From an uncultured Poribacteria bacterium (lineage in GTDB: Bacteria > Poribacteria > WGA-4E > PCPOR2b): DNA of 64,000 bases. Each line of letters begins with the position of its first letter. The stretch's first letter is position 1. Location of the stretch: positions 1,917,940 through 1,981,939 of the forward strand of contig OY282444.1 in assembly GCA_958296125.1 (NCBI GenBank). The letters run 5' to 3'. Shown here piece after piece: positions 1-64,000 of the stretch. The notes beneath the pieces are model-generated. The model did not search any database. It was not told where the DNA came from and worked only from the letters and a program-made list of their open reading frames with translations. A program made the position numbers and the translations under genes.

Positions 1-2094
1 TGCATTGCGTAGAGTTGACAAGCGATGGGCAATTGCGAAGGTGGTGCGACCCTGAGTCAGCCGGGCGATAGCCTCCTGGATCTGCTTTTCCGTCTCCACA
101 TCCACCGACGAGGTCGCTTCATCAAGGATGAGGATTTTGGGGTCGTGGAGGATGGCGCGTGCGATGGCGACGCGCTGTTTTTCACCTCCCGATAGTGCCC
201 CTCCTCGCTCTCCGACCTGAGTATCATAGCCATCGGGGTTAGCAACGATAAAGTTGTGAGCATTCGCTGCGATCGCCGCCTCCATAATCTCCTCAAAACT
301 TGCCCCGGGTTTGCCGTAGCTAATGTTTTCCGCAACAGTGCCACTGAACAGAAATGGCTCCTGGGGCACGATGCCGATTTGACGACGCAAATCCTCAAGA
401 CGAATTTGCTGAATAGGTACGCCATCGACCTCAATTATGCCTTGATCTACATTGTAGAACCGACAGATCAGATTCACGGTAGTCGTCTTGCCAACCCCCG
501 ATCTACCCACAAGTCCTATCATCTCACCGGGCGCGACATCAAGGTTAATCTCGTGGAGGACCGGCTTGCTCTTATCGTAACCAAACGTAACCTCTTTGAA
601 CGTGACATGGCCCTTGATGCTGGATATTGAGCGTGCATTGGGGTCTTTGTACGCTTCGGCTGGTGTGTCAATGACCTCGAAAATACGCTCCGCACCGGCA
701 AACGCCCTTGTCATCCAACTGTTGACCTCTCCAAACCACTCTATGGGATCATAGAGCATCCACATGTAAGCGTAGAACGCCAGCAGCGTCCCTAACGTCA
801 GTGCATCTCTGATTACCTCCCGTCCACCGAAAAACCACACGATTAGCATCCCAAAACTGGTCAGGAGGGTTGTTGTGGCGAAGAAAATCTCCCAGTTAAT
901 CTCTGTCCGAATGGCAAGTTGCCGGATGTTCTTATTCTGCACCTGAAATGCAGCGATTTCCCTCACCTCTTGGGCAAAGGCTTTGACCACACGGATACCG
1001 GACAATGCTTCGTTTACCCTCGCCATGATATCTGACCAAGCCTGATCCCATTTGTTGAAGTAAAGCCGCATCCGCTTCCAAAAGATAACTCCCCACCCCA
1101 TCATAAACGGAACCGGTACGAGGATGAGCAGTGCCAACAGCCAATGCATCCAAAACAGAATGCCTAAAATGCCGATAATCATTAATGCGTTGATGATTAA
1201 GTAGGGTAATCCTTCCACCAAAAACTCTTGTAGCCTGCCGGCATCTCTGGTCACACGGGACATCACCGCACCGACCTGCCGCCGATCGTAGAATTGCAGC
1301 GAAAGTAACTCAAGCTGCTGATAAAGCCGGTTTCGGATATCGGCGGTGATACGCGCTCCCAACCAACTCACCGTCCAACCGCGTGCCCATTCCATTCCCC
1401 AGTCCAATACACGTATGCCGACCATACCCAGCACCAGCAAACCGAGCAGCGTCAACCGTTCAGACATACTATCAGTGTTTCCCTCCTTCGGTACTAGGAC
1501 ACCATCCACTATTTGTCGGATCAGCATTGGAGGAATTACTCCTGTACCTGTTCCTATGAGGGAAACGACCGCTAAGAGGATGGCGTGTCCTTTGTAAGGC
1601 TTTAAGTAGCTAGCGATCCGCTGCAACGTTGCAAGTCGCCGGATACAGGCAGGACAGATACCGTTTTTTTCGGGGAGCAGCTTACCACATTTTTCGCATC
1701 TCGTGCGGTCAAGTTGCGTGTTGATTAGGAAAAGTTCTCCCTTACGGAGCTGCTCAATCCCCCGCGTGACCTCCGAAAACTTTTCTGCAAGCGAACTGGA
1801 GTACGGGACCGTAACGGTTGCTTTGTTCTTGCGCTCAATAGTCAGGTGTCCTCCACCAACGAGGGCTTCGGTCTGCACAACGGTCAATTCCTCAATGGGT
1901 ATCTCAACAACGCTATCAAGGGCTGTCGTTGGGACAATCAGGAGCCGCCTATCCGTAACAACCAGCCAATCAGTCCCAAACCCACCTTCCTGATTCAGGT
2001 CAGTGGACACGCGGATCAGTTCCTCTTCCTCTGCGGAGAGAAGACCTTTAATCTTTGCTGTGACCGAATGTGGCATTGATTCAAGTAATTTCAT
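1..2094 (-). CDS. ABC exporter (fused permease/ATPase) with N-terminal PH-like domain and zinc ribbon, partial
   Basis: Fused inner-membrane ABC transporter half-exporter; the substrate cannot be told. The reading frame opens at ATG 2094 and runs 698 codons to the window edge, so only the extreme C-terminus is missing. Residues 1-125 form a beta-rich segment like bacterial PH-like domains, followed by a zinc ribbon with Cys133, Cys136, Cys147 and Cys150. Six hydrophobic segments occupy about 160-460. The nucleotide-binding domain shows Walker A GRSGVGKTT from 530, signature LSGGEKQR from 634, Walker B Asp658-Glu659 and H-loop His690. The soluble extension before the membrane domain is unusual for an exporter and may be a sensor or docking module (inference). 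No partner subunit is visible in the window. Confidence 0.93.
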   Translation of the reverse strand, partial: MKLLESMPHSVTAKIKGLLSAEEEELIRVSTDLNQEGGFGTDWLVVTDRRLLIVPTTALDSVVEIPIEELTVVQTEALVGGGHLTIERKNKATVTVPYSSSLAEKFSEVTRGIEQLRKGELFLINTQLDRTRCEKCGKLLPEKNGICPACIRRLATLQRIASYLKPYKGHAILLAVVSLIGTGTGVIPPMLIRQIVDGVLVPKEGNTDSMSERLTLLGLLVLGMVGIRVLDWGMEWARGWTVSWLGARITADIRNRLYQQLELLSLQFYDRRQVGAVMSRVTRDAGRLQEFLVEGLPYLIINALMIIGILGILFWMHWLLALLILVPVPFMMGWGVIFWKRMRLYFNKWDQAWSDIMARVNEALSGIRVVKAFAQEVREIAAFQVQNKNIRQLAIRTEINWEIFFATTTLLTSFGMLIVWFFGGREVIRDALTLGTLLAFYAYMWMLYDPIEWFGEVNSWMTRAFAGAERIFEVIDTPAEAYKDPNARSISSIKGHVTFKEVTFGYDKSKPVLHEINLDVAPGEMIGLVGRSGVGKTTTVNLICRFYNVDQGIIEVDGVPIQQIRLEDLRRQIGIVPQEPFLFSGTVAENISYGKPGASFEEIMEAAIAANAHNFIVANPDGYDTQVGERGGALSGGEKQRVAIARAILHDPKILILDEATSSVDVETEKQIQEAIARLTQGRTTFAIAHRLSTLRNA

Positions 2095-2465
2095 GATTAT
2101 AACGCCTTACCAACTGTATATTTAGATACATGACACAACCGTACTTAATCCGTTTCCCCCAGATTTCTTCACCGAAAAGTGCTGGAGATTCCCCCTCGTT
2201 CGCCACGCCGAAATGATACCATTTTTGAATGGTTACATGTGTAAGAAATTCCCCAGACGACTTCTTGTTCCTTTTGCTTTATAAAATAGGTCGTGATATA
2301 ATTAACTCAAGTTGCCACTGCTCATAGCTCAGTAACCCTGATATGTTATCTTAATTTCTGAACGGGGTATCTTAGGAATATCCTGCCAGCTTATTTGAAG
2401 GTGTCGTGCTAGGGGCTCTCAGCACATTCTACCCCGTCGGCAAACAACTAGCCTCTGATTAAAGA
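2095..2465. other. Intergenic region between divergent ABC exporter and ribD
   Basis: There is no credible gene here. The stretch separates two divergent genes and must hold both their promoters. It contains one copy of the dispersed motif AACTCAAGTTGCCA at 2304-2317. I looked for an FMN riboswitch before ribD and did not find its conserved core. Confidence 0.6.
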
Positions 2466-2468
2466 TTG

Positions 2469-3599
2469 ATGGAGTCATCCTTGCCCAAGCACATCCAATG
2501 GTCAGCGACAGATCGAAAATTTATGGAACACGCCCTGGCATTGGCAGCGAAAGCGCGTGGACGCACCAGTCCGAATCCTCTGGTCGGCGCGGTGATTGTT
2601 CGGGATGGTGAAATTGTCGGCGAAGGTTACCACCAAAAAGCCGGAGAAGCCCACGCAGAGATTCATGCACTGAATCAGGCAAAAGAGCTTGCCGAAAGCG
2701 CGACGATGTACGTCACACTAGAGCCATGTTGTCATTGGGGGCGAACACCGCCCTGCATCGAAGCACTTATCCATGCGAAGCTAGCCCACATCTTCGTTGC
2801 GATGAGAGATCCGAACCCGCGAGTCGCTGGCAATGGCATACGTCAGCTTGAGGAAGCCGGAATGCACGTTCAAGTTGGCATCTGTGAGGTTGAAGCACAG
2901 CAACTTAACGAAGTATTCATCAAGTATATCACCACGCAATGCCCCTTTGTCATCCTCAAATCCGCAATCAGTCTAGATGGAAAAATCGCTACTGTTTCGG
3001 GTGAATCCCAATGGATAACTTCAGAGGCATCACGGATGAAAGGGCATGAGATTCGTGCCCAGGTTGATGCAATTCTCGTCGGCATTGGCACTGTGCTGCA
3101 GGATAACCCATCGTTGACAACACGTTTACCAGAACGGAAGAACGAAGATCCAATCCGTGTTGTTGTTGACTCACATGCTCGCATACCGCTCGGAGCGAAA
3201 ATCTTCAATCCGGAGAGCAATGCAGGACCATTAATCGCCGTAACGGAAAATGCGCCATCAGAGAAAATCACAGCCTTAAAGTCCGTCGGTGCCGATGTGC
3301 TCGTCATCGAAGAAAGGGCGGGACGGGTCTGTTTAAAGGGGTTAAAGCGAGAGCTTGGCCAAAAGGGGATCACGAGTGTGCTGATTGAGGGCGGAGGAGA
3401 AATCAATGCCGCTGCCTTACAAGCGGGAATTGTCGATAAGCTCATGTTCTTTGTTGCACCAAAGTTGATTGGTGGTAAAGATGCGCCCGGTCCAATTGGT
3501 GGCACGGGAGTTGTCTGCTTGGCTGAAGCTTTTGAACTTCGTGCCGTAAAAACGACCCAAATCGACACCGATTTTCTAATAGAAGGATATTTGTCGTAA
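2469..3599 (+). CDS. ribD: Bifunctional riboflavin biosynthesis protein RibD (deaminase/reductase)
   Basis: Catalyses two steps of riboflavin synthesis: deamination of the pyrimidine ring of 2,5-diamino-6-ribosylamino-4-pyrimidinone 5'-phosphate, then NADPH reduction of the ribosyl side chain. The N-terminal CMP/dCMP-deaminase-like half has the zinc site His62-Ala-Glu64 and Pro86-Cys87-Cys88, with Cys96 ending the TPPC motif. The C-terminal reductase half starts near residue 145 (FVILKSAISLDGKIA) and ends with the usual glycine-rich GGGEI segment. At 376 residues it is full length. A TTG lies directly upstream at 2466, but ATG 2469 is preferred. Archease follows after 25 bases, so the two are probably co-transcribed. 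Other rib genes are not in the window. Confidence 0.95.
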   Translation: MESSLPKHIQWSATDRKFMEHALALAAKARGRTSPNPLVGAVIVRDGEIVGEGYHQKAGEAHAEIHALNQAKELAESATMYVTLEPCCHWGRTPPCIEALIHAKLAHIFVAMRDPNPRVAGNGIRQLEEAGMHVQVGICEVEAQQLNEVFIKYITTQCPFVILKSAISLDGKIATVSGESQWITSEASRMKGHEIRAQVDAILVGIGTVLQDNPSLTTRLPERKNEDPIRVVVDSHARIPLGAKIFNPESNAGPLIAVTENAPSEKITALKSVGADVLVIEERAGRVCLKGLKRELGQKGITSVLIEGGGEINAAALQAGIVDKLMFFVAPKLIGGKDAPGPIGGTGVVCLAEAFELRAVKTTQIDTDFLIEGYLS

Positions 3600-3624
3600 T
3601 GCTATCCAAAAGGAAGTACATTTG

Positions 3625-4050
3625 ATGAGAAGATATGAATATCTAGAGCATACCGGCGATATTGGGATTCGCGCCTATGGAAGCACACTAAAAGAGCTAT
3701 TCATCAACGCAGCGCAAGGGCTACTTGAGGCAATCGCAGATCTCAGCACAGTTGGCACAACGGTACAAACTCAAATCGAAGTGTCAGCGGAATCACTCGA
3801 AGAGTTGATGGTTGCTTGGCTGGATGAACTAAATTTTCGACACGAAGTTGAGGAGCTTTTCTTTCGGCGGGTTGAGGTTCAGGAAATCTCTCAAGTGCCG
3901 TACCAGTTGACAGCGGTTGCCTATGGCGAGCCAGTGGATTTCACGAAACACGGTGTTTATACAGAAATTAAGAGTATCACTTACCATCAGTTAATTGTCG
4001 AGAAAACTCCGGATAATTGGTGGATGGCACAGGTAATTTTTGACCTGTAA
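3625..4050 (+). CDS. Archease family protein (RtcB RNA ligase cofactor)
   Basis: Small SHS2-fold protein of the archease family, which in characterised cases accelerates guanylylation and turnover of the RNA ligase RtcB. The N-terminus EYLEHTGDIGIRAYG and the C-terminus ending W-x-A-x-VIFDL are typical, including the acidic residues that bind a divalent metal. Length is 141 residues, normal for the family. ATG 3625 follows AGGAAG at 3611; a TTG one codon earlier is possible. It lies just behind ribD, and no rtcB gene is in view, so its partner would be elsewhere in the genome. Confidence 0.88.
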   Translation: MRRYEYLEHTGDIGIRAYGSTLKELFINAAQGLLEAIADLSTVGTTVQTQIEVSAESLEELMVAWLDELNFRHEVEELFFRRVEVQEISQVPYQLTAVAYGEPVDFTKHGVYTEIKSITYHQLIVEKTPDNWWMAQVIFDL

Positions 4051-4166
4051 TCGTCTATATAGTTCACAATCGATAGGTGCCCACTGAATCTCAAGGTTTT
4101 AGCAGGTTCAACAGCTTTGTGGACAACTTCAATTTTAGCCATCAAACCAAGCCTGAGAAACCGCTA

Positions 4167-5837
4167 TCAAATCCGCATAACAACAGGAAGTACCATCGGT
4201 CGCCGATCCGTTTTCCTTTTAAAAAACCGCCGTAGAACCACCCGAATCTCTTCCTGCACTGTTTCGGCTTCACTCCTACTTTCTGGGCTTAGGTGGTTAA
4301 TCGCGTGAATGACAATCTCTTTGGCTTCGTTCATGAGATTCTCGGATTCATCCATGTAGACAAATCCTCGTGAAACGATGTCTGGGCCCGCGGTAAGTTC
4401 ATCGCTGTTACTGTTGAGAACGACAATCGGAATCACCATCCCATCTTGAGCGAGTTGCTGTCGGTCGTGCACCACGATGTTCTCAACCCCCATATCAATC
4501 TTCCCATCAACGAGAACGCGTCCCGCCGGTACTTTCCCCTGAACACCGCAGAAATCAGATGTCAATGTGATTAGATCGCCGTCTTCAGCGACCGTGATAT
4601 TGTCCGAAGGTATCCCAACTTCCTCTGCCAGTTCGGCGTGTTGCACGAGATTGTTGTATTCGCCGTGTGCCGGGATAAAAAACTTAGGACGAACAAGGTT
4701 TATCATTAATTTAAGATCTTCCTGTGCACCATGGCCCGAAACATGGATATTGGCATTCTTTTCGTGTAAGACATGTGCACCACGACGCAGCAGGTGGTTA
4801 ATCATGTGGCGGACAGATAGCTCGTTACCTGGGATAATTCTCGCGGAAATTATGACCGTATCCCCCGAATCGATATGTAGAAACGCATGATCATCTTTTG
4901 CAATGAGTGCCATTGCAGACCTCGGCTCACCCTGACTGCCGGTGCTGAGCACAACTACCTCGTGAGGGGCAAAGCGATTAGCTTCACGTGCATCGACCAG
5001 GAGATTGTGCGGGACATCTAAGTACCCCAACTCAGATGCTGTCCGAATGTTATTAATCATTGAACGCCCGGTGACTGCAATTAAGCGACGGTGGTCAACT
5101 GCGAGATCGATAAATTGTTGGATACGGTGTAGGCTCGACGAAAAAGTAGCAAGGAAAAGCCCACCTGTCGTTCTTTGAAATACCCCATTCAGGTCGGAAT
5201 GGATTGAACGCTCAGAAGGGGTAAAGCCCGGTCGGTCTGCGTTGGTACTGTCAGAAACGAGTAATAGAACGCCCTTTTCGCCGAGCGCAGCAAGTTTGGG
5301 AATCTCAGTCAGGCGATTGTCAACGGGGGTCTGATCAAACTTAAAATCACTAGCGTGGACAACGATACCAACCGGCGTGTGAATGGCGACCGCAACCGTA
5401 TCGGGGATGCTGTGTGCAACATGAATAAATTCTAAATTGAAACAGCCCAGCTGCAGTGTGTCATCAGGATGGATAACGTTCAACTGCGCGATGTCTAAGA
5501 CACCATATTCGCGTAGTCGCCCTTTAGCTAGGGCAAGGGTTAATTTGGTACCGTAAATGGGCACGTTAATCTGGCGGAGAAAAAATGCAAGTCCACCCAC
5601 ATGGTCTTCATGGGCGTGGGTGATAATGATGCCCTTAATTTTGTCTCGATTTTCATACAGGTATGTGATGTCTGGAAAAACCAGATCCACGCCGGGCATA
5701 TCGGCTTCCGGGAACATGAGCCCGGCATCCACAGCGATGATATCATCGCCGTATTGGTATACCATCATGTTTATGCCGAACTCCCCTAACCCGCCGATGG
5801 GAATAATCGACACACCTTCGTCTCGGTTTTCAGACAT
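4167..5837 (-). CDS. rnj: Ribonuclease J
   Basis: Metallo-beta-lactamase/beta-CASP ribonuclease with 5'-3' exo- and endonuclease activity, acting in cytoplasmic RNA decay and maturation. The zinc motif HAHEDH covers His74, His76, Asp78 and His79. The conserved HASDFKFDQTP and the beta-CASP histidine segment IHVSGHG are present, and the C-terminal domain is complete. Length is 556 residues from ATG 5837. An upstream TTG at 5858 would add seven residues; GGAGG at 5850-5854 fits the ATG somewhat loosely. It is convergent with archease on the left; dusB lies upstream on the same strand. Confidence 0.95.
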   Translation of the reverse strand: MSENRDEGVSIIPIGGLGEFGINMMVYQYGDDIIAVDAGLMFPEADMPGVDLVFPDITYLYENRDKIKGIIITHAHEDHVGGLAFFLRQINVPIYGTKLTLALAKGRLREYGVLDIAQLNVIHPDDTLQLGCFNLEFIHVAHSIPDTVAVAIHTPVGIVVHASDFKFDQTPVDNRLTEIPKLAALGEKGVLLLVSDSTNADRPGFTPSERSIHSDLNGVFQRTTGGLFLATFSSSLHRIQQFIDLAVDHRRLIAVTGRSMINNIRTASELGYLDVPHNLLVDAREANRFAPHEVVVLSTGSQGEPRSAMALIAKDDHAFLHIDSGDTVIISARIIPGNELSVRHMINHLLRRGAHVLHEKNANIHVSGHGAQEDLKLMINLVRPKFFIPAHGEYNNLVQHAELAEEVGIPSDNITVAEDGDLITLTSDFCGVQGKVPAGRVLVDGKIDMGVENIVVHDRQQLAQDGMVIPIVVLNSNSDELTAGPDIVSRGFVYMDESENLMNEAKEIVIHAINHLSPESRSEAETVQEEIRVVLRRFFKRKTDRRPMVLPVVMRI

Positions 5838-5961
5838 TATGAATGTAAATACCTCCAAATCAGTTCTTGAATAGTTCTGTTTAATAATTACACATTAACT
5901 AGGCTCGTTATTGGTAACTCCGATGATAACAATAATGTTTACTGTTAAACAGAAATCGTTA

Positions 5962-7002
5962 TTAGAAAGGAACTCTGGTGAATTTCTGTTCTCCTTGCTC
6001 AACAGGACTGAAGGCAAACATCATAGATTCAACGTGCCTTTGTACATCATTTATGACTTCAGCAATTTCTTCATAACTCTTGAGGGTCACTAATTTTTCT
6101 CGATACATCTTGACGTTTGGTATGCCCTTTAGATAGTTTTTGTAGTGTTTTCTCATCTCTAAAATACCATGCTTCGCTCCCTTCCATTTAATGGAAAGCT
6201 CTAAATGCTTTCTTAAGATGCTTAACCGCTCCCTAATGGAAGGGGGCCCAAGCAATTGTCCTGTTGAAAAATAGTGCTTTATTTCTCTAAAGATCCATGG
6301 GTAACCGATAGCCGCTCGCCCAATCATTATTCCATCAACACCGTATTTTTGACGCATCCTCTGCGCTTTTTGCGGAGCAGCCACATCCCCATTGCCAAAA
6401 ACAGGGATTGTCATGCGCGGGTTATTTTTAATTTCACCAATCAGTGTCCAGTCGGCGTTCCCTTTATACATTTGTACGCGGGTCCGCCCATGGATCGTAA
6501 TCGCTTGGATACCCACATCTTGTAATCTTTCTGCGACTTCAACGATGTATTTTGTCTTTTCATCCCAACCGAGCCGCGTTTTGACAGTGACAGGGAGAGC
6601 CGTTGATTTGACAATTTCTCGCGTCATCCTGACCATCTTTGGAATATCTCTCAATATTCCTGCCCCCGCCCCTTTACATGCAACTTTCTTGACAGGGCAG
6701 CCGTAATTGATGTCGATCAGATCTGGATTCACCTTTTCCGCAATACCGACCGCCGCTTTCATTGATTCAATATCACTTCCAAAAATCTGAATGCCTATCG
6801 GGCGTTCTGATTCAAAAATATCTAGTTTCATGACGCTTTGCCGAGCGTTTCGGATAAGCCCCTCAGAAGAGATAAATTCCGTGTACATCAAGTCTACGCC
6901 CCCTATTTTGCAAACTGCACGAAAAGGTGGATCGCTCACATCTTCCATCGGAGCTAATAACAGCGGAAAATCCCCTAACGCTATATCACCAATTTTCACC
7001 AT
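5962..7002 (-). CDS. dusB: tRNA-dihydrouridine synthase (DusB-like)
   Basis: FMN- and NADPH-dependent enzyme reducing uridine to dihydrouridine in tRNA. The TIM barrel begins LAPMEDVSDPPFR. The catalytic cysteine sits in YGCPVKKV, and ITIHGRTR and PVFGNGDV form the FMN and RNA binding loops. Starting at ATG 7002 gives 346 residues, close to the family length. An upstream ATG at 7062 would lie only about 16 bases after the transcription start expected from the promoter at 7085-7113, so the shorter form is preferred. ATG 7014 is also possible. In many bacteria dusB is followed by fis, but not here. Confidence 0.93.
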   Translation of the reverse strand: MVKIGDIALGDFPLLLAPMEDVSDPPFRAVCKIGGVDLMYTEFISSEGLIRNARQSVMKLDIFESERPIGIQIFGSDIESMKAAVGIAEKVNPDLIDINYGCPVKKVACKGAGAGILRDIPKMVRMTREIVKSTALPVTVKTRLGWDEKTKYIVEVAERLQDVGIQAITIHGRTRVQMYKGNADWTLIGEIKNNPRMTIPVFGNGDVAAPQKAQRMRQKYGVDGIMIGRAAIGYPWIFREIKHYFSTGQLLGPPSIRERLSILRKHLELSIKWKGAKHGILEMRKHYKNYLKGIPNVKMYREKLVTLKSYEEIAEVINDVQRHVESMMFAFSPVEQGEQKFTRVPF

Positions 7003-7084
7003 AATCCGAATCATCTCCAGTCCATAATTAGCCACGCATGGCGGCATCAAGTGAGGCTTCAATATGATTGAGGACCGCTATCAA

Positions 7085-7113
7085 ATTATAAGGACTTATT
7101 AAGAGTTTGTCAA
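7085..7113 (-). promoter_or_regulatory. Sigma70-type promoter of dusB
   Basis: On the minus strand TTGACA (7108-7113) and TATAAT (7085-7090) are separated by exactly 17 bases. Both hexamers match the housekeeping consensus perfectly. Transcription should begin near 7078, giving dusB a leader of about 75 bases. Confidence 0.85.
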
Positions 7114-7243
7114 ATAGGAAATGAAATGTACAAAAATTTACGGGCAAAGCCAATGATGTGGATGTTAAACTATAAGACGTTTAAGAAGGTGAATTCAAGG
7201 TAGCTGCCCGTAGCGTTTAGCTATTTAAGAAAGGAAACATTGA

Positions 7244-9370
7244 TTGGAAAATAGATCTGTATATTTCAGATTTTACATATTAGGCACTGTACTTCTCTTT
7301 GTTTTGATTTATCCCTGCGCAGCTGCGCCACCGAACCCCTATCTTTTCTACAATTACAATCCCGCTACAAACGATTGGACACCGAAGGCACCCGCAAGTG
7401 AGGTTCAATTCCGCAATGCGTTAGATCGCTGTTGTTTCGCTCGTGAGGGGAGCGTTTTACAAAGAGATGGCATTGAGTATGTTCTAGCAATAAAGATTGA
7501 CTTTTCAGATCAACCCGGTCAGCGACCGGGAGCAGCGTTTGATCAGTACCTCTTTGCAGACAAAGGTGTTTCCCTTAAAACCTACTATCGGGAAGTCTCT
7601 TATGGACAAATGGACATACAACCCGGACCAATGGGTGGAGTTGTTCCGAAAGGCAGCCAATGGGTTCGTGCACAAAAGCCGATGAGCTATTACGGCGAAG
7701 GTCAGATTAACGTCAGGCGTTCCCAAGAACTGGTCCGTCAAGCGTGTGCAGCAGTGGACGATATCGTGGATTTCTCCCTGTACGACCGTAACAAAGATGG
7801 CGTGGTTGACCATGTTTTCGTTATTCATTCGGGAGACGACCAAGCGTCGACTTTGGAGGTGAATGATATCTGGTCGATCTTAACACGGGATGTCAACAGA
7901 GAATTTGACGGCGTATGGGTAAGTGCAGCCGTTCTGGTCGGTGAGGAGCCGAGTTTCGATATGCCACACCTTGGCATCTACTTCCACGAGTTCTTCCACG
8001 ATTTTGGCGCACCCGATGTGTACGGTGGAAATTTTATTGGTCCCCAAGACCACAAGTGGGGATTGATGGGGCAGGTTGGTCCCTATCAGGGTGAAATCAT
8101 CGATGGGGTTGGGAGTGGACTACAACCGAGTCATATCAGCGGCTACCTGAAATGGGATTTTGATGCACGTCCTGAAAACGGACGACTCGGCTGGATTCAA
8201 CCTGTTGAGATTAAAGAGAACGTTTCCAAGCTGTCCATCCCTAGTTTTGAGTTGCCTCCGCACGAGAATAAGCTCTTCAAAATCGATATTCCCGGAAAAA
8301 TTAACAAATTTGGGGATAGCACAGAATTTTTCCTCATTGAAAACCGCTATCGAGAATCGGGGGCAATCTTTGATACCCGTTTGCCTGAATCTGGGATTCT
8401 TATCTGGCACATTGATGAAACGAAGGTACGTCCTCCCGGCGCGATTGATGCCGCAAGTCAGGTTTGGCTTGAAGATCCGAACGATCCCAAGCACTTTGGC
8501 ATCTCTCCGGATAATCCGGATATCATAGACATCCGCACCGTTACGGATGGGGCGGCGTATTCCGCTGACGACAACCAGACCTCTTTTACCCCCGCAACTC
8601 GCCCTAACAGCAACGCAAATGACGGAACAATCTCAAAAATCTCTATTACGAACATCAGTTCTGAGGGACAGGAAATGACTCTCTCCGTCGCGTTTGGAGA
8701 CACCTATGAACCGAATGATGATCTGGCAACAGCTTTTCCCATCGAGTTTGACCAAACCTATGAGTCCTTTATCTTCGATGAGAAAGATAAGCGAGATCTC
8801 TATCGATTTGATGCGATACCACGAGAAGCAATCGTGGTCACCTTGACCGCTATTTCCGCTATCGTTGATTATGAACTGTCTATACTTGATGAAAGTGGCC
8901 GGCACATTGCTACTGCAGGGAAGATTGGACCAACCGAACAACAGGTTGTCTTTCAGTCGGAGCGAACCGATACATTTTTCATTTCAGTCGAATCCCGATC
9001 TGGCTTTAGTGAAATGGATTCATATCTATTGACCGTTAACGTGGTTCAAACGCGATCTGGGACGTTAAAATTAGCGCAAGTTCGTGCCTTCCCCAATCCT
9101 GTGCGTGCCGATCACGGCGAAGTGATTTTTTCCTACACAATCCCTGACTTTCAACTAGCTGAAGCACTTGAACTGGAAATCTTCAATATCGCCGGAGATC
9201 TGGTGCACACAGATGTTCGCCAGAATGTCATTGGATCTGGTCAATTCCGCTGGGATGGCAAAAACCACAGTGATGAGATGCCCGCTACTGGGATCTATAT
9301 TTTCGTTATCTCTGCGACTCAGGGTGAGGAGACGGTTCAGGAAATTGGGAAAGTTAGTTTAGTCAGGTAA
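7244..9370 (+). CDS. Secreted M6-family metalloprotease with C-terminal FlgD-like/sorting-type domain
   Basis: Predicted extracellular zinc protease of the immune-inhibitor-A type (M6). A signal peptide covers about residues 1-28, ending near PCAAAPP. The zinc motif HEFFH is at His248-Glu249-His252, followed by DFGAPDVYGG. After the catalytic part (to about 470) comes a pre-peptidase-type beta domain (EPNDDLATAFPI onward). The final 95 residues begin FPNPVRADHGE and end KVSLVR, the pattern of FlgD-Ig or type IX-like sorting domains. The start is TTG 7244 behind AAGGAAA. The substrate is unknown. It stands alone between dusB and tsaD. Confidence 0.87.
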   Translation: MENRSVYFRFYILGTVLLFVLIYPCAAAPPNPYLFYNYNPATNDWTPKAPASEVQFRNALDRCCFAREGSVLQRDGIEYVLAIKIDFSDQPGQRPGAAFDQYLFADKGVSLKTYYREVSYGQMDIQPGPMGGVVPKGSQWVRAQKPMSYYGEGQINVRRSQELVRQACAAVDDIVDFSLYDRNKDGVVDHVFVIHSGDDQASTLEVNDIWSILTRDVNREFDGVWVSAAVLVGEEPSFDMPHLGIYFHEFFHDFGAPDVYGGNFIGPQDHKWGLMGQVGPYQGEIIDGVGSGLQPSHISGYLKWDFDARPENGRLGWIQPVEIKENVSKLSIPSFELPPHENKLFKIDIPGKINKFGDSTEFFLIENRYRESGAIFDTRLPESGILIWHIDETKVRPPGAIDAASQVWLEDPNDPKHFGISPDNPDIIDIRTVTDGAAYSADDNQTSFTPATRPNSNANDGTISKISITNISSEGQEMTLSVAFGDTYEPNDDLATAFPIEFDQTYESFIFDEKDKRDLYRFDAIPREAIVVTLTAISAIVDYELSILDESGRHIATAGKIGPTEQQVVFQSERTDTFFISVESRSGFSEMDSYLLTVNVVQTRSGTLKLAQVRAFPNPVRADHGEVIFSYTIPDFQLAEALELEIFNIAGDLVHTDVRQNVIGSGQFRWDGKNHSDEMPATGIYIFVISATQGEETVQEIGKVSLVR

Positions 9371-9502
9371 TGGAAGCATCGATTTTGCTTGGAAACTTCC
9401 CCCGTTGTATGATAATCTAAATCAATCTCCGCAAGACAATTGAACAAACACTTGGGAAACCATAGTTGATAGCACAAGTTCCGACTGAATGGCAATCAAA
9501 AG

Positions 9503-9537
9503 AATCTCCGTCCTTCAGGGCGGAGAGTATGTCAAAA
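9503..9537. mobile_element. Solitary IS200/IS605-type palindromic end
   Basis: The hairpin at 9506-9525 has arms CTCCGTCC and GGGCGGAG with a TTCA loop, followed by AGAGTATGTCAA. Read on the minus strand it begins TTGACATACTC and then the hairpin, the arrangement at the ends of IS200/IS605-family elements. No transposase or TnpB gene is nearby, so this is probably a leftover end. The link to that family rests on recalled sequence similarity. Confidence 0.5.
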
Positions 9538-9612
9538 AAAGGAGGCAGGATTTCCTCCCCATCTACTTTTAAAACAGGCTCTAAAGGTTGGGGGCTCCAT
9601 CCCACAGACTTG

Positions 9613-10617
9613 ATGAACATTCTTGGCATTGAAACCTCGTGTGATGAAACCGCCGCGGCGGTCGTCACTGACGGCAGAGAAATTCGATCCAATATCGTCG
9701 CTTCACAGGTAGAACTTCACGCGAAGTATGGCGGTATCGTCCCTGAACTCGCTTCCCGTAAACATGTCGAGGCGATTAACTACATCGTCGATCAAGCGAT
9801 GAACGAAGCCAGCATAGCATTCAGCGAACTTGGGGCAATTGCCGTGACAAACCGCCCCGGCTTGATTGGGGCACTTCTAGTCGGAGTCGCCGCCGCAAAG
9901 TCATTGGCATACTGCCACAACCTACCGCTTCTGGGGGTCAACCATATTGAAGGACATATCTACGCCAATTTTATGGAACATCAAGTGCTACCTTTCCCGC
10001 ACATCTGTCTCACCGTTTCGGGTGGCCACACCCTTCTGGTGGAGGTTCGGGAGGGCTGGAAGTATGATATTCTTGGCACGACGCAGGATGATGCCGCCGG
10101 TGAAGCGTACGACAAAGTTGCTCAATATCTCGGACTCGGCTTTCCGGGTGGTAAGGTGATCGATGATTTGGCAAAAGAAGGCGACAGCAACGCAATCCAG
10201 TTTCCGCGCCCTATGCTTGACCGGAGCAATTACCAATTTAGTTTCAGTGGAATCAAAACTGCTGTCCGCTTTTTTGCAGAGAAAGCGAAAGCGGCGGGGA
10301 CTTTGCCGCCGATTGCGGACATTGCAGCAAGTTTTCAGGCAGCGGTTGTGGAGGTGCTTGTTGGGAAAACTATCCGAGCAGCGAAAGCGAAGAACGTCAG
10401 GGCGATTACTTTGACTGGCGGCGTTGCAGCGAATCGCCAACTACGCCAATCAATGCGTGAGGCAGGTAACGAGATCGGCGCGGAAGTTTACTATCCGCCG
10501 ATTCAACTCTGCACCGACAACGGCGCGATGATTGCCGGAGTCGCCTACCACAAGTACCAAGAAGGATTGAGAGATGCCCTTGATCTCAACGCATTTGCCT
10601 CCGGATCGATTGTGTGA
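9613..10617 (+). CDS. tsaD: tRNA N6-adenosine threonylcarbamoyltransferase TsaD
   Basis: Transfers the threonylcarbamoyl group to A37 of ANN-decoding tRNAs, forming t6A together with TsaB and TsaE. It begins MNILGIETSCDETAAAVV, the family signature. Metal-binding His111 and His115 lie in NHIEGH, and the ASKH-fold nucleotide loops SGGHT and the LTGGVAANRQLR segment are intact. Length is 334 residues from ATG 9613. An in-frame ATG at 9466 would add 49 residues, but they run through the palindromic element and look non-coding. The TsaC/Sua5 gene follows 56 bases later, placing two t6A enzymes together. Confidence 0.96.
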   Translation: MNILGIETSCDETAAAVVTDGREIRSNIVASQVELHAKYGGIVPELASRKHVEAINYIVDQAMNEASIAFSELGAIAVTNRPGLIGALLVGVAAAKSLAYCHNLPLLGVNHIEGHIYANFMEHQVLPFPHICLTVSGGHTLLVEVREGWKYDILGTTQDDAAGEAYDKVAQYLGLGFPGGKVIDDLAKEGDSNAIQFPRPMLDRSNYQFSFSGIKTAVRFFAEKAKAAGTLPPIADIAASFQAAVVEVLVGKTIRAAKAKNVRAITLTGGVAANRQLRQSMREAGNEIGAEVYYPPIQLCTDNGAMIAGVAYHKYQEGLRDALDLNAFASGSIV

Positions 10618-10673
10618 GATGTAAAACTTAATGTACAAGACCTAAAAGTCGAACCCTTGAACTTCTGAAACCA

Positions 10674-11288
10674 ATGAGCCCATTCAACGATTCACTCATT
10701 AATCAAGCCATCGCAACTTTGAAAGGAGGGGGCGTGGTCGCTTTTCCGACTGATACGGTATACGGCATCGGTGTCGATCCCTTTCAACCGGAAGCCGTGC
10801 GAAAACTATATCAAATCAAAGGCAGACCCATCGACAAGCCGATTCCAATCTTGGTTGGATCTGTCGATGATATTGAGCGTGTTGCTCAAAATCTACCACC
10901 AATCTTTTCTCAACTCGCCGCACAGCTCTGGCCCGGAGAATTGACGTTAATTGTAGAGGCGAAAGCACTGCCATCCGAAGTCACGGCAGGTGGCGATACA
11001 GTTGGTGTGCGTATGCCAGACCACCCGCTAACACTTGCACTTCTCCAGCGTTTTGGCGGTGCCATCGCGACAACTAGCGCAAACAAATCTGACGAACCAC
11101 CAGCCACTTCAGCAGAGGAAGTTCGATCCGAACTTGGCGAGTTCGTCAATGTCATCCTTGATGGTGGGCAGACAGCAACCAGAATTGCCTCAACCGTTTT
11201 AGACCTCTCGGTGTCGCCGCCGCAAATCCGACGACATGGAGGCATTTCAATGGATCAACTTGCCCCTTTTATACGCCAATTTCATTGA
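10674..11288 (+). CDS. tsaC: Threonylcarbamoyl-AMP synthase (TsaC/Sua5/YrdC family)
   Basis: Makes threonylcarbamoyl-AMP from threonine, bicarbonate and ATP, the substrate for TsaD. The YrdC fold is recognised by GGVVAFPTDTVYGIGVD, KGRPIDKPIPILV, the VGVRMPDHPL strand and TSANKSDEPPATSA. Its 204 residues cover the YrdC domain without the C-terminal Sua5 domain. It begins at ATG 10674, close behind tsaD, and the two probably form one transcription unit. Confidence 0.94.
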   Translation: MSPFNDSLINQAIATLKGGGVVAFPTDTVYGIGVDPFQPEAVRKLYQIKGRPIDKPIPILVGSVDDIERVAQNLPPIFSQLAAQLWPGELTLIVEAKALPSEVTAGGDTVGVRMPDHPLTLALLQRFGGAIATTSANKSDEPPATSAEEVRSELGEFVNVILDGGQTATRIASTVLDLSVSPPQIRRHGGISMDQLAPFIRQFH

Positions 11289-11316
11289 ATTAAACCCATG
11301 TTAATTGCATACTTAG

Positions 11317-11458
11317 TGACATACTCCCAAGCATACCTGGTCTCCCCGATAGATCGGGGAGACCAGGAAAGGGCGACCACGAGTCTAAGCGACATAGACG
11401 TGCATTAAATCTCACACCTACGGGCGATGCCACATCTTTTAGGTTTGGGAGTATGTCA
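11317..11458. mobile_element. MITE-like palindromic element with 14-bp perfect terminal inverted repeats
   Basis: The 142-base element is bounded by TGACATACTCCCAA (11317-11330) and its exact reverse complement (11445-11458). Just inside the left end lies a second perfect palindrome with 15-base arms CCTGGTCTCCCCGAT (11336-11350) and the matching 11353-11367. No open reading frame is inside. The end sequence resembles that of the solitary end at 9503-9537, suggesting both were mobilised by the same IS200/IS605-like transposase. The source of the transposase is an inference. Confidence 0.65.
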
Positions 11459-11512
11459 ACAAATATAAATATGCTAAGCTCCCCTTAAAGAAAGGAATTC
11501 ATCAAGTAAATT

Positions 11513-12625
11513 ATGCCAACAATCCATACCAAACTTAGGGCGGGGGCAGCCTCAGATGTTGGAATGTCGCAGGACACTCTCTCACAAGCGGAAGCCATTC
11601 TCCAAGCTGAAATTAACAATCGGCGAATCACTGCGGCAACTCTGCTAGTGGCACGCAATCAAACCATCGTCCACTCCAAAGGCTATGGGCACCTGACACC
11701 TGACGCAAATTCACCCCCAGTCAAGCCAGACTCCGTTTTCCTGCTAGCATCGATTACTAAACCGGTCACGACTTGCGCTTTGATGCTGCTGGTAGATCGG
11801 GGGCAAATCTCCCTCGATGATCCGGTCTCCCTTTATCTGCCGGAGTTTCAAGGTGGGGAACGCAATAAGGTGCGGGTTCGCTATCTGCTATCGCATACCT
11901 CGGGTATGCCGGACATGCTGCCCGAGAATACAGAGTTGCGTCGTGCCCACGCGCCGTTAAGCGAGTTCGTCCGTCGTGCAACTCAAACTCCGCTACTTTA
12001 CTCACCCAATACAAATTTTAGTTACCAAAGCAAAGGCATCCTGCTAGCGTCGGAGATTGTAGAGCGGGTTACAGGGAAACGCCTGCGGGATTTTGAAGAA
12101 GAAGAAATCTTCCAACCACTTGGAATGATGGATACCGTATTGGGACTCGGACGATTTAGGATTCCCGACACAGTGTGGTGTGGGACATCTATGGCGGAAA
12201 CCGAAGACCAGCAGCTCTTCGGACCGAACAGCCCGTATTGGCGTGATTTCGGGAACCCGTGGGGCGGGATACATAGCACAGGCCCAGACCTCGCCATCCT
12301 GTTGCAGACGATGTTGAGTGACGGAGGATACGCCGGGAAGCGTGTCTTTAGCCCAGCTGCGGTCAAAGCAATGACGATGGATCAGAATGGAACACTGAAT
12401 GCACCGTGGGGATTGGGTTGGGGACTGGCAGGTTCAAAAGCGTGGAACTTCTTCGGTGAACTAGTCTCCCCGACGACCTTTGGTCACACCGGCGCGACCG
12501 GTACCGTGGCATGGGCAGATCCTGAACAAGAATTACTCTGTGTGATTTTGACAAATCAGATGGTAGATAATGGAAGTTTGCTTCGGCGAGTTTCCAATAT
12601 CGTTTCGTCTGCGGTTGTCTGTTAA
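11513..12625 (+). CDS. Serine hydrolase, beta-lactamase/class C (AmpC/EstB-like) family
   Basis: Serine beta-lactamase-like hydrolase, usually an esterase or D-aminopeptidase rather than a true beta-lactamase. The S-x-x-K motif appears as SITK in FLLASITKPVTT. The Tyr motif is YQS in NFSYQSKGI, and HTGATG near the C-terminus stands for the third motif. No signal peptide is visible, so it is probably cytoplasmic. The segment AGAASDVGMS before the domain is typical of these enzymes and supports ATG 11513. The substrate is unknown. The symporter starts 23 bases downstream and is likely co-transcribed, so hydrolysis and uptake may be linked. Confidence 0.88.
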   Translation: MPTIHTKLRAGAASDVGMSQDTLSQAEAILQAEINNRRITAATLLVARNQTIVHSKGYGHLTPDANSPPVKPDSVFLLASITKPVTTCALMLLVDRGQISLDDPVSLYLPEFQGGERNKVRVRYLLSHTSGMPDMLPENTELRRAHAPLSEFVRRATQTPLLYSPNTNFSYQSKGILLASEIVERVTGKRLRDFEEEEIFQPLGMMDTVLGLGRFRIPDTVWCGTSMAETEDQQLFGPNSPYWRDFGNPWGGIHSTGPDLAILLQTMLSDGGYAGKRVFSPAAVKAMTMDQNGTLNAPWGLGWGLAGSKAWNFFGELVSPTTFGHTGATGTVAWADPEQELLCVILTNQMVDNGSLLRRVSNIVSSAVVC

Positions 12626-12648
12626 CATCCAATAGTGGAAGAATCTTT

Positions 12649-14355
12649 ATGACCGTAATTGACTGGCTACTCGTCCTCGTAATCAACGGTGGTATCGTTC
12701 TGTATGGAATCATTGCGTTCAGGGGACAGCGGGAGAGTTTTGACTGGTATCTGGCCGCCAAATCCATACCTTGGTGGATCGTTGGGTTATCTGCCTTCTC
12801 AACAGCAGTAGATAGCGGTGATTACGTGGCTATTGCTGGAGGGGCCTATACACTCGGACTATCCCAGTTGTCTCAGTGGTGGTTGGGTATTGCCGTGGGC
12901 TGGTTCATCCTGAGTTTTTTCGTTATTGTTCCGATGTATCGGTCTGGGGTATTCACCAACGCAGAGTGGCTCGAATTCCGTTTCGGGCCCGCAGCTCGAT
13001 TCTTATCCGTCTTAATCAACATTCAATCCCGCACCAATGTGTTAGGTAACATCTTTTTCTCTACCTTTCTGGTCCTTAATATTGTGGCAGATATCGAGAA
13101 GGGCTGGAGTTGGTTGATTGTGGTTGCCGTCGCCTTCACCGCGATTCTGTATATCGTCAGGGGTGGCTTAAAAGCAGGCGTTGTTACGGACGCGCTGCAG
13201 AGCGTTACCATGATCGTTGCAGCCTTTGTCCTTTGGGGTGTAGTATGGACGAATGCCGGCGGCTGGAAAGGCTTGAATCAGAAACTTGCCGAAATAGATG
13301 CTAATCTACCTGAAACGTTGTTGCATGTGGGTGGATATTCGCCGCCTGGGGTGCCTCCCCTTCTGGTCGTCTTTGGGCTTATCGTGACATTGACGATGTA
13401 TGTGCTGATTAATCAATACGAAACCATTCGGTTTTTGGGGGCACGTTCCGAATGGGATTTCAAGATGGCAGCGTTGGTCGCCAGCGTCGCAACGGCAGTC
13501 TGTCTGTGGTTTAACGTGAGTTTAGGTCCTTTGGCGCGGGCAGATTTCCCTATGCTAGAGATGAGCGATCAAGCCTATCCCCTGATGCTCAAAAACTATC
13601 TTCCCACCGGCTTAATCGGCTTGGTGCTAGCTGGGTTGGTGGCAGGAGGATATTCGACCTTCGATTCTATCGGCATCGGTATCTCCAGTCTTTTTGTCCG
13701 GGACATTTACGCCCGCTTCATTGTGAAGAGTGGCTCTGACGCTTACTATACACGAGTCGGCAGAATAACGGTTCCTTTCATTATTATGCTCGGATTTTTG
13801 TATATACCTTTCCTTCAGGGCGGGATGGTACTGTTTTATCTGCGTTTAGCTGGGGCAATTCAGGTGCCGCTCATGACAGTTATCCTCATGGGGGTTTTCA
13901 CCCGGGTGCATCGTGGGACGGGCATCATCGGACTCGCGGTGGGACTGACCTACGGTATCTCGGCGATTCTAGCGGACGCGAGGGACTGGGCACTGCCGAT
14001 CTGGTATACCAACACTTGGTGGGCTTACCTATGGAATCTGCTACTACCAGCCGGAAGCATGTTGATTGCTTCAAAGGTTATTGATCGGTTGCGCGGGCCC
14101 GTCAAGGAAGAAGAAATAAAAGGTTTGCTCTATGCCCAGCATGAGGCAACCGCCGATCTCCGAGAACTGATGGCTAACCGATTGAAAGTGCTGGAAGGTA
14201 CATGGCTGCAGAAGACCTTACGAGAAGCACCGATTCGGCCAAAATATCCTTTTGACGTGCCGGAAACAGGCCTGCGCTGGTTTCAACGTCCGGGGGTGTG
14301 GGCAATTATTTATCTTGCCATCGCCTGCTATCTGCTTTTTATCCTACTCTGGTGA
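12649..14355 (+). CDS. Sodium:solute symporter (SSS family)
   Basis: Inner-membrane sodium-coupled symporter of the SLC5/SSS type. The 568 residues contain about 13-14 hydrophobic segments. Early ones hold the AAKSIPWWIVGLSAFSTAVDSGDYV sodium-site region (residues 35-60), and GLVLAGLVAGGYSTFDSIG (about 328-346) matches the later family signature. The substrate cannot be read; relatives move sugars, amino or organic acids. A soluble loop of about 60 residues precedes the last helix. It follows the serine hydrolase by 23 bases and precedes a small two-helix membrane protein by 11 bases, forming a three-gene unit. Confidence 0.92.
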   Translation: MTVIDWLLVLVINGGIVLYGIIAFRGQRESFDWYLAAKSIPWWIVGLSAFSTAVDSGDYVAIAGGAYTLGLSQLSQWWLGIAVGWFILSFFVIVPMYRSGVFTNAEWLEFRFGPAARFLSVLINIQSRTNVLGNIFFSTFLVLNIVADIEKGWSWLIVVAVAFTAILYIVRGGLKAGVVTDALQSVTMIVAAFVLWGVVWTNAGGWKGLNQKLAEIDANLPETLLHVGGYSPPGVPPLLVVFGLIVTLTMYVLINQYETIRFLGARSEWDFKMAALVASVATAVCLWFNVSLGPLARADFPMLEMSDQAYPLMLKNYLPTGLIGLVLAGLVAGGYSTFDSIGIGISSLFVRDIYARFIVKSGSDAYYTRVGRITVPFIIMLGFLYIPFLQGGMVLFYLRLAGAIQVPLMTVILMGVFTRVHRGTGIIGLAVGLTYGISAILADARDWALPIWYTNTWWAYLWNLLLPAGSMLIASKVIDRLRGPVKEEEIKGLLYAQHEATADLRELMANRLKVLEGTWLQKTLREAPIRPKYPFDVPETGLRWFQRPGVWAIIYLAIACYLLFILLW

Positions 14356-14366
14356 AGGGATATGAA

Positions 14367-14564
14367 ATGGGAAATTTAGAAGACACTAAAAAAACGAAGC
14401 AGTTTGAGAGGGTGTACACAGCTGTACTTGTGCTGCTCGTGGCGGCTTTGCTGCTGATCTCTATCCTTTATACACCGCACTTGTGGTGGGTGAAGATTGC
14501 GATTGCCGTGATACTGATAGGTGTCAGCACTTTCTTCGGTTACAGATACCTACGCGCTCGATAA
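14367..14564 (+). CDS. Small two-helix membrane protein beside the symporter
   Basis: A 65-residue protein starting at ATG 14367 behind GAAGGGA. It has a charged N-terminus (NLEDTKKTKQFER), two hydrophobic helices at about 16-36 and 41-58, and a basic tail RYLRAR. I do not recognise the family. Its position 11 bases after the symporter suggests an accessory or stabilising subunit, similar to small partners of other sodium symporters (inference). A longer start inside the symporter gene is possible but lacks support. Confidence 0.65.
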   Translation: MGNLEDTKKTKQFERVYTAVLVLLVAALLLISILYTPHLWWVKIAIAVILIGVSTFFGYRYLRAR

Positions 14565-14621
14565 GGTGTCGATTCATGCGAAAAAACGTCCGAATTTCGC
14601 ATCGCTTCCCCTGTGTATCGT

Positions 14622-15749
14622 CTACCTGAACCAGTCATAATTGAGTCCCAGTGAGCGGTCTTCCAACGGCAGATCTACCCGAACGCTGCCCCGCGCCGAG
14701 GACTGTTTGAGCGCGATTTCGACCTCAAGAGCCACAGCGACTCTTCTACCCGAATTCTTAGGTTCATCCAATCTACCCTCCATACAATCTATCACATCCG
14801 CCAATCCGTAGACTGTACCGTAGGGACCGACAAACTGCGGATCGGGCCACGGTGTCTCCACTCGACTGACACCGGCAGCCGTTTCAATATCCTGCCACAG
14901 CTTGAATCCGGTCGCCATTGTGGGAACAAGTATCTCACCGGTGGTGCCAGTCACACGCAGATGCGGTGCACCCGGCCGAAAATAAACCGCTAATTCAGCC
15001 TCCGTAACCATCATCCCTTGACCGGCAAATTCGTCACTGCCGCCGGGGCCCCTGAATTCATCGCTGCCGGTACCACGTCGCTCTTTGTCCCCAATACCGA
15101 TAACCCACGTAGGGGGGCTATCCAAAAAGTATGACCAACTCTGATGTTGTGCGCCGGGCCTCGGTGCCTCGATAGAAACGACTGCGCCAATTGCGCCACC
15201 CGTAATCAACTCCCTTGCCTTTGCAAATGACGGATGAGTCGTTGAAATAGCACCACAGTTGAGCGGTACACCGGCATCGGCACACACCTCAACCATACGG
15301 TCGGCTTCCTCAAGCGTGTGCACCATCGGTTTTGCCGTCACAATCCCTTTTGCGCCGTTCTCGACTGCCAAGCAGGTCAGATCAGCCCGTCCCTTAACGT
15401 TCGTGGCAACGGCGACGATATCGAGTTTTTCTGTACGCAGCATCTCAGTCGCGTCAGTGTAGAGTGCCTTGATGCCGTACCGTTCCTCGAAAGCCTTTAG
15501 ACGCTTCTGGTCACGGTCAGCTGCGGCGACCAAATCTACCTCCGGCCGGTCCCATAACGCCTCAGCGTAGCTGCTAGGCAACCCCTCTCTGCCGGGGTGC
15601 CCATGGTGGTGGATTTTACGATGAACCTCCAGTTCGGGTGTTGGACGGTCAACATCATCAATGTTGAAAAGATCGCCGATTCGCTCCGCCATGTCGTAGA
15701 GCATTCCCATCCAACCCAGACCAATTACTCCTGCACGATACTTTGCCAT
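14622..15749 (-). CDS. Gfo/Idh/MocA family NAD(P)-dependent oxidoreductase
   Basis: Sugar or inositol dehydrogenase-like enzyme. The Rossmann motif GVIGLGWMG occupies residues 7-15 and is followed by DLVAAADRD. The family motif AKPMVHTLEEADRMV (usually EKP) lies near 140. The second domain is complete to residue 375. An internal low-complexity stretch, RRGTGSDEFRGPGGSDEFAGQG, repeats GSDEF at about 218-240; this is odd for the family. AAGGAG sits before ATG 15749. The gene converges with the symporter unit. The substrate is unknown. Confidence 0.9.
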   Translation of the reverse strand: MAKYRAGVIGLGWMGMLYDMAERIGDLFNIDDVDRPTPELEVHRKIHHHGHPGREGLPSSYAEALWDRPEVDLVAAADRDQKRLKAFEERYGIKALYTDATEMLRTEKLDIVAVATNVKGRADLTCLAVENGAKGIVTAKPMVHTLEEADRMVEVCADAGVPLNCGAISTTHPSFAKARELITGGAIGAVVSIEAPRPGAQHQSWSYFLDSPPTWVIGIGDKERRGTGSDEFRGPGGSDEFAGQGMMVTEAELAVYFRPGAPHLRVTGTTGEILVPTMATGFKLWQDIETAAGVSRVETPWPDPQFVGPYGTVYGLADVIDCMEGRLDEPKNSGRRVAVALEVEIALKQSSARGSVRVDLPLEDRSLGLNYDWFR

Positions 15750-15797
15750 ATTTTGGTTCTCCTTGTGGTATACACCTCTGATTCTTCACGTGATTCT

Positions 15798-16178
15798 TCA
15801 CGTTTCACGTTCCTGCATCATGGCAGCAAACATCATCATATCTTGTTGGAAAGCCTCCGTAAAATCTTCCGCTCGCTTCATTTCAGCAAACCGCTTGAAT
15901 ACCGTTTCTAACGCTTGGAGAAATTCCTCGGATTTACCTGCATCTTCTGCCTGCTGTTTCATCTGTTGAAGGATTGTCATCTTAGCTGCTGCTTCTCGTT
16001 CTGCCTGTACTTCCCGTATTGATTTGTCAAACGTAACTCGAAGTGTTTCAACGATGTGATACGCCATAGAACGGTTATACTTCTGTGAGTCCCTTTTTGA
16101 ACCTTCATAAACATCAAGAGGCAGCAATAAGCTAATCTGTTTTTTTAGTGAGTCTTTGGGTTGGCGATATTCCTTCAT
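15798..16178 (-). CDS. Ribbon-helix-helix-like protein with long helical tail
   Basis: A 126-residue protein. Residues 12-50 (a short strand SLLLP, then two helices rich in DVYEGSKRDS and SMAYHIVETLRV) fit a ribbon-helix-helix DNA-binding domain of the MetJ/Arc type. The remainder is charged, helical and rich in Gln, Glu and Met, and probably coiled coil. It lies downstream of the tyrosine recombinase on the same strand and upstream of the oxidoreductase. Paired repeats before its start may be its own operator. The family assignment is by pattern only; it could also be an antitoxin-like or plasmid-type regulator. Confidence 0.6.
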   Translation of the reverse strand: MKEYRQPKDSLKKQISLLLPLDVYEGSKRDSQKYNRSMAYHIVETLRVTFDKSIREVQAEREAAAKMTILQQMKQQAEDAGKSEEFLQALETVFKRFAEMKRAEDFTEAFQQDMMMFAAMMQERET

Positions 16179-16190
16179 TGAAATCCTCGA

Positions 16191-16246
16191 AATTATTGTA
16201 TTAGATACTATCTCAAAACCAATATAAAAATTATTGTATATAGTAT
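16191..16246. promoter_or_regulatory. Candidate operator upstream of the ribbon-helix-helix gene
   Basis: The 11-base motif AATTATTGTAT occurs twice as a direct repeat, from 16191 and from 16229. Each copy is followed by ATACTAT or its reverse complement ATAGTAT. The block lies in the very A+T-rich leader of the ribbon-helix-helix gene, where an autoregulatory site would be expected. Function is inferred. Confidence 0.4.
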
Positions 16247-16315
16247 AACATTAAAAAATGCAAATGTGTGATAAAATTATTCGGCACAAAAGACTGTGTT
16301 TAATTTTATTCAATT

Positions 16316-17224
16316 TCATTCCCACGATATGCTCTCCATAATCATATATAAATCTCGTTCTGTAGGCATTGTATAAACTGCGGTCGTATTTACATTTGAA
16401 TGTCCCAAGATTTTTGATACTTTATCTATCGATTGGCCCGCATCAATTAAATTCTTAGCGCAGGTATGCCTAAATACGTGCGGAGAAATATGCTTTATTT
16501 TTGCTATATAGGCATATTTTTGAATAATATAGCGAACACCACGATCTGTCAACGGCATCCGCTTCTGTCCGTAAAACAGGAAGCGTCCCTTCTCAGGATT
16601 TGGGCCGGTTATCAATGTCGTTTGTCCATCGCTGTCAAACGACTTTAGGTAATCCTTCAAAACACCTATGGCAGTTGAGTTTAAGGGGATGTTGCGTCGT
16701 TTCGTCCCTTTGCCCTCGCGAACAGCAATCGTATTACTATTTCTCGATAAACTAATATCAGAAACTCTAAAATTGCAAAGTTCGCTAACGCGCACGCCGG
16801 TATGGAGCAGCATTGTGATAATTGCTAAATCCCTCAAATTCCCCGATTTACGAACCGCCCTTAACAGTCCCAACTGCTCTTTACGCTCCAGTGCCCGCGG
16901 AGCAAGCGGCTCTTCGGCGACACTGCGTATGCCTTCAGCAGGGTTATTTAGAATCAGGTCGTTTTGCTGTGCCCATTGACAAAAACTGGAAATACTAATC
17001 AAACTGCGATTGATCGTCGATGGCTTCTTGCCCCAGTCGAGCATTGCATTTCGATAGTCGATTATTTCCATCGGCGTAATACTTTCAGGGTCCAGTGATT
17101 CCCCGGTGGTGTGCTGGAACCAGCGCGAAAATGAGCGGAGATCTGCCATATACGCTTTAACCGTCTGCTCGGATTTATCCTGATTATAAAGATAATCGCT
17201 ATAATCCTGTAATAGATCGTTCAT
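16316..17224 (-). CDS. Tyrosine recombinase (XerC/D-like integrase)
   Basis: Site-specific recombinase of 302 residues. It has an N-terminal SAM-like core-binding domain (about 1-85) and a C-terminal catalytic domain with the complete residue set Arg145, Lys172, His249, Arg252, His275 and nucleophile Tyr284. Length and architecture fit XerC/XerD, but small integrases of mobile elements look the same. No adjacent tRNA or obvious attachment repeat is visible. The start ATG 17224 is preceded by GCGAGGT. A ribbon-helix-helix gene follows on the same strand, which hints at an element-borne pair rather than a chromosome-dimer resolvase; this cannot be settled here. Confidence 0.9.
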   Translation of the reverse strand: MNDLLQDYSDYLYNQDKSEQTVKAYMADLRSFSRWFQHTTGESLDPESITPMEIIDYRNAMLDWGKKPSTINRSLISISSFCQWAQQNDLILNNPAEGIRSVAEEPLAPRALERKEQLGLLRAVRKSGNLRDLAIITMLLHTGVRVSELCNFRVSDISLSRNSNTIAVREGKGTKRRNIPLNSTAIGVLKDYLKSFDSDGQTTLITGPNPEKGRFLFYGQKRMPLTDRGVRYIIQKYAYIAKIKHISPHVFRHTCAKNLIDAGQSIDKVSKILGHSNVNTTAVYTMPTERDLYMIMESISWE

Positions 17225-17533
17225 TTTTTACCTCGCGTTATCGGACATTTTAAAGAAGAAGGTTATATAGCCGCTCTAGAATGAGACTTCCCTAATTTTA
17301 CCGAAAACTCAATTTCACATCAACACTTTTATCTTCGTTCATTCGATTGCTTGCTCATCCGTGTAGGGCTATTTAGTTTTCCGTTTTTTGACCGATGTTG
17401 ACGGGTAGCGGACCGAAGAATTAAATGACCCTATTATCCGTATGTTTGGACTTGACATCAAATCCGATGAATGCTATCATCCAAATAGTCAATATACCTC
17501 TGATTCATTGACTGTCTAAAACTAGGTAATAAA
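17225..17533. other. Intergenic region between divergent recombinase and PHP phosphatase genes
   Basis: No credible gene. The right part carries the promoter at 17452-17480 for the plus-strand operon. The left part, next to the recombinase start, is A+T-rich and presumably holds the recombinase promoter. Confidence 0.6.
17452..17480 (+). promoter_or_regulatory. Sigma70-type promoter of the phosphatase-ruvX-mltG operon
   Basis: TTGACA at 17452-17457 and TATCAT at 17475-17480 are spaced by 17 bases, and TG at 17472-17473 adds an extended -10 element. The phosphatase gene starts about 50 bases downstream of the -10 box. Confidence 0.78.
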
Positions 17534-18313
17534 ATGGTAGACATTCATTCGCATATCCTCCCCCTGCTTGATGATGGGTCGCGTGCACTCGAAGAATCAA
17601 TCGTTATGCTCCAAAAGAGCATTGCATCTGGTGTTGATGCCATTGTCGCAACTCCACACCTTTACCCAGGCCGTTACGTAGCATCAACCCTAGACCGTGA
17701 TCAAGTACTCTCGGAGCTGCTAGATGAAGTCCACCAGCAACAGTTACACATCGAGATTTTTCCGGGGCGTGAATGTTTCTTTGCCCCAGAAATGTATGAC
17801 TACGAAAAAGACATCGGCAAACTCACTATCACGGATAACGGCAAATACCTGCTCATTGAATCGCCGCTGGGAGAGATTCCTCAATATGTTGACCAGATGA
17901 TTTTCGACCTCCAGATAAGGGGAGTGACACCGGTGATTGCTCACGCTGAACGCTACCACGATGTTATTGAGAACCCCAATCTGGCTCATAAGTACATTCA
18001 GATGGGATGTTTAATCCAGATCAATGTAGGCAGCTTGCTAGGGGAATCGGGGAGCGATATTCAGCGGACCGCTAAAATTTTGCTAGAACACCGGATGGGG
18101 CACATTGTTGCATCAGATATCCACACCCACATGTCAACGCCCCTTGGTAAAGGTTTTGAAACCTTAACCGAAATTGTTGGCGAGGAAGAAGGGTTGCGTC
18201 TTGTTGAAGAGCGTCCGCGATCGGTCATCAAAAATCTCCCCGTTCAGTGTCCAGATCCGTTAGAATATCGTCCAAAGAAGAGCTTCAGAAATTTATGGGG
18301 GTTACTTCAGTAA
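17534..18313 (+). CDS. PHP-type tyrosine-protein phosphatase (CpsB/YwqE family)
   Basis: Metal-dependent phosphatase of the polymerase-histidinol-phosphatase fold, which in characterised members dephosphorylates bacterial tyrosine kinases controlling capsule or exopolysaccharide export. The signature begins MVDIHSHILPLLDDGSRA. Metal ligands follow in ATPHLYPG, FPGRE, AHAERY and ASDIHTH. At 259 residues it is full length. It leads an apparent operon with ruvX and mltG behind a clear promoter. No tyrosine kinase or polysaccharide gene is in the window, so its target is unknown. Confidence 0.9.
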   Translation: MVDIHSHILPLLDDGSRALEESIVMLQKSIASGVDAIVATPHLYPGRYVASTLDRDQVLSELLDEVHQQQLHIEIFPGRECFFAPEMYDYEKDIGKLTITDNGKYLLIESPLGEIPQYVDQMIFDLQIRGVTPVIAHAERYHDVIENPNLAHKYIQMGCLIQINVGSLLGESGSDIQRTAKILLEHRMGHIVASDIHTHMSTPLGKGFETLTEIVGEEEGLRLVEERPRSVIKNLPVQCPDPLEYRPKKSFRNLWGLLQ

Positions 18314-18339
18314 ACCTTTACTTTTAGAGATTGTCCTTA

Positions 18340-18789
18340 ATGCCGATTATTCTTGGATTAGACATTGGTGCTGCACGGACTGGCGTGGCGATTAGCGATG
18401 AGTTGGGAATTGCCGCTCACCCACTTTGCACAATCCGGCGCAAAAGCAGAAAGGCTGTGCTGGCAGAGTTGCAGGAGTTGACTGCTGTCCACAAAGTCGA
18501 TCGGATTGTCGTTGGGTTGCCGCTCCGGCTCAATGGTGAAATGGGGATTGAAGCACAAAAGATTAAAAAATTTGCAGAAAAACTAAAGCAGTTGGTTAAT
18601 CTGCCAATCGTCTTCTGCGACGAAAGTTTCACCACCGTTGAAGCAACACAAATCTTGAGGGGCACCAAAAAACGGCGTAAAAAACGGAAACAGGTCATCG
18701 ATCAGGTTGCCGCCGTATTGATTCTTGATGCGTATCTAGAGGAATTACGGAACTCATGCAGAAGAAGGCAAGCTGATGAATATGAATGA
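18340..18789 (+). CDS. ruvX: Putative Holliday junction resolvase RuvX/YqgF
   Basis: RNase H-fold nuclease of the YqgF family, thought to act in pre-16S rRNA 5' end maturation and possibly junction resolution. It begins MPIILGLDIGAARTGVAISD with the first catalytic Asp at residue 8. GLPLRLNGEMG, CDESFTTVEA and the DQVAAVLILDAYLE ending are all present. Length is 149 residues. An in-frame TTG at 18331 would add three residues; ATG 18340 is chosen to match the family start. It is followed by mltG, a neighbour pairing seen in many bacteria. Confidence 0.93.
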   Translation: MPIILGLDIGAARTGVAISDELGIAAHPLCTIRRKSRKAVLAELQELTAVHKVDRIVVGLPLRLNGEMGIEAQKIKKFAEKLKQLVNLPIVFCDESFTTVEATQILRGTKKRRKKRKQVIDQVAAVLILDAYLEELRNSCRRRQADEYE

Positions 18790-18811
18790 TATCATTAACA
18801 GATTTTTGCTC

Positions 18812-18829
18812 ATACGCTTCAAGGCGTAT
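18812..18829. repeat. Hairpin between ruvX and mltG
   Basis: An inverted repeat with arms ATACGCTT and AGGCGTAT (one G-U pair) lies between two co-oriented genes. It is not followed at once by a T-run, so it may be an mRNA processing or attenuation structure rather than a terminator. Confidence 0.35.
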
Positions 18830-18872
18830 ACCGATTGTACAATTACGTGATTTTTTTTAAGAGCAAGCTTCA

Positions 18873-19919
18873 ATGAAATTATCAGATATTCGGAAAAACA
18901 CACGATGGTATGTTTCCATCACCCTCTTTAGCATATCAACGCTTAGTAGCCTTTTAATCTTTATTATGATGCTCTACATGGTACGCTATTTAGCCCCTGT
19001 GGATGCAAACGCAAAACCTACACAGGTGAAAATCGTTCCCGGTATGAGTTCAATGGCAATAGCAAATCAACTTGCCCACAAGGATTTGATTCGTAGGCCG
19101 TGGGCTTTCCTATTCGCCACTCATCTCAGCGGTGCGACTCACAGCTTGCAGGTAGGAAGTTACCGCCTCAGCGGGGCAATGAGTACCCCGCAGATTATCG
19201 ACCATCTCAAAACCGGAAAGGTAGTCACACATCAATTAGTGGTGCCTGAAGGTTTGACGGTTGTGCAGATTGGCAAGCTTTGGAAAAGAGGCGGTTTTGG
19301 AACTGCAGAGACATTCAACCAAGCGGCGAGCGACTCAAAGTGGCATCTCAACTACAAGATTGAGGGGAAAATACTGGAGGGTTATTTATTCCCAAATACA
19401 TACCAATTTCCTGATGGAGCACCGCCGCAAGTGCTCATCCAAACAATGCTTGATGAATTTAAGCAGCGGTGGACGACTGAGTTGTGCGAAGAAGCCAAGT
19501 CGATCGGATTTTCTAAACACGAGGTAATTACCCTTGCGTCTATCATTGAGGCAGAGGCAAGAATCCCTGATGAACGCCCTTTAATTTCAGCAGTTTTCCA
19601 CAACCGTCTGCGCCGAGGTTGGAAGCTTCAAGCGGATCCAACCGCGCTCTATGGATTGGGGAATCCGGATCGTCCACCTACATCAGCAGATCTCAGAACC
19701 GATTCACCCTATAACACTTATCTTTACAAGGGGTTGCCACCGGGCCCGATTTGTAATCCGGGTATGGCTTCAATCTTGGCGGCACTACGCCCGGCTTCGG
19801 TTGATTACATGTATTTTGTCGCAACAGGTGATGGAAAACATCATTTTTCAAAGACATTAAGAGAACACCAAAATATGATTAACAGAATAAAGCGGAATCG
19901 TAAGTTGATTAATGATTGA
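18873..19919 (+). CDS. mltG: Endolytic transglycosylase MltG (YceG-like)
   Basis: Inner-membrane murein lytic transglycosylase that cuts nascent glycan strands and helps set their length. One transmembrane helix at about residues 16-40 anchors a periplasmic part. A LysM-like segment (VVPEGLTVVQIGKL) precedes the YceG domain. The catalytic glutamate lies in LASIIEAEARIPDE and is followed by FHNRLRRGWKLQADPT. The end SPYNTYLYKGLPPGPICNPG is diagnostic. At 348 residues it is full length. It sits between ruvX and the lipid A genes, tying wall and outer-membrane assembly together in one cluster. Confidence 0.95.
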   Translation: MKLSDIRKNTRWYVSITLFSISTLSSLLIFIMMLYMVRYLAPVDANAKPTQVKIVPGMSSMAIANQLAHKDLIRRPWAFLFATHLSGATHSLQVGSYRLSGAMSTPQIIDHLKTGKVVTHQLVVPEGLTVVQIGKLWKRGGFGTAETFNQAASDSKWHLNYKIEGKILEGYLFPNTYQFPDGAPPQVLIQTMLDEFKQRWTTELCEEAKSIGFSKHEVITLASIIEAEARIPDERPLISAVFHNRLRRGWKLQADPTALYGLGNPDRPPTSADLRTDSPYNTYLYKGLPPGPICNPGMASILAALRPASVDYMYFVATGDGKHHFSKTLREHQNMINRIKRNRKLIND

Positions 19920-20038
19920 ACAAAATCTGAAATTGAAGGCAACGCACCTACAAGTTCAAAATATATCGCGCCTAGGAACACACGAACCCTTCAACGAACA
20001 ATCACTAATTTCTAACCAAACGAAAGGGCATACACTCT

Positions 20039-21301
20039 TTGGCTTCACAACAAACCATTCAAAATGAGGTAACTATCTCAGGGACCGGTTTAATGCTTGG
20101 CGAGCCAGTCACCATCACATTCAAGCCAGCACCAGCAAACCACGGAATCGTGTTTCACCGGATAGATCTGCCCGATGAACCGCTAGTCCAAGTTTGTCCC
20201 GATAACTATCAGGCGATCATGCCCCGCTGTACAAGCCTCCGTGCCGGAGGGGCAGTGGTCAACAGCGTTGAACATCTGTTATCCGCATTAGCTGGCATGG
20301 GAGTCGATAACCTGCAAGTCGATATTGATGCACCGGAATGCCCTGCGTTAGATGGCAGCGCGTTGCCGTATGTTCAGATCCTTCAGCAGGCAGAGATAGT
20401 CCAACAAGATGCCCCACGCGCTCCCATTGAATTGACAGACCCATTTGCTGTTTATGACGAAGACAAACAACTTATCCTACTTCCTGCGGATTCCTTTCAA
20501 ATCTCCTTTGTGTATGATCATCCTAAGCTTCCTGCCCAAATTGAGACCCTTACTATGGATCCGGAAACTTACGTGAACGAGATTGCTCCTGCACGCACTT
20601 TTTGCTTTGCTGACGAAATCGAGTTACTCAGAGGGCAAGGTATCGGCAAGGGGGCGAGTTACGATAACGTCCTTGTCATTGAGAATGATGGTAGCACTAG
20701 TAGCGATTTAAGGTTCGCAAATGAATTTGTCCGGCATAAAATGTTAGATTTGATTGGGGACCTTTACTTAGTCGGAAAACTACCCCAAGCCCAAGTCGTT
20801 GCGCTGAAGTCGGGACATGCGCTCCATGCACAACTTGTCCTATCAATGGCAGAAAAAGGGTTGATCCAACAGCAAGATCCTATTGAAATCATGGATATTT
20901 TGAACGTGTTGCCACACCGCTATCCGATGTGTATGCTGGATCGGATTGTCGAAGTGGAGTTTGGCAAACGGGCGGTCGGCATCAAGAATGTCAGTTTTAA
21001 CGAGCCTTTTTTTCAGGGACATTTTCCGGAACAACCCGTCATGCCCGGTATCCTGCAAATGGAGGCGTTGGCACAACTTGGGGCATGGTTGCTGATAAAG
21101 AAGGTAGGAGCTGAAAGACAAGTCGGATATTTTGTGTCAATTAAGGAAGCCAAGTTTAGACGACAAGTTATACCAGGCGATCAACTCCGGCTAGAAGTCG
21201 AAATTCTTCGGACCCGCCGGCCCTGGGCGTGGCTTGGTGGCAAAGCATACGTCGGCGATCAGCTTGCAGCGGAAGGAGAGTTATCAATCGCACTGGGTTA
21301 G
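20039..21301 (+). CDS. lpxC/fabZ: Bifunctional LpxC-FabZ: UDP-3-O-acyl-GlcNAc deacetylase / 3-hydroxyacyl-ACP dehydratase
   Basis: One 420-residue polypeptide carries two enzymes. Residues 1 to about 275 are LpxC, the committed zinc deacetylase of lipid A synthesis, with zinc ligands in VEHLLSAL and RHKMLDLIGD. Residues from about 280 are FabZ, the hot-dog-fold dehydratase of fatty acid elongation, with the catalytic motif LPHRYPMCMLD and the GHFPEQPVMPG glutamate loop. Such fusions are best known from Bacteroidetes and some other Gram-negative phyla. It starts with TTG at 20039, GAAAGG lying 11 bases before. lpxA and lpxI follow. Joining both activities may balance use of the shared hydroxyacyl-ACP pool. 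Confidence 0.95.
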   Translation: MASQQTIQNEVTISGTGLMLGEPVTITFKPAPANHGIVFHRIDLPDEPLVQVCPDNYQAIMPRCTSLRAGGAVVNSVEHLLSALAGMGVDNLQVDIDAPECPALDGSALPYVQILQQAEIVQQDAPRAPIELTDPFAVYDEDKQLILLPADSFQISFVYDHPKLPAQIETLTMDPETYVNEIAPARTFCFADEIELLRGQGIGKGASYDNVLVIENDGSTSSDLRFANEFVRHKMLDLIGDLYLVGKLPQAQVVALKSGHALHAQLVLSMAEKGLIQQQDPIEIMDILNVLPHRYPMCMLDRIVEVEFGKRAVGIKNVSFNEPFFQGHFPEQPVMPGILQMEALAQLGAWLLIKKVGAERQVGYFVSIKEAKFRRQVIPGDQLRLEVEILRTRRPWAWLGGKAYVGDQLAAEGELSIALG

Positions 21302-21541
21302 GAATCAGCGGGGTGAGGGAAACGGTTAATTGGTGTATTCATTCAGATTGAACCTATCGAGATGCGGTATTTTTCAATCGAAAATTTGGGTAACTCGTCA
21401 ATAACTAAGGACCACTTCTGCAAGAACTCGACGTATGAATTGCCCTATTGACAACACGAGTAATGGGCTGCTTGCCCCTTATACTGGTCTACACTCTTTG
21501 TGTCGTTTGTGGGGCAACCTACTAAAAAAAGGAGAGCAGCG

Positions 21542-22333
21542 GTGACGAAGATTCATGAAACTGCCATCATCCATCCGAAAGCCGAATTAGACGAGAACGT
21601 TGAAGTCGGGCCCTTCTCGATTATCAGTGAGGATGTGCAGATTGGTCGTGGAACCGTGATTGGACCGCATGTGCAGATCGACCGGTGGACGACCATCGGT
21701 GAAGCCTGCCAAATCTTTTTTGGCTCTACACTAGGCAATCCTTCAAAGGACCTCAAGTACGGCGGTTGGCGAAGCTATACCCGAATTGGCGATCGAAATG
21801 TCCTCCGCGAGTATGTCTCGATTTCTAGAGCCACGACGGAGGACGGCGCAACAATCATCGGTGATAACAACCTACTTATGAACTGGGTCAATATTGCCCA
21901 CGATACGGTTGTCGGCAGTCGAACCATTATGGCGAATTTTGCGACAATTGCTGGACATGTCCTTATTGAGGATGATGCGCGGATCGGTGCCCACGCCGCA
22001 ATTCATCAGTTTGTTCGGGTTGGCAAAATGGCAATGGTTGGGGCGTGCTCAAAATTTGTACAGGATGTGCCTCCATTTACCGTGTCTGATGGGCATCCTG
22101 CCCGTGTATGCAGTCTAAATATTATTGGGCTCGGCACTTCACAGATTCACCCAATGGCATCACTCTCTCCTGAAACCATTAGATGCCTTAAGAGCGCCTA
22201 CCGCACTCTATTCCGCAGCAAAGTCAACCTCACACAGGCAATCGCGCAGGTAAGAAGCGAAGGTGAACCGGACGCGGAGGTAGAGTATCTTCTGAATTTC
22301 ATTGAGAACTCCAATCGGGGGATTGGCATTTAA
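21542..22333 (+). CDS. lpxA: UDP-N-acetylglucosamine acyltransferase LpxA
   Basis: First enzyme of lipid A synthesis, adding a 3-hydroxyacyl chain from ACP to UDP-GlcNAc. The left-handed beta-helix is visible as hexapeptide repeats from residue 9 to about 190, with the catalytic histidine in NIAHDTVVG and IHQFVRVGKMAMVGACS near the helix end. A C-terminal helical domain follows. GTG 21542 lies six bases behind AGGAGAG and gives 263 residues, matching the usual size. Upstream in-frame codons exist but have no ribosome site. SDGHPARVCSLN replaces the more usual GNPAxVxGLN, a small deviation. Confidence 0.95.
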   Translation: MTKIHETAIIHPKAELDENVEVGPFSIISEDVQIGRGTVIGPHVQIDRWTTIGEACQIFFGSTLGNPSKDLKYGGWRSYTRIGDRNVLREYVSISRATTEDGATIIGDNNLLMNWVNIAHDTVVGSRTIMANFATIAGHVLIEDDARIGAHAAIHQFVRVGKMAMVGACSKFVQDVPPFTVSDGHPARVCSLNIIGLGTSQIHPMASLSPETIRCLKSAYRTLFRSKVNLTQAIAQVRSEGEPDAEVEYLLNFIENSNRGIGI

Positions 22334-22359
22334 CGAAAAATAGATGCAAGGAGACAGCA

Positions 22360-23277
22360 TTGGAAAAAATCGGGCTCATTGCCGGGGCTGGCGATTTACC
22401 ATTACTGCTGGCACAAGCAACGTTAGAACAAGGCCGGATGCCGATTGTCATTCAAATTACGCAACCCGCCTCCAAACAGCTTGAAAGTGTTGCTTCAGAG
22501 ACGTATTCGTTTGGCATTGGACAGGTTCAGAAGATAACAAGAACGCTACTTGATTCGAGTGTCCGAGAGCTTGTAATTATCGGCAAAATTGATACAAGTA
22601 TCCTCTTCCGTCCGTTTCTAGTGGACCCGATAGCTGTTAAAATTCTGACGAGGAATCGCAACAAAGGCACCCACGCGATTGTTGCTGCGGTGATTGAACA
22701 CTTTGAATCAAAGGGAATCACTGTAATTGAGCAGCGTCAATTTCTGAAAGGGTTAATGCCCAAGGCAGGCGTGTTGACAAAAAGGCAGCCGACCCAATCT
22801 CAATGGGCGGATGTGAGGTACGGGATGCAGCTCGCGCGTCGGGTAGCAGATTTAGGGATTGGACAGACTGTCGTTGTAAAAAATATGACAGTGATCGCGG
22901 TTGAAGCCATTGAAGGGACAGACGAAGCGATAAAGCGGGGCGGGGCACTCGCCGGTAAAGGGGTTGTCGTCGCCAAAGCTGCGGCGGCAGATCACGATTT
23001 TCGTGTCGATGTGCCAACAGTCGGGGGTCAAACCCTAAAAGCCCTTCATGCAGCTGGTGGCAGTGTGCTCGCCATTGAAGCGGAGCGGACGTTTGTCATG
23101 AATCAACGCGTACTTTGCGAAGATGCAGATCGGTGGAAAATTCCGATTGTCGCTTTGGACTTCGCCAATGGGAACCAGATCCGCTATTCTTACAACAAAT
23201 CAGCGCGCTTCTTTCCTAAGGGCAATCCACGTGCAGAGTCCCATCCCAATGACTATAAAGACGAAGAGGAAACCTGA
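22360..23277 (+). CDS. lpxI: UDP-2,3-diacylglucosamine diphosphatase LpxI
   Basis: Hydrolyses UDP-2,3-diacylglucosamine to lipid X, the LpxH-type step done by an unrelated protein in many non-gamma lineages. The N-terminal Rossmann-like part starts KIGLIAGAGDLPLLLA. The C-terminal DUF1009-type domain has GQTVVVKNMTVIAVEAIEGTDEAI and VVAKAAAADHDFRVDVPTVG. TTG 22360 follows AAGGAG, giving 305 residues. The last 35 residues are longer and more charged than usual. It ends the lipid A cluster. lpxB and lpxD are not in the window. Confidence 0.92.
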   Translation: MEKIGLIAGAGDLPLLLAQATLEQGRMPIVIQITQPASKQLESVASETYSFGIGQVQKITRTLLDSSVRELVIIGKIDTSILFRPFLVDPIAVKILTRNRNKGTHAIVAAVIEHFESKGITVIEQRQFLKGLMPKAGVLTKRQPTQSQWADVRYGMQLARRVADLGIGQTVVVKNMTVIAVEAIEGTDEAIKRGGALAGKGVVVAKAAAADHDFRVDVPTVGGQTLKALHAAGGSVLAIEAERTFVMNQRVLCEDADRWKIPIVALDFANGNQIRYSYNKSARFFPKGNPRAESHPNDYKDEEET

Positions 23278-23302
23278 TACCACCGCGGCTGCCTGCAACG
23301 AC

Positions 23303-23320
23303 CTCAACCCCCCCGTTGAG
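23303..23320. terminator. Hairpin after lpxI
   Basis: Arms CTCAAC and GTTGAG enclose a C6 loop shortly after the lpxI stop. No T-run follows, so it is only a weak terminator candidate for the lipid A operon. Confidence 0.3.
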
Positions 23321-23376
23321 ACGGATCACATTTCACGCTTTCCTTTAACATGAGTCAAGGCTCTATCTACCACCAT

Positions 23377-23412
23377 GTGAGTACTCTTAAACATTACGTG
23401 AATACTCTCAAA
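23377..23412. repeat. Short direct repeat, two copies
   Basis: GTGAGTACTCTTAAA (23377-23391) recurs as GTGAATACTCTCAAA (23398-23412), 13 of 15 bases alike with a 21-base period. It lies in the spacer between the converging lpxI and accA genes. Role unknown. Confidence 0.5.
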
Positions 23413-23418
23413 ATGGTC

Positions 23419-24381
23419 TCATGACTCACCATAAATCCCGATTTTCCGATAGCGTTCGCATCGTTGTTCAACCAAAAGTGCTGAATCAATCTCCATCAGT
23501 TCCTTGAGATGCTTCCGGATTGCGGTTTTAACACGTCTGGCCGCTAGCGCGATATCGCGGTGAGCTCCACCAAGCGGTTCGCGGATAACCTCGTCGATGA
23601 CACCCAATTTCAAGAGATCTTCGGCTGTTGGCTTGTAGCCTTCTGTCGCTTCCGGTGCACGCTCACCCTGATCTTTCCATACGATACTACTGCACACTTC
23701 GGGCGCAGCAACACAGTAAATCGCATACTCCATCATCAAAACACGATCTCCAATAGCGATAGCTAAGGCCCCCCCGCTTCCACCCTCGCCAATTACCACA
23801 ACGATAATCGGGACGCGCAGTGTAGACATCTGAGCAAGATTCTCCGCAATCGCTATCGATTGTCCTCGTTCCTCCGATTCCGCATCGTAATGTGCACCGC
23901 GCGTATCAACAAAGCAAATCACAGGACGATTGAACTTTTCCGCTAGCAGCATCAAGCGTCGTGCCTTGCGGTATCCCTCTGGGCGGGTATACCCAAAGTT
24001 CATCTCTTGGCGTTCCTTGATATTTGTCCCTTTCTGCTGAGCGAGATAAATGACAGGCTGACCGTCAAACCAAGCCAATCCACCAATCAAAGCCCGGTCA
24101 TCAGCATACAGCTTGTCACCGTGTAGTTCAATCACATCCTCAAGCATTGCGTCAATGTAAACAGGTGCCTGCGGACGTTCTGCGTGTCGTGAAAGCCATA
24201 CTTTATCCCACCGCGTCACCTTTTGAAAGGCTCGCCTTGTGAGTTCTTTTGTGTTCTCGTCGAGGGCTGTGATCGCTTTTGTGAGATCTAACTCAGGATT
24301 TACTTTAGCAAATGCCTTCAACTGAGCGGCATATTGATTTAGTTCAAGCAACGGTTGTTCAAAATCTAAAAGGCTTCGCAT
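23419..24381 (-). CDS. accA: Acetyl-CoA carboxylase carboxyltransferase subunit alpha
   Basis: Alpha subunit of the carboxyltransferase that, with AccD, moves carboxyl groups from carboxybiotin to acetyl-CoA for fatty acid synthesis. The length of 320 residues and the N-terminal coiled coil are normal. The crotonase-like core has GEGGSGGALAIAIGDRVLMMEYAIY and AAPEVCSSIVWKD. One deviation: the usual DTPGAYPG loop reads DTRGAHYDAESEERGQ, so the first proline is lost. It stands alone, convergent with lpxI, and accD is elsewhere. Confidence 0.92.
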   Translation of the reverse strand: MRSLLDFEQPLLELNQYAAQLKAFAKVNPELDLTKAITALDENTKELTRRAFQKVTRWDKVWLSRHAERPQAPVYIDAMLEDVIELHGDKLYADDRALIGGLAWFDGQPVIYLAQQKGTNIKERQEMNFGYTRPEGYRKARRLMLLAEKFNRPVICFVDTRGAHYDAESEERGQSIAIAENLAQMSTLRVPIIVVVIGEGGSGGALAIAIGDRVLMMEYAIYCVAAPEVCSSIVWKDQGERAPEATEGYKPTAEDLLKLGVIDEVIREPLGGAHRDIALAARRVKTAIRKHLKELMEIDSALLVEQRCERYRKIGIYGES

Positions 24382-24430
24382 GATTCAGATCTCTCTATAT
24401 AATAAAATAACCTTTGGTGATAGTTAGCGT

Positions 24431-24451
24431 GTAGGTTGAGTTGAACGGGAA
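24431..24451. repeat. Dispersed repeat fragment of the GTAGGTTG-type
   Basis: GTAGGTTGAGTTGAACGGGA here resembles GTAGTTTGGGTTGAACGGAA at 54583-54602 near the hsd locus. Both belong to a type of small intergenic palindrome remnant. Position is upstream of accA. Confidence 0.45.
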
Positions 24452-24546
24452 CCTGTGAACAAATAGGTGTGAAACCGCCCTCAACCTGCCCGTGACACCC
24501 AACACTTCATAACCCTTGGTGCGAGTTGGTGAGGATGTCGTTTTCT

Positions 24547-24600
24547 AATGAACCAATGATTTTCACATTTCACGCTCTTCGCGCTTTACACTTTCTTTCT
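24547..24600. repeat. Direct repeat copy 1 flanking ftsY
   Basis: A 54-base unit just after the ftsY stop that matches 25804-25857 at 47 of 54 positions. The core TTTCACGCTCTTCGCG is identical in both copies. A partial relative (ACATTTCACGCTTTCCTTT) lies near 23328. Confidence 0.7.
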
Positions 24601-24614
24601 TACCTCGGCTCCGA

Positions 24615-25658
24615 TTAATCCTCCGTAACTTCCTCCCGTTCAAACAATGCTTCAACAAAATCGCGCCCGACAAAATCGCGGAGATCATCCAGTTTTTCAC
24701 CAATCCCAATTAATCTGACCGGGGCACCTATCTCTTTTTTTACGGCGATGACAATCCCGCCCTTTGCTGTACCGTCCAATTTCGTCACAGCGACCCCAGT
24801 AATAGGAACCGCTTCGTTGAAAACCTTCGCCTGCATAATCGCGTTCTGTCCTGCCGTTCCATCAAGGACAAGCAGCACTTCATGCGGTGAATCCGGGATC
24901 GCACGTCCCATCACCCGTCCAATCTTGGACAGCTCATCCATCAACGGCTTTTTCGTGTGAAGTCTGCCGGCGGTGTCAACGATGAGCAGGTCCGCCTGTC
25001 GAGATTTTGCCGCCGCAATGGCATCAAAGACAACCGCCGCTGGATCTGCTCCTTCACTACCTCGGATTAGCTCTACGCCAGCACGGTCACACCAGATAGC
25101 CAGTTGGTCTACCGCCGCCGCCCGGAAGGTATCTCCCGCAGCAACAAGCACCCGCTTCCCCTCGGATCTGAAGCGATGCGCCAGTTTGCCGATGGTCGTT
25201 GTTTTTCCCGCACCATTGATGCCAAGCACCAAAATCGTATGCGGTTGGCCTTCATTGACGTTGATGTGAGTGTCTGCTCCAAGCACATTCAGCATCTCCT
25301 GCTTGAGAATCTCTCCCAATTCGGATGCATCTTTTAGCCCTCTTTCCCTAACGACCTCGCGTACATTATCCATCAATTCCAGTGTGGTGTTGACACCGAC
25401 ATCGGCTAGGATTAAAATCTCCTCGATTTCCTCCATTAATTCCTCGTCAATGGTTCGACCAACGCGCAATAATCCAGAAATCTGTCCTATAATATTATTT
25501 CGTGTTTTTGCCAACCCTTCTTTGAGGCGGCTAAACCAACCACGTTGCTTCTCCGGTGCAGCTTCAGACACCAACGGTTCAGTTTCAGGTTCTTCAATTT
25601 GAGCTTGTTGTTCTTCCAACAAATTTTCTGTTTTTCGATTGAATAGATTTCTGAGCAT
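24615..25658 (-). CDS. ftsY: Signal recognition particle receptor FtsY
   Basis: SRP receptor GTPase that docks ribosome-nascent chain-SRP complexes at the inner membrane. The N-terminus is acidic (residues 14-40) with a short basic amphipathic start, then a four-helix N domain and the G domain. GTPase motifs are [10 protein letters not shown] from 146, [26 protein letters not shown] and [12 protein letters not shown]. At 347 residues it is of normal size. It is bracketed by near-identical direct repeats on both sides. Confidence 0.96.
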
Positions 25659-25803
25659 TTATTTCCTCATCACCAATACATCCTGAAATGGTATAAAAGG
25701 GATTTTTACGTTGGATCATGTTAAGAAAGCGTGCATGATACGCCTTCCCTTTCCCTTTTCTTTTTGCGTTTGCTTTTGCGATGAACCCCGTAGGTCGGGC
25801 ACC

Positions 25804-25857
25804 AATGAACAAATGGTTTTCACGTTTCACGCTCTTCGCGTTTTGGACTTTCTTTTT
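25804..25857. repeat. Direct repeat copy 2 flanking ftsY
   Basis: Second copy of the 54-base unit, same orientation as copy 1 and about 1.26 kb from it, with ftsY between. Such paired repeats could mediate deletion or duplication of the enclosed gene. Confidence 0.7.
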
Positions 25858-25918
25858 CTATGAGTCTTTACACTTTTAACATATTATACATCAACATTGT
25901 CGAGAACGAAACAAAAAT

Positions 25919-25947
25919 TTGACATCCCCCCGCGCACATCATATAAT
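25919..25947 (+). promoter_or_regulatory. Perfect sigma70 consensus promoter of rhaB
   Basis: TTGACA (25919-25924) and TATAAT (25942-25947) with a 17-base spacer match the consensus fully. Transcription should start near 25954, about 35 bases before ATG 25990. This also rules out any start codon upstream of it. Confidence 0.88.
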
Positions 25948-25989
25948 AGCAATTCTGAATTGAACCCCAATCAAATCACGAGGAATACG

Positions 25990-27474
25990 ATGGGAACCCC
26001 ACAGGGTTTTTTAGCGTTCGATCTCGGGGCAGAAAGCGGCCGTGGCGTATTAGGACGTTTCGATGGAAAACATTTCAAGCTAGAGGAGCTCCATCGATTC
26101 CCAAATGAGGGTGTCCGGGTATTGGATAGCCTACATTGGGACGTGTTGCGGCTCTGGAATGAGATGAAAGCTGCGCTCTCAATTTGTGCACAGAAAAATA
26201 TAGACCTCAGCGGCATTGGGATCGACACATGGGGCGTTGATTTCGCATTGCTCGGCAGAGGCGATGTACTGCTCGGATTTCCGTATCACTATCGCGATTC
26301 ACGCACCGATGGCATGCTGGAGGAGGCTTTCCACCGCCTGCCTCGGGCAGCACTCTTTGAACGAAGTGGCTGCCAGTTCCTTCAGATTAACACACTCTAT
26401 CAACTATTGTCAATGGTTGGGCACGAATCGCCATTACTTGACGTTGCGGAGACGTTTCTGATGATTCCAGACCTCTTCAACTTCTGGTTGACGGGACGGA
26501 AGGTCTGTGAATTTACCGCCGCGACGACGACGCAGTTTTACGATCCGCGAAGGAAGGGTTGGTCAAAGGAAATCTGTGACACACTCGGTTTGCCCTCCGA
26601 AATCCTGCCAGAAATTGTGCAACCGGGGACGCAGCTTGATACGTTGCTGCCATCTGTTGCATCGGAAACGGGGCTGTCTGAAATTCCCGTTATCGCCCCG
26701 GCTTGCCACGACACCGGTTCAGCAGTCGCCGCAGTACCGGCACACGACGAAGATTGGGCGTATATTAGCTCCGGCACATGGTCACTAATGGGGATTGAAA
26801 TCCCTGCACCAATTATCACCGATCGAGCACTCGCCCTCAATTTTACAAATGAGGGCGGAGTGGAAAACACATTCCGTTTCCTCAAAAATATCATGGGGCT
26901 CTGGCTTTTACAAGAGTGTCGGCGGACTTGGGCACAAGCAGGTGATGAAATGTCCTACGCTCAAATGACGCAACTCGCTGAGACTGCAACGCCCTTCACC
27001 GCACTAATCGATCCGGATGACGACACTTTTTTGTCTCCCGGCGACATGCCCTCGCGCATCGTTGATTACTGCAAACGCACGGACCAAACCCCGCCGTCAG
27101 ATGCAGGGGAGATTCTTCGGTGCGCGTTGGAAAGCCTCGCACTCAAATATCGGTGGGTTCTAGAAAAACTGGAAGTTATCCGCGGACGGTCAATTGATGT
27201 TATCCACATTGTTGGCGGGGGAGCGCAAAACCAAACGCTTTGTCAGTTTACCGCAGATGCGACTGGGACCCCGGTTGTTGCAGGTCCCATTGAGGCGACA
27301 GCAGTGGGAAATATCGCAGTTCAAGCGATGGCATGTAGCTTAATCGGATCCATTTCTGAGGCGCGGGAGGTTGTCCGCCGGTCTTTTAACGTTATCACCT
27401 ACGAACCGCAGAACCCGGCGAGGTGGGATGAAGCCTATGCACGATTCCTGAAGATAACAGAGCTGCCATCTTAG
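25990..27474 (+). CDS. rhaB: Rhamnulokinase (FGGY carbohydrate kinase)
   Basis: Phosphorylates L-rhamnulose at O1 in rhamnose breakdown. The actin-like FGGY fold begins FLAFDLGAESGRGVLGRF. IGIDTWGVDFALL, SSGTWSLMGIE and the C-terminal HIVGGGAQNQTLCQFTADATG are all strongly RhaB-like. Length is 494 residues from ATG 25990, with GAGGA just before. It is the first gene behind a consensus promoter and is followed by a PhyH gene 42 bases on. No rhaA or rhaD is present, so the rest of the pathway is elsewhere or another ketose is the substrate. Confidence 0.9.
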   Translation: MGTPQGFLAFDLGAESGRGVLGRFDGKHFKLEELHRFPNEGVRVLDSLHWDVLRLWNEMKAALSICAQKNIDLSGIGIDTWGVDFALLGRGDVLLGFPYHYRDSRTDGMLEEAFHRLPRAALFERSGCQFLQINTLYQLLSMVGHESPLLDVAETFLMIPDLFNFWLTGRKVCEFTAATTTQFYDPRRKGWSKEICDTLGLPSEILPEIVQPGTQLDTLLPSVASETGLSEIPVIAPACHDTGSAVAAVPAHDEDWAYISSGTWSLMGIEIPAPIITDRALALNFTNEGGVENTFRFLKNIMGLWLLQECRRTWAQAGDEMSYAQMTQLAETATPFTALIDPDDDTFLSPGDMPSRIVDYCKRTDQTPPSDAGEILRCALESLALKYRWVLEKLEVIRGRSIDVIHIVGGGAQNQTLCQFTADATGTPVVAGPIEATAVGNIAVQAMACSLIGSISEAREVVRRSFNVITYEPQNPARWDEAYARFLKITELPS

Positions 27475-27516
27475 TTGTATTCTCATAAATCTGATTGAAC
27501 AAAAGGAGCATGCTTC

Positions 27517-28332
27517 ATGCTGACTGAAGAAGAAAAATGGTGGTTTGATCTGCACGGCTATCTAGTACTCAAACAAGCCGTCCCACAGGCAGACGTAAAA
27601 CGAATGGTCGAATTGAGCGATACTTGGCACGCCCTTGATGACAGTGAACTGCCACCCCCATTAAAAACCTATCATGATGTAAACACCAAGCCGACCACAC
27701 CGCGCTCGATTAATAACGTTCCGTATGCGGACGAAGTTTTTCAGCGGCTCGTTCTCAATCGAGAGATTATGCGAGTGGTGCTTGCACTGACAGGAAACGC
27801 CCCTCAGTTACTCTCAGTTGCGCTCACACGAAATACGAAAGAATCCGACGATCTTCATTTTCACGGTGGCTTCTCCGGCGGACTCCGCAATCCGGCGAAC
27901 GATTATCAAGCCGCCAATGGAGAGGTCTTTGCGACCTTTCTCAACGCCGGCGTTTCACTAGTAGATGTGCCAGCCGGCACAGGGTTTGTGTGCATCCCCG
28001 GTAGCCATAAGTCAAACTTCCCCAAGCCCAATCATGTGGACATCTACGATGGACTACCAGCGGTCGCAAACGTCAATGTGAAGGCGGGGGATGTAGTTCT
28101 ATTTACAGAGTCGCTCTGTCATGGTGCACGGCGTTGGACACTCGACGAACCGCGGCGCACCGTCTTTGTCCGTTACGGCACCTCCTACGCCTCCTGGTCG
28201 CCCGGATATGGTCCTATTGAAGAGCATCGAGACAAGTTGTCAGAGGACGTTTATGAACTCCTTCAAATGGCAGGTTTCCAGCATCGCAAGCGGGTGGTGA
28301 GCCGGTTACTTGCAGAGATGGGCGAGCAATAG
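27517..28332 (+). CDS. Phytanoyl-CoA dioxygenase (PhyH) family protein with HxG metal motif
   Basis: Double-stranded beta-helix protein related to Fe(II)/2-oxoglutarate oxygenases. The distal histidine is His202 (SLCHGAR), and the 2-oxoglutarate arginine is probably Arg213, Arg214 or Arg219 in RRTVFVRY. The first metal motif, normally HxD, reads His116-Gly117-Gly118 (or His114-Phe-His116), so the carboxylate ligand appears to be missing. IPGSHKSNFPKP is typical of the family. AAAGGAG precedes ATG 27517. Substrate unknown. It follows rhaB and precedes a methyltransferase, forming a small operon. It could be an oxygenase with another ligand, a halogenase-like enzyme, or inactive. Confidence 0.85.
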   Translation: MLTEEEKWWFDLHGYLVLKQAVPQADVKRMVELSDTWHALDDSELPPPLKTYHDVNTKPTTPRSINNVPYADEVFQRLVLNREIMRVVLALTGNAPQLLSVALTRNTKESDDLHFHGGFSGGLRNPANDYQAANGEVFATFLNAGVSLVDVPAGTGFVCIPGSHKSNFPKPNHVDIYDGLPAVANVNVKAGDVVLFTESLCHGARRWTLDEPRRTVFVRYGTSYASWSPGYGPIEEHRDKLSEDVYELLQMAGFQHRKRVVSRLLAEMGEQ

Positions 28333-28368
28333 CTTGGTTACTCTTATTGTCTGACGTAGGTTGAAACG

Positions 28369-29052
28369 ATGTCCCCCCAAATGCTACTCCAGCAGATTAA
28401 AAATCGTTATCCGGTTGCAGAGCAAACCATTCCCCTAACCACTGCTCATATCCGCATGGCGGTTATCGATGATCCAGATCAGTTGCTTGATACATTAAGC
28501 AAGGAAGACCAGTGGGGGATGCTTCATCTCCCCTATTGGACCTACCTGTGGCCCTCTGCAATTGGCCTCGCCCACTACCTTGATCAGATTCATGGATTCG
28601 CGAGACAGCGGGTCTTAGAAATCGGTTGTGGGTTCGGACTCGCCGGGATTGTGGCATGTCAAAAGGGCGGTGTCGTGCTATTCACAGACTATGAACGAGA
28701 CACCCTGACCTTTGCCCGATATAATACCTTGCGAAATGGGTGTGTTAACCGAGCATCCTTTGTGCAGATGGATTGGAACACCCCATGCCTGAAAGGCAAA
28801 TTTTCGCGCATCCTCGCCTCAGATGTTATCTATGAGGAGACGCATTGGGACCCAATTCTCACGCTGATCCAAACGTATCTGACCCCCGATGGAGATGCTA
28901 TTTTCTCCGAGCCCAATCGTGTCAGTGCGTCTGGCTTCCTTGAACGGATTGGTCGTTATGGATTCACATACGCGAAACAGACCGATGACGTTGTTTCTCC
29001 GGACGGGACAGTTTCCAAAATCTCCATCTATTGTGTCAAGCGGGGCAGATAA
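28369..29052 (+). CDS. Class I SAM-dependent methyltransferase (METTL/Methyltransf_16-like)
   Basis: Rossmann-fold methyltransferase of 227 residues. The SAM motif is VLEIGCGFGLAGIVACQKGG, followed by an acidic loop FTDYERDTLTFARYN and ILASDVIYEE. These resemble the family that methylates lysines on small proteins, though small molecules are possible. It begins at ATG 28369, 36 bases after the PhyH gene, and ends the rhaB-PhyH unit. Substrate unknown. Confidence 0.82.
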   Translation: MSPQMLLQQIKNRYPVAEQTIPLTTAHIRMAVIDDPDQLLDTLSKEDQWGMLHLPYWTYLWPSAIGLAHYLDQIHGFARQRVLEIGCGFGLAGIVACQKGGVVLFTDYERDTLTFARYNTLRNGCVNRASFVQMDWNTPCLKGKFSRILASDVIYEETHWDPILTLIQTYLTPDGDAIFSEPNRVSASGFLERIGRYGFTYAKQTDDVVSPDGTVSKISIYCVKRGR

Positions 29053-29119
29053 GGGTGCACCCTGCCTATCCGACGAGGTTCAGAAGTTCATTACTGAACC
29101 AATACACCAATTTCTATGC

Positions 29120-29368
29120 TCACTTAATCACTTCGTAACGCACATCGATATTAACCCTGCCCTCTAGTGCTTCCGTGAGCATTGTGAGCAACTCCTCATC
29201 ACAGCCATTCTCTCCCAAAAAACTTAAGGAGTCTATATCGATGTAATAATCCTGATCCTCAACCCCTTCCTCCTCCAAGTTATCAATGAGAAACTGCACC
29301 TGATTTCCGGTAACGACCCCAATTTCGTTGTCGTGTTCGATGTCTACCAATCGATACAGTTGGTCCAT
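29120..29368 (-). CDS. Small acidic protein of unknown function
   Basis: An 82-residue, strongly acidic protein starting MDQLYRLVDIEHDNEIGVV at ATG 29368, which lies behind GGAGGT. No signal peptide, membrane segment or cysteine cluster is dominant. Alternating strand-helix-strand pattern (VQFLIDNLEEEG, YYIDIDSLSFL, EELLTMLTEALEG, VNIDVRYEVI) suggests a small alpha/beta fold. I do not recognise the family. A longer start at 29452 is possible but has no ribosome site. It faces the methyltransferase and precedes nothing on its strand. Confidence 0.68.
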   Translation of the reverse strand: MDQLYRLVDIEHDNEIGVVTGNQVQFLIDNLEEEGVEDQDYYIDIDSLSFLGENGCDEELLTMLTEALEGRVNIDVRYEVIK

Positions 29369-29462
29369 AGATGACCTCCGAAAGTTTATGCCATCTTCTA
29401 TAAATGCCGCGTAAATATAGGGCCCGCATCGGAACGGGATTTCACGCCTCACGTTTCACTAT

Positions 29463-30272
29463 CTATGTCCAGCGGGTCACCATCTTGGTGCGCGGATCTT
29501 CGCCGCTGCCAATTTCCTCATGACGAAACAGCTGTTTGGCGCGGTCTGAAAGTGAATCATAGATGTCCTGTCGAATCCCGATTTGCGGATACATCGTCTT
29601 GAACCATGAACGCGCATACATCAGTGCAATGTTCGGACGCGGTTCGTCAGACACGTTGGGCGTACCACGATGCCACATCCGTGCATCCCGAATAAGCAGA
29701 GAGCCAGCCGGCATGAGCACCTGTTCCGAGTGCATGATTTTTGATATGCTTTCGACATCAATTCCACTTGGCATCAGATGTGTACCACCGGGCCAGATTT
29801 CCATCGCGCCGTTATCCTTACGAAACTCGACCAGCGGAATGTCCAAAACAATACAGTAAACCGGTGATGCGGCATCCGTCTCTGGAAAGAGTTGATGAAT
29901 ATCAGAGTGGGCGGGTTGATAGTCCGATCCCGGAAGCGGTGTATTATTTCCCAAATAATGACAGATACAGTTTTCTCCTAGTAATTGGTCAATTACTGAC
30001 AGAACAATTGGATGGCTTATAACGTCTGGTTGATTAAACGGTGCACGGAACGGTAGGTGCATCTGCCAACGTTTCGCCCCGCGGTTCGGTTCATTTTTGG
30101 CGATATTTTCATTCAAAAGTTCCATATAATGCCAGCGAAGTTCATCAACTAGATCTTCGGACAGAACGGCCTCGAAAACAACGTAACCATTCATCTTGAT
30201 CTGCTGAAGTGCAGCATCAAGTGTTTCCAGATTCAGGGTCTTCGTTTCCCGTTCTTCAGTGCTTAGTTTCAT
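29463..30272 (-). CDS. Phytanoyl-CoA dioxygenase (PhyH) family protein, canonical HxD
   Basis: Fe(II)/2-oxoglutarate oxygenase of 269 residues with an intact facial triad: His122-Ser-Asp124, distal His201 (MWHRGTPN) and probable co-substrate Arg212. The start is ATG 30272 behind AAAGGAAA; an upstream in-frame ATG at 30473 would overlap the ThuA-like gene and is rejected. It follows the ThuA-like gene by 61 bases on the same strand. Substrate unknown. Unlike its neighbour at 31287-32099, it keeps the aspartate. Confidence 0.88.
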   Translation of the reverse strand: MKLSTEERETKTLNLETLDAALQQIKMNGYVVFEAVLSEDLVDELRWHYMELLNENIAKNEPNRGAKRWQMHLPFRAPFNQPDVISHPIVLSVIDQLLGENCICHYLGNNTPLPGSDYQPAHSDIHQLFPETDAASPVYCIVLDIPLVEFRKDNGAMEIWPGGTHLMPSGIDVESISKIMHSEQVLMPAGSLLIRDARMWHRGTPNVSDEPRPNIALMYARSWFKTMYPQIGIRQDIYDSLSDRAKQLFRHEEIGSGEDPRTKMVTRWT

Positions 30273-30333
30273 CAAATTTCCTTTATAAATTGTAGCTATT
30301 AAAAGAATGAATGACGAATTGATCAACCTCAAA

Positions 30334-31275
30334 TCAGAGGCTAAAATCGGAGGGATGCATTCCCTTCTTGAAGGTACCGAAACCGAAGCAAGTGGGGCTA
30401 TACTCGCCCACATAATCAACTTGGCTTTTGTCGGGAATCTGATTTTCCAACCCCATGCCCCAGTAGCAGGCATTTACCAACAGACGCCGCAAACCCTCGC
30501 TTTCTAGGTCTACCGAGGCTCCCATTGTCGTGCAGAAGACACGGGATGCTGCTCCTTGCTCACCCACGTAGGTCTTAATCCACGCCAACGGCATGGTGGG
30601 TGTGTCAGGTTTAGGTGGATCTGACGGTTCCATCCCGACAAGAACCTGACCGCGGAGGAGCACTTGCGGATTGCCTGACAATGTTGTGGTACCATAAACA
30701 TCGGTTGGTCCCCAAATAGCTTCGACCCCTTGCAGAATAGGATGGTGTTTTATCTCTGCGTCGATGATGCCGCGCGTGCTCTCTTTGCCGTGGTGACCAT
30801 GATGATTAATCCACGTTTCTCCCAAAACTTGGCGCCCATACCCACCGTCAAATTCCTCACTGTTGAAGCTGTATTTGGCATAGGGGCTTTGTCGGTTCCT
30901 CGTGTAACTGAAAGCGTGTGTTGCTGTCCGCAATCCCATAACCGGCTTGCCCGCATTAGTATAATCAATAATATGTTTCATCTGGTCATCGGGCAGCTCG
31001 CGGAAACGTGTGAAAAGCACCATCATGTCCGCGGTCTTGAGATTGTGAAGTCCGGGAATATTGGTTTGTTCCTCTGGATTGATTTCCCCTGTTTCCGGAT
31101 CGATTGCAAAAAGCACCGTGCATTTGAACCCGTGATGGACAGCCAAAATTTTAGCGAGCAGTGGGAGCGCTTCTTCGGAGCGGTATTCCTCGTCGCCACT
31201 GACGAGCACGATATGTTTCCCTGCGCCTGGCCCTTCCTTTCCCTCATATACAATCCAATGTTCAGAATTTTCCAT
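30334..31275 (-). CDS. ThuA-like glutamine-amidotransferase-fold protein
   Basis: A 313-residue protein with the ThuA (trehalose utilisation A) fold. IVLVSGDEEYRSEEALPLLAKILA opens the fold. LFTRFRELPDDQMKHIIDYTNAGKPVMGLRTATHAF and YGRQVLGETWINHHGHHG are ThuA-like. A histidine-rich loop at about 163-168 could bind metal. It is flanked by two PhyH genes: the upstream one ends 11 bases before it and the next begins 61 bases after it. ThuA proteins occur widely in sugar catabolic clusters, but their reaction is mostly undefined. A second, shorter ThuA is at 59924. Confidence 0.82.
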   Translation of the reverse strand: MENSEHWIVYEGKEGPGAGKHIVLVSGDEEYRSEEALPLLAKILAVHHGFKCTVLFAIDPETGEINPEEQTNIPGLHNLKTADMMVLFTRFRELPDDQMKHIIDYTNAGKPVMGLRTATHAFSYTRNRQSPYAKYSFNSEEFDGGYGRQVLGETWINHHGHHGKESTRGIIDAEIKHHPILQGVEAIWGPTDVYGTTTLSGNPQVLLRGQVLVGMEPSDPPKPDTPTMPLAWIKTYVGEQGAASRVFCTTMGASVDLESEGLRRLLVNACYWGMGLENQIPDKSQVDYVGEYSPTCFGFGTFKKGMHPSDFSL

Positions 31276-31286
31276 ATCATTCTCCT

Positions 31287-32099
31287 TTATGGTGTTCGGT
31301 AGAGCTCTGAACCTTTGTCCTCCCTGCGGTAATGTGGCGCAGAGATGACCGCCTTTTGGCCTTCAGTCAGTTCATCGTAGAACGGTGGTGGCGTGTAGTC
31401 TCCCATCAACGACTCGCCCATAACCCCAGAGTTATAGCGAATAATCACCGAACGCCTTTGGTGCTTGGCGAGCCACGGCAGTCCGCCGTGCATCAGACAT
31501 TCGACAAACAGGATGGCATCGCCCGCCTTCGCGGGGATCGAAACAATCCGATCTTGGTATGTGTGATAAAGCCGAATGTCGTCCGGGCATGGGAAGTTCG
31601 CCTTGTGACTGCCGGGCAAACAGGCGAAACCGCCATCTTCCGGTCCCACATCGGTCAACTGAACCGCCATGTTCGTCATGCCGCAAAACATGCGGCCATT
31701 ACGATAGAGGAAGCCGCGCGAACGGTCAAAGGGTTCGCCGCCTTCGTGGAACCAGAAGCCTTCCGCACCTTCGTCCATCGTGATGATACCGAGTCCCTCC
31801 AGTCGGGGCCCGGATCCCAACAACTCCTCCAGATACGGCATGAGTCTAGGGTGGGCAATCATTTGGCGGAACACATCGCAATGTGGCTTTTCCCACGTCA
31901 ACATGCCCCCCAGATCGCCACGGCCCAGCTTGCCTCGCAGCGTGATGGACCCGTTAGCGAGATCATTTGGACGGATCTGGATCTCATCCGCATGGTAGTC
32001 AACCGCTGCATTCGCAGCATCCACCTCTTCGGGTGACAGGGCACCTTCTATCACCAAATAACCGTGCACGTCAAACAGATATTTTTCTGCGTCTGTCAT
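31287..32099 (-). CDS. Phytanoyl-CoA dioxygenase (PhyH) family protein with HxG metal motif
   Basis: PhyH-fold protein of 270 residues starting at ATG 32099. The metal motif reads His118-Glu119-Gly120 where HxD is expected. The distal His204 (LMHGG) and the arginines 215, 216 and 221 (QRRSVIIRY) remain. CLPGSHKANFPCP closely matches the first HxG protein at 27517, so the two are likely paralogues. An in-frame ATG at 32129 is possible. It leads a minus-strand unit with the ThuA-like and HxD PhyH genes. Substrate unknown. Confidence 0.86.
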   Translation of the reverse strand: MTDAEKYLFDVHGYLVIEGALSPEEVDAANAAVDYHADEIQIRPNDLANGSITLRGKLGRGDLGGMLTWEKPHCDVFRQMIAHPRLMPYLEELLGSGPRLEGLGIITMDEGAEGFWFHEGGEPFDRSRGFLYRNGRMFCGMTNMAVQLTDVGPEDGGFACLPGSHKANFPCPDDIRLYHTYQDRIVSIPAKAGDAILFVECLMHGGLPWLAKHQRRSVIIRYNSGVMGESLMGDYTPPPFYDELTEGQKAVISAPHYRREDKGSELYRTP

Positions 32100-32472
32100 T
32101 GTCTTTTTCCTTTCTTTCCACCGGTTTTCCATTAAAGTTGAAGGGCTCAACCGTTCGCTCTAGTGGCTCTGAATCCCGATCGCAGTATCAGGGCGGGACG
32201 GTATGTGGAGGCAGCCCGAGCAGTCGCAACGCTTTCACACCATCGGAACCCTAATTCCTGTAGGGCGGGTTTTCTAGCTCGGCACTGGCACCCGGTCTAA
32301 TACCGGGCCTCTTTCTCTCTTTCGACAAAGAGGTAAAAATTGTCCTTACGGATGGCATCGGGGTCAATATTCTCGTAGCAGCGCGGAGGGATTAAAAAGA
32401 TTATGTATTCGATTCTCATTTTTACATCTCTATTTCGGTACTATTTGGCACCGAGCGGAGCGGATTTGTAAC
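32100..32472. other. Intergenic region with repeat fragment and hairpins
   Basis: No gene is supported. It has a 30-base segment from 32167 that resembles 33816 onward (see the repeat entry), a hairpin CCCGGT-loop-ACCGGG at 32291-32307 and a second with arms CCTCTTT and AAAGAGG at 32308-32333. On the minus strand these follow the mannonate-dehydratase-like gene and may end its transcript. Confidence 0.5.
32167..32200. repeat. Dispersed repeat fragment (GAATCCnGATCGCAG type)
   Basis: CTGAATCCCGATCGCAG and the following ATCAGG match a second copy at 33818-33848 in the spacer on the other side of the mannonate-dehydratase-like gene, with the same orientation. Identity is high in the core and fades outward. 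Confidence 0.55.
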
Positions 32473-33714
32473 CTACGGTCTGATCACGGTACCATCAGCG
32501 CGCCGGGCATCACCCCACAGCTTGGGGCCTCCCACATCTTTGGCAGGAAAACGGGCTGCCAGTTCCTCGTTTATATCCACTCCTATCCCAGGCTTGCCAT
32601 TGGGCCACATATAGCCGTTGCACAGTTCAGGTGTTCCGGGGAACACCTCCTTCAACGTCTCATGGGTGTTCAGGTATACCGAAGCCTCCTGAATCCCGAA
32701 ATTCCACACATTCATATCTAGCATGAGGTTAGCTGCGTGCCCAACCGGAGAAACATCAGCGGATCCGTGCCAAGCGGTGCGGACGTTGAAGGCTTCGCAC
32801 AACGCAGCCAGCTTACGGGTTGGCGTTAACCCCCCTATCGTGGAAATGTGCACCCGAATGAAATCGATTAGTCGATCCTTAATCATCGGGACAATCTCTT
32901 GAGGGTTGCTGTATAACTCTCCCATAGCGATCGGTACGCTGGTCTGTTGACGGACAAGGCGGAAGTAGTCATTGTCTTCTGGCGCAAAGAGATCCTCAAG
33001 GAAAAATGGTCTAAATTGCTCCAGTTCCTTTGCCAAACCAAGCCCTTGGATGGGGGGCATACGCTCGTGAAGATCGTACAGAATTTCTGGATTCGGTCCA
33101 AAAGTTGTGCGGAAGTGTTCAAAAGCAGCCACGACGCTTTGAGCATACGGTACTGGCTCAAAGATGCTTACCCTGCTGTCCCCGACTTTGTTAGTGATGA
33201 TGACCGGTTCCTGATGAGGCGTATCCTGTGGTATTGAAGGGTGCATCGAACCCAGCTTGAAGTGGCGGAACCCCCGTTCTTGGAGTTCGTGGATGTGTTC
33301 TTCGTACTCCACAAGGTCGCGTCCAGTTGGGATGATGTATACAGCTGCAGCCTCTCTAGATTTACCACCGAACAACTCGTACACAGGCATCCCCGCTACC
33401 TTGCCCTTGATGTCCCACAGTGCTTGATCCACACCGCTTATGGCGTTGTTGAGAACGGGGCCATATCGCCAATAGGCGGACACATTGCACGACTGCCATA
33501 TATCTTCGATGTCAGCAGGATCTTTGCCGACGAGAAAGGGCGTGAAATAGTCGTTCACGGCTGCTGCCACGGCGGTGGGCCTCGAGAAAAATGAAGCGCA
33601 CCCCAAACCGTACAGTTCAGGCTCGTTGGTCTCTACCTTGACGACAGTGAGGGTGCGCGCACCGGGCGGCTGCGTAATAATCGCTCGAATATCGCGAATC
33701 TTCAGGTTGCTCAT
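32473..33714 (-). CDS. Enolase-superfamily dehydratase, mannonate dehydratase/RspA (ManD) family
   Basis: Acid-sugar dehydratase-like protein of 413 residues. TVVKVETNEPELYGLGCA and the capping domain DPADIEDIWQ open it. The barrel carries metal ligands in YDLHERMPP, FLEDLFAPED and MGELYSNPQE, and the family tail TAWHGSADVSPVGHAANLMLD. These match RspA/ManD proteins, many of which act poorly or not at all on mannonate. AAAGGTG precedes ATG 33714. It is flanked by PhyH genes on both sides, suggesting a role in degrading an acidic sugar. The exact substrate is unknown. Confidence 0.88.
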   Translation of the reverse strand: MSNLKIRDIRAIITQPPGARTLTVVKVETNEPELYGLGCASFFSRPTAVAAAVNDYFTPFLVGKDPADIEDIWQSCNVSAYWRYGPVLNNAISGVDQALWDIKGKVAGMPVYELFGGKSREAAAVYIIPTGRDLVEYEEHIHELQERGFRHFKLGSMHPSIPQDTPHQEPVIITNKVGDSRVSIFEPVPYAQSVVAAFEHFRTTFGPNPEILYDLHERMPPIQGLGLAKELEQFRPFFLEDLFAPEDNDYFRLVRQQTSVPIAMGELYSNPQEIVPMIKDRLIDFIRVHISTIGGLTPTRKLAALCEAFNVRTAWHGSADVSPVGHAANLMLDMNVWNFGIQEASVYLNTHETLKEVFPGTPELCNGYMWPNGKPGIGVDINEELAARFPAKDVGGPKLWGDARRADGTVIRP

Positions 33715-33765
33715 TCCATACACCTTTTTTATTGAAAAGCGTCTTTAGCTCTCAAACCTAAGTCT

Positions 33766-33793
33766 GTAGGGAAGGCCAATCGTTGTTCCCTAC
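33766..33793. repeat. 28-base palindromic element
   Basis: GTAGGGAA and TTCCCTAC form 8-base arms around a 12-base loop. A second 28-base palindrome with the same left end is at 52705-52732. It is followed directly by the AACTCAAGTTGCCA repeat. Confidence 0.6.
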
Positions 33794-33797
33794 TACT

Positions 33798-33848
33798 AAC
33801 TCAAGTTGCCAGTTGCTTTGAATCCGGATCGCAGCATCAGGACAGAGC
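33798..33848. repeat. Dispersed AACTCAAGTTGCCA repeat plus GAATCCnGATCGCAG fragment
   Basis: AACTCAAGTTGCCA at 33798-33811 recurs at 2304, 60568 and, with two changes, 41228. It is followed here by the GAATCCGGATCGCAG segment shared with 32167. The copies all lie between genes. Confidence 0.6.
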
Positions 33849-33910
33849 GATAGGTAGCGACTTGCGTTAAAATAACTTCGGTATTTCGTTATCCTCACAT
33901 TTCCCAATCC

Positions 33911-34804
33911 CTATACACAACCGGGAAACTCACTTCCACGAATAAGGGGCCAACCGTTGACCGGTTCCGGTCCCACAAGACAACCCAACTGTTTAATATG
34001 TTCGGTCTCCTTTGGTGTGCCGATATAGCGCGTCTCTGCCGAAACATAGTGGATGGACCAACCTCGCCTGCGGTGAGAGGTTGTATTGGGACCGCTGCAA
34101 TGCAATGCCAAGCTATGGTGGAAGGTGGCATCCCCCGCTGCAACCGGCACTGGAACCTCTTGTGCAAGGACATCTTCCGTCAGCATGTAAGGCAGGTGAT
34201 CCCAGTTGACCAACCCGAAGTTGTGGCTGCCCGGAATAAAACGAACACAACCATTTTCCACAGTTGAATCGTCTAGCAAAAGCTGACAGGTAATCTGGAA
34301 GTTGCTCGCAAAAAAGCTCCAGAACACAGAATCCTGATGATAGCGGTTGGCGCGCGCATAAGGCGGCTTGGCGAACACCTGATCATAGTATAGCTTGATA
34401 TTTGGCCCTATCAGATCGGCGACGATGTCAACAATCTTCGGTGATCGGACAAAGGTGTCAAAGACAGGATCGTATCGAGAGGGCACATTCACCTTATTTA
34501 TAGCGTCGATCGGGTCTTTAACCTGTATCTTACGTTGCGCGTTGTAATCGTCTTCGCCTTTTGGAAAAACTTGGGTGTCGCGCCGATTGTGCCGCTTTCC
34601 GTGCGGTGCGGACGCTTCCAATTGCTGCGCCTGTTGCGGTTTGTGGCGAGAAACGTGCTGTTCAGGAAAGTCGGGTACACGCCCCAATACGAGGTTGGCA
34701 TAGTGTTCCCGTAATGTCTCAAGTTCATCGCAAGAAATTAGATTCTTGATGACGATGTAACCGTCTCGAAAGAACAAGCTTCTCTGTGCTTCGCTTAGTC
34801 TCAT
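33911..34804 (-). CDS. Phytanoyl-CoA dioxygenase (PhyH) family protein, canonical HxD
   Basis: PhyH-type oxygenase of 297 residues with complete metal site: His156-Gln-Asp158, a distal histidine in ATFHHSLALHCSGPN (His235 likely) and arginines 245-247 for 2-oxoglutarate. An insertion of about 50 polar residues (50-100, including ASAPHGKRHNRRD) sits before the core. ATG 34804 follows GAAGGGA. Substrate unknown. It lies upstream of the mannonate-dehydratase-like gene on the same strand, with 196 bases between. Confidence 0.88.
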   Translation of the reverse strand: MRLSEAQRSLFFRDGYIVIKNLISCDELETLREHYANLVLGRVPDFPEQHVSRHKPQQAQQLEASAPHGKRHNRRDTQVFPKGEDDYNAQRKIQVKDPIDAINKVNVPSRYDPVFDTFVRSPKIVDIVADLIGPNIKLYYDQVFAKPPYARANRYHQDSVFWSFFASNFQITCQLLLDDSTVENGCVRFIPGSHNFGLVNWDHLPYMLTEDVLAQEVPVPVAAGDATFHHSLALHCSGPNTTSHRRRGWSIHYVSAETRYIGTPKETEHIKQLGCLVGPEPVNGWPLIRGSEFPGCV

Positions 34805-34997
34805 GTTTATCCCTTCTCTTAAACATTGGTGCAGCATGAAGGTGCACTTCTAGCATCTGGGTACAATGAGATTTTTTCGCAACTCTACCCTAATTCCATC
34901 ATGAGGTCAAGGATATTCTTACACGGTGCAGTCTGTTTGTATAGTTTGAAATGTCTCTAAGCATCTCCAGATCTGTAAGGAACTGGTTATACTGTTC

Positions 34998-35027
34998 TAA
35001 CCGAAGTTTTTCAAAAAAACTCGGTTT
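34998..35027 (-). terminator. Hairpin after the isomerase gene
   Basis: An A/T-rich inverted repeat with arms around AACCGA and TCGGTT encloses runs of T and A, a few bases after the stop at 35034. No long T-run follows outside the stem, so it is a modest terminator candidate. Confidence 0.35.
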
Positions 35028-35033
35028 CTCTAG

Positions 35034-35798
35034 TTACACATCACATAGCTGCACCGCCGCGCGTAAACCTTCAATCGGATCGCCTTTCGGGATAAACTCG
35101 TGCCCCACATAGAGCGTATAGCCCGTTTCTGCAATGGCTCGCATGATGGGCGGATAGTTGATTTCCTGTGCTTCGTCTAAGTCGTGGCGACCGGGATTGC
35201 CCGCCGTGTGGAAGTGTCCGATATACTCAATATTATCTTGGAGCGTGCGGATAATATCGCCTTCCATAATCTGCATGTGGTAGATGTCGTAGAGCAGCTT
35301 CGCTCGCGGTGAATTGACCCGTTTGCATACCTCTACACCCCAAGCGGTGCTATCGCACTGATAATCGGGGTGGTTGACCTTGCTGTTGAGTAATTCCAAA
35401 CAGAGGTTGATTCCCTTCTCTTCGGCAGCTTTTGTGACGCGGCTGAGTCCCTCTGCGATAATATCAATCCCCTCTTCATCGGATAAACCGTCATAGCGGT
35501 TGCCTGAGAAAGTGATGAGGCCGGGAATATCATTTGCGGCGGCAAGTTCAATGTTTGCAAGGAGTTCATCCTCGATTCGGTCGTGGTTCTCGCGCTTGTT
35601 AAGTCCATCGGTGAGCGAGCTGTGTCCAACGAAGGTAGCGATATCGAGTCCCAACTCCTTGACAAGGGGCCAATACTGCTGATCGACCAGTTCGACCGCT
35701 GTTAAGCCAACTTCGGCTGCGCCCCTGATAAATCCGTCGGGGGTCAAATCCCCTTGAATGAAACTCCATCCTGTTGCAGATTGCTTAATTCGCGCCAT
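35034..35798 (-). CDS. Sugar phosphate isomerase/epimerase (AP endonuclease 2 TIM barrel)
   Basis: TIM-barrel protein of 254 residues. NLCLELLNSKVNHPDY and AKLLYDIYHMQIMEGD contain the usual metal-binding Glu and His/Asp positions, and GHFHTAGNPGRHDLDEAQEINYPPIM closely resembles hydroxypyruvate isomerase-like enzymes. GAGGAGA precedes ATG 35798. The second isomerase gene lies 49 bases upstream on the same strand and is probably co-transcribed. The substrate may be a keto sugar or keto acid, not determinable here. Confidence 0.87.
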   Translation of the reverse strand: MARIKQSATGWSFIQGDLTPDGFIRGAAEVGLTAVELVDQQYWPLVKELGLDIATFVGHSSLTDGLNKRENHDRIEDELLANIELAAANDIPGLITFSGNRYDGLSDEEGIDIIAEGLSRVTKAAEEKGINLCLELLNSKVNHPDYQCDSTAWGVEVCKRVNSPRAKLLYDIYHMQIMEGDIIRTLQDNIEYIGHFHTAGNPGRHDLDEAQEINYPPIMRAIAETGYTLYVGHEFIPKGDPIEGLRAAVQLCDV

Positions 35799-35847
35799 AT
35801 TACTCTCCTCTACTTCCACTGATTAGAAATGTGACAAGTCCAAAATT

Positions 35848-36699
35848 TCAAGATTGTTTGAGATAGGATTGGACGATTTCTCGCTCGATAGTCAACCCCT
35901 CCCACTCATCGTCGCCGGGCCCATCGTAGATAAGCGTATGCGGTCCAGAGAAACCGGCATCCTGCGTCAGATCCAGGCACCGGACATAATCATCGGTGTC
36001 CATTTCACCGGGTGCCGGAAAATGAGCTTTGGTGTGGCAAGACTCCGCCCGTGGTGCGATTGCCTCGAAATCCGCGTACTTGGTTTCGCCCTCCCAGTTA
36101 CCAAAATCGAGGCAGAACCCAACCTCTCCGTCTAAACGGTCAAGCAGCGTCAATACGTTTTCTGGGGTTGAGAGGACGGCGAACCAATTCTCTGTCATCA
36201 AGCGGACACCGTTTGCCTCCGCCCGCTCTGCCAATTTTTGTAGTCCATTGCGGCTCATCTCCAACGCTTCTGCGGAGGGGGACGCTTTTCCAGCAATCGC
36301 GCGAGCACAAGTGGCACCTAGCAGCCCTGCAGTCTCAATCCACTCCCCCATCCAGCCGAGATCCCGATCTGCATATTCGGGATGTGTAATATCGCCGTGA
36401 TCGATCAATACGGAGAACAATTCGACATTTGCCGCCTCCAATGCAGCGCGGAGTTCATTCAGATACCCCTTGTCCAGACTCGGTATATGGAAGTGGCAGA
36501 GCTCTAGGGTGTTGATGCCAAATTTGGCGATGCGGGCGGGTACTTCCAGAAGCGAGAGCTCACTCCTACCATGCGTCGCGACAGGAATTTGCTTTCCATC
36601 TTCAGGTCCATAAAAGTCGGGACGGCCGAGTTGACGGTGCAGGCTCCAGGTCGAGACGGATAGTCGAGGACCTTGATTGGTCACGTTAGTCTTTGTCAT
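35848..36699 (-). CDS. Sugar phosphate isomerase/epimerase (AP endonuclease 2 TIM barrel)
   Basis: A 283-residue TIM-barrel protein. SVSTWSLHR opens the barrel, ELCHFHIPSLDKGYLNELRAALEAANVELFSVLID is strand 2-3, and LMTENWF and FCLDFGNW hold metal ligands, followed by CHTKAHFPAPGE. These are features of xylose-isomerase-like epimerases acting on sugars or inositol-derived ketoses. It starts at ATG 36699 and is followed by the shorter isomerase. Confidence 0.85.
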   Translation of the reverse strand: MTKTNVTNQGPRLSVSTWSLHRQLGRPDFYGPEDGKQIPVATHGRSELSLLEVPARIAKFGINTLELCHFHIPSLDKGYLNELRAALEAANVELFSVLIDHGDITHPEYADRDLGWMGEWIETAGLLGATCARAIAGKASPSAEALEMSRNGLQKLAERAEANGVRLMTENWFAVLSTPENVLTLLDRLDGEVGFCLDFGNWEGETKYADFEAIAPRAESCHTKAHFPAPGEMDTDDYVRCLDLTQDAGFSGPHTLIYDGPGDDEWEGLTIEREIVQSYLKQS

Positions 36700-36741
36700 G
36701 GGCGTTTCATCTCTCCTAGGGAAAATCAGTCAAACGGTTTT

Positions 36742-37419
36742 TCAGTCAGTTTTGTAAAACAGTGTGACATTTTTTCGCGGATACTCTACTCTCCACGCGT
36801 ACTGGGCTGCAATCCACGCCATCGTTTCTTGTTTGTAGAAGCAGACATGCGTGGGCTCACGATGATACCACCAGTTGGCAAAATCCTCATCCGATTCCAG
36901 TATTTCCGTCATGACCCCCAACCACCCGCCGCGTCGGAGCAGTTGGTCAAACCGATGAAATTCTTTCGCAGGATGATAGAAATGCTCGACAGTTTCAGTG
37001 CAGGTGATAAAGTCGTATGTGTGCTCAAGCGGGCCGGTATCCGGTGCAAAATAGGGATCGTAAATCTCCATGAGAAACCCCGCCTCCTCAAGCATCACTG
37101 AAAGCGTGGGCCCCGGACCTGAACCCAAGTCAAGTCCCTTCGCCCCCGGCTGCAGTTTGAGTATCAGATGGTCGGTCAGGCGGCTGAGAAACTTCCGATA
37201 GCGGTAATCTTCAGGGTTGTTTTCGTGTAACAGATACCGGGCAAGTTCATCTTCTGGAGACAGATAGGATTTTGACGAAAGGAACGTCAGGTGGCATACG
37301 TCACAACGCCAGTAGGTCTTAAAATCAACGGTAGCAAGTTGTCGAATCGGATCAGAACCGCACAGGGGACAAGCTCCCAGAGCTACGGGTTCAAGTTCGC
37401 AAGCTGCATTTTTATCCAC
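36742..37419 (-). CDS. SAM-dependent methyltransferase with N-terminal zinc ribbon
   Basis: A 225-residue protein. Residues 17-42 hold a zinc ribbon (Cys17, Cys20, Cys39, Cys42), and the Rossmann motif GLDLGSGPGPTLSVMLEE follows at about 95-112. Then FITCTETVEHFYHPAKEFHR resembles methyltransferases of the Methyltransf_11/23 type. It begins with GTG at 37419, overlapping the end of the hydrolase gene by 37 bases, so translation is probably coupled. Substrate unknown; zinc-ribbon methyltransferases of this shape occur near lipid and polysaccharide genes. Confidence 0.82.
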   Translation of the reverse strand: MDKNAACELEPVALGACPLCGSDPIRQLATVDFKTYWRCDVCHLTFLSSKSYLSPEDELARYLLHENNPEDYRYRKFLSRLTDHLILKLQPGAKGLDLGSGPGPTLSVMLEEAGFLMEIYDPYFAPDTGPLEHTYDFITCTETVEHFYHPAKEFHRFDQLLRRGGWLGVMTEILESDEDFANWWYHREPTHVCFYKQETMAWIAAQYAWRVEYPRKNVTLFYKTD

Positions 37420-38147
37420 GCAATCACCTTCTCGATCATCACAGGCGTATGCTCGTCACTGAAAACATGGTTTGCGCCTTCAAGGGTGATGAGTTGTGCT
37501 TGCTCGTTGGCTTTGGTTAAAATATCGTGAGAATCCTCAATTGGCACAACATCATCTTCGTCGCCGTGCACCAAGAGCCAAGGGACCGTGATCTGCGGAG
37601 AACAATCTACCACCGTATTAATTTGGATCAGGTCATCCATATAGGCTTGCGAAAGTGGACAATCCGGTTCATCCCACATAAAGCCTTCATCGGGGGTGAC
37701 ATCGCCAAATTCGCGTTGTGCGAAGGCTTTGGTGTGGGTCATTCCAGCGAGAGAAACCAACAGTTGGATGCGACGGTCCTCGCTAGCACGTAGCACGCCG
37801 ACAGCCCCACCCATGCTGTGCCCCACGTAGCAAATTGTATAGCTTGCCAGAACGTTTAACACAGTGCCAAGATCATCTACCTCCTTGGAGATGGTTGAAT
37901 CGGTAAAATTGCCTTCCGACCCACCGTTACCAGAGAAGGAGAACCGCAAAGCTGGAATACCCGCCGCAGCCAATCCTTCCCCCAACGCCACGATAAAAGG
38001 GCGATCTTTGTTTCCGGTAACTCCATGTCCGAGGAGGACGATGTTTTTGGACTCCCTTTCGCCCTCGTGAAAGGTATAGTCAAGTCGTTCACCGTATGTA
38101 TTTTTGATTTCGCCAAACATAATTAGGTGTTTCCCCACAAATTTCAT
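37383..38147 (-). CDS. Alpha/beta hydrolase
   Basis: Serine hydrolase of 254 residues with nucleophile motif GHSMGG, acid HGDEDDVVP and catalytic histidine in GANHVF. LLGHGVTGNKDRPF is the oxyanion-loop region. It looks like a feruloyl-esterase or dienelactone-type cytosolic hydrolase; substrate unknown. Its ATG at 38147 overlaps the proS stop in an ATGA junction, indicating coupled translation. A later start at 38120 has GGGGAAA upstream and is the alternative. Confidence 0.85.
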   Translation of the reverse strand: MKFVGKHLIMFGEIKNTYGERLDYTFHEGERESKNIVLLGHGVTGNKDRPFIVALGEGLAAAGIPALRFSFSGNGGSEGNFTDSTISKEVDDLGTVLNVLASYTICYVGHSMGGAVGVLRASEDRRIQLLVSLAGMTHTKAFAQREFGDVTPDEGFMWDEPDCPLSQAYMDDLIQINTVVDCSPQITVPWLLVHGDEDDVVPIEDSHDILTKANEQAQLITLEGANHVFSDEHTPVMIEKVIAWIKMQLANLNP

Positions 38148-39832
38148 GAAAGATAAAGCTGCAGATCTAATTCATCTAGCTTCACCAGATTCTTTTCCCC
38201 CTCGGTGCGCCGCTTGACCTCCACCGAATCGGTTTCTAGGGTGCGTTGGCTGATTGTGAGCCGCAAAGGCATCCCCAACAGATCCGCCTCCTTAAACTTA
38301 ACGCCCGGGCTCTCTTGACGGTCATCGTAGAGGACTTCATACCCCTGTGCACGAAGTTCCGCATAGAGCGACTCAGCCCGTTGACGCACCTCATCCCCCT
38401 TGCCGATGTGCATTAGATGAACTTGATACGGCGCAACGGCAGGGGGCCAAATGATACCGTCCTTGTCATGGTTCACCTCGACAATGCTGGCAAGCAAGCG
38501 TCCGAGTCCGATGCCGTAACAACCCATGAAAAGCAGCTGCGGTCGCCCTTTCTGACTGAGGTAGGTCGCATTCATCGCTTCACTGTATTTTGTGCTGAGC
38601 TTAAAGATGTTGCCGACTTCAATTCCGTGTTTCTCCGTCAACGTTCCTCCACAGTGAATACAGGTCATTCCGCTTGGTGCCATCGAAATATCGGTGACGA
38701 TATCCGCCTTAAAATCCCGCGGAAAGTTCATATTTTTCAGATGGTATCCCGGTTTATTGGCACCGGCGACCAGATTCGTGGTGGATGCCACTGAATCATC
38801 CACAACCACTGTGATGCCTTTCACGTCAATCGGTGAGGCATAGCCAGCTACCAAACCGTATCTTTGCAGCTCCTCATCAGTTGAGAACCAGAGATCGGTC
38901 GCCCCCACAGCCTTTTTGAGTTTTGTTTCGTTTACCTCAATATCGCCACGGATTGCAGCGAAAATAAGATTTTCGTCGGTCGAATAGAATACCGCTTTAA
39001 GCGTTTGTTCTTTTTCAACACCGAGGTAATTCGCAACATCGTCGATTGTCCTTTGACTCGGTGTCTCAAGTTCCTCGATTGCTTTGGGCGCACCATTATC
39101 AACCTGCGATTTCTGCATCACAGCAACTTCCGCATTTGCCCGATAATCACAGTTGTTGCAAAAGATAATTTTATCCTCGCCAGAATCCGCAATCAGCATG
39201 AACTCATGCGCCTCCGTCCCCCCAATTATTCCAGGATCGGATTCTACCGCGACGACATCAATGCCTGACCGATGAAAAATGTTGAGATATGTCTGATGAA
39301 CTTGTGCATAGTATCTATCCAGATCGGCTGCATCAGCGTGGAAACTATAGGCATCTTTCATGGCAAATTCACGGACGCGAATTAAGCCAGCGCGTGGACG
39401 CGGTTCATCACGAAACTTCAGCTTAATCTGATAGAGCATCAGCGGGAGCTGCCGATACGAGTTGGTTTGATTCCTGACGAGGTCAGTAACCGCCTCCTCA
39501 TGCGTCATCGCAAGCACTAGTTTTCGCCCAAATCGATCTTCAAAGCCGGCTAACTCTTTACCCACAAGCAGCTCCCACCGTCCGGTTTCTTGCCATAACC
39601 CCGCAGGCTGAACAAGCGGCATATCAATTTCTTGGCCCCCGATGGCATCCATCTCTTCACGGATAATGTTTTCAATCTTGCGTAAGGCACGTTGAGCGAG
39701 TGGCAGGTAGCTATACATACCTACTACAAGTCGCCGAATCATGCCAGCTTGTAGGAGCAGTTGATGGCTGGGGATTTCCGCCTCTGATGGAATTTCTCTG
39801 AGTGTTCGACCAAATAGTTGAGACCTTCGCAT
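38144..39832 (-). CDS. proS: Prolyl-tRNA synthetase
   Basis: Class II synthetase of 562 residues, the long bacterial form with an editing insertion. Class II motifs are seen in the first third: motif 1 near PLAQRALRKIENIIREEMDAIGGQEIDMP, motif 2 KLKFRDEPRPRAGLIRVREFAMKDAYSFH. The YbaK-like editing domain is about 225-400 (KAVFYSTDENLIFAAIRGD). Motif 3 is LLFMGCYGIGLGRLLASIVE, and the anticodon-binding domain ends it. A CIHCGG pair hints at a Cys-x2-Cys metal site in the insert. The hydrolase and methyltransferase follow in overlapping fashion. Confidence 0.96.
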   Translation of the reverse strand: MRRSQLFGRTLREIPSEAEIPSHQLLLQAGMIRRLVVGMYSYLPLAQRALRKIENIIREEMDAIGGQEIDMPLVQPAGLWQETGRWELLVGKELAGFEDRFGRKLVLAMTHEEAVTDLVRNQTNSYRQLPLMLYQIKLKFRDEPRPRAGLIRVREFAMKDAYSFHADAADLDRYYAQVHQTYLNIFHRSGIDVVAVESDPGIIGGTEAHEFMLIADSGEDKIIFCNNCDYRANAEVAVMQKSQVDNGAPKAIEELETPSQRTIDDVANYLGVEKEQTLKAVFYSTDENLIFAAIRGDIEVNETKLKKAVGATDLWFSTDEELQRYGLVAGYASPIDVKGITVVVDDSVASTTNLVAGANKPGYHLKNMNFPRDFKADIVTDISMAPSGMTCIHCGGTLTEKHGIEVGNIFKLSTKYSEAMNATYLSQKGRPQLLFMGCYGIGLGRLLASIVEVNHDKDGIIWPPAVAPYQVHLMHIGKGDEVRQRAESLYAELRAQGYEVLYDDRQESPGVKFKEADLLGMPLRLTISQRTLETDSVEVKRRTEGEKNLVKLDELDLQLYLS

Positions 39833-39898
39833 CGCCGTACCCCTTTTCCAGAGCGCAATGGCTGATCGTTCAGGATCTAAATTGCTAAACTTGTGAAC

Positions 39899-40957
39899 TT
39901 AATTGGCGACCGATTCTGCAATCATGTCCCCGATTTCTGTCGTTGTATACCCCATCTGTCCGGCAGCGAGTGCCTTGATTTTTCCACTGGCAAGCAGGTC
40001 ACTGACCGCTCCGTCAACTAAAGCTGCGCCTTCCGTTTCACCAAGATGATCGAGCATCATACCAGCGGCACTAATCGCTGCGATCGGGTTAATCTGGTTT
40101 TTCCCGGTATATCGCGGCGCGGAGCCGTGAATCGGTTCAAACATAGCAACGCTCTCAGGATTGAGGTTCCCTGACGCAGCAATCCCCATGCCGCCTTGGA
40201 TCATCGCCCCGAGGTCTGTGATAATGTCCCCGAACATGTTGCAGGTCACAATAACATCAAACCATTCGGGGTTTTTAACCATCCACATCGTTGTTGCGTC
40301 GACAAAGGCGCGGTCTGTTTCGATGTCGGTATATTCAGCACTCACTTCATCGAAAACGCGTCGCCAGAGATCATGTGCATACGTCAGCACATTCGCCTTA
40401 TCGCACAACGTCAACTGCTTCGCTTTATTCCGCTTCCGAGTCAGTTCAAAGGCGTAGCGGACGCAGCGTTCCACCCCTTTGCGCGTATTGATCATCTCCT
40501 GGATGGCAACTTCATCAGCTGTTCCATACTTCAAGAATCCACCAATTCCCGCGTATAAGCCTTCCGTGTTCTCCCGAACAATGATAAAATCAATCTCTTC
40601 AGGTCCTTTGTCTTTGATAGGTGTCCAGACACCGGGGTAGAGCTTGACGGGGCGAAGGTTGATATAAAGATCCAATTCAAACCGGGTCCGCAATAAGATT
40701 CCTTTTTCCAAGATACCCGGGGTCACATCGGGATGACCAATGGCACCCAAAAAAATTGCGTCCATCTGCCGAAATTCATCGAGCGCACTGTTCGGCAAAA
40801 TTTCCCCAGTTCCGAGGTAGCGCTCGCCGCCGAAGTCGTATTCAACGGTTTCATATTTGAAGCCTGTTTTGTCCGCAGCAGCCCCGAAGACCTTCATCGC
40901 TTCAGTTGTCACTTCGGGGCCAATCCCATCGCCGGGGATGAGGGCAATTTTATACAT
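39899..40957 (-). CDS. Isocitrate/isopropylmalate dehydrogenase family enzyme (LeuB-like)
   Basis: NAD-dependent beta-decarboxylating dehydrogenase of 352 residues. It opens YKIALIPGDGIGPEVT. Substrate-binding arginines are in LLRTRFELDLYINLRPVKLYPG, with IIVRENTEGLYAG, then VTCNMFGDIITDLGAMIQGGMGIAASGNLNP and the NAD loop HGSAPRYTGKNQINP. The pattern fits 3-isopropylmalate dehydrogenase but also tartrate or D-malate dehydrogenases, and no leuA, leuC or leuD is nearby. In this sugar-acid neighbourhood the malate/tartrate role is worth keeping open. ATG 40957 follows AGGAAC. Confidence 0.88.
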   Translation of the reverse strand: MYKIALIPGDGIGPEVTTEAMKVFGAAADKTGFKYETVEYDFGGERYLGTGEILPNSALDEFRQMDAIFLGAIGHPDVTPGILEKGILLRTRFELDLYINLRPVKLYPGVWTPIKDKGPEEIDFIIVRENTEGLYAGIGGFLKYGTADEVAIQEMINTRKGVERCVRYAFELTRKRNKAKQLTLCDKANVLTYAHDLWRRVFDEVSAEYTDIETDRAFVDATTMWMVKNPEWFDVIVTCNMFGDIITDLGAMIQGGMGIAASGNLNPESVAMFEPIHGSAPRYTGKNQINPIAAISAAGMMLDHLGETEGAALVDGAVSDLLASGKIKALAAGQMGYTTTEIGDMIAESVAN

Positions 40958-41364
40958 CAAGTTCCTCCAGAAATTGTGGTTGAACTAAAAGTTGTTTTGA
41001 ATCTTCCGACTGAGACTTTCGCCAGTAGTTTCCCCAGAACTGAATGTTGTTACTCTCAGGATCCGAAATATCAAAACATGCTAATCCGTCCTCTAAATTT
41101 TTTTAACGGTCTTATTTGAAAGGGTTCAACCGCTTAGAAACACAGCTATATTTTAACACGCTTTTGTGCAGACTGACAATCTTTTTCTAGTGATGTCCAG
41201 TCTATAATGGAGGAACTGTGCTACAATAACTCAAGCTGCGAGTTGATAAACCAAGCGTCAGAAACTAACGCAAGAGTCGGGGATTGGAATTCCCTAATCC
41301 GCGGAAAAGACTCTCAAAGCCGTGTGGGTCGCTCATTCCATCCCTTTCCCCAGAACTCATAGCA
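40958..41364. other. Intergenic region between LeuB-like and enolase-superfamily genes
   Basis: About 400 bases with no supported gene. It holds a diverged copy of the dispersed repeat (AACTCAAGCTGCGA, 41228-41241). A TATAAT at 41213-41218 lacks a good -35 box. Otherwise I see nothing distinctive. Confidence 0.5.
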
Positions 41365-42513
41365 TCACTCATAGACAATCGTATCGACGCGGTGGGCATT
41401 AATATAGTCCCAATCCAATTCCACACCAAGCCCAGGGCCCTGGGGCACCGAGACATGCCCATTGGTGTCAATGTTCTCCAGTTCATCCGTAAATTCGGGC
41501 GGATGGATAGGCGGTTTTGTGTTACTGATTAGCGGGTGCAGCAGCCCCAGTTCATAGTAATTGGTGTTACGGATAGCGGCGATGCAGTGACGGTGAGGTA
41601 TACTTCCACCGTGGAACTCTACATCCAAGCCGAAACCTTCAGCAGCGCGTGCCACCTTCATCGCGCCGGTGATACCCCCGTCCTCATAAGTGCCGGTTCG
41701 CACAAAATCCGTGCCCCCGTTGACGATAAAATCAACATGCTGCTCTAACCCAAAGATGTGTTCCGTCTGCAAGAGCGGTGTCTTAATCAGTTCCCGTAGT
41801 TTCCGGTGCCCAAAGACTGATACCCCGCCGTCCTTGTACGCATCCTCCAGCCAGAAGAAATTCTCAGCGTCGCACGCTCTACCCACCTTGAGTGCGTCCG
41901 CCCACGTTTCTAGCTCGCAGGCAGGATCGACCATCAAATCCATCCGATCCCCCACACGCTGCCCGACCGCGTGAATATTTGCCACTTCCCGCTCAATGGG
42001 GGCGTTCCCCCAGCCGTGAATTTTAAAGGCAGGATACCCCAACTCGGCGCACTGTTGGGCAAAATCCGCAAAGGCTTCGGGTGTGCTCAGTCCACCGTTT
42101 TCATCGCCGTGGTAGGTGCTCGCATAAGCCGGGATAGTTTTTCTCCACCCGCCAAGCAGTTGGTGGATTGGTGCGCCGTATACCTTTCCCGCAAAATCCC
42201 ACAACGCAACATCAAGTCCACTGATGGCAGTGAGGCCGGTATGGCGTAACCCCCGCTTGAGGTCGTTGTATATCTTTTCACGCTCGAAGGGATTCTTTCC
42301 TAGCACGTAGTGGGCGACATTTGCGGACATCTGCCGCCCTGTGGATTCACCGATTACCCCGGTATCGGTATGAATCCGTAAAATTGACGACTGCATCTTG
42401 TGGACATTGCCCTTCTCGTAGACGAGGTTGAAGCCGTTGTAATCGGTGCCCATGTTTTGAATCTCATGTTCAAAAATCACGGTTTCAATTTTGGTAATTT
42501 TTGGATTTGTCAT
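41365..42513 (-). CDS. Mandelate racemase/muconate lactonizing enzyme family protein (enolase superfamily)
   Basis: Enolase-superfamily protein of 382 residues. The capping domain covers about 1-125 and the barrel follows. Metal ligands fit Asp196 (VDPACE), Glu223 (WLEDA) and Glu251 (QTEH). The usual Lys-x-Lys general base reads Lys164-Ile-His166, and His301 (FHGGSIP) may act on the other face. This resembles acid-sugar dehydratases. AAAGGAG precedes ATG 42513. It sits downstream of the hsd operon and upstream of the LeuB-like gene on the same strand. Substrate unknown. Confidence 0.86.
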   Translation of the reverse strand: MTNPKITKIETVIFEHEIQNMGTDYNGFNLVYEKGNVHKMQSSILRIHTDTGVIGESTGRQMSANVAHYVLGKNPFEREKIYNDLKRGLRHTGLTAISGLDVALWDFAGKVYGAPIHQLLGGWRKTIPAYASTYHGDENGGLSTPEAFADFAQQCAELGYPAFKIHGWGNAPIEREVANIHAVGQRVGDRMDLMVDPACELETWADALKVGRACDAENFFWLEDAYKDGGVSVFGHRKLRELIKTPLLQTEHIFGLEQHVDFIVNGGTDFVRTGTYEDGGITGAMKVARAAEGFGLDVEFHGGSIPHRHCIAAIRNTNYYELGLLHPLISNTKPPIHPPEFTDELENIDTNGHVSVPQGPGLGVELDWDYINAHRVDTIVYE

Positions 42514-42640
42514 TGGATTAGCTCCTTTTTTCGCGGATAAAAATAGAAAATTGAGAGATGTTTGAAAGTTTCAGAGTTTTCAGAGTAAATACCAGAATTT
42601 GATAGAGACAAAAAAGGGTGAGAATTCAGGTCCCCGTCGT

Positions 42641-42657
42641 CCCCTTTAGGAAAGGGG
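42641..42657 (-). terminator. Hairpin across the hsdR stop codon
   Basis: Perfect 7-base arms CCCCTTT and AAAGGGG with a 3-base loop include the hsdR stop codon. A T-rich stretch follows some 25 bases further on the minus strand. It may end the hsd operon or be a small repeat that supplies the last codons of hsdR. Confidence 0.4.
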
Positions 42658-45609
42658 CGGCTGCTCACGATAGGCTTGGTAGAGTTGACGTTTGAGATCC
42701 GCATTGACCTCCGGTTTCGATAATTTCGTATAAAGTTCTAACTTACTATTGACGAAATCCAATAAAATTTCATCAATCACCTGATCAAATTTATACCGCT
42801 TATTAGTATCCGTATTATCCCCCTCGATTACCTGCCGAAGTGCTGCGTTTTCGTGCACCTTTCGGTGAATGGTCTCAATATCAACCTTATCCTCTACCGT
42901 GAAATCTGTCTGATAGGCACTATTCAGAGCCTGAATGATATTGGAGAGGAAATCTTGTTCAGGGTCTCTGATGGTGTGGACATCGCTGCCGATCCCTTCG
43001 ACCTCGCTATCCTGTGTTTCAAGGGGGAGTTGTAGACCGTCATACGTTCTCTGCACACGAAACGAATCCAAGTCCACAGATGCCAAGACATCGTGCAGGT
43101 CGGGGTGATCCCGTTTCGGCAGCTTCTTGTTCAGACTGCGCCCGAAGGTGTACAGCTTTTCCAACGCCACATCGGTGAAGGTAATCAACTGTGAGATGTA
43201 TCCGTAGAGCCGAATGTAACTCTGCAAGGTAGAGCGGAATTTTTCCCTGTTATCCGTTTCGAGGTCTGACCACCTCTCGACGACGCGATCGAGGATGCTC
43301 TGTAGAAGTTCGTCCGGCCGGGTCGGATCATAAAAGATGAGGCAAAATTGGTCAATGGTATCCGCATCGTAGAGGTCAAACCTCTCCAACTGGCTCTGTC
43401 GGTTATACAAGCTGTTCGGGTCGGTCTCCTCCGCGAGTTTCGTGGTCTGATAGTATTGCTGAAACGCTTCCTGCACCTGGTCCGGTTCATTCACAAAGTC
43501 GAGCACCAGTGTATCCGTCTTACCGGTGGCGACGCGGTTCAGGCGGCTTAAACTCTGGACACATTGAAGCCCGCCTAACCGCTTATCGACATACATCGTC
43601 TGCAGCAGCGGCTCATCGAAACCGGTCTGGAACTTGTTCGACACAATCAGAATCCGATAATCAGGACTTTTGAAACTGTCCGCAATCGAAACGCTCGGCG
43701 GTAAGCCGTTCATCCCGTCTTCCGTGTAGGCCCGCCCGTTGTCGGTGTCGTGCAACGTGCTGCTGAACGCCACCAGACAGCCGTAGGGGAGCCCCATCTC
43801 CCGCATTTGTCTGTCGAACTCCAGCTTGTATCTGACACAGTGCCACCGGGACGGCGTAATTAGCATCGCCTGCCCCTTCCCCTCGATCGTCTTTGCGGTC
43901 CGGGCGATGAAGTGTTCTAGGATAATCCGGGTCTTGGTCCCAATACTGTGGGACTGTAGGTCAACGTAGTTGGTCAGCATCCGCAGCGTCCGCGCCTTCT
44001 CGTAAGCTTTATCCTCCGGCACACTCTTGACCAGTTGAAAGTATCTTCTAAAGGTGGTGTAGTTCTGCAGCACGTCCAGTGTAAAACCTTCGCTGATACT
44101 TTGGCGCATCGAATAGATGTGGAACGGGACAAATTTCCCGTCTGCGTCCTTCCGTCCGAACAGTTCCAACGTCTTGTTCTTCGGTGTGCCGCTGAAACCG
44201 AAATAGGAGATATGATCCTGCATTCTGCGCCGTTCCATCTCCTCAAGGATTTTGGTGTCCATATCCGATACTTCGTCGGTGCCCTCGTCGTCTGCCACCC
44301 CTTCCTCGATCCCTTTCGAGAGCGAGGCTCTGAGGCTCCTTGCGGACTCACCGCTCTGCGAGGAGTGCGCTTCGTCGATAATCACGGCGAAGGTCTTGCT
44401 TTTGAGTTTGCCGATTTCCTCAGCAATCACGCTGAATTTCTGAATCGTCGAGATGATGATGTCTTTGCCGGATTCAAGGTATCCCCTGAGTTGTGCCGAA
44501 GTTGCCTCAACGGGATGCACCACGCCTGCGACTTGTGCCGCCTGCTTAATCGTCTCCTGAAGCTGCTTGTCAAGCACGCGCCGGTCAGTCACGACGATGA
44601 CGGAATCGAAGATCCGATTGGTATCTGTCGGAGACCGATACAGATGCGTGAGCAGGTGTGCCAACCACGCGATGGAGTTCGACTTGCCGCTCCCTGTGGT
44701 GTGCTGGATCAGGTAGTTGTGCCCAACCCCTTCCGCTACGAGGGCCCGCTCTAACTGACGGATCACGTCAAGCTGATGGTATCGGGGAAACACGAGCACA
44801 CGGTGTCTCACATCTTTCACCCCGCCGATTCCAGGGTCGTAAACCTTTTCTGTGGTCTCCTGCTCATGGATGAAGTTGTCCATTAACTCCATCAGGTTAT
44901 CGGGCTGTAGGATGTCCTCCCACAGGTAGGCAACCTTGTGACCGTCCGGGTTCACCGGATTTTCGACCTCTTTGTTAAAGGGAAAGAACCGCGTCTCGCC
45001 TCCCTGCAATCGGGTTGTCATCGAAACCTTTTCGACCCCCACCGCAAAGTGAACCAAGCACCGCCGAAATTGGAACAACGGCTCTCTCGGATCTCGATCC
45101 GTCCGATACTGTTTCTCGGCATCTGTCACCGTCTGCCCGGTAAGGCTGTTCTTCAGTTCCATTGTCACTAGGGGTAAGCCGTTGAGGAACAGGGTCATAT
45201 CGATCGATTTTTCGTTCTTCTGTGAATACTTCAACTGCCGAACCAAAGAGAATCGGTTCTGTGCGTAGAGGTGCTGATGGTCGGGGTTCATGCCACTTGA
45301 CGGACGGAAGTAGGTCAGGTCAAAGTAACACCCCCTGTCTTTAACCCCTTTCCGCAGCACGTCTAACACCCCACGCCGCTCAATCTCCTTGCTCACACGG
45401 TTGCGGAGGCTAGTTGGTGTCTTTCCATCATACTGGCGTTCCAGTTTCTGATACTCTGTCGGTTGCGTCTCCTGAATAAATCGTAGCGTCTCATTCGGTA
45501 TCAAACAGAGGTCTTTATCATAGCGGGCAGGCTCTCGGGAGCGGTAGCCGGACCGATTCAGGTGTGCTTCGATGTGCTCCTCAAAATTTTCTTCTTTATA
45601 CGTCGGCAT
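42646..45609 (-). CDS. hsdR: Type I restriction enzyme subunit R (HsdR)
   Basis: Motor and nuclease subunit of a type I restriction-modification complex. The N-terminal PD-(D/E)XK nuclease has Asp137 and Glu151-Leu-Lys153 (TMELKN). Helicase motif I is TTGSGKS at 304-310, motif II IDEAHSSQSGESAR, and motif III FSGTPKNKT. The second RecA domain ends near 700 with VQSLSRLNRVATGKTD, and a helical C-terminal domain follows, making 987 residues. ATG 45609 lies 3 bases after the hsdS stop, with GCGAGGTG as ribosome site inside hsdS. It is the last gene of the operon. Confidence 0.96.
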   Translation of the reverse strand: MPTYKEENFEEHIEAHLNRSGYRSREPARYDKDLCLIPNETLRFIQETQPTEYQKLERQYDGKTPTSLRNRVSKEIERRGVLDVLRKGVKDRGCYFDLTYFRPSSGMNPDHQHLYAQNRFSLVRQLKYSQKNEKSIDMTLFLNGLPLVTMELKNSLTGQTVTDAEKQYRTDRDPREPLFQFRRCLVHFAVGVEKVSMTTRLQGGETRFFPFNKEVENPVNPDGHKVAYLWEDILQPDNLMELMDNFIHEQETTEKVYDPGIGGVKDVRHRVLVFPRYHQLDVIRQLERALVAEGVGHNYLIQHTTGSGKSNSIAWLAHLLTHLYRSPTDTNRIFDSVIVVTDRRVLDKQLQETIKQAAQVAGVVHPVEATSAQLRGYLESGKDIIISTIQKFSVIAEEIGKLKSKTFAVIIDEAHSSQSGESARSLRASLSKGIEEGVADDEGTDEVSDMDTKILEEMERRRMQDHISYFGFSGTPKNKTLELFGRKDADGKFVPFHIYSMRQSISEGFTLDVLQNYTTFRRYFQLVKSVPEDKAYEKARTLRMLTNYVDLQSHSIGTKTRIILEHFIARTAKTIEGKGQAMLITPSRWHCVRYKLEFDRQMREMGLPYGCLVAFSSTLHDTDNGRAYTEDGMNGLPPSVSIADSFKSPDYRILIVSNKFQTGFDEPLLQTMYVDKRLGGLQCVQSLSRLNRVATGKTDTLVLDFVNEPDQVQEAFQQYYQTTKLAEETDPNSLYNRQSQLERFDLYDADTIDQFCLIFYDPTRPDELLQSILDRVVERWSDLETDNREKFRSTLQSYIRLYGYISQLITFTDVALEKLYTFGRSLNKKLPKRDHPDLHDVLASVDLDSFRVQRTYDGLQLPLETQDSEVEGIGSDVHTIRDPEQDFLSNIIQALNSAYQTDFTVEDKVDIETIHRKVHENAALRQVIEGDNTDTNKRYKFDQVIDEILLDFVNSKLELYTKLSKPEVNADLKRQLYQAYREQPPLS

Positions 45610-45612
45610 GGT

Positions 45613-46908
45613 CTACACCTCGCTTCGGACATCTATCTTGCCGGTCACCACTTCGGAGATGAGGGATTGACGGTATTCTTTGAGAAGTTCGACTTTTCGC
45701 TGTTCTGCGGATATCAGTTCGTCAATCTGTTTGGTTTTTTGGTCAAGGAAGTTGCCAATAGCTTTTTGTTCACTCAGTGGTGGAAAAGCCAGTGGTATCT
45801 CTAGTAAATTTGATGGGCTAAGTGAGGAACGGACACCTTTTCCCAAGAAATTGAAAATGTGCTGCTTATACAAATCATAGTATTGATAGAAATAATACCT
45901 TTCGTATGAATCGCTGTTACCTTCAAGTCTGATATAAACGGGACTCATAATACCTTTTTCAGGAACGATACCGACTCGACTCGTTTGAATGTTCTCCAAA
46001 TCAATCAGCTTAAACACAAGATTGTCCGGGTAGAAAACCTGATAAGTCCTATAATCCCCCGGTATAAGTCCCTCAGCTGAGTTCATATCTTTTCTCAGGA
46101 CACCGTTTAAAGTAAGTGAAAGTAGATTGTTACATTGAAAATCAGAGTTTATTTCCTTTTTATGACTTAATATAAACTTACCTCTGACAATCTTCCAGTG
46201 TTTTGGTATCTCTCCAATCCACTCCACGCCCGACGGTTTCATCTCCACATTCGGGTCAAGCCCCTTCGTCACTGACTCATTTATCAGGACAGTTCGTTGT
46301 TCGGCCAGCAGTTCTAGCAATCGTTCTTTGATGCGGATGAGCTCGTCAATCTGGCCTGTCTTGCGGTCGAGGAAGTTGGCGATTTGGGTTTGTTCAGAAT
46401 GTGTAGGATATACAATTGGGATATTACCAACTTCTGACTCATTTATTGATGGAACTGTGCCACCTGCCCTGTAGTGCCTTTTAAAATCAACATTCAACAT
46501 TGCATAATACAAAAATTTATAATTTGATTGATTTGAATATAGTGACATCATGTTGTTGTCTATACATGATCTTTGAGAGAGAATATTCCTCTTGTTCAAT
46601 AGTAGTGCGGCACCTACTTTCGGAAACACGATGCTGTTTGGTTTATGGAGGATAAACTTGAAATCAGAAACTTCCTGCAAAGACACGGTGTTATGGGCAT
46701 ACAGCATCTCGACCTTGTTCTCAGGTGTATTAGTGTCTGCGACTTTGAAGAAAGGAACTTCTAATCCTATCTTACCCTGTAAATCATGTGAGAATCCATT
46801 TCCTGATTTCATTGAACAGAAATACCTTAATTTTTTTACCTCCCAATGTGCCGGTATCTCTCCGATAAACTCAACTCCGCTCTCTTTATATTCAGGATAA
46901 CGTTTCAT
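45613..46908 (-). CDS. hsdS: Type I restriction enzyme specificity subunit (HsdS)
   Basis: DNA-recognition subunit of 431 residues shared by methyltransferase and nuclease complexes. Two halves repeat the same plan: EYKESGVEFIGEIPAHW and GVEWIGEIPKHW open target-recognition domains, and each is followed by a long spacer helix (TQIANFLDRKTGQIDELI, then KAIGNFLDQKTKQIDELI). The recognition domains are visibly richer in A+T than hsdR and hsdM, as expected for fast-exchanging modules. ATG 46908 follows GAGGTT. The gene is unusual in being separated from hsdM by three other genes. Confidence 0.95.
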   Translation of the reverse strand: MKRYPEYKESGVEFIGEIPAHWEVKKLRYFCSMKSGNGFSHDLQGKIGLEVPFFKVADTNTPENKVEMLYAHNTVSLQEVSDFKFILHKPNSIVFPKVGAALLLNKRNILSQRSCIDNNMMSLYSNQSNYKFLYYAMLNVDFKRHYRAGGTVPSINESEVGNIPIVYPTHSEQTQIANFLDRKTGQIDELIRIKERLLELLAEQRTVLINESVTKGLDPNVEMKPSGVEWIGEIPKHWKIVRGKFILSHKKEINSDFQCNNLLSLTLNGVLRKDMNSAEGLIPGDYRTYQVFYPDNLVFKLIDLENIQTSRVGIVPEKGIMSPVYIRLEGNSDSYERYYFYQYYDLYKQHIFNFLGKGVRSSLSPSNLLEIPLAFPPLSEQKAIGNFLDQKTKQIDELISAEQRKVELLKEYRQSLISEVVTGKIDVRSEV

Positions 46909-46934
46909 AACTCTAAACCTCACTCAGTAAACTT

Positions 46935-47020
46935 TCACTGTCTTGTTCAAGCACTAGCAACTCACCGGGGACCACCTTCATTCAGGGAGCACAGCAATGG
47001 ATACTGAACTTGAACAGTGA
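46935..47020. repeat. Imperfect inverted repeat between STAND gene and hsdS
   Basis: TCACTGTCTTGTTCAAG at 46935-46951 pairs, apart from a three-base insertion, with CTTGAACAGTGA at 47009-47020. The enclosed 57 bases have no coding potential. It could be a long-stem RNA structure or a recombination remnant. Confidence 0.4.
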
Positions 47021-47042
47021 TTTTGATTAAAATCGTATCCGG

Positions 47043-50000
47043 CTAGAACTCTCTTTCCTCCTGAATCTTTGCGTATTCAATGGACTCTTCCAACCCATCT
47101 ATAAATTCATCAATCCATCGCTTGACATTCTCATTATCTTCTCCCTCCTTCAGGCGAAGCAGCTGCTGTTGTTTGTCTTTATAGTGCAGGCTACCAGGGC
47201 CCCACCAACCTTCTGTTGAATAATTTGCCCTCAGATTGCTGCGGACATCCTCTCGTTTACCGTAACGAACAAGGACAGCTCGCGCCAGAGAAGTCGGCCA
47301 CTCTTCTGTTAAAAGGGTTTTAGGGACAAGGCGATAGGCAAGATACCACGTCCGGTTTTCTACATCTTTATCAACCCATTCCCAGATTTTTTCCTGCGGA
47401 ATGAGTGTTAGTGCCCCGGCTCCTTCTTCCTCTAGTGAACCATCTTTCAACCAATGTTCTAGCGAAACTGTTCTTGAAACATTCGTTTGGTCCTCTAACA
47501 GTTTGCTAACTTGTTCCCATACCTCCACAGGATACTGCTCTGTAATTTGCTTCAGGAACGAGCCAATATCAAAAACTGACCCTGTGTGACCAAATTGAGA
47601 GAGCATTGGTTCCACTAGTTCTAAACTCTTTTCTGGAAAGTGTTGTAGAAACGCTTCCCCGATTTCTGTCCAATAGTGCTCTGTCATTGTGTCAAATTGA
47701 TATGGATTCAATTGTTCAAACAGGAATGGCTGCGCGAGCAACCGGAATGTCAGGGCACATGGTAAAACGGGCTCCGATTTTTTAAAGACGTAGTAATGGT
47801 AGTAAAGCCCCAATGCAATTAACACAGCGGATGTTTTGCTAGCACTGAGCAGGAACTCAATCCATGCTGTGAATACTTCATCGGATAGACTCTCAATCGC
47901 TTTGCCGTAGACGAAAATTCCGAAGTAATCGGCACCGATGATGTTACTCGTAGCGAGGTTGAGAATACGCCAACCCGCTTGATTTGTTAAGCCAGAACGA
48001 TGTGTGAGCTCTGGAATTGCTACATTGAGTGTGGTATCAGCCACCAGCGCATCAAGTTGTTCTTCCCACAGAGCCTGATCTTTGTCAAAGATTGCACGGA
48101 AATAGCCTCCCAGAAAGTAGACACTTGCATTTTCCCCCGCGTTTCGTTGGGCATCAAGAAGCGTTGGTAGAAGGGTAAATCCATCATCTCTTTTCCCCAG
48201 TTCATACCCAAAGCCGTAACCATTTTGTGCCTCGATTGCGGTCAGCCAGTGCAGTTCGGCTCCCAAAAGGGAAGGTGTGTCAACAGCTTGCTGGGCGAGT
48301 GTTTCAATCCGAGGGTGTGCTTGATCGGTGAATTTCTGGTCTTCGTCGAATTTGTCCTCTAGCAAATTCATCCCAACATACCGTTGCATCATGGAATGAA
48401 AGTCGGAACCAACTAATTCATCCATGAGTTGCTGCCAACGCTGTCGAGTTTTTGAAGGTAGTTCTTTGCCATCATAGTACAGGATTGAATTAATAGTTGC
48501 AATAACCTGCTTTTCACCCACGTACATTTTTTTTCCAATTGTGGCAACCGTGTCCACAACCATATCAGCTAACTTCGGAATCTGTCCTAGCTTACGTGCA
48601 TGTTCAAGCAGAATGGCTACCCCCTCTTGACACTCATCTTCGGGCAGATGTTCTAATTGTCCAACTAGGAGTTGCCATACTTGACGGTAGGCATCCCAAA
48701 TTTCGTCCCATGTTTGGGTCTCCCACAACTTAAGTTCTTTGCGTAATCCTTGATATTCGGCCCCTACAATTCGCCTCCACCTATGCCTTGGCTGCAATCC
48801 AATTTTACAAGCCTCTAATGCTAGCAAGCGTCGGGCCCTTGAGTCAGATTCAAACGCCTCTTTTAAGACAGGAAAACGTTCTGCCGGGGAGGCTGCAGTC
48901 GGTGCTACTCTACCAGGGCCCGGTGAAAAGAGACCCGCGAATACGCCGCTTGCATTGTTTGAACAGCCTTCGTTCTCTGCTTCACCGAGGGCAAGGAGTA
49001 ACCGCGCGGCATCGGCAAACCGATCTCTCCACATGGCAATTTTTTCAAGTGACCATACCACGTTCCTTCGACCCGCTGTGAAGTGCAAAAGGGTTTCTTT
49101 ATCCCAAGTTCCTATTGTTCTCATCAGACATTTTAAGGCAGATTTTGAATCTGCTTCAGTCAGTGCTAAAAAAAAACGGCTACCCAGCCCAGTTTCCAGA
49201 TTTGCATCGTTTTGAAAGGGGCCGTTAGGGCCGAGAAGGTCCTTGACAATTCTTGATGCGGCTTTCGATTCGGCAGCATATCGAAACATTTCATAGAAAC
49301 ACTCAAGTAGTTCCGGTCTTAAGTCTTGTTTAAATTCCTCAAGGTCAAACCCGCTGCCATAAATATCCCACCATTCTGTCCATAGCTTGATATGGAGTAG
49401 TTTTGGCGTGATATACAGTGTAAACTCGCCTTGAAGAATTTTACGGTTTTTCAAATCATTAACGATTTCCTGGAATTCAATCCATTCGATCCCGACTTTT
49501 TGGGCAATAGCTTTGGCTTCCTCCACAACAAATCGCTCGAAACCGAATCGCTTAAAGAGCGCAATGTATCGAAGCACTCGCCGTTTCTCTTTAACTTCTT
49601 GGCTATTTGGATCCGCTCTTCCAACAATATATTGTTTCCAGATATCGACTGTGCTAGGCGGTTTAAGCAAATCCTTTGGATGATTCACCAAGTTCCAGCC
49701 GATAACATGCGCGACCCTTGGTGAACCACCACACAGTTCAACCCATCGGTCAGCGTGGTCGGTGGGTATCCTATATTCCCGAATAATATTGCGAATCTGT
49801 TCGCGCTCTAGTGGTGGGGTATCATAATAGGTAATGCCCCCGGACTCTTCCTCGTAATCATTATAGATGGTAATCAATTTAATCCTCGGACCACGATGCA
49901 GCAGTTTATTCCAGATATAACCCCGGCTATCCGTATCGCACTCATCAATCACCAAAACAACGGAGAAATGGTTGTCATCTCGGAGAAGTTGATTCATTAG

Positions 50001-50816
50001 ATCGCTGTCCCGAAACTGAGATGCCGAGCAGTAAATAACAAGTGGAGATAGATCACAAGGCCTTGTTGCTTCCAAAACGAGTTTTGTCTTACCGATACCG
50101 GGTTCACCTAACACCCGCAAGTGAACCGTGTCATTATCTTGTCGTAATTCGTTTTGAATTCCTGCAATCGAATTGTCCTGCGATTGTCCGCGGATAAATT
50201 GTGTTCGCATATCCTTATCTTGCGACCAACTATTGTGTGTTTGAAACTCCAATCCATCACGTTGGGTTACCCGCAAAGACAGCGATGGAAATGAATCCAG
50301 AAAACTGATTAGATTATTCTGACTCCACACCTCAACTTTGGGCTGCCGATAACCACACTGCTTTAAGTAATTCTTAATATGATTGAGGGCATCTATATGT
50401 TGCGGCTCAACAAGGTCAATTCCAGTGCAAACGAGAACGTAAGTTCCACCGACATCAAGGCAAGCACGAATACTCCCACCAAGATTCTGTTTATTTAGTG
50501 GTGTTCTTTCACCGAAGAGTTCCTTCCGAATTTCTGATTTCTGCCACGGACTAAAACTTTGCCCCGATTTAATCTGGTAACTAGTTTTACCAGGCTTAAT
50601 TATTCCGGCTCCCGTTGTAATTTGAGCTTCATTAACGGTAGCATCAACTCCGCCATCTGGGGTATTGATGTCGCTTGACACATTAATTTTGCTAGTTTCG
50701 ATTCCAATTCTCCGCGCTTCCGCCCACAGCAATTGCTGAAAGAAGTCAACTGCTGTCCGTTCATCAAGCCGGTCAAGATGTTCATTTTTGACGGTAAAAA
50801 TAGTTTGGTCATTCAC
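47043..50816 (-). CDS. PD-(D/E)XK-like nuclease fused to STAND-like NTPase with helical C-terminus, putative defence protein
   Basis: A 1257-residue soluble protein I cannot place in a named family. Residues 1-190 look like a restriction-endonuclease fold, with Glu33, Asp58 (PDGGVDA) and Gln81-Ile-Lys83 (YQIKSG) as candidate catalytic set. The NTPase has Walker A GEPGIGKT at 237-244 and Walker B VVLVIDE at 286-292. From about 420 to the end the sequence is helical and rich in Trp and acidic residues, as in sensor regions. The layout resembles Avs-type antiviral STAND proteins, in which the C-terminus detects a phage protein and the nuclease then attacks DNA; this is inference. ATG 50816 follows GGAG. 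It lies inside the hsd operon. Confidence 0.75.
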   Translation of the reverse strand: MNDQTIFTVKNEHLDRLDERTAVDFFQQLLWAEARRIGIETSKINVSSDINTPDGGVDATVNEAQITTGAGIIKPGKTSYQIKSGQSFSPWQKSEIRKELFGERTPLNKQNLGGSIRACLDVGGTYVLVCTGIDLVEPQHIDALNHIKNYLKQCGYRQPKVEVWSQNNLISFLDSFPSLSLRVTQRDGLEFQTHNSWSQDKDMRTQFIRGQSQDNSIAGIQNELRQDNDTVHLRVLGEPGIGKTKLVLEATRPCDLSPLVIYCSASQFRDSDLMNQLLRDDNHFSVVLVIDECDTDSRGYIWNKLLHRGPRIKLITIYNDYEEESGGITYYDTPPLEREQIRNIIREYRIPTDHADRWVELCGGSPRVAHVIGWNLVNHPKDLLKPPSTVDIWKQYIVGRADPNSQEVKEKRRVLRYIALFKRFGFERFVVEEAKAIAQKVGIEWIEFQEIVNDLKNRKILQGEFTLYITPKLLHIKLWTEWWDIYGSGFDLEEFKQDLRPELLECFYEMFRYAAESKAASRIVKDLLGPNGPFQNDANLETGLGSRFFLALTEADSKSALKCLMRTIGTWDKETLLHFTAGRRNVVWSLEKIAMWRDRFADAARLLLALGEAENEGCSNNASGVFAGLFSPGPGRVAPTAASPAERFPVLKEAFESDSRARRLLALEACKIGLQPRHRWRRIVGAEYQGLRKELKLWETQTWDEIWDAYRQVWQLLVGQLEHLPEDECQEGVAILLEHARKLGQIPKLADMVVDTVATIGKKMYVGEKQVIATINSILYYDGKELPSKTRQRWQQLMDELVGSDFHSMMQRYVGMNLLEDKFDEDQKFTDQAHPRIETLAQQAVDTPSLLGAELHWLTAIEAQNGYGFGYELGKRDDGFTLLPTLLDAQRNAGENASVYFLGGYFRAIFDKDQALWEEQLDALVADTTLNVAIPELTHRSGLTNQAGWRILNLATSNIIGADYFGIFVYGKAIESLSDEVFTAWIEFLLSASKTSAVLIALGLYYHYYVFKKSEPVLPCALTFRLLAQPFLFEQLNPYQFDTMTEHYWTEIGEAFLQHFPEKSLELVEPMLSQFGHTGSVFDIGSFLKQITEQYPVEVWEQVSKLLEDQTNVSRTVSLEHWLKDGSLEEEGAGALTLIPQEKIWEWVDKDVENRTWYLAYRLVPKTLLTEEWPTSLARAVLVRYGKREDVRSNLRANYSTEGWWGPGSLHYKDKQQQLLRLKEGEDNENVKRWIDEFIDGLEESIEYAKIQEEREF

Positions 50817-50848
50817 TGCCTATCTCCAATTGATTAACGCTTACAGCC

Positions 50849-50887
50849 CCGGACTTCTCTAATCCACTCCACATCGCTATCTTTATA
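50849..50887 (-). pseudogene. Remnant of an hsdS N-terminus
   Basis: Directly after the PIN stop codon the same frame reads YKDSDVEWIREVR, then stops at 50834-50836. This matches the start of HsdS here (YKESGVEFIGEIP), and the DNA stretch GTGGAGTGGATTAGAGA differs at one base from the second recognition-domain start in hsdS. It has no start codon of its own. It appears to mark where an original hsdS was cut or partly duplicated. Confidence 0.6.
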
Positions 50888-51382
50888 TCAAGTGCTCCCG
50901 CGCAACCGTTGAATATCATCCTCACAAATAAACTCCACTGTCACACCTTTTTCACGGAGCACATCGCGGAAATCCCACCACTGACTATCTACTGCCTGTA
51001 AGATGGGCGGTTTCTCTGGATGGGCACATGCAACCGCGATAAATTTCCGATCATCCGGATCGAAGTCAGCCAGTGCCGGATCGTCTGGAAACTCTTCAAA
51101 CTCATTTTCTAAACCCTTGACAGGTGTAATCGGAACCAAATCGCAGTGGTTATCCTTGTTCACCAGGATCCATCCAAGAAACCTATCACCAACATCGGCA
51201 CCATTAGATCGGAGATTTTGCATGTACTCCCTGAGAATTATCCATCTATTATCAAGAACCAATTTCACCTCGCCGCTCATAATTTTCTCAAGCTTCTCTC
51301 CACAGGTTTCCACGCAATCGGAGGAGGCTTGTTCTGACCGTCCGTTGGCTACCACTATGACATTTGTGTCTACAACAACCAT
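50888..51382 (-). CDS. PIN-domain ribonuclease-like protein paired with AAA ATPase
   Basis: A 164-residue PIN-like protein. It begins VVVDTNVIV; acidic residues Asp5, Glu52 (LREY), Asp111 (DDRKFIAVACAH) and Asp132 (AVDSQWWDF) are spaced as in PIN nucleases. ATG 51382 overlaps the ATPase stop in a TGATG junction, implying coupled translation and a fixed ratio. PIN toxins usually cut RNA and pair with a small antitoxin; here the partner is a large ATPase, so the ATPase may restrain or trigger it (inference). No independent promoter is visible. Confidence 0.8.
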   Translation of the reverse strand: MVVVDTNVIVVANGRSEQASSDCVETCGEKLEKIMSGEVKLVLDNRWIILREYMQNLRSNGADVGDRFLGWILVNKDNHCDLVPITPVKGLENEFEEFPDDPALADFDPDDRKFIAVACAHPEKPPILQAVDSQWWDFRDVLREKGVTVEFICEDDIQRLRGST

Positions 51383-52674
51383 CAGCCTATCACTTTCCGC
51401 CGCTGCATCTCAGCTTTAGTCTTTTTAATTAACTCGCCTGTACTATCGCCAAAGAAGTCTTGAGGCCAATTCCGAATGTTGCCGTATTCATCCATGTTGA
51501 GGCGTTCAATTTCGGATGTGCCGTTATTGATGTGGCAGAAATAGAGTGCTGTGTCATTCATCGAAATCTTCTCCTCGGCAATCCGACGCATCAAGCGTAG
51601 CAGTAGGTGCTCGCTGTGACTCTCAAGAATAATCTGTATGTTCCGATTTTTCACGACATCAATCAGAACATCCGCTAACTCTGATTGCGCTTTCGGATGC
51701 AGGTGTGCCTCCGGTTGTTCAAGGACGAGGATTGAGCCTTCATCAGCATAATAACAGAGGATTAGCACCGGCAGAATCTGGGAAACGCCGAAGCCAACGT
51801 CTGTGAGTCCGACTTCGGTCCCACCTTTGTACTGTTTGACGAGGAATTCGTAATACTGATCTGTATTAGAGGTAGGGTTAAGAGTATAGGAATCTATCAG
51901 TTCCAGCCTCTGTAACCATTTCATGATCTGCTCGTCAGTGGAACGGAATTTAACTCGGCTTGAAAGCAATGCGGAAATCATCTTCTCTCCATACTGCCCG
52001 ATATCTTTTGGATGGCTCTCCCCCCAAGTATAATCGTGTCGAGGATCATCCCGTCGCGGACCAAGGTAGTGGATTCGAGAAAATCGGTTTTCAAAAGCTT
52101 CCTGAAGCTGCAAAAAAGGCTCCCAAAGTCCAGCTCGGTTAACGACCCCATAGCATCGAAACGGATCCACGCTTATATTAACAGGGGAGGTCATGTATCC
52201 TCTAGGTTTGACTATGTACCCTTTAGGTGTGATTGGGTTCTCTTGTGAGGTCCAACTGACCCAAAAGTTGTATCCATCAACTGTTGTATAATGAAAATCT
52301 CTCAACTCCGATTGCTCAACATTTTTAATAATGGTTGTTGAGAAGGAGAGCGAATTGGTTGAGTAATCTCCAATGTTTCTGTGTTCAGGTAGTTTCCACG
52401 AAACAGAAATACCTAAAGTAAAAGTCGGATTGTGTCGGTTGATAACAGTATTGAAATTGCCTAAATTGACAAGCGATCCCTCACTGCCGAAGTAGAGTGG
52501 CTCATTCCAATCCGGTGATGGATGCTCTGCGGTCTGCTTGAGCAGAAGCAGCACCTGCAAGATACTGGTTTTGCCGGAGTTATTCGCGCCGAAAAGTCCA
52601 GTTAATGGGGCGAGCTGTAGTTTGCCTGTATCTTGCCATGACTTGAAATTTTGCGCGCTGAGTTCAGTAATCAT
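51382..52674 (-). CDS. AAA family ATPase (DUF3696/OLD-like ABC-type fold)
   Basis: A 430-residue ABC-ATPase-like protein. Walker A is GANNSGKTS at 29-37. The signature region is GLTDVGFGVSQILPVL, Walker B with a glutamine-proline-glutamate loop is ILVLEQPEAHLHP, and the H-loop is ILESHSEHLLLRLMRRI; these are typical of DUF3696/COG4938-type ATPases related to OLD. The C-terminal GNIRNWPQDFFGD is also family-like. ATG 52674 follows GAAGGGA. It sits directly behind hsdM and is fused by stop-start overlap to the PIN gene, so the two are a module. Relatives occur in defence islands; the exact role is unknown. Confidence 0.87.
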   Translation of the reverse strand: MITELSAQNFKSWQDTGKLQLAPLTGLFGANNSGKTSILQVLLLLKQTAEHPSPDWNEPLYFGSEGSLVNLGNFNTVINRHNPTFTLGISVSWKLPEHRNIGDYSTNSLSFSTTIIKNVEQSELRDFHYTTVDGYNFWVSWTSQENPITPKGYIVKPRGYMTSPVNISVDPFRCYGVVNRAGLWEPFLQLQEAFENRFSRIHYLGPRRDDPRHDYTWGESHPKDIGQYGEKMISALLSSRVKFRSTDEQIMKWLQRLELIDSYTLNPTSNTDQYYEFLVKQYKGGTEVGLTDVGFGVSQILPVLILCYYADEGSILVLEQPEAHLHPKAQSELADVLIDVVKNRNIQIILESHSEHLLLRLMRRIAEEKISMNDTALYFCHINNGTSEIERLNMDEYGNIRNWPQDFFGDSTGELIKKTKAEMQRRKVIG

Positions 52675-52704
52675 AACTTATCCCTTCTTTTATAAACAGA
52701 GTGA

Positions 52705-52732
52705 GTAGGGAACGCAGATCTGCGTCCCCTAC
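52705..52732. repeat. 28-base palindrome between hsdM and the ATPase gene
   Basis: GTAGGGAACGCAGA and TCTGCGTCCCCTAC form a palindrome with one mismatch and no loop. It has the same length and outer eight bases as the element at 33766-33793. It is located at the junction where the accessory genes begin. Confidence 0.6.
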
Positions 52733-52757
52733 AATTTGAAATGTGTAAATCCTTATC

Positions 52758-54485
52758 TCATAACCCCAAAAGCTCTTTCAGCAAGCCTTCACTTTTCCGT
52801 TCAAGTGTTAGTATTTCATCGGCAATCTCCTTCAGCGAGCGCAGCGGCGTGTGCTGGTAGAAATATCGATTGAAGTTAATCTCGTAGCCCACCTTATCCT
52901 TCTTCCTGTCTAGCCAACTGTCCGGTAGGTGTGGTTTGATCTCCCGTTGGTAGTAATCATCAATCTTCTCCGTGAGAGGGACACGCTCAGAGTCTCGCAG
53001 CGCAGGGTCCGGTTTCGGATTCCCCCGCTTGTCCCGGAGGATGTCTCCCGTTTCAGCGTCGATCAGCTGCCTCTCAACCGTCACTTTCGTGTAGCCGAAA
53101 AAGTCGTTTGGATAGATTTTACAGTGTTCGGTCTCTTCAAAGTTGGTATAGGTTTCCACCAGTTGACGGATATAGCTATCGGAGATGAAAACCCCCTTGT
53201 CTCCGAGATTCCTTTTCATCTTATCGAAGTATTCAACGGCGTTGATCAGTTGTATCTTACCCTGTCGTGCTTCCGATTTTCGATTCGTCAAGATCCAGAT
53301 ATAGGTGGAGATACTGGTGTTAAAGAACAACTTATCGGGCAGCGCGAGAACACACTCCAGCCAATCTTTTTCGATAATCCAGCGTCGGATTTCACTTTCA
53401 CCGCTGCCGGCATCCCCCGTAAAGAGCGGCGACCCGTTAAAGACGATTCCAACCCGACTGCCGCGTTTCTCCATCTTGGAGAGCATGTGTTGTAGAAACA
53501 GCAACGCCCCATCGGAGGAGCGAGGGGTACCAGCTGAGAATCTGCTATTGGCGTTCTGCGCTTCTGTTTTCACCGCCCCTGCATCAGACTTCCAACTGAC
53601 ACCAAAGGGCGGATTTGTTATCATATAATCGAATCGGCCTTCTTGGAATTGGTCCTCAGAGAGGCAGGAGCCGAGTCGAATACTATCGGGGTTCTCTCCG
53701 GTAATAAGCATATCCGACTTGCAGATTGCGTGGGTCTGCGCGTTCAGTTCCTGCCCCAACAGTCGGATATCGGCATCCGGATTAATCTGTTCACGAAAGT
53801 ATTCCTTCCCAATGGTTAACATGCCGCCTGTCCCGCAACACGGATCAAAGATACTGCGTATAACCCCCTGCCCGCGTAGATCTTCACGGTGTTCCGCAAA
53901 CAGCAGCGAGACCAATAACCGCACGATATCCCGCGGCGTGTAATGTTCTCCGCTGGTTTCGTTGGACATCTCTGAGAATCGGCGGAGCAGCTCCTCAAAC
54001 ACCTGTCCCATTGTGTGGTTGTCCACCTTATCCGGGTGAAGGTCGACTTCGGTGAATTTATCGCAGAAGATGAACAGCCGATTGTTTTTATGCAGCCGTT
54101 CGATAAACCCATCAAGATTGAAGTTTTCGATGATGTCGCGCACATCCTTACTGAATCCGTTGAGGTAGTTCTCAAAGTTGAGGTGGATGTTGTTCGGGTC
54201 CTTTTTCAGTCGAGATAGGTCGTACTGGGAGATGTTGTAGAAATTGGTGTTTATCTCTTTCAGAATAATCGGCGGCAGCAAGTCCTCGGACACTTTGCCA
54301 TTATACTGATTGCAGGTATTAATGGCTTTCTCTTTTCGGCCGTCTTCATCTAGGATGCAGTCCAACCGGCGCAGCACCAGAAACGGGAGGGTGATGTCGC
54401 CGTATTCGTGCGGTTTGAACAGGCCCCGCAGCACATCGTCCGCCACATCCCAAACCAGATTTGCGAGTTCTCGATAGTTTGCCAT
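52758..54485 (-). CDS. hsdM: Type I restriction-modification methyltransferase subunit (HsdM)
   Basis: Adenine-N6 DNA methyltransferase subunit of 575 residues. An N-terminal helical domain (about 1-150) joins the catalytic domain with the SAM motif FDPCCGTGGM at 213-222 and the target-adenine motif NPPF at 291-294. A C-terminal tail follows with RESPLTEKIDDYYQ-like HsdM features (ERVPLTEKIDDYYQ). It is the first gene of the minus-strand defence operon. SD sequence GGAGAC lies before ATG 54485. The methyltransferase would act with HsdS made from the same transcript. Confidence 0.96.
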   Translation of the reverse strand: MANYRELANLVWDVADDVLRGLFKPHEYGDITLPFLVLRRLDCILDEDGRKEKAINTCNQYNGKVSEDLLPPIILKEINTNFYNISQYDLSRLKKDPNNIHLNFENYLNGFSKDVRDIIENFNLDGFIERLHKNNRLFIFCDKFTEVDLHPDKVDNHTMGQVFEELLRRFSEMSNETSGEHYTPRDIVRLLVSLLFAEHREDLRGQGVIRSIFDPCCGTGGMLTIGKEYFREQINPDADIRLLGQELNAQTHAICKSDMLITGENPDSIRLGSCLSEDQFQEGRFDYMITNPPFGVSWKSDAGAVKTEAQNANSRFSAGTPRSSDGALLFLQHMLSKMEKRGSRVGIVFNGSPLFTGDAGSGESEIRRWIIEKDWLECVLALPDKLFFNTSISTYIWILTNRKSEARQGKIQLINAVEYFDKMKRNLGDKGVFISDSYIRQLVETYTNFEETEHCKIYPNDFFGYTKVTVERQLIDAETGDILRDKRGNPKPDPALRDSERVPLTEKIDDYYQREIKPHLPDSWLDRKKDKVGYEINFNRYFYQHTPLRSLKEIADEILTLERKSEGLLKELLGL

Positions 54486-54582
54486 CTGTCTCCTTTTTTT
54501 GCGATTGAATCTATTGTGAATCGTTTTTCCGTTTTCTATATTTGCGTTTTGGCGAGTTTGCGTTAGATTAAGAGCACGTAAC

Positions 54583-54632
54583 GTAGTTTGGGTTGAACGG
54601 AATCAGAAGTCGGGTTAGGAAGCCCGACCTAC
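54583..54632. repeat. Intergenic palindrome-type repeat upstream of hsdM
   Basis: GTAGTTTGGGTTGAACGGAA is followed by a hairpin with arms GTCGGG (54609-54614) and CCCGAC (54623-54628). The first part matches the fragment at 24431, and GTAGGTCGGGC at 25790 matches the reverse complement of the second. These look like members of one small repeat family. Confidence 0.55.
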
Positions 54633-54648
54633 CGCTTCTCCTTCACAT

Positions 54649-55326
54649 TCATCCGTCGGCGGGCACAATGCAGTTAGGCGAGTCGTTACTGGGCCGATTG
54701 ACGAAGCGCGACACCGGGTAAGCCATCATCTCTTCAGGGGGGTACGGCTTGAGGAGCCCGTCCAACCGATTAGCGGTCTGGTCTTGTGGATCTAGCCACT
54801 GATCGTAGGTGTCAGGCTCGAGGATGACCGGCATACGCCGGTGGATGGTCTCCATGAGCGAATTAGGCCGGGTCGTGATGATTGTGCAGGAGTGAAGGGG
54901 TTCATCATTTGGGCGCGGATACCACGCTTCCCATAACCCCGCGAAAGCAAACGGTTTCTCAGATTTAAGTCGAATATAGATCGGGGTTTTGGACTTGCTA
55001 TCCGGTTCACTCCGCCACTCATAAAACCCATCGGAAAGGATGAGGCACCGGCGTCGCTTGTAGGGTGCCCGAAACGAAGGTTTCTCCGCCAAGGTCTCGG
55101 CGCGCGCATTAATCATGCAATTGCCGATTTTGGGGTCTTTTGCCCAAGACGGAATCAGCCCCCACTGGAAGTATTCCACTTTATCCTCACCGTTGTTTGG
55201 CACGACAGCGATCTCTTGGGAAGGGGCGATGTTGTAACGGGGAGCCAGTTCATCGGGCATTGTGAAACCGGGGAAAGTTTCTGTCAAAGTCTCAGGGGTC
55301 GTTTTCAACGTGAATCGTCCACACAT
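54649..55326 (-). CDS. SOS response-associated peptidase (SRAP/YedK family)
   Basis: Forms a covalent DNA-protein crosslink with abasic sites in single-stranded DNA, shielding them from breakage. Catalytic Cys2 follows the removed Met (MCGRFTL). NARAET, DGFYEW and HRRMP carry the conserved Asn, Glu and His. At 225 residues it is full length. AAGGAG precedes ATG 55326; a longer upstream start would bury Cys2 and is rejected. It lies just upstream of the hsd operon on the same strand, but 160 bases and a repeat separate them. Confidence 0.95.
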   Translation of the reverse strand: MCGRFTLKTTPETLTETFPGFTMPDELAPRYNIAPSQEIAVVPNNGEDKVEYFQWGLIPSWAKDPKIGNCMINARAETLAEKPSFRAPYKRRRCLILSDGFYEWRSEPDSKSKTPIYIRLKSEKPFAFAGLWEAWYPRPNDEPLHSCTIITTRPNSLMETIHRRMPVILEPDTYDQWLDPQDQTANRLDGLLKPYPPEEMMAYPVSRFVNRPSNDSPNCIVPADG

Positions 55327-55420
55327 GCTAGTCTCCTTAAAAATAACACACACTGTCACCTATGGGCAACTTCCCGTCTCAATTGAGGTGAAGGGCGTTC
55401 AAAAATAATACGTAACAAGT

Positions 55421-55450
55421 CATGCGTAAGATCCGCTCCTTTACGCATCA
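55421..55450 (-). terminator. Candidate terminator after the amidase gene
   Basis: Arms ATGCGTAA and TTACGCAT enclose a loop of about 11 bases, with a T-rich stretch further on in the minus direction. It lies between the amidase stop and the SRAP start. Confidence 0.4.
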
Positions 55451-55478
55451 TGTATTGTTAATAATAACATAACAATAG

Positions 55479-56927
55479 TTAATTGTCCATTGAAAACGTC
55501 TCACGTCTCACGTTTCTAGTATGCCAAGGTGTAGCGCGCTCATAAGCATGAGCGACTTGCAGCAGCATTTTTTCAGACCACCACGGACCGGCAATCTGTA
55601 ACCCGACGGGCAATCCTTCTTTACTATCAGAATTTTCAACCTGTGCAAAGCCACACGGCACCGAGATTGATGGCAAACCGATCAGGTTAAACAGACGGGT
55701 GTTCTGCGTTAAGCGCGGGCGAATGTGATTGGACTCGCTACCGCCGGACAAATCATGTGTGCTCCGAAGCGGAGCGGGAATGGGAACAGTTGGCGATAAA
55801 ATGCAGTCAACCCCCTCAAACGTCCCCGCAAATTCGCGTCTGGCGATTTCCCGCACCCGAACCGCTTTGATATAGTCCGATGCCGACAATGACAGTCCTT
55901 TTTCAAGTAGTTCACGTACATCAACCCCGTAATCCTCTCGATGCTTTGCAAGGCGTTGCTGATGAAATTGGCCGGCTTCCGCCATCAAAAGTGTCAACGT
56001 TACCTCATGCCCCGCCACCACAGAGGGCAGATCGAGCTCGACAATTTCTACTCCCAATCCCTCTAGGACTTTGATAGCGTCCCCAACAGTTCGCTCGACT
56101 TCTGGATGGAGGTTATCGAAGAAATGCTGTTTCGGAACACCCGCTCTACGCCCACGGATGGGTTGATTTAATCCCTCAGTGTAGTCCGGCACCGGTCGAT
56201 TTTCGCTGTGCACATCACGGAAATCATAACCGGCAAGGGTATTCATCATCAGTGCGACATCGTGAACATAGCGGCACATGGGGCCAACAGAATCAAGAGA
56301 CTGCGCGAGCTCAAGCACGCCGTAAACACTGATTCGCCCATAGGTCGGTTTCAGACCGACATGCCCACATACCGCTGCTGGGATACGGATTGACCCGCCG
56401 GTGTCGCTGCCCAATGCACCGGCACAGCAGCCCGCAACAACGGCTGCCGCTGATCCCCCGCTCGATCCGCCTGGCACCCGCGAGGGGTCCCATGGATTGG
56501 TGGTCGCGCCAAAGTGCGGATTTTCCGTCGTGACACCGAAAGCGAATTCATGCAGATTGGTTTTACCGATAATGATTGCCCCGGCACTCTTCAGCTTAGA
56601 GACCAGCGCGGCATTAAATTGCGGCGATTCCTCCGAAAAGAAGTTTGAACCGGCTGTGCTGCGGGTTCCTTCAACGTAGATTATATCCTTGAGGGCAATT
56701 GGTATTCCGTGCAGAGGCCCGAGATCTTTCCCGTTTCTTATCTCTGCCTCCGCCCGGCTAGCCCCTTCGAGGCTCTCCTCACCAAATACCGTGATAAAAG
56801 CGTTCAACTGCGGCTCACACTGATCAATTGCCTGAAGTGTCGCTTCAATAAGCTCAACAGGAGAGAGTTCGCCTTTGCGGATCTGCGCTGCAAGTTGAGC
56901 GATTGAACCGTGGAGCATATCGTCCAT
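55479..56927 (-). CDS. Amidase signature family enzyme (GatA-like)
   Basis: Ser-cis-Ser-Lys amidase of 482 residues. The catalytic lysine is in IALKDII, the serines in GGSSGGSAAAV and GSDTGGSIRIPA. It is similar to GatA of the glutamyl-tRNA(Gln) amidotransferase, but no gatB or gatC lies nearby, so a stand-alone amidase is equally possible. GGAGGT precedes ATG 56927. A coiled-coil membrane protein gene ends 11 bases upstream, so both are likely transcribed together. Confidence 0.88.
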   Translation of the reverse strand: MDDMLHGSIAQLAAQIRKGELSPVELIEATLQAIDQCEPQLNAFITVFGEESLEGASRAEAEIRNGKDLGPLHGIPIALKDIIYVEGTRSTAGSNFFSEESPQFNAALVSKLKSAGAIIIGKTNLHEFAFGVTTENPHFGATTNPWDPSRVPGGSSGGSAAAVVAGCCAGALGSDTGGSIRIPAAVCGHVGLKPTYGRISVYGVLELAQSLDSVGPMCRYVHDVALMMNTLAGYDFRDVHSENRPVPDYTEGLNQPIRGRRAGVPKQHFFDNLHPEVERTVGDAIKVLEGLGVEIVELDLPSVVAGHEVTLTLLMAEAGQFHQQRLAKHREDYGVDVRELLEKGLSLSASDYIKAVRVREIARREFAGTFEGVDCILSPTVPIPAPLRSTHDLSGGSESNHIRPRLTQNTRLFNLIGLPSISVPCGFAQVENSDSKEGLPVGLQIAGPWWSEKMLLQVAHAYERATPWHTRNVRRETFSMDN

Positions 56928-56938
56928 TACAACCTCCG

Positions 56939-57367
56939 TTAGCTCTTAACCAACTCAATGATGATGGCAACAAGTATACCAAACCAAACTGGAATCATCA
57001 GCCCAATCGTCCACTTGAAGTTATCTCGAATATCTTTGCTCAAGCTAGTGCTCAAGCTAGAGTAAGTATCGGTGAGACGAGCCTCAAGCGAGCTCATCCG
57101 CTCCTCAAGCGAGCTCATTCGATTTTCTACAGAAACAATACGATTTTCCATTGAGCTCATACGTGCATCAAGTGTACCAAACCGTTCATTAATCTGATCT
57201 AGCACCCCACGCAAGTAATTCTGTTCTTTGACAACCTCCAACAATATTTCACCGTGCTGTTGGAGGATTGCCCCGTGTTGCTGGAGTGTTATACTGTGCT
57301 GTTGGAGAATATCTCTGTTCTGTTGAACGATATTTTTGATTTCCACGATTTCGGGATTCGTGTTCAT
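56939..57367 (-). CDS. Coiled-coil protein with C-terminal membrane anchor
   Basis: A 142-residue protein of unknown family. Residues 10-105 are heptad-rich, with the repeated phrases LQQHGAILQQHGEIL and RMSSMENRIVSVENRMSSLEERMSSLEARL. A single hydrophobic segment GLMIPVWFGILVAIIIELV at about 121-139 should anchor it in the membrane with the coiled coil in the cytoplasm. GGAGGC precedes ATG 57367. It sits before the amidase gene. Function unknown. Confidence 0.75.
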   Translation of the reverse strand: MNTNPEIVEIKNIVQQNRDILQQHSITLQQHGAILQQHGEILLEVVKEQNYLRGVLDQINERFGTLDARMSSMENRIVSVENRMSSLEERMSSLEARLTDTYSSLSTSLSKDIRDNFKWTIGLMIPVWFGILVAIIIELVKS

Positions 57368-57446
57368 GTGAGCCTCCTTTTGGCGGGGTGCATTCTATCA
57401 ACTGTTTGCCCATCGGTCAAGGATAAATGGGCAACCGCCCCATGAA

Positions 57447-58250
57447 TCATGCCCCCCGTCTGAGGAGTGCTTCTGCGTTTGGGCGGATTTGCGTCAAATC
57501 TTCCGATCGACTGAGTTCGTACATGAACACCCCAGGATACTCAATCTCATCCAATGCGCTCACGATGCCCTTCCAATCAACGTTACCACGACCGGGGAGG
57601 AGATGTTCGTCCTGCTCACCGTGATTGTCATGCAGGTGCAAGGTAATCAGATGTTCACCGATGGTCCGCAGGGCTTCCACCGGATCACCCACGATATTGC
57701 GATGCCCTGTATCAATAACAACGCCCACATTCGGGGCGCCCAAATCCGTCATAAGTTCGACAAGGCGCGTGGGCTCACGGGTATAGCCCCGCGGCACGTT
57801 TTCTAACGCAAACGAAACCTCTCTAGCGGCTGCATAATCTGCAACGGTGTTCAGGTTGTCCAGAAATGCCGATCGCTTTTCTGCGTGGAGGGGTTCGTCA
57901 GGCTCAGGGATCTGGATATGATGTGTTACGAGGATACCCCCACCTAACGCTTCCATGACATCCACCGCCTGACGATAGGCAATCAGCGTTTTATCCCGCT
58001 GTGCGGCATCAAGTGTTGCAAGGTCATAATCGTCGAATATCTCCAGATGGATGTGAAGCGAGTTGAGATGTAACGACAGATCTCTCATCGCTAAATGCAG
58101 TGCTGTAAATGCCTCAAGATCTGTGTAGGAAAATTCGGGGTGATAGTCTGTCAATTCCAGAGATTCAACCCCTGCCTGCTGGAATTCATGAAACAGTGTC
58201 CAATTCAGCGGGCGGTCGCGATGTAGTATTGTCGAAGCACCAATTTTCAT
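57447..58250 (-). CDS. Sugar phosphate isomerase/epimerase (TIM barrel)
   Basis: TIM-barrel protein of 267 residues. ESLELTDYHPEF, SFALENVPRGYTREP (metal Glu), VGVVIDTGHRNIVGD and LITLHLHDNHGEQDEHLLPGRGNVDWKGI match the xylose-isomerase-like barrel with its Asp/His/Glu metal site. ATG 58250 follows AAAGGGAA. It is divergent from the nucleoside hydrolase. Third isomerase of this family in the window; substrate unknown. Confidence 0.88.
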   Translation of the reverse strand: MKIGASTILHRDRPLNWTLFHEFQQAGVESLELTDYHPEFSYTDLEAFTALHLAMRDLSLHLNSLHIHLEIFDDYDLATLDAAQRDKTLIAYRQAVDVMEALGGGILVTHHIQIPEPDEPLHAEKRSAFLDNLNTVADYAAAREVSFALENVPRGYTREPTRLVELMTDLGAPNVGVVIDTGHRNIVGDPVEALRTIGEHLITLHLHDNHGEQDEHLLPGRGNVDWKGIVSALDEIEYPGVFMYELSRSEDLTQIRPNAEALLRRGA

Positions 58251-58357
58251 AGTCGTTTCCCTTTCTTTGTTGGGTATGAATGTCAATCTTGGGTGTCAAC
58301 GGGGCAGTTATTTCTGGATCATTAAATCAATTTCGAGTAAACTTCTATCGTCCACAG

Positions 58358-58374
58358 TTCCAAAACCTTTGGAA
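58358..58374. promoter_or_regulatory. Inverted repeat between divergent isomerase and nucleoside hydrolase genes
   Basis: TTCCAAA and TTTGGAA flank ACC. It lies in the 154-base spacer of two divergent catabolic genes and could be an operator for both. No regulator gene is adjacent. Confidence 0.35.
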
Positions 58375-58404
58375 GTTTAGCGCATAGCGTATATTGGAGG
58401 GAAC

Positions 58405-59298
58405 ATGCAAAAAATTATACTCGATACGGACATTGGCGATGATATTGACGATGCGCTCGCCTTGGCTTTTGCAATTATGAGCGGCAAAATTGATGTGCTC
58501 GGTGTAACAACGGTCTTCAAGAATACCGATCAGCGTGCGGAATTAGCGTGCTGTCTGCTGGAGGCGTTAGGTCAAACAGCTATCCCCGTTTATGCGGGGA
58601 TTGGCAAGCCCCTCCTTCAATCCATTCCGGATTGGGAACAGGTTGCAGCCAGTCATCGTCCGCGCCAAATAGAGGTCCTGAAGCAACAGCAGCCATCAAT
58701 TCAACCGAAGCCGGGTCGCGCCGTTGATTTTATTATTGACACAGTGATGGCAGGAGATGGAGACATCACGCTTGTGCCCATCGGTCCCTTTACGAACATT
58801 GCGGCGGCATTCACCTTGGAGCCGCGTTTAGCGCAGAAAACAAAAATCTGCATGATGGGCGGTGCAATAAACCGGGCGCATTCGGAGGAGTGGAACGCAT
58901 GCTGCGACCCTGAAGCGACGCGGGTTGTCTTCGGCACAGGGGTGCCCATTACAATGGTCGGGCTTGATGTCACGATGAAGTGTGTCATGGGCTATGAACA
59001 GGTCAAAGCACTAGGGGTAGTAGACCGTCCGATTAACCGAATTTGCTTTGAGCTAATCCATCTCTGGGGCGGTGATAACCCCGAACCACGTCCAACCCTC
59101 CATGACCCGTTGGCGGTGGCAACCCTTATTGATCCAACCTTCTGTGAGACGCGTGAGATGCGGATTGAGGTTGAGACGCGGGCAGGTCACCCGCGCGGAG
59201 CGACTGTGCCGATGGCAGGTGAACCGAACACCTCCGTTTGCGTCGCCGTTGATGCCACTCGGTTCATGGATTACTTTGTCAAAACGCTGACCACCTGA
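58405..59298 (+). CDS. Inosine-uridine preferring nucleoside hydrolase family protein
   Basis: Cleaves the N-glycosidic bond of nucleosides to base and ribose. The calcium-binding N-terminus is DTDIGDDIDDALALAFA, and VPIGPFTNIAAAFTLEP, GLDVTMKC and the active-site histidine segment PTLHDPLAVA follow. It is 297 residues, slightly short of the usual 310. GGAGGG precedes ATG 58405. Nucleotide salvage or scavenging is the likely role; specificity unknown. Confidence 0.92.
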   Translation: MQKIILDTDIGDDIDDALALAFAIMSGKIDVLGVTTVFKNTDQRAELACCLLEALGQTAIPVYAGIGKPLLQSIPDWEQVAASHRPRQIEVLKQQQPSIQPKPGRAVDFIIDTVMAGDGDITLVPIGPFTNIAAAFTLEPRLAQKTKICMMGGAINRAHSEEWNACCDPEATRVVFGTGVPITMVGLDVTMKCVMGYEQVKALGVVDRPINRICFELIHLWGGDNPEPRPTLHDPLAVATLIDPTFCETREMRIEVETRAGHPRGATVPMAGEPNTSVCVAVDATRFMDYFVKTLTT

Positions 59299-59326
59299 AA
59301 ACTGACAGACGAATGCCCTCGCATTT

Positions 59327-59698
59327 TCACCGGTGTCGGTTCCGCTCCTGATAAAGCAGCTCCATCAGCTTTGGCACGTCGGGGTTATCCGGCTCCAAGC
59401 GCATGACCTCTTCGCCTTCGGCAATCGCTGCGTCGAGCATACCCACGTTGTAATACGCCCAACCGAGTGCCGCGTGGATAATTGCAGCATCCGGATCTAA
59501 GCGCAACGCCTGTTGATATTGCTCAATCGCTTCGTGATACCTCTTTTTTTTAAGGTAGATATTCCCCTGATCAAAGTATGAGTTGCCGTGCCTTGTGATC
59601 CGAGGCTCTCTTGTTGGTTCGGATCGATACGTTGCCCCACAACCCATGAGAAGTAAAATCCAGAGCCACATTGTGCGTTTAAACCACGGTTGTTTCAT
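59327..59698 (-). CDS. TPR-containing lipoprotein
   Basis: A 123-residue protein with signal peptide and lipobox LMGC, lipidated at Cys20. Two tetratricopeptide repeats follow: about 38-68 (YFDQGNIYLKKKRYHEAIEQYQQALRLDP) and 71-105 (HAALGWAYYNVGMLDAAIAEGEEVMRLEPDNPD). ATG 59698 follows GAGAGGG. Likely anchored in a membrane facing the periplasm and involved in protein contacts; partner unknown. Confidence 0.82.
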   Translation of the reverse strand: MKQPWFKRTMWLWILLLMGCGATYRSEPTREPRITRHGNSYFDQGNIYLKKKRYHEAIEQYQQALRLDPDAAIIHAALGWAYYNVGMLDAAIAEGEEVMRLEPDNPDVPKLMELLYQERNRHR

Positions 59699-59827
59699 CG
59701 TAACCAGCCCTCTCCGCCAAATAAGATAGCACTGTTGAGGATTTCTGTCAATTTGAAAGCTAAATTCCGTTACAGAATAAAAAGGATAGGGCAGGAAAAT
59801 CAACCTTTAATTTCCTTGAATGTTAGC

Positions 59828-59856
59828 TTGTATTTTCCACAGACTTATGATATTAT
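59828..59856 (+). promoter_or_regulatory. Promoter of the ThuA gene
   Basis: TTGTAT (59828-59833) and TATTAT (59851-59856) with 17-base spacing and a TG extended -10 element. The gene starts 68 bases downstream of the -10 box. Confidence 0.6.
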
Positions 59857-59923
59857 AACCGTCATTCACATCGTAATTATCGTTAATCAAAAATCTCTCA
59901 ATCTTTCATGAGGAGGAAACACA

Positions 59924-60553
59924 ATGGGAAAGATTAATACACTGGTGTTTGCTGGCGGTGCCGTTCACGATTGGAAAGGGTGCAGCGAAAAGATAATTGA
60001 CCTACTATCACAACGGGATGAATTTGAGATTACCAAAGTGGAAGAAGACCTTGATGCCTTGGTTACCCCCAATCTTGATCCTTATGATTTGATTGTCTTT
60101 TATTATACGATTGGGGAGATTACAGACGCACAAAAGAATGGCTTGCTAAATCACATCGCTTCGGGCAAAGGTTATGTCGGGGTGCATTCTGCAGCAGATT
60201 CGTTTCGGGAGTGTCCCGAATATAGAGCGATGGTCGGCGGCTATTTTGTCACACACCCGCGCTATCGAGATTATCAGGTGAGCATCGTAGATACCGAGCA
60301 CCCGATCACCGAGGGGCTTGACGAGACAATGGTCACAGATGAGCAGTATATCCTCGACTACGATCCCCGCAACCATGTACTCGCATCGGCGTTGTGGCAG
60401 GGCGATGCGGTGCCTGTTGCATGGACAAAAAATTGGGGAAATGGTCGTGTATTCTATCTGGCACTGGGACACGATGCCAACGCTTGCCAACATGAGATAT
60501 TTGGGACGCTTCTGCAGCGGGGTGCAATCTGGGCAGGAACGCCGGGGGAATAA
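59924..60553 (+). CDS. ThuA domain-containing protein
   Basis: A 209-residue ThuA-fold protein. LVFAGGAVHDWKGCSEKI, YYTIGEITDAQKNGLLNHIASGKGYVGVHSAADSF and RVFYLALGHDANA are characteristic. The nucleophile of true glutamine amidotransferases is replaced by the usual VHSAAD segment. GAGGAGG precedes ATG 59924. ThuA proteins often accompany sugar oxidoreductases; the reaction is not established. It shares the fold with the longer protein at 30334, but not much sequence. Confidence 0.88.
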   Translation: MGKINTLVFAGGAVHDWKGCSEKIIDLLSQRDEFEITKVEEDLDALVTPNLDPYDLIVFYYTIGEITDAQKNGLLNHIASGKGYVGVHSAADSFRECPEYRAMVGGYFVTHPRYRDYQVSIVDTEHPITEGLDETMVTDEQYILDYDPRNHVLASALWQGDAVPVAWTKNWGNGRVFYLALGHDANACQHEIFGTLLQRGAIWAGTPGE

Positions 60554-60567
60554 TCTGCATATAAAAT

Positions 60568-60581
60568 AACTCAAGTTGCCA
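60568..60581. repeat. Dispersed AACTCAAGTTGCCA repeat
   Basis: An exact copy of the 14-base motif also present at 2304-2317 and 33798-33811. Downstream the bases CTGAATCGTATCGC resemble the GAATCCGGATCGCAG segment following the 33798 copy. It lies just after the ThuA gene. Confidence 0.55.
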
Positions 60582-60809
60582 CCTAATGCCAAATTAACCT
60601 GAATCGTATCGCTACTGTGTCCTTTAACTATATCGAAAAAAACAAGGGGATCTATAAGCGCGGTTTGCACACTCCTTATTTTAGCCCCAGAAGGGCGACA
60701 TGTTCAGAGCTTAGAGGACGTGGATGCCCTGACTGATAGCGTGGCGTTTTAGCACGGTTCGTTGAGGTGGAAAGTCGTCTGGTAGATTCAATCCATCGCA
60801 CCTATTCTG

Positions 60810-61451
60810 ATGAAAAAACGGCTCACGGACATTCAAATAGATGAGAGAACGCCTTCACACCGAATCCTTTTCCTTGATGGGGTATACTTTGGCAGCGTTG
60901 ATGCGAGTTGCATCCCCAAGTTCGGCTTGCGAGTTGGACTAGAGATCGAGGCAGGGGTGCTTCAAAAGCTAATCGAAGCGGACGAAGGAATGCGAGCGAA
61001 GAACTACGCATCTGAGCTCCTATCCAGCCAGAGTTATAGCAAGAATCAGATGATCGATCAACTTGGACAGAAAGGCTTTAGCCCTCAGGCAATCGACACA
61101 ACACTGGAAGATTTAGAGCAGCTTGGGCGCATCAAAGATGAAAAATTCGCGAAGAAGTGGGTGGCTCGCCGTCAACGTGCAAAGCCAAAAGGTAAAAAGA
61201 TGTTGGAGCACGAGTTGGCTAATCAGAGCATCGACAAAACTACTGTAGACCGTGTGCTTAACGGGATTGATGATGCGGAGGAAACAAACATAGCATTGCA
61301 ATTGGCACAAAAACAGGCAAAACGCTACCAATCGCTCCCCCCACAGGTTGCAAAACGCCGATTGCACGGTTTTCTACTAAGGCGTGGGTTTGACTATGAG
61401 ACGATTCAAAGTGTAATCGAGCGAGTATTAACCAAGGAAAATGGACAATGA
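60810..61451 (+). CDS. recX: RecX family regulatory protein
   Basis: Modulator of RecA filament extension. The 213 residues are helical, with the RecX motifs in ASELLSSQSYSKNQMIDQLGQKGFSP (repeat 1) and FAKKWVARRQRAKPKGKKMLEHELANQSI (repeat 2). The third repeat ends KRRLHGFLLRRGFDYETIQSVIERVL. The N-terminal 60 residues are beta-rich. recA is not in the window. alaS follows with an ATGA overlap, a pairing also seen between these genes elsewhere. Confidence 0.92.
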   Translation: MKKRLTDIQIDERTPSHRILFLDGVYFGSVDASCIPKFGLRVGLEIEAGVLQKLIEADEGMRAKNYASELLSSQSYSKNQMIDQLGQKGFSPQAIDTTLEDLEQLGRIKDEKFAKKWVARRQRAKPKGKKMLEHELANQSIDKTTVDRVLNGIDDAEETNIALQLAQKQAKRYQSLPPQVAKRRLHGFLLRRGFDYETIQSVIERVLTKENGQ

Positions 61452-64000
61452 CATCAGATGAAATTAGATCGACTTTTCTAGAATACTTCCGAAAACAGGG
61501 ACATACGGTCGTTCCGAGTGCCCCGTTAATACCTGCCGACGACCCGACCTTGCTGTTCACAAACGCTGGGATGAATCAGTTTAAGGATGTGTTTCTGGGA
61601 ACGGGGCGACGCGAATACAAACGGGCTACTGATACTCAGAAGGTGCTACGCGTCAGCGGAAAACATAACGATTTGGAAGAGGTTGGGTACTCCCCGGGGC
61701 ACCATACCTTTTTTGAAATGTTGGGGAATTGGTCTTTCGGAGATTACTACAAGCGTGAAGCGATTGCCTATGCTTGGGAGTTAATTACAGAAATCTGGGA
61801 AGTCCCCAAGGAACTCCTCTGGGCAACGGTTCACGATACCGATGACGAGGCGGAAAAACTGTGGCTTGAGGAAACCGATATACCGCTTGCTCGCATCCGT
61901 CGATTTGACAAAGACAATTTCTGGGAGATGGGCGATACAGGGCCCTGTGGTCCCTGCTCTGAACTTTTCGTCGATCTCGGCCCTGAGATGGATCCGGCAT
62001 CGGTTGACGACCCCAATGCAGGTCCCAATGTTAGTGAACGATTTCGCGAGATTTGGAATCTGGTGTTTATTCAATACAACCGAGATGCGGCGGGTAAACT
62101 CCATCCCCTACCGGAGAAACATGTCGATACCGGCATGGGCTTTGAGCGGGTGGTTGCCATCCTGCAAGGTGTTGATTCCAACTATAAAACGGACGTGTTT
62201 GGCCCGATCCTTGAGGAAATCTCTAACATCACCAATCGAGACTATTTTGACGACGACCGCGGGGTGCCACACCGTGTCATCGCAGATCACATTCGGTGCC
62301 TTACGTTTGCCATCGGCGATGGTGTAATGCCTTCCAATGAAGGGCGCGGCTATGTCATCCGCCGCATCTTACGTCGTGCCGTTTTATATGGCAAACGGTT
62401 GGGTGTGGAGGAACCGTTCATTTACAACCTCGTGGATAAAGTGATTGACTTGCTCGGCTCTGTTTTCCCCGATGTTCTGCCGCGTCAGGACTTTATTAAA
62501 CGGATTATTCATGGCGAAGAGGGGCGGTTCCATCAGACCCTTGATCGTGGGTTGGAAATTCTCCGTGGTTCGCTTGATGAACTGGAAGCGCAGCATCAAT
62601 CTATTCTGTCGGGGAATCGAGCGTTTGAACTGTATGACACTTTTGGATTCCCGCTAGACCTAACACAGATACTTGCGCGGGAACGCAACTTTACTGTTGA
62701 TGAAAATGGGTTTGCCGTAAGTATGTCGCAACAGCGAGAGCGCAGTCGTGCGGACTGGAAAGCTGCCGGTGGTGGGGACAAAGGAGAGGCAATCTACGCG
62801 AATATCCTCAAGGAATATGAGACTACCGCGTTTTTGGGGTATGACCGTTCTCATGCAGAAGCGGAAGTTATCGCTCTCATCCGAGGAGATGAATTGGCAT
62901 CGGGCGCACATGAGGGCGAAGAAGTCTCCGTCATCCTGAATCAGACACCTTTTTACGGAGACTCCGGTGGTCAAGTCGGCGACATTGGCGTTATCGAAAG
63001 CGAAAATGCGAAACTAAAAGTTGTTGATACTGTAACCCCCGTTCCCAATCTATTCGTTCATAAATGCAAAGTGATTGAAGGAGAGATTACTCCACAGATG
63101 CCGGTAGAATCGAGGGTTGATGCTGAACGCCGTCAACACATAGCTGTCAGCCACACTGCCACGCATATCCTGCATCATGCTTTGCGCAACGTCCTCGGGA
63201 CGCATGTTGGTCAGGCGGGGTCACTCGTTGAGGCGGGGCGGTTACGCTTCGATTTCACGCACTATGAAGCCGTTGCCCCACAACACCTGCACGAAATAGA
63301 GGGCTATATTAACGACAAGGTCCGCCTGAATAACGATGTCGCAACCGAATATCTGCCGCTGCAGGCAGCAAAAGACCGGGGTGCCCTTGCCTTCTTCGGT
63401 GAAAAGTACGGCGAGATTGTGCGTTTTGTGCAAATTGGTGACTATAGCAAGGAGCTGTGTGGCGGGACCCATGTCCATGCAGCTGGTGAAATCGGACTTG
63501 TAAAGATTATCAGTGAGAGCAGCATTGCTGCCGGCGTGCGCCGTGTTGAGGCGTTGACCGGAGCTGCCGCTTATCAACACATCCGCTCCGAAGATGAGAC
63601 ACTGACTGCTATAGCGAATATGCTCAAGATTCCAAAGCAATTAACCCCTGAACGGGTTGAAGCACTTCTTCAAACCAATCGCGAGTTTGAACGACAGATT
63701 AACGCGCTTCAATCACAGATGGCGCAATCGCAGGTTACTGATTTAGTCAATAACGCTGCGACCATTGACGGTTTTCGTGTGATTGCCGCTGCCTTCAAAA
63801 ATACCGATCGGAACGGGCTTCGGCAACTTGTTGATGATTTGAAAAATCGCATTGGAACTGGTGTTGTCGTTCTTGCTTCGGCAACTGGTAACGATGTTGC
63901 GTTTGCTGCCGGTGTCACTTCAGATCTCGTGAAAACACGCGGCTTACAAGCTGGAAAGATTATCCAAGCTGTGACTCGTCTGGCTGATGGGCGCGGTGGC
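61448..64000 (+). CDS. alaS: Alanyl-tRNA synthetase, partial at window end
   Basis: Class II synthetase. ATG 61448 overlaps the recX stop. The catalytic core shows FTNAGMNQFKDVFLG and the class II motifs, then the editing domain with the zinc motif HTATH (SHTATHILHHAL) and CGGTH (LCGGTHV). The last bases lie in the C-terminal domain, and 851 codons are in view, some 25 short of a typical total. Translation is probably coupled to recX. Confidence 0.97.
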   Translation, partial: MTSDEIRSTFLEYFRKQGHTVVPSAPLIPADDPTLLFTNAGMNQFKDVFLGTGRREYKRATDTQKVLRVSGKHNDLEEVGYSPGHHTFFEMLGNWSFGDYYKREAIAYAWELITEIWEVPKELLWATVHDTDDEAEKLWLEETDIPLARIRRFDKDNFWEMGDTGPCGPCSELFVDLGPEMDPASVDDPNAGPNVSERFREIWNLVFIQYNRDAAGKLHPLPEKHVDTGMGFERVVAILQGVDSNYKTDVFGPILEEISNITNRDYFDDDRGVPHRVIADHIRCLTFAIGDGVMPSNEGRGYVIRRILRRAVLYGKRLGVEEPFIYNLVDKVIDLLGSVFPDVLPRQDFIKRIIHGEEGRFHQTLDRGLEILRGSLDELEAQHQSILSGNRAFELYDTFGFPLDLTQILARERNFTVDENGFAVSMSQQRERSRADWKAAGGGDKGEAIYANILKEYETTAFLGYDRSHAEAEVIALIRGDELASGAHEGEEVSVILNQTPFYGDSGGQVGDIGVIESENAKLKVVDTVTPVPNLFVHKCKVIEGEITPQMPVESRVDAERRQHIAVSHTATHILHHALRNVLGTHVGQAGSLVEAGRLRFDFTHYEAVAPQHLHEIEGYINDKVRLNNDVATEYLPLQAAKDRGALAFFGEKYGEIVRFVQIGDYSKELCGGTHVHAAGEIGLVKIISESSIAAGVRRVEALTGAAAYQHIRSEDETLTAIANMLKIPKQLTPERVEALLQTNREFERQINALQSQMAQSQVTDLVNNAATIDGFRVIAAAFKNTDRNGLRQLVDDLKNRIGTGVVVLASATGNDVAFAAGVTSDLVKTRGLQAGKIIQAVTRLADGRGG

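Follow-up and report, generated by a model that had tools for sequence, protein, structure and literature searches.

The window analysed here, a 64,000-nucleotide stretch of a genome from an uncultured Poribacteria bacterium, contains a large gene (47043..50816) that encodes a protein with a predicted nuclease domain, a STAND-like NTPase and an alpha-solenoid. The initial annotation had placed an open reading frame at these positions and had given no strand. We found it on the minus strand, running from a GTG start codon at 50816 to a stop at 47043 and encoding 1,257 residues, and the plus-strand frame of the same interval is broken by many stops. The sequence GGAG lies approximately 8 bases 5' of the GTG, and in the alignment the near homologues begin at the same residue as this protein. 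Comparison of the gene with its two nearest homologues gave dN/dS ratios of approximately 0.24–0.30, which indicates that it is under purifying selection. Scans for promoters and terminators returned no more matches than in shuffled sequence, and no tRNA that could mark an integration site was found in the window.

The gene is embedded in a complete type I restriction operon (42646–54485), also on the minus strand. The first gene, hsdM (52758..54485), encodes the methyltransferase, identified by Pfam matches to N6_Mtase (4.6e-62) and HsdM_N and by an NPPF motif. It is followed in the same direction by a gene for an HEC-03B-like AAA ATPase with a DUF3696 C-terminus (51382..52674; PADLOC HEC-03B, 7.3e-111), a gene for a small, PIN-like protein resembling HEC-03A (50888..51382; PADLOC HEC-03A, 1.7e-26, with a weak PIN_3 match), the nuclease–STAND gene, hsdS for the specificity subunit (45613..46923; Pfam Methylase_S and PADLOC Specificity_I, 8.4e-101) and hsdR for the restriction subunit (42646..45609; HSDR_N and SWI2_SNF2 matches, with GSGKS, DEAH and ELK motifs). 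The HEC-03 gene pair and the nuclease–STAND gene, two embedded defence modules, lie between hsdM and hsdS, and the gaps along the run from hsdM to hsdR measure 83, −1, 71, 119 and 3 bases. The operon is bordered by an enolase-superfamily gene at one end and by SRAP and amidase genes at the other, and a genome of the same genus (L022) has identical flanks.

The N-terminal region of the protein (residues 1–200; 50217..50816, minus strand) carries a nearly invariant E33 followed by D54-G-G-x-D58 and Q81-x-K83, and it thereby shows the DGGxD...QxK signature that characterises Mrr-type PD-(D/E)XK nucleases. We aligned 22 full-length homologues (18–72% identity) drawn from Poribacteria-like genomes, cyanobacteria, haloarchaea, alpha-, beta- and gamma-proteobacteria and Leptospira, and found that D54, G56, D58, Q81, K83 and E99 in the N-terminus, together with G237, G240, G242, K243, T244, D291 and C293 in the NTPase, were invariant in all of them. 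Given this conservation, the residues singled out in the initial annotation, which were numbered correctly (Asp58, Gln81-Ile-Lys83, Walker A at 237–244 and Walker B at 286–292), cannot be put down to chance.

Mrr_cat gave no match to the protein itself by hmmscan. Compared profile to profile with 25 Mrr_cat domains taken from genomes of relatives, the N-terminus scored 24.2 over 121 columns (E 0.005, a modest value from a single comparison), against at most 17.4 for 30 column-shuffled versions and at most 16.8 for four other protein segments. In a first comparison with Mrr_cat, over 64 columns, D58 fell on the DGGxD of Mrr and Q81-x-K83 on its QxK. The structure predictions, for which AlphaFold was given few sequences, were of low confidence (pLDDT 45 and 62), and we treated fold matches as hints; the case for a nuclease fold thus rests on the motif and profile evidence. 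In the model, the pLDDT of the nuclease region was mostly 25–50 and no endonuclease was among the Foldseek matches listed, and a predicted helix (19–36) and two strands (58–62 and 78–81) occur in an order that fits such a nuclease. The motif and profile data support the prediction that residues 1–200 form an Mrr-like PD-(D/E)XK nuclease domain. Proteins of the Mrr family (PF04471) lack the NTPase and solenoid found here. Cap4-type nucleases, for which we searched separately, were few in the phylum.

Residues 201–480 (49377..50216, minus strand) are predicted to form a STAND-like NTPase with a winged-helix-like region, as suggested by the invariant Walker residues and by weak family and fold matches. 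The motifs occur in the order GEPGIGKT (237–244; Walker A), VVLVIDE (286–292; Walker B) and GSP (364–366), the last of which resembles the STAND GxP motif and is partly conserved in distant members. For this protein, no Pfam STAND or NB-ARC model matched above its cut-off, the best being AAA_16 at 15.5 bits versus a threshold of 32.6, and searches of Pfam, NCBIfam and PDB sequences returned nothing significant; matches to the DCLK1 kinase in the sequence search were attributed to chance. Other members of the family gave weak matches to NB-ARC, nSTAND5 and AAA_16, the family profile weakly matched the plant receptors NRC1, NRC3 and ADR1, and Foldseek weakly matched the NTPase region to clamp loaders, EfAvs5 (E=0.05), NRC2 and Sr35.

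The remainder of the protein (residues 481–1257; 47046..49376, minus strand) is modelled as an alpha-solenoid and is presumed to be a sensor. The model is all-helical over residues 480–1257 (mean pLDDT 61.6), in agreement with the more than 800 residues of helical sequence that had been noted at the outset. Foldseek matched this region to HEAT-type proteins, for example Kap121, the SF3B1-containing U2 snRNP, CAND1 and PP2A, a likeness that in a predicted model is general and uninformative as to ligand. The initial annotation could match the sensor region to no known family; this holds for Pfam, NCBIfam and PDB sequences, but a PADLOC family profile covers most of the region.

That profile, PD-Lambda-4_A, matched residues 5–1000 of the protein to its positions 2–1021 of 1,283 (E=1.4e-23). 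It is also matched by proteins of Enterobacter, Legionella, Leptospira, Thalassobaculum, Pseudanabaena and haloarchaea, and the E. coli protein scores 2525 bits against it. Intermediate homologues connect the protein described here with PD-λ-4 A of E. coli (L053), whose sequence shares the invariant columns of the P-loop and the N-terminal motif. The two proteins are similar in length (1,283 versus 1,257 residues), have the same domain order, align over their full length and have in common DGxD/QxK, Walker A and D291/C293. They differ in that identity is only 18% and in that they belong to different clades: in a tree of the 22 members, the window protein groups with Pseudanabaena and haloarchaeal sequences, separate from the E. 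coli-type clade. A further difference is that PD-Lambda-4_B follows the E. coli copy and is included in the PADLOC definition of the system, whereas it is missing here; a search that recovered it from the E. coli control found none in the bacterium's own genome or in 29 relatives. On the strength of the open reading frame, the profile match and the 22-member alignment, we regard the protein as a distant, full-length, stand-alone member of the PD-Lambda-4_A family.

PD-λ-4, a validated anti-λ system, was one of 21 that emerged from a functional selection in E. coli and were then shown to lower plaquing (PMC9519451); within the family, the reported anti-phage activity is that of the E. coli system. 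A 2023 survey places it under P-loop NTPase rather than PD-(D/E)XK (PMC10952713), and a figure in the original paper may already show the nuclease. The initial annotation had proposed an Avs-like or new protein. The family is not new, given that PADLOC already holds it, although its domain plan was poorly recognised before. Our analysis links PD-λ-4, a functionally selected system with a little-known mechanism, to a predicted domain plan in which a STAND receptor drives an Mrr-like nuclease.

Homologues are spread well beyond the immediate relatives. Searches of 59 genomes (the bacterium's own and 58 relatives) found matches in 17, and 14 genomes besides its own contain a full-length homologue with 59–72% identity; in one (G012), the gene is split over two contigs and has an internal stop. 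Near homologues also occur on two contigs named Candidatus Poribacteria, which places the window in or near this group. A tblastn search against plasmids returned 32 records, 12 of which cover at least 80% of the protein at 21–39% identity. These plasmid homologues include sequences from Pseudanabaena, Haloarcula, Halorubrum, Haloglomus, Thalassobaculum and Rhizobium, with shorter matches in Legionella, Leptospira, Burkholderia, Enterobacter and others, and the majority are similar in length and carry the annotation of hypothetical protein. At the DNA level, the Enterobacter gene was matched in 173 of 5,426 E. coli genomes. No match to the window protein was found in a phage collection of 50,697 records. 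The family is mostly a single-gene cassette found in bacteria and haloarchaea.

The neighbourhoods of these homologues vary. Two genomes of the same genus (L002 and L022) show the same gene order between HEC-03B and hsdR; one of them also has hsdM, and the contig of the other begins at HEC-03B. In a third genome of the genus, hsdS and hsdR are present without the nuclease–STAND gene, but the contig breaks off just upstream, and in a fourth only fragments of HEC-03B and hsdR are left. In three more distant genomes, an Eco57I-type methylase gene lies directly upstream of the homologue. In another (G038), the sole match is a fragment corresponding to the last 36 residues of the gene, and these residues are fused in frame to a truncated open reading frame with methylase motif I (DFACGTGTLL; L037, 6677–7867), an apparent deletion remnant. 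Elsewhere, the homologue stands alone between genes for BatA-like and CARDB proteins in four genomes (L024, L026, L033 and L034), with only the CARDB flank seen in a fifth (L023), whereas in six genomes (L105, L106, L107, L109, L110 and L111) this site is empty and the BatA-like and CARDB genes are no more than about 300 bases apart. The occurrence of both occupied and empty sites indicates that the gene is gained or lost as one unit. Restriction genes are often in its vicinity, yet the gene does not depend on them, and on the basis of these neighbourhoods we rejected HEC-03, HsdRMS or PD-Lambda-4_B as an obligate partner in general.

Homology to PD-λ-4 A and genomic location support a role in defence, as far as sequence can indicate. 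The overall plan put forward in the initial annotation, a nuclease joined to a STAND-like NTPase and a helical sensor, gains support from the invariant motifs and the Mrr_cat profile at the N-terminus, the weak STAND-type matches and the helical model of the solenoid, and it is on these grounds that we predict an Mrr-like nuclease coupled to a STAND receptor. In having an N-terminal nuclease, a central STAND NTPase and a C-terminal sensor in one large protein, it resembles Avs1–Avs4, the nuclease-bearing STAND proteins that respond to a phage terminase, portal or other phage protein by cleaving both phage and host DNA (PMC12931631). The comparison with Avs is therefore fair as an analogy of mechanism, but membership in a known Avs type (AVAST types 1–5) is not supported by sequence: at E≤0.1 the protein matched only PD-Lambda-4_A in PADLOC and no Avs profile, provided that the library holds Avs models, and no chain of an Avs structure was matched by phmmer or profile search.

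Considering the defence neighbourhood, the PD-λ-4 A homology, the presence or absence of the gene as a single unit and its occurrence on plasmids of many phyla, we think that this member of the PD-Lambda-4_A family probably functions as a single-protein immune receptor against phage, one that senses a phage product, assembles in an ATP-driven manner and cuts DNA. By analogy with Avs, we infer sensing by the solenoid, ATP-dependent assembly, DNA cleavage and an abortive outcome. In the resting cell the nuclease would be kept off; binding of a phage product to the solenoid would allow ATP-bound protomers to assemble and bring their nuclease domains together, and the assembled nuclease would cut DNA and stop the infection, probably at the cell's cost. 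The receptor would act alone, so that the adjacent restriction subunits and HEC-03 proteins would be dispensable. If this is correct, the family belongs among the NLR-like immune receptors of bacteria, and D58, K83, K243 and D291, its catalytic and switch residues, are open to direct testing in the protein of E. coli.

Mrr is the nearest nuclease family by motif, and the Mrr family includes type IV enzymes. With restriction genes as neighbours and solenoids being able to bind nucleic acid, one could envisage a type IV-like restriction enzyme in which the NTPase and solenoid read DNA or a DNA-bound structure directly; cleavage of modified or foreign DNA by the Mrr-like domain would then require no phage protein to be sensed. 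We consider this unlikely: domain searches for a DNA-recognition domain found none, and receptors that sense a ligand are built in this way, from a STAND-type NTPase and a repeat sensor C-terminal to it (PMC12931631). Embedding of the gene in the same direction within the hsd operon, seen in three same-genus genomes, suggests a different scheme, in which the type I complex holds the protein silent until phage inhibition of restriction releases it to kill the cell as a second line of defence. There is a precedent in prrC, which lies within a type I restriction–modification operon (EcoprrI) and encodes an effector that the complex sequesters until T4 infects the cell and it is set free (PMC3874165); PrrC combines an anticodon nuclease with an ABC-type ATPase and has no detected sequence relation to the protein described here. 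The Eco57I-type methylase genes upstream of three homologues and the methylase-like fusion in a fourth genome point the same way. However, restriction genes are not the immediate neighbours of most homologues, at least four genomes have the gene by itself at the site between BatA-like and CARDB genes, and the protein has its own large predicted sensor. We therefore give such a guard role a low probability; a PrrC-like dependence on the restriction enzyme is possible, but not as the general rule of the family. Similarly doubtful is a coupling of this STAND nuclease receptor to the type I enzyme in whose operon it is encoded, whereby, as with PrrC, the phage event sensed would be inhibition or failure of restriction, and restriction and abortive DNA cleavage would form a two-stage defence. 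Finally, a composite system requiring both HEC-03 genes and the nuclease–STAND gene is very improbable, since the three genes are adjacent in the window, L002 and L022 but HEC-03 is not beside the gene in the other Poribacteria-like loci or any plasmid locus examined, and one genome (G005) retains HEC-03B remnants where no copy of the nuclease–STAND gene was found.

Minor observations concern individual copies and loci. In a same-genus genome, decayed fragments of HEC-03B are present at L070 (7798–8914), where the restriction island appears to have been lost. Copies on viral contigs are of the E. coli type only, and one of these, in an IMG/VR viral contig (L057, 6001–8010), has an in-frame stop in the part translated. 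The Haloarcula marina homologue (L039, 4989–8766) is annotated as two overlapping open reading frames, an ATP-binding protein and a hypothetical protein, which reflects either a frameshift or a protein that is genuinely divided in two.
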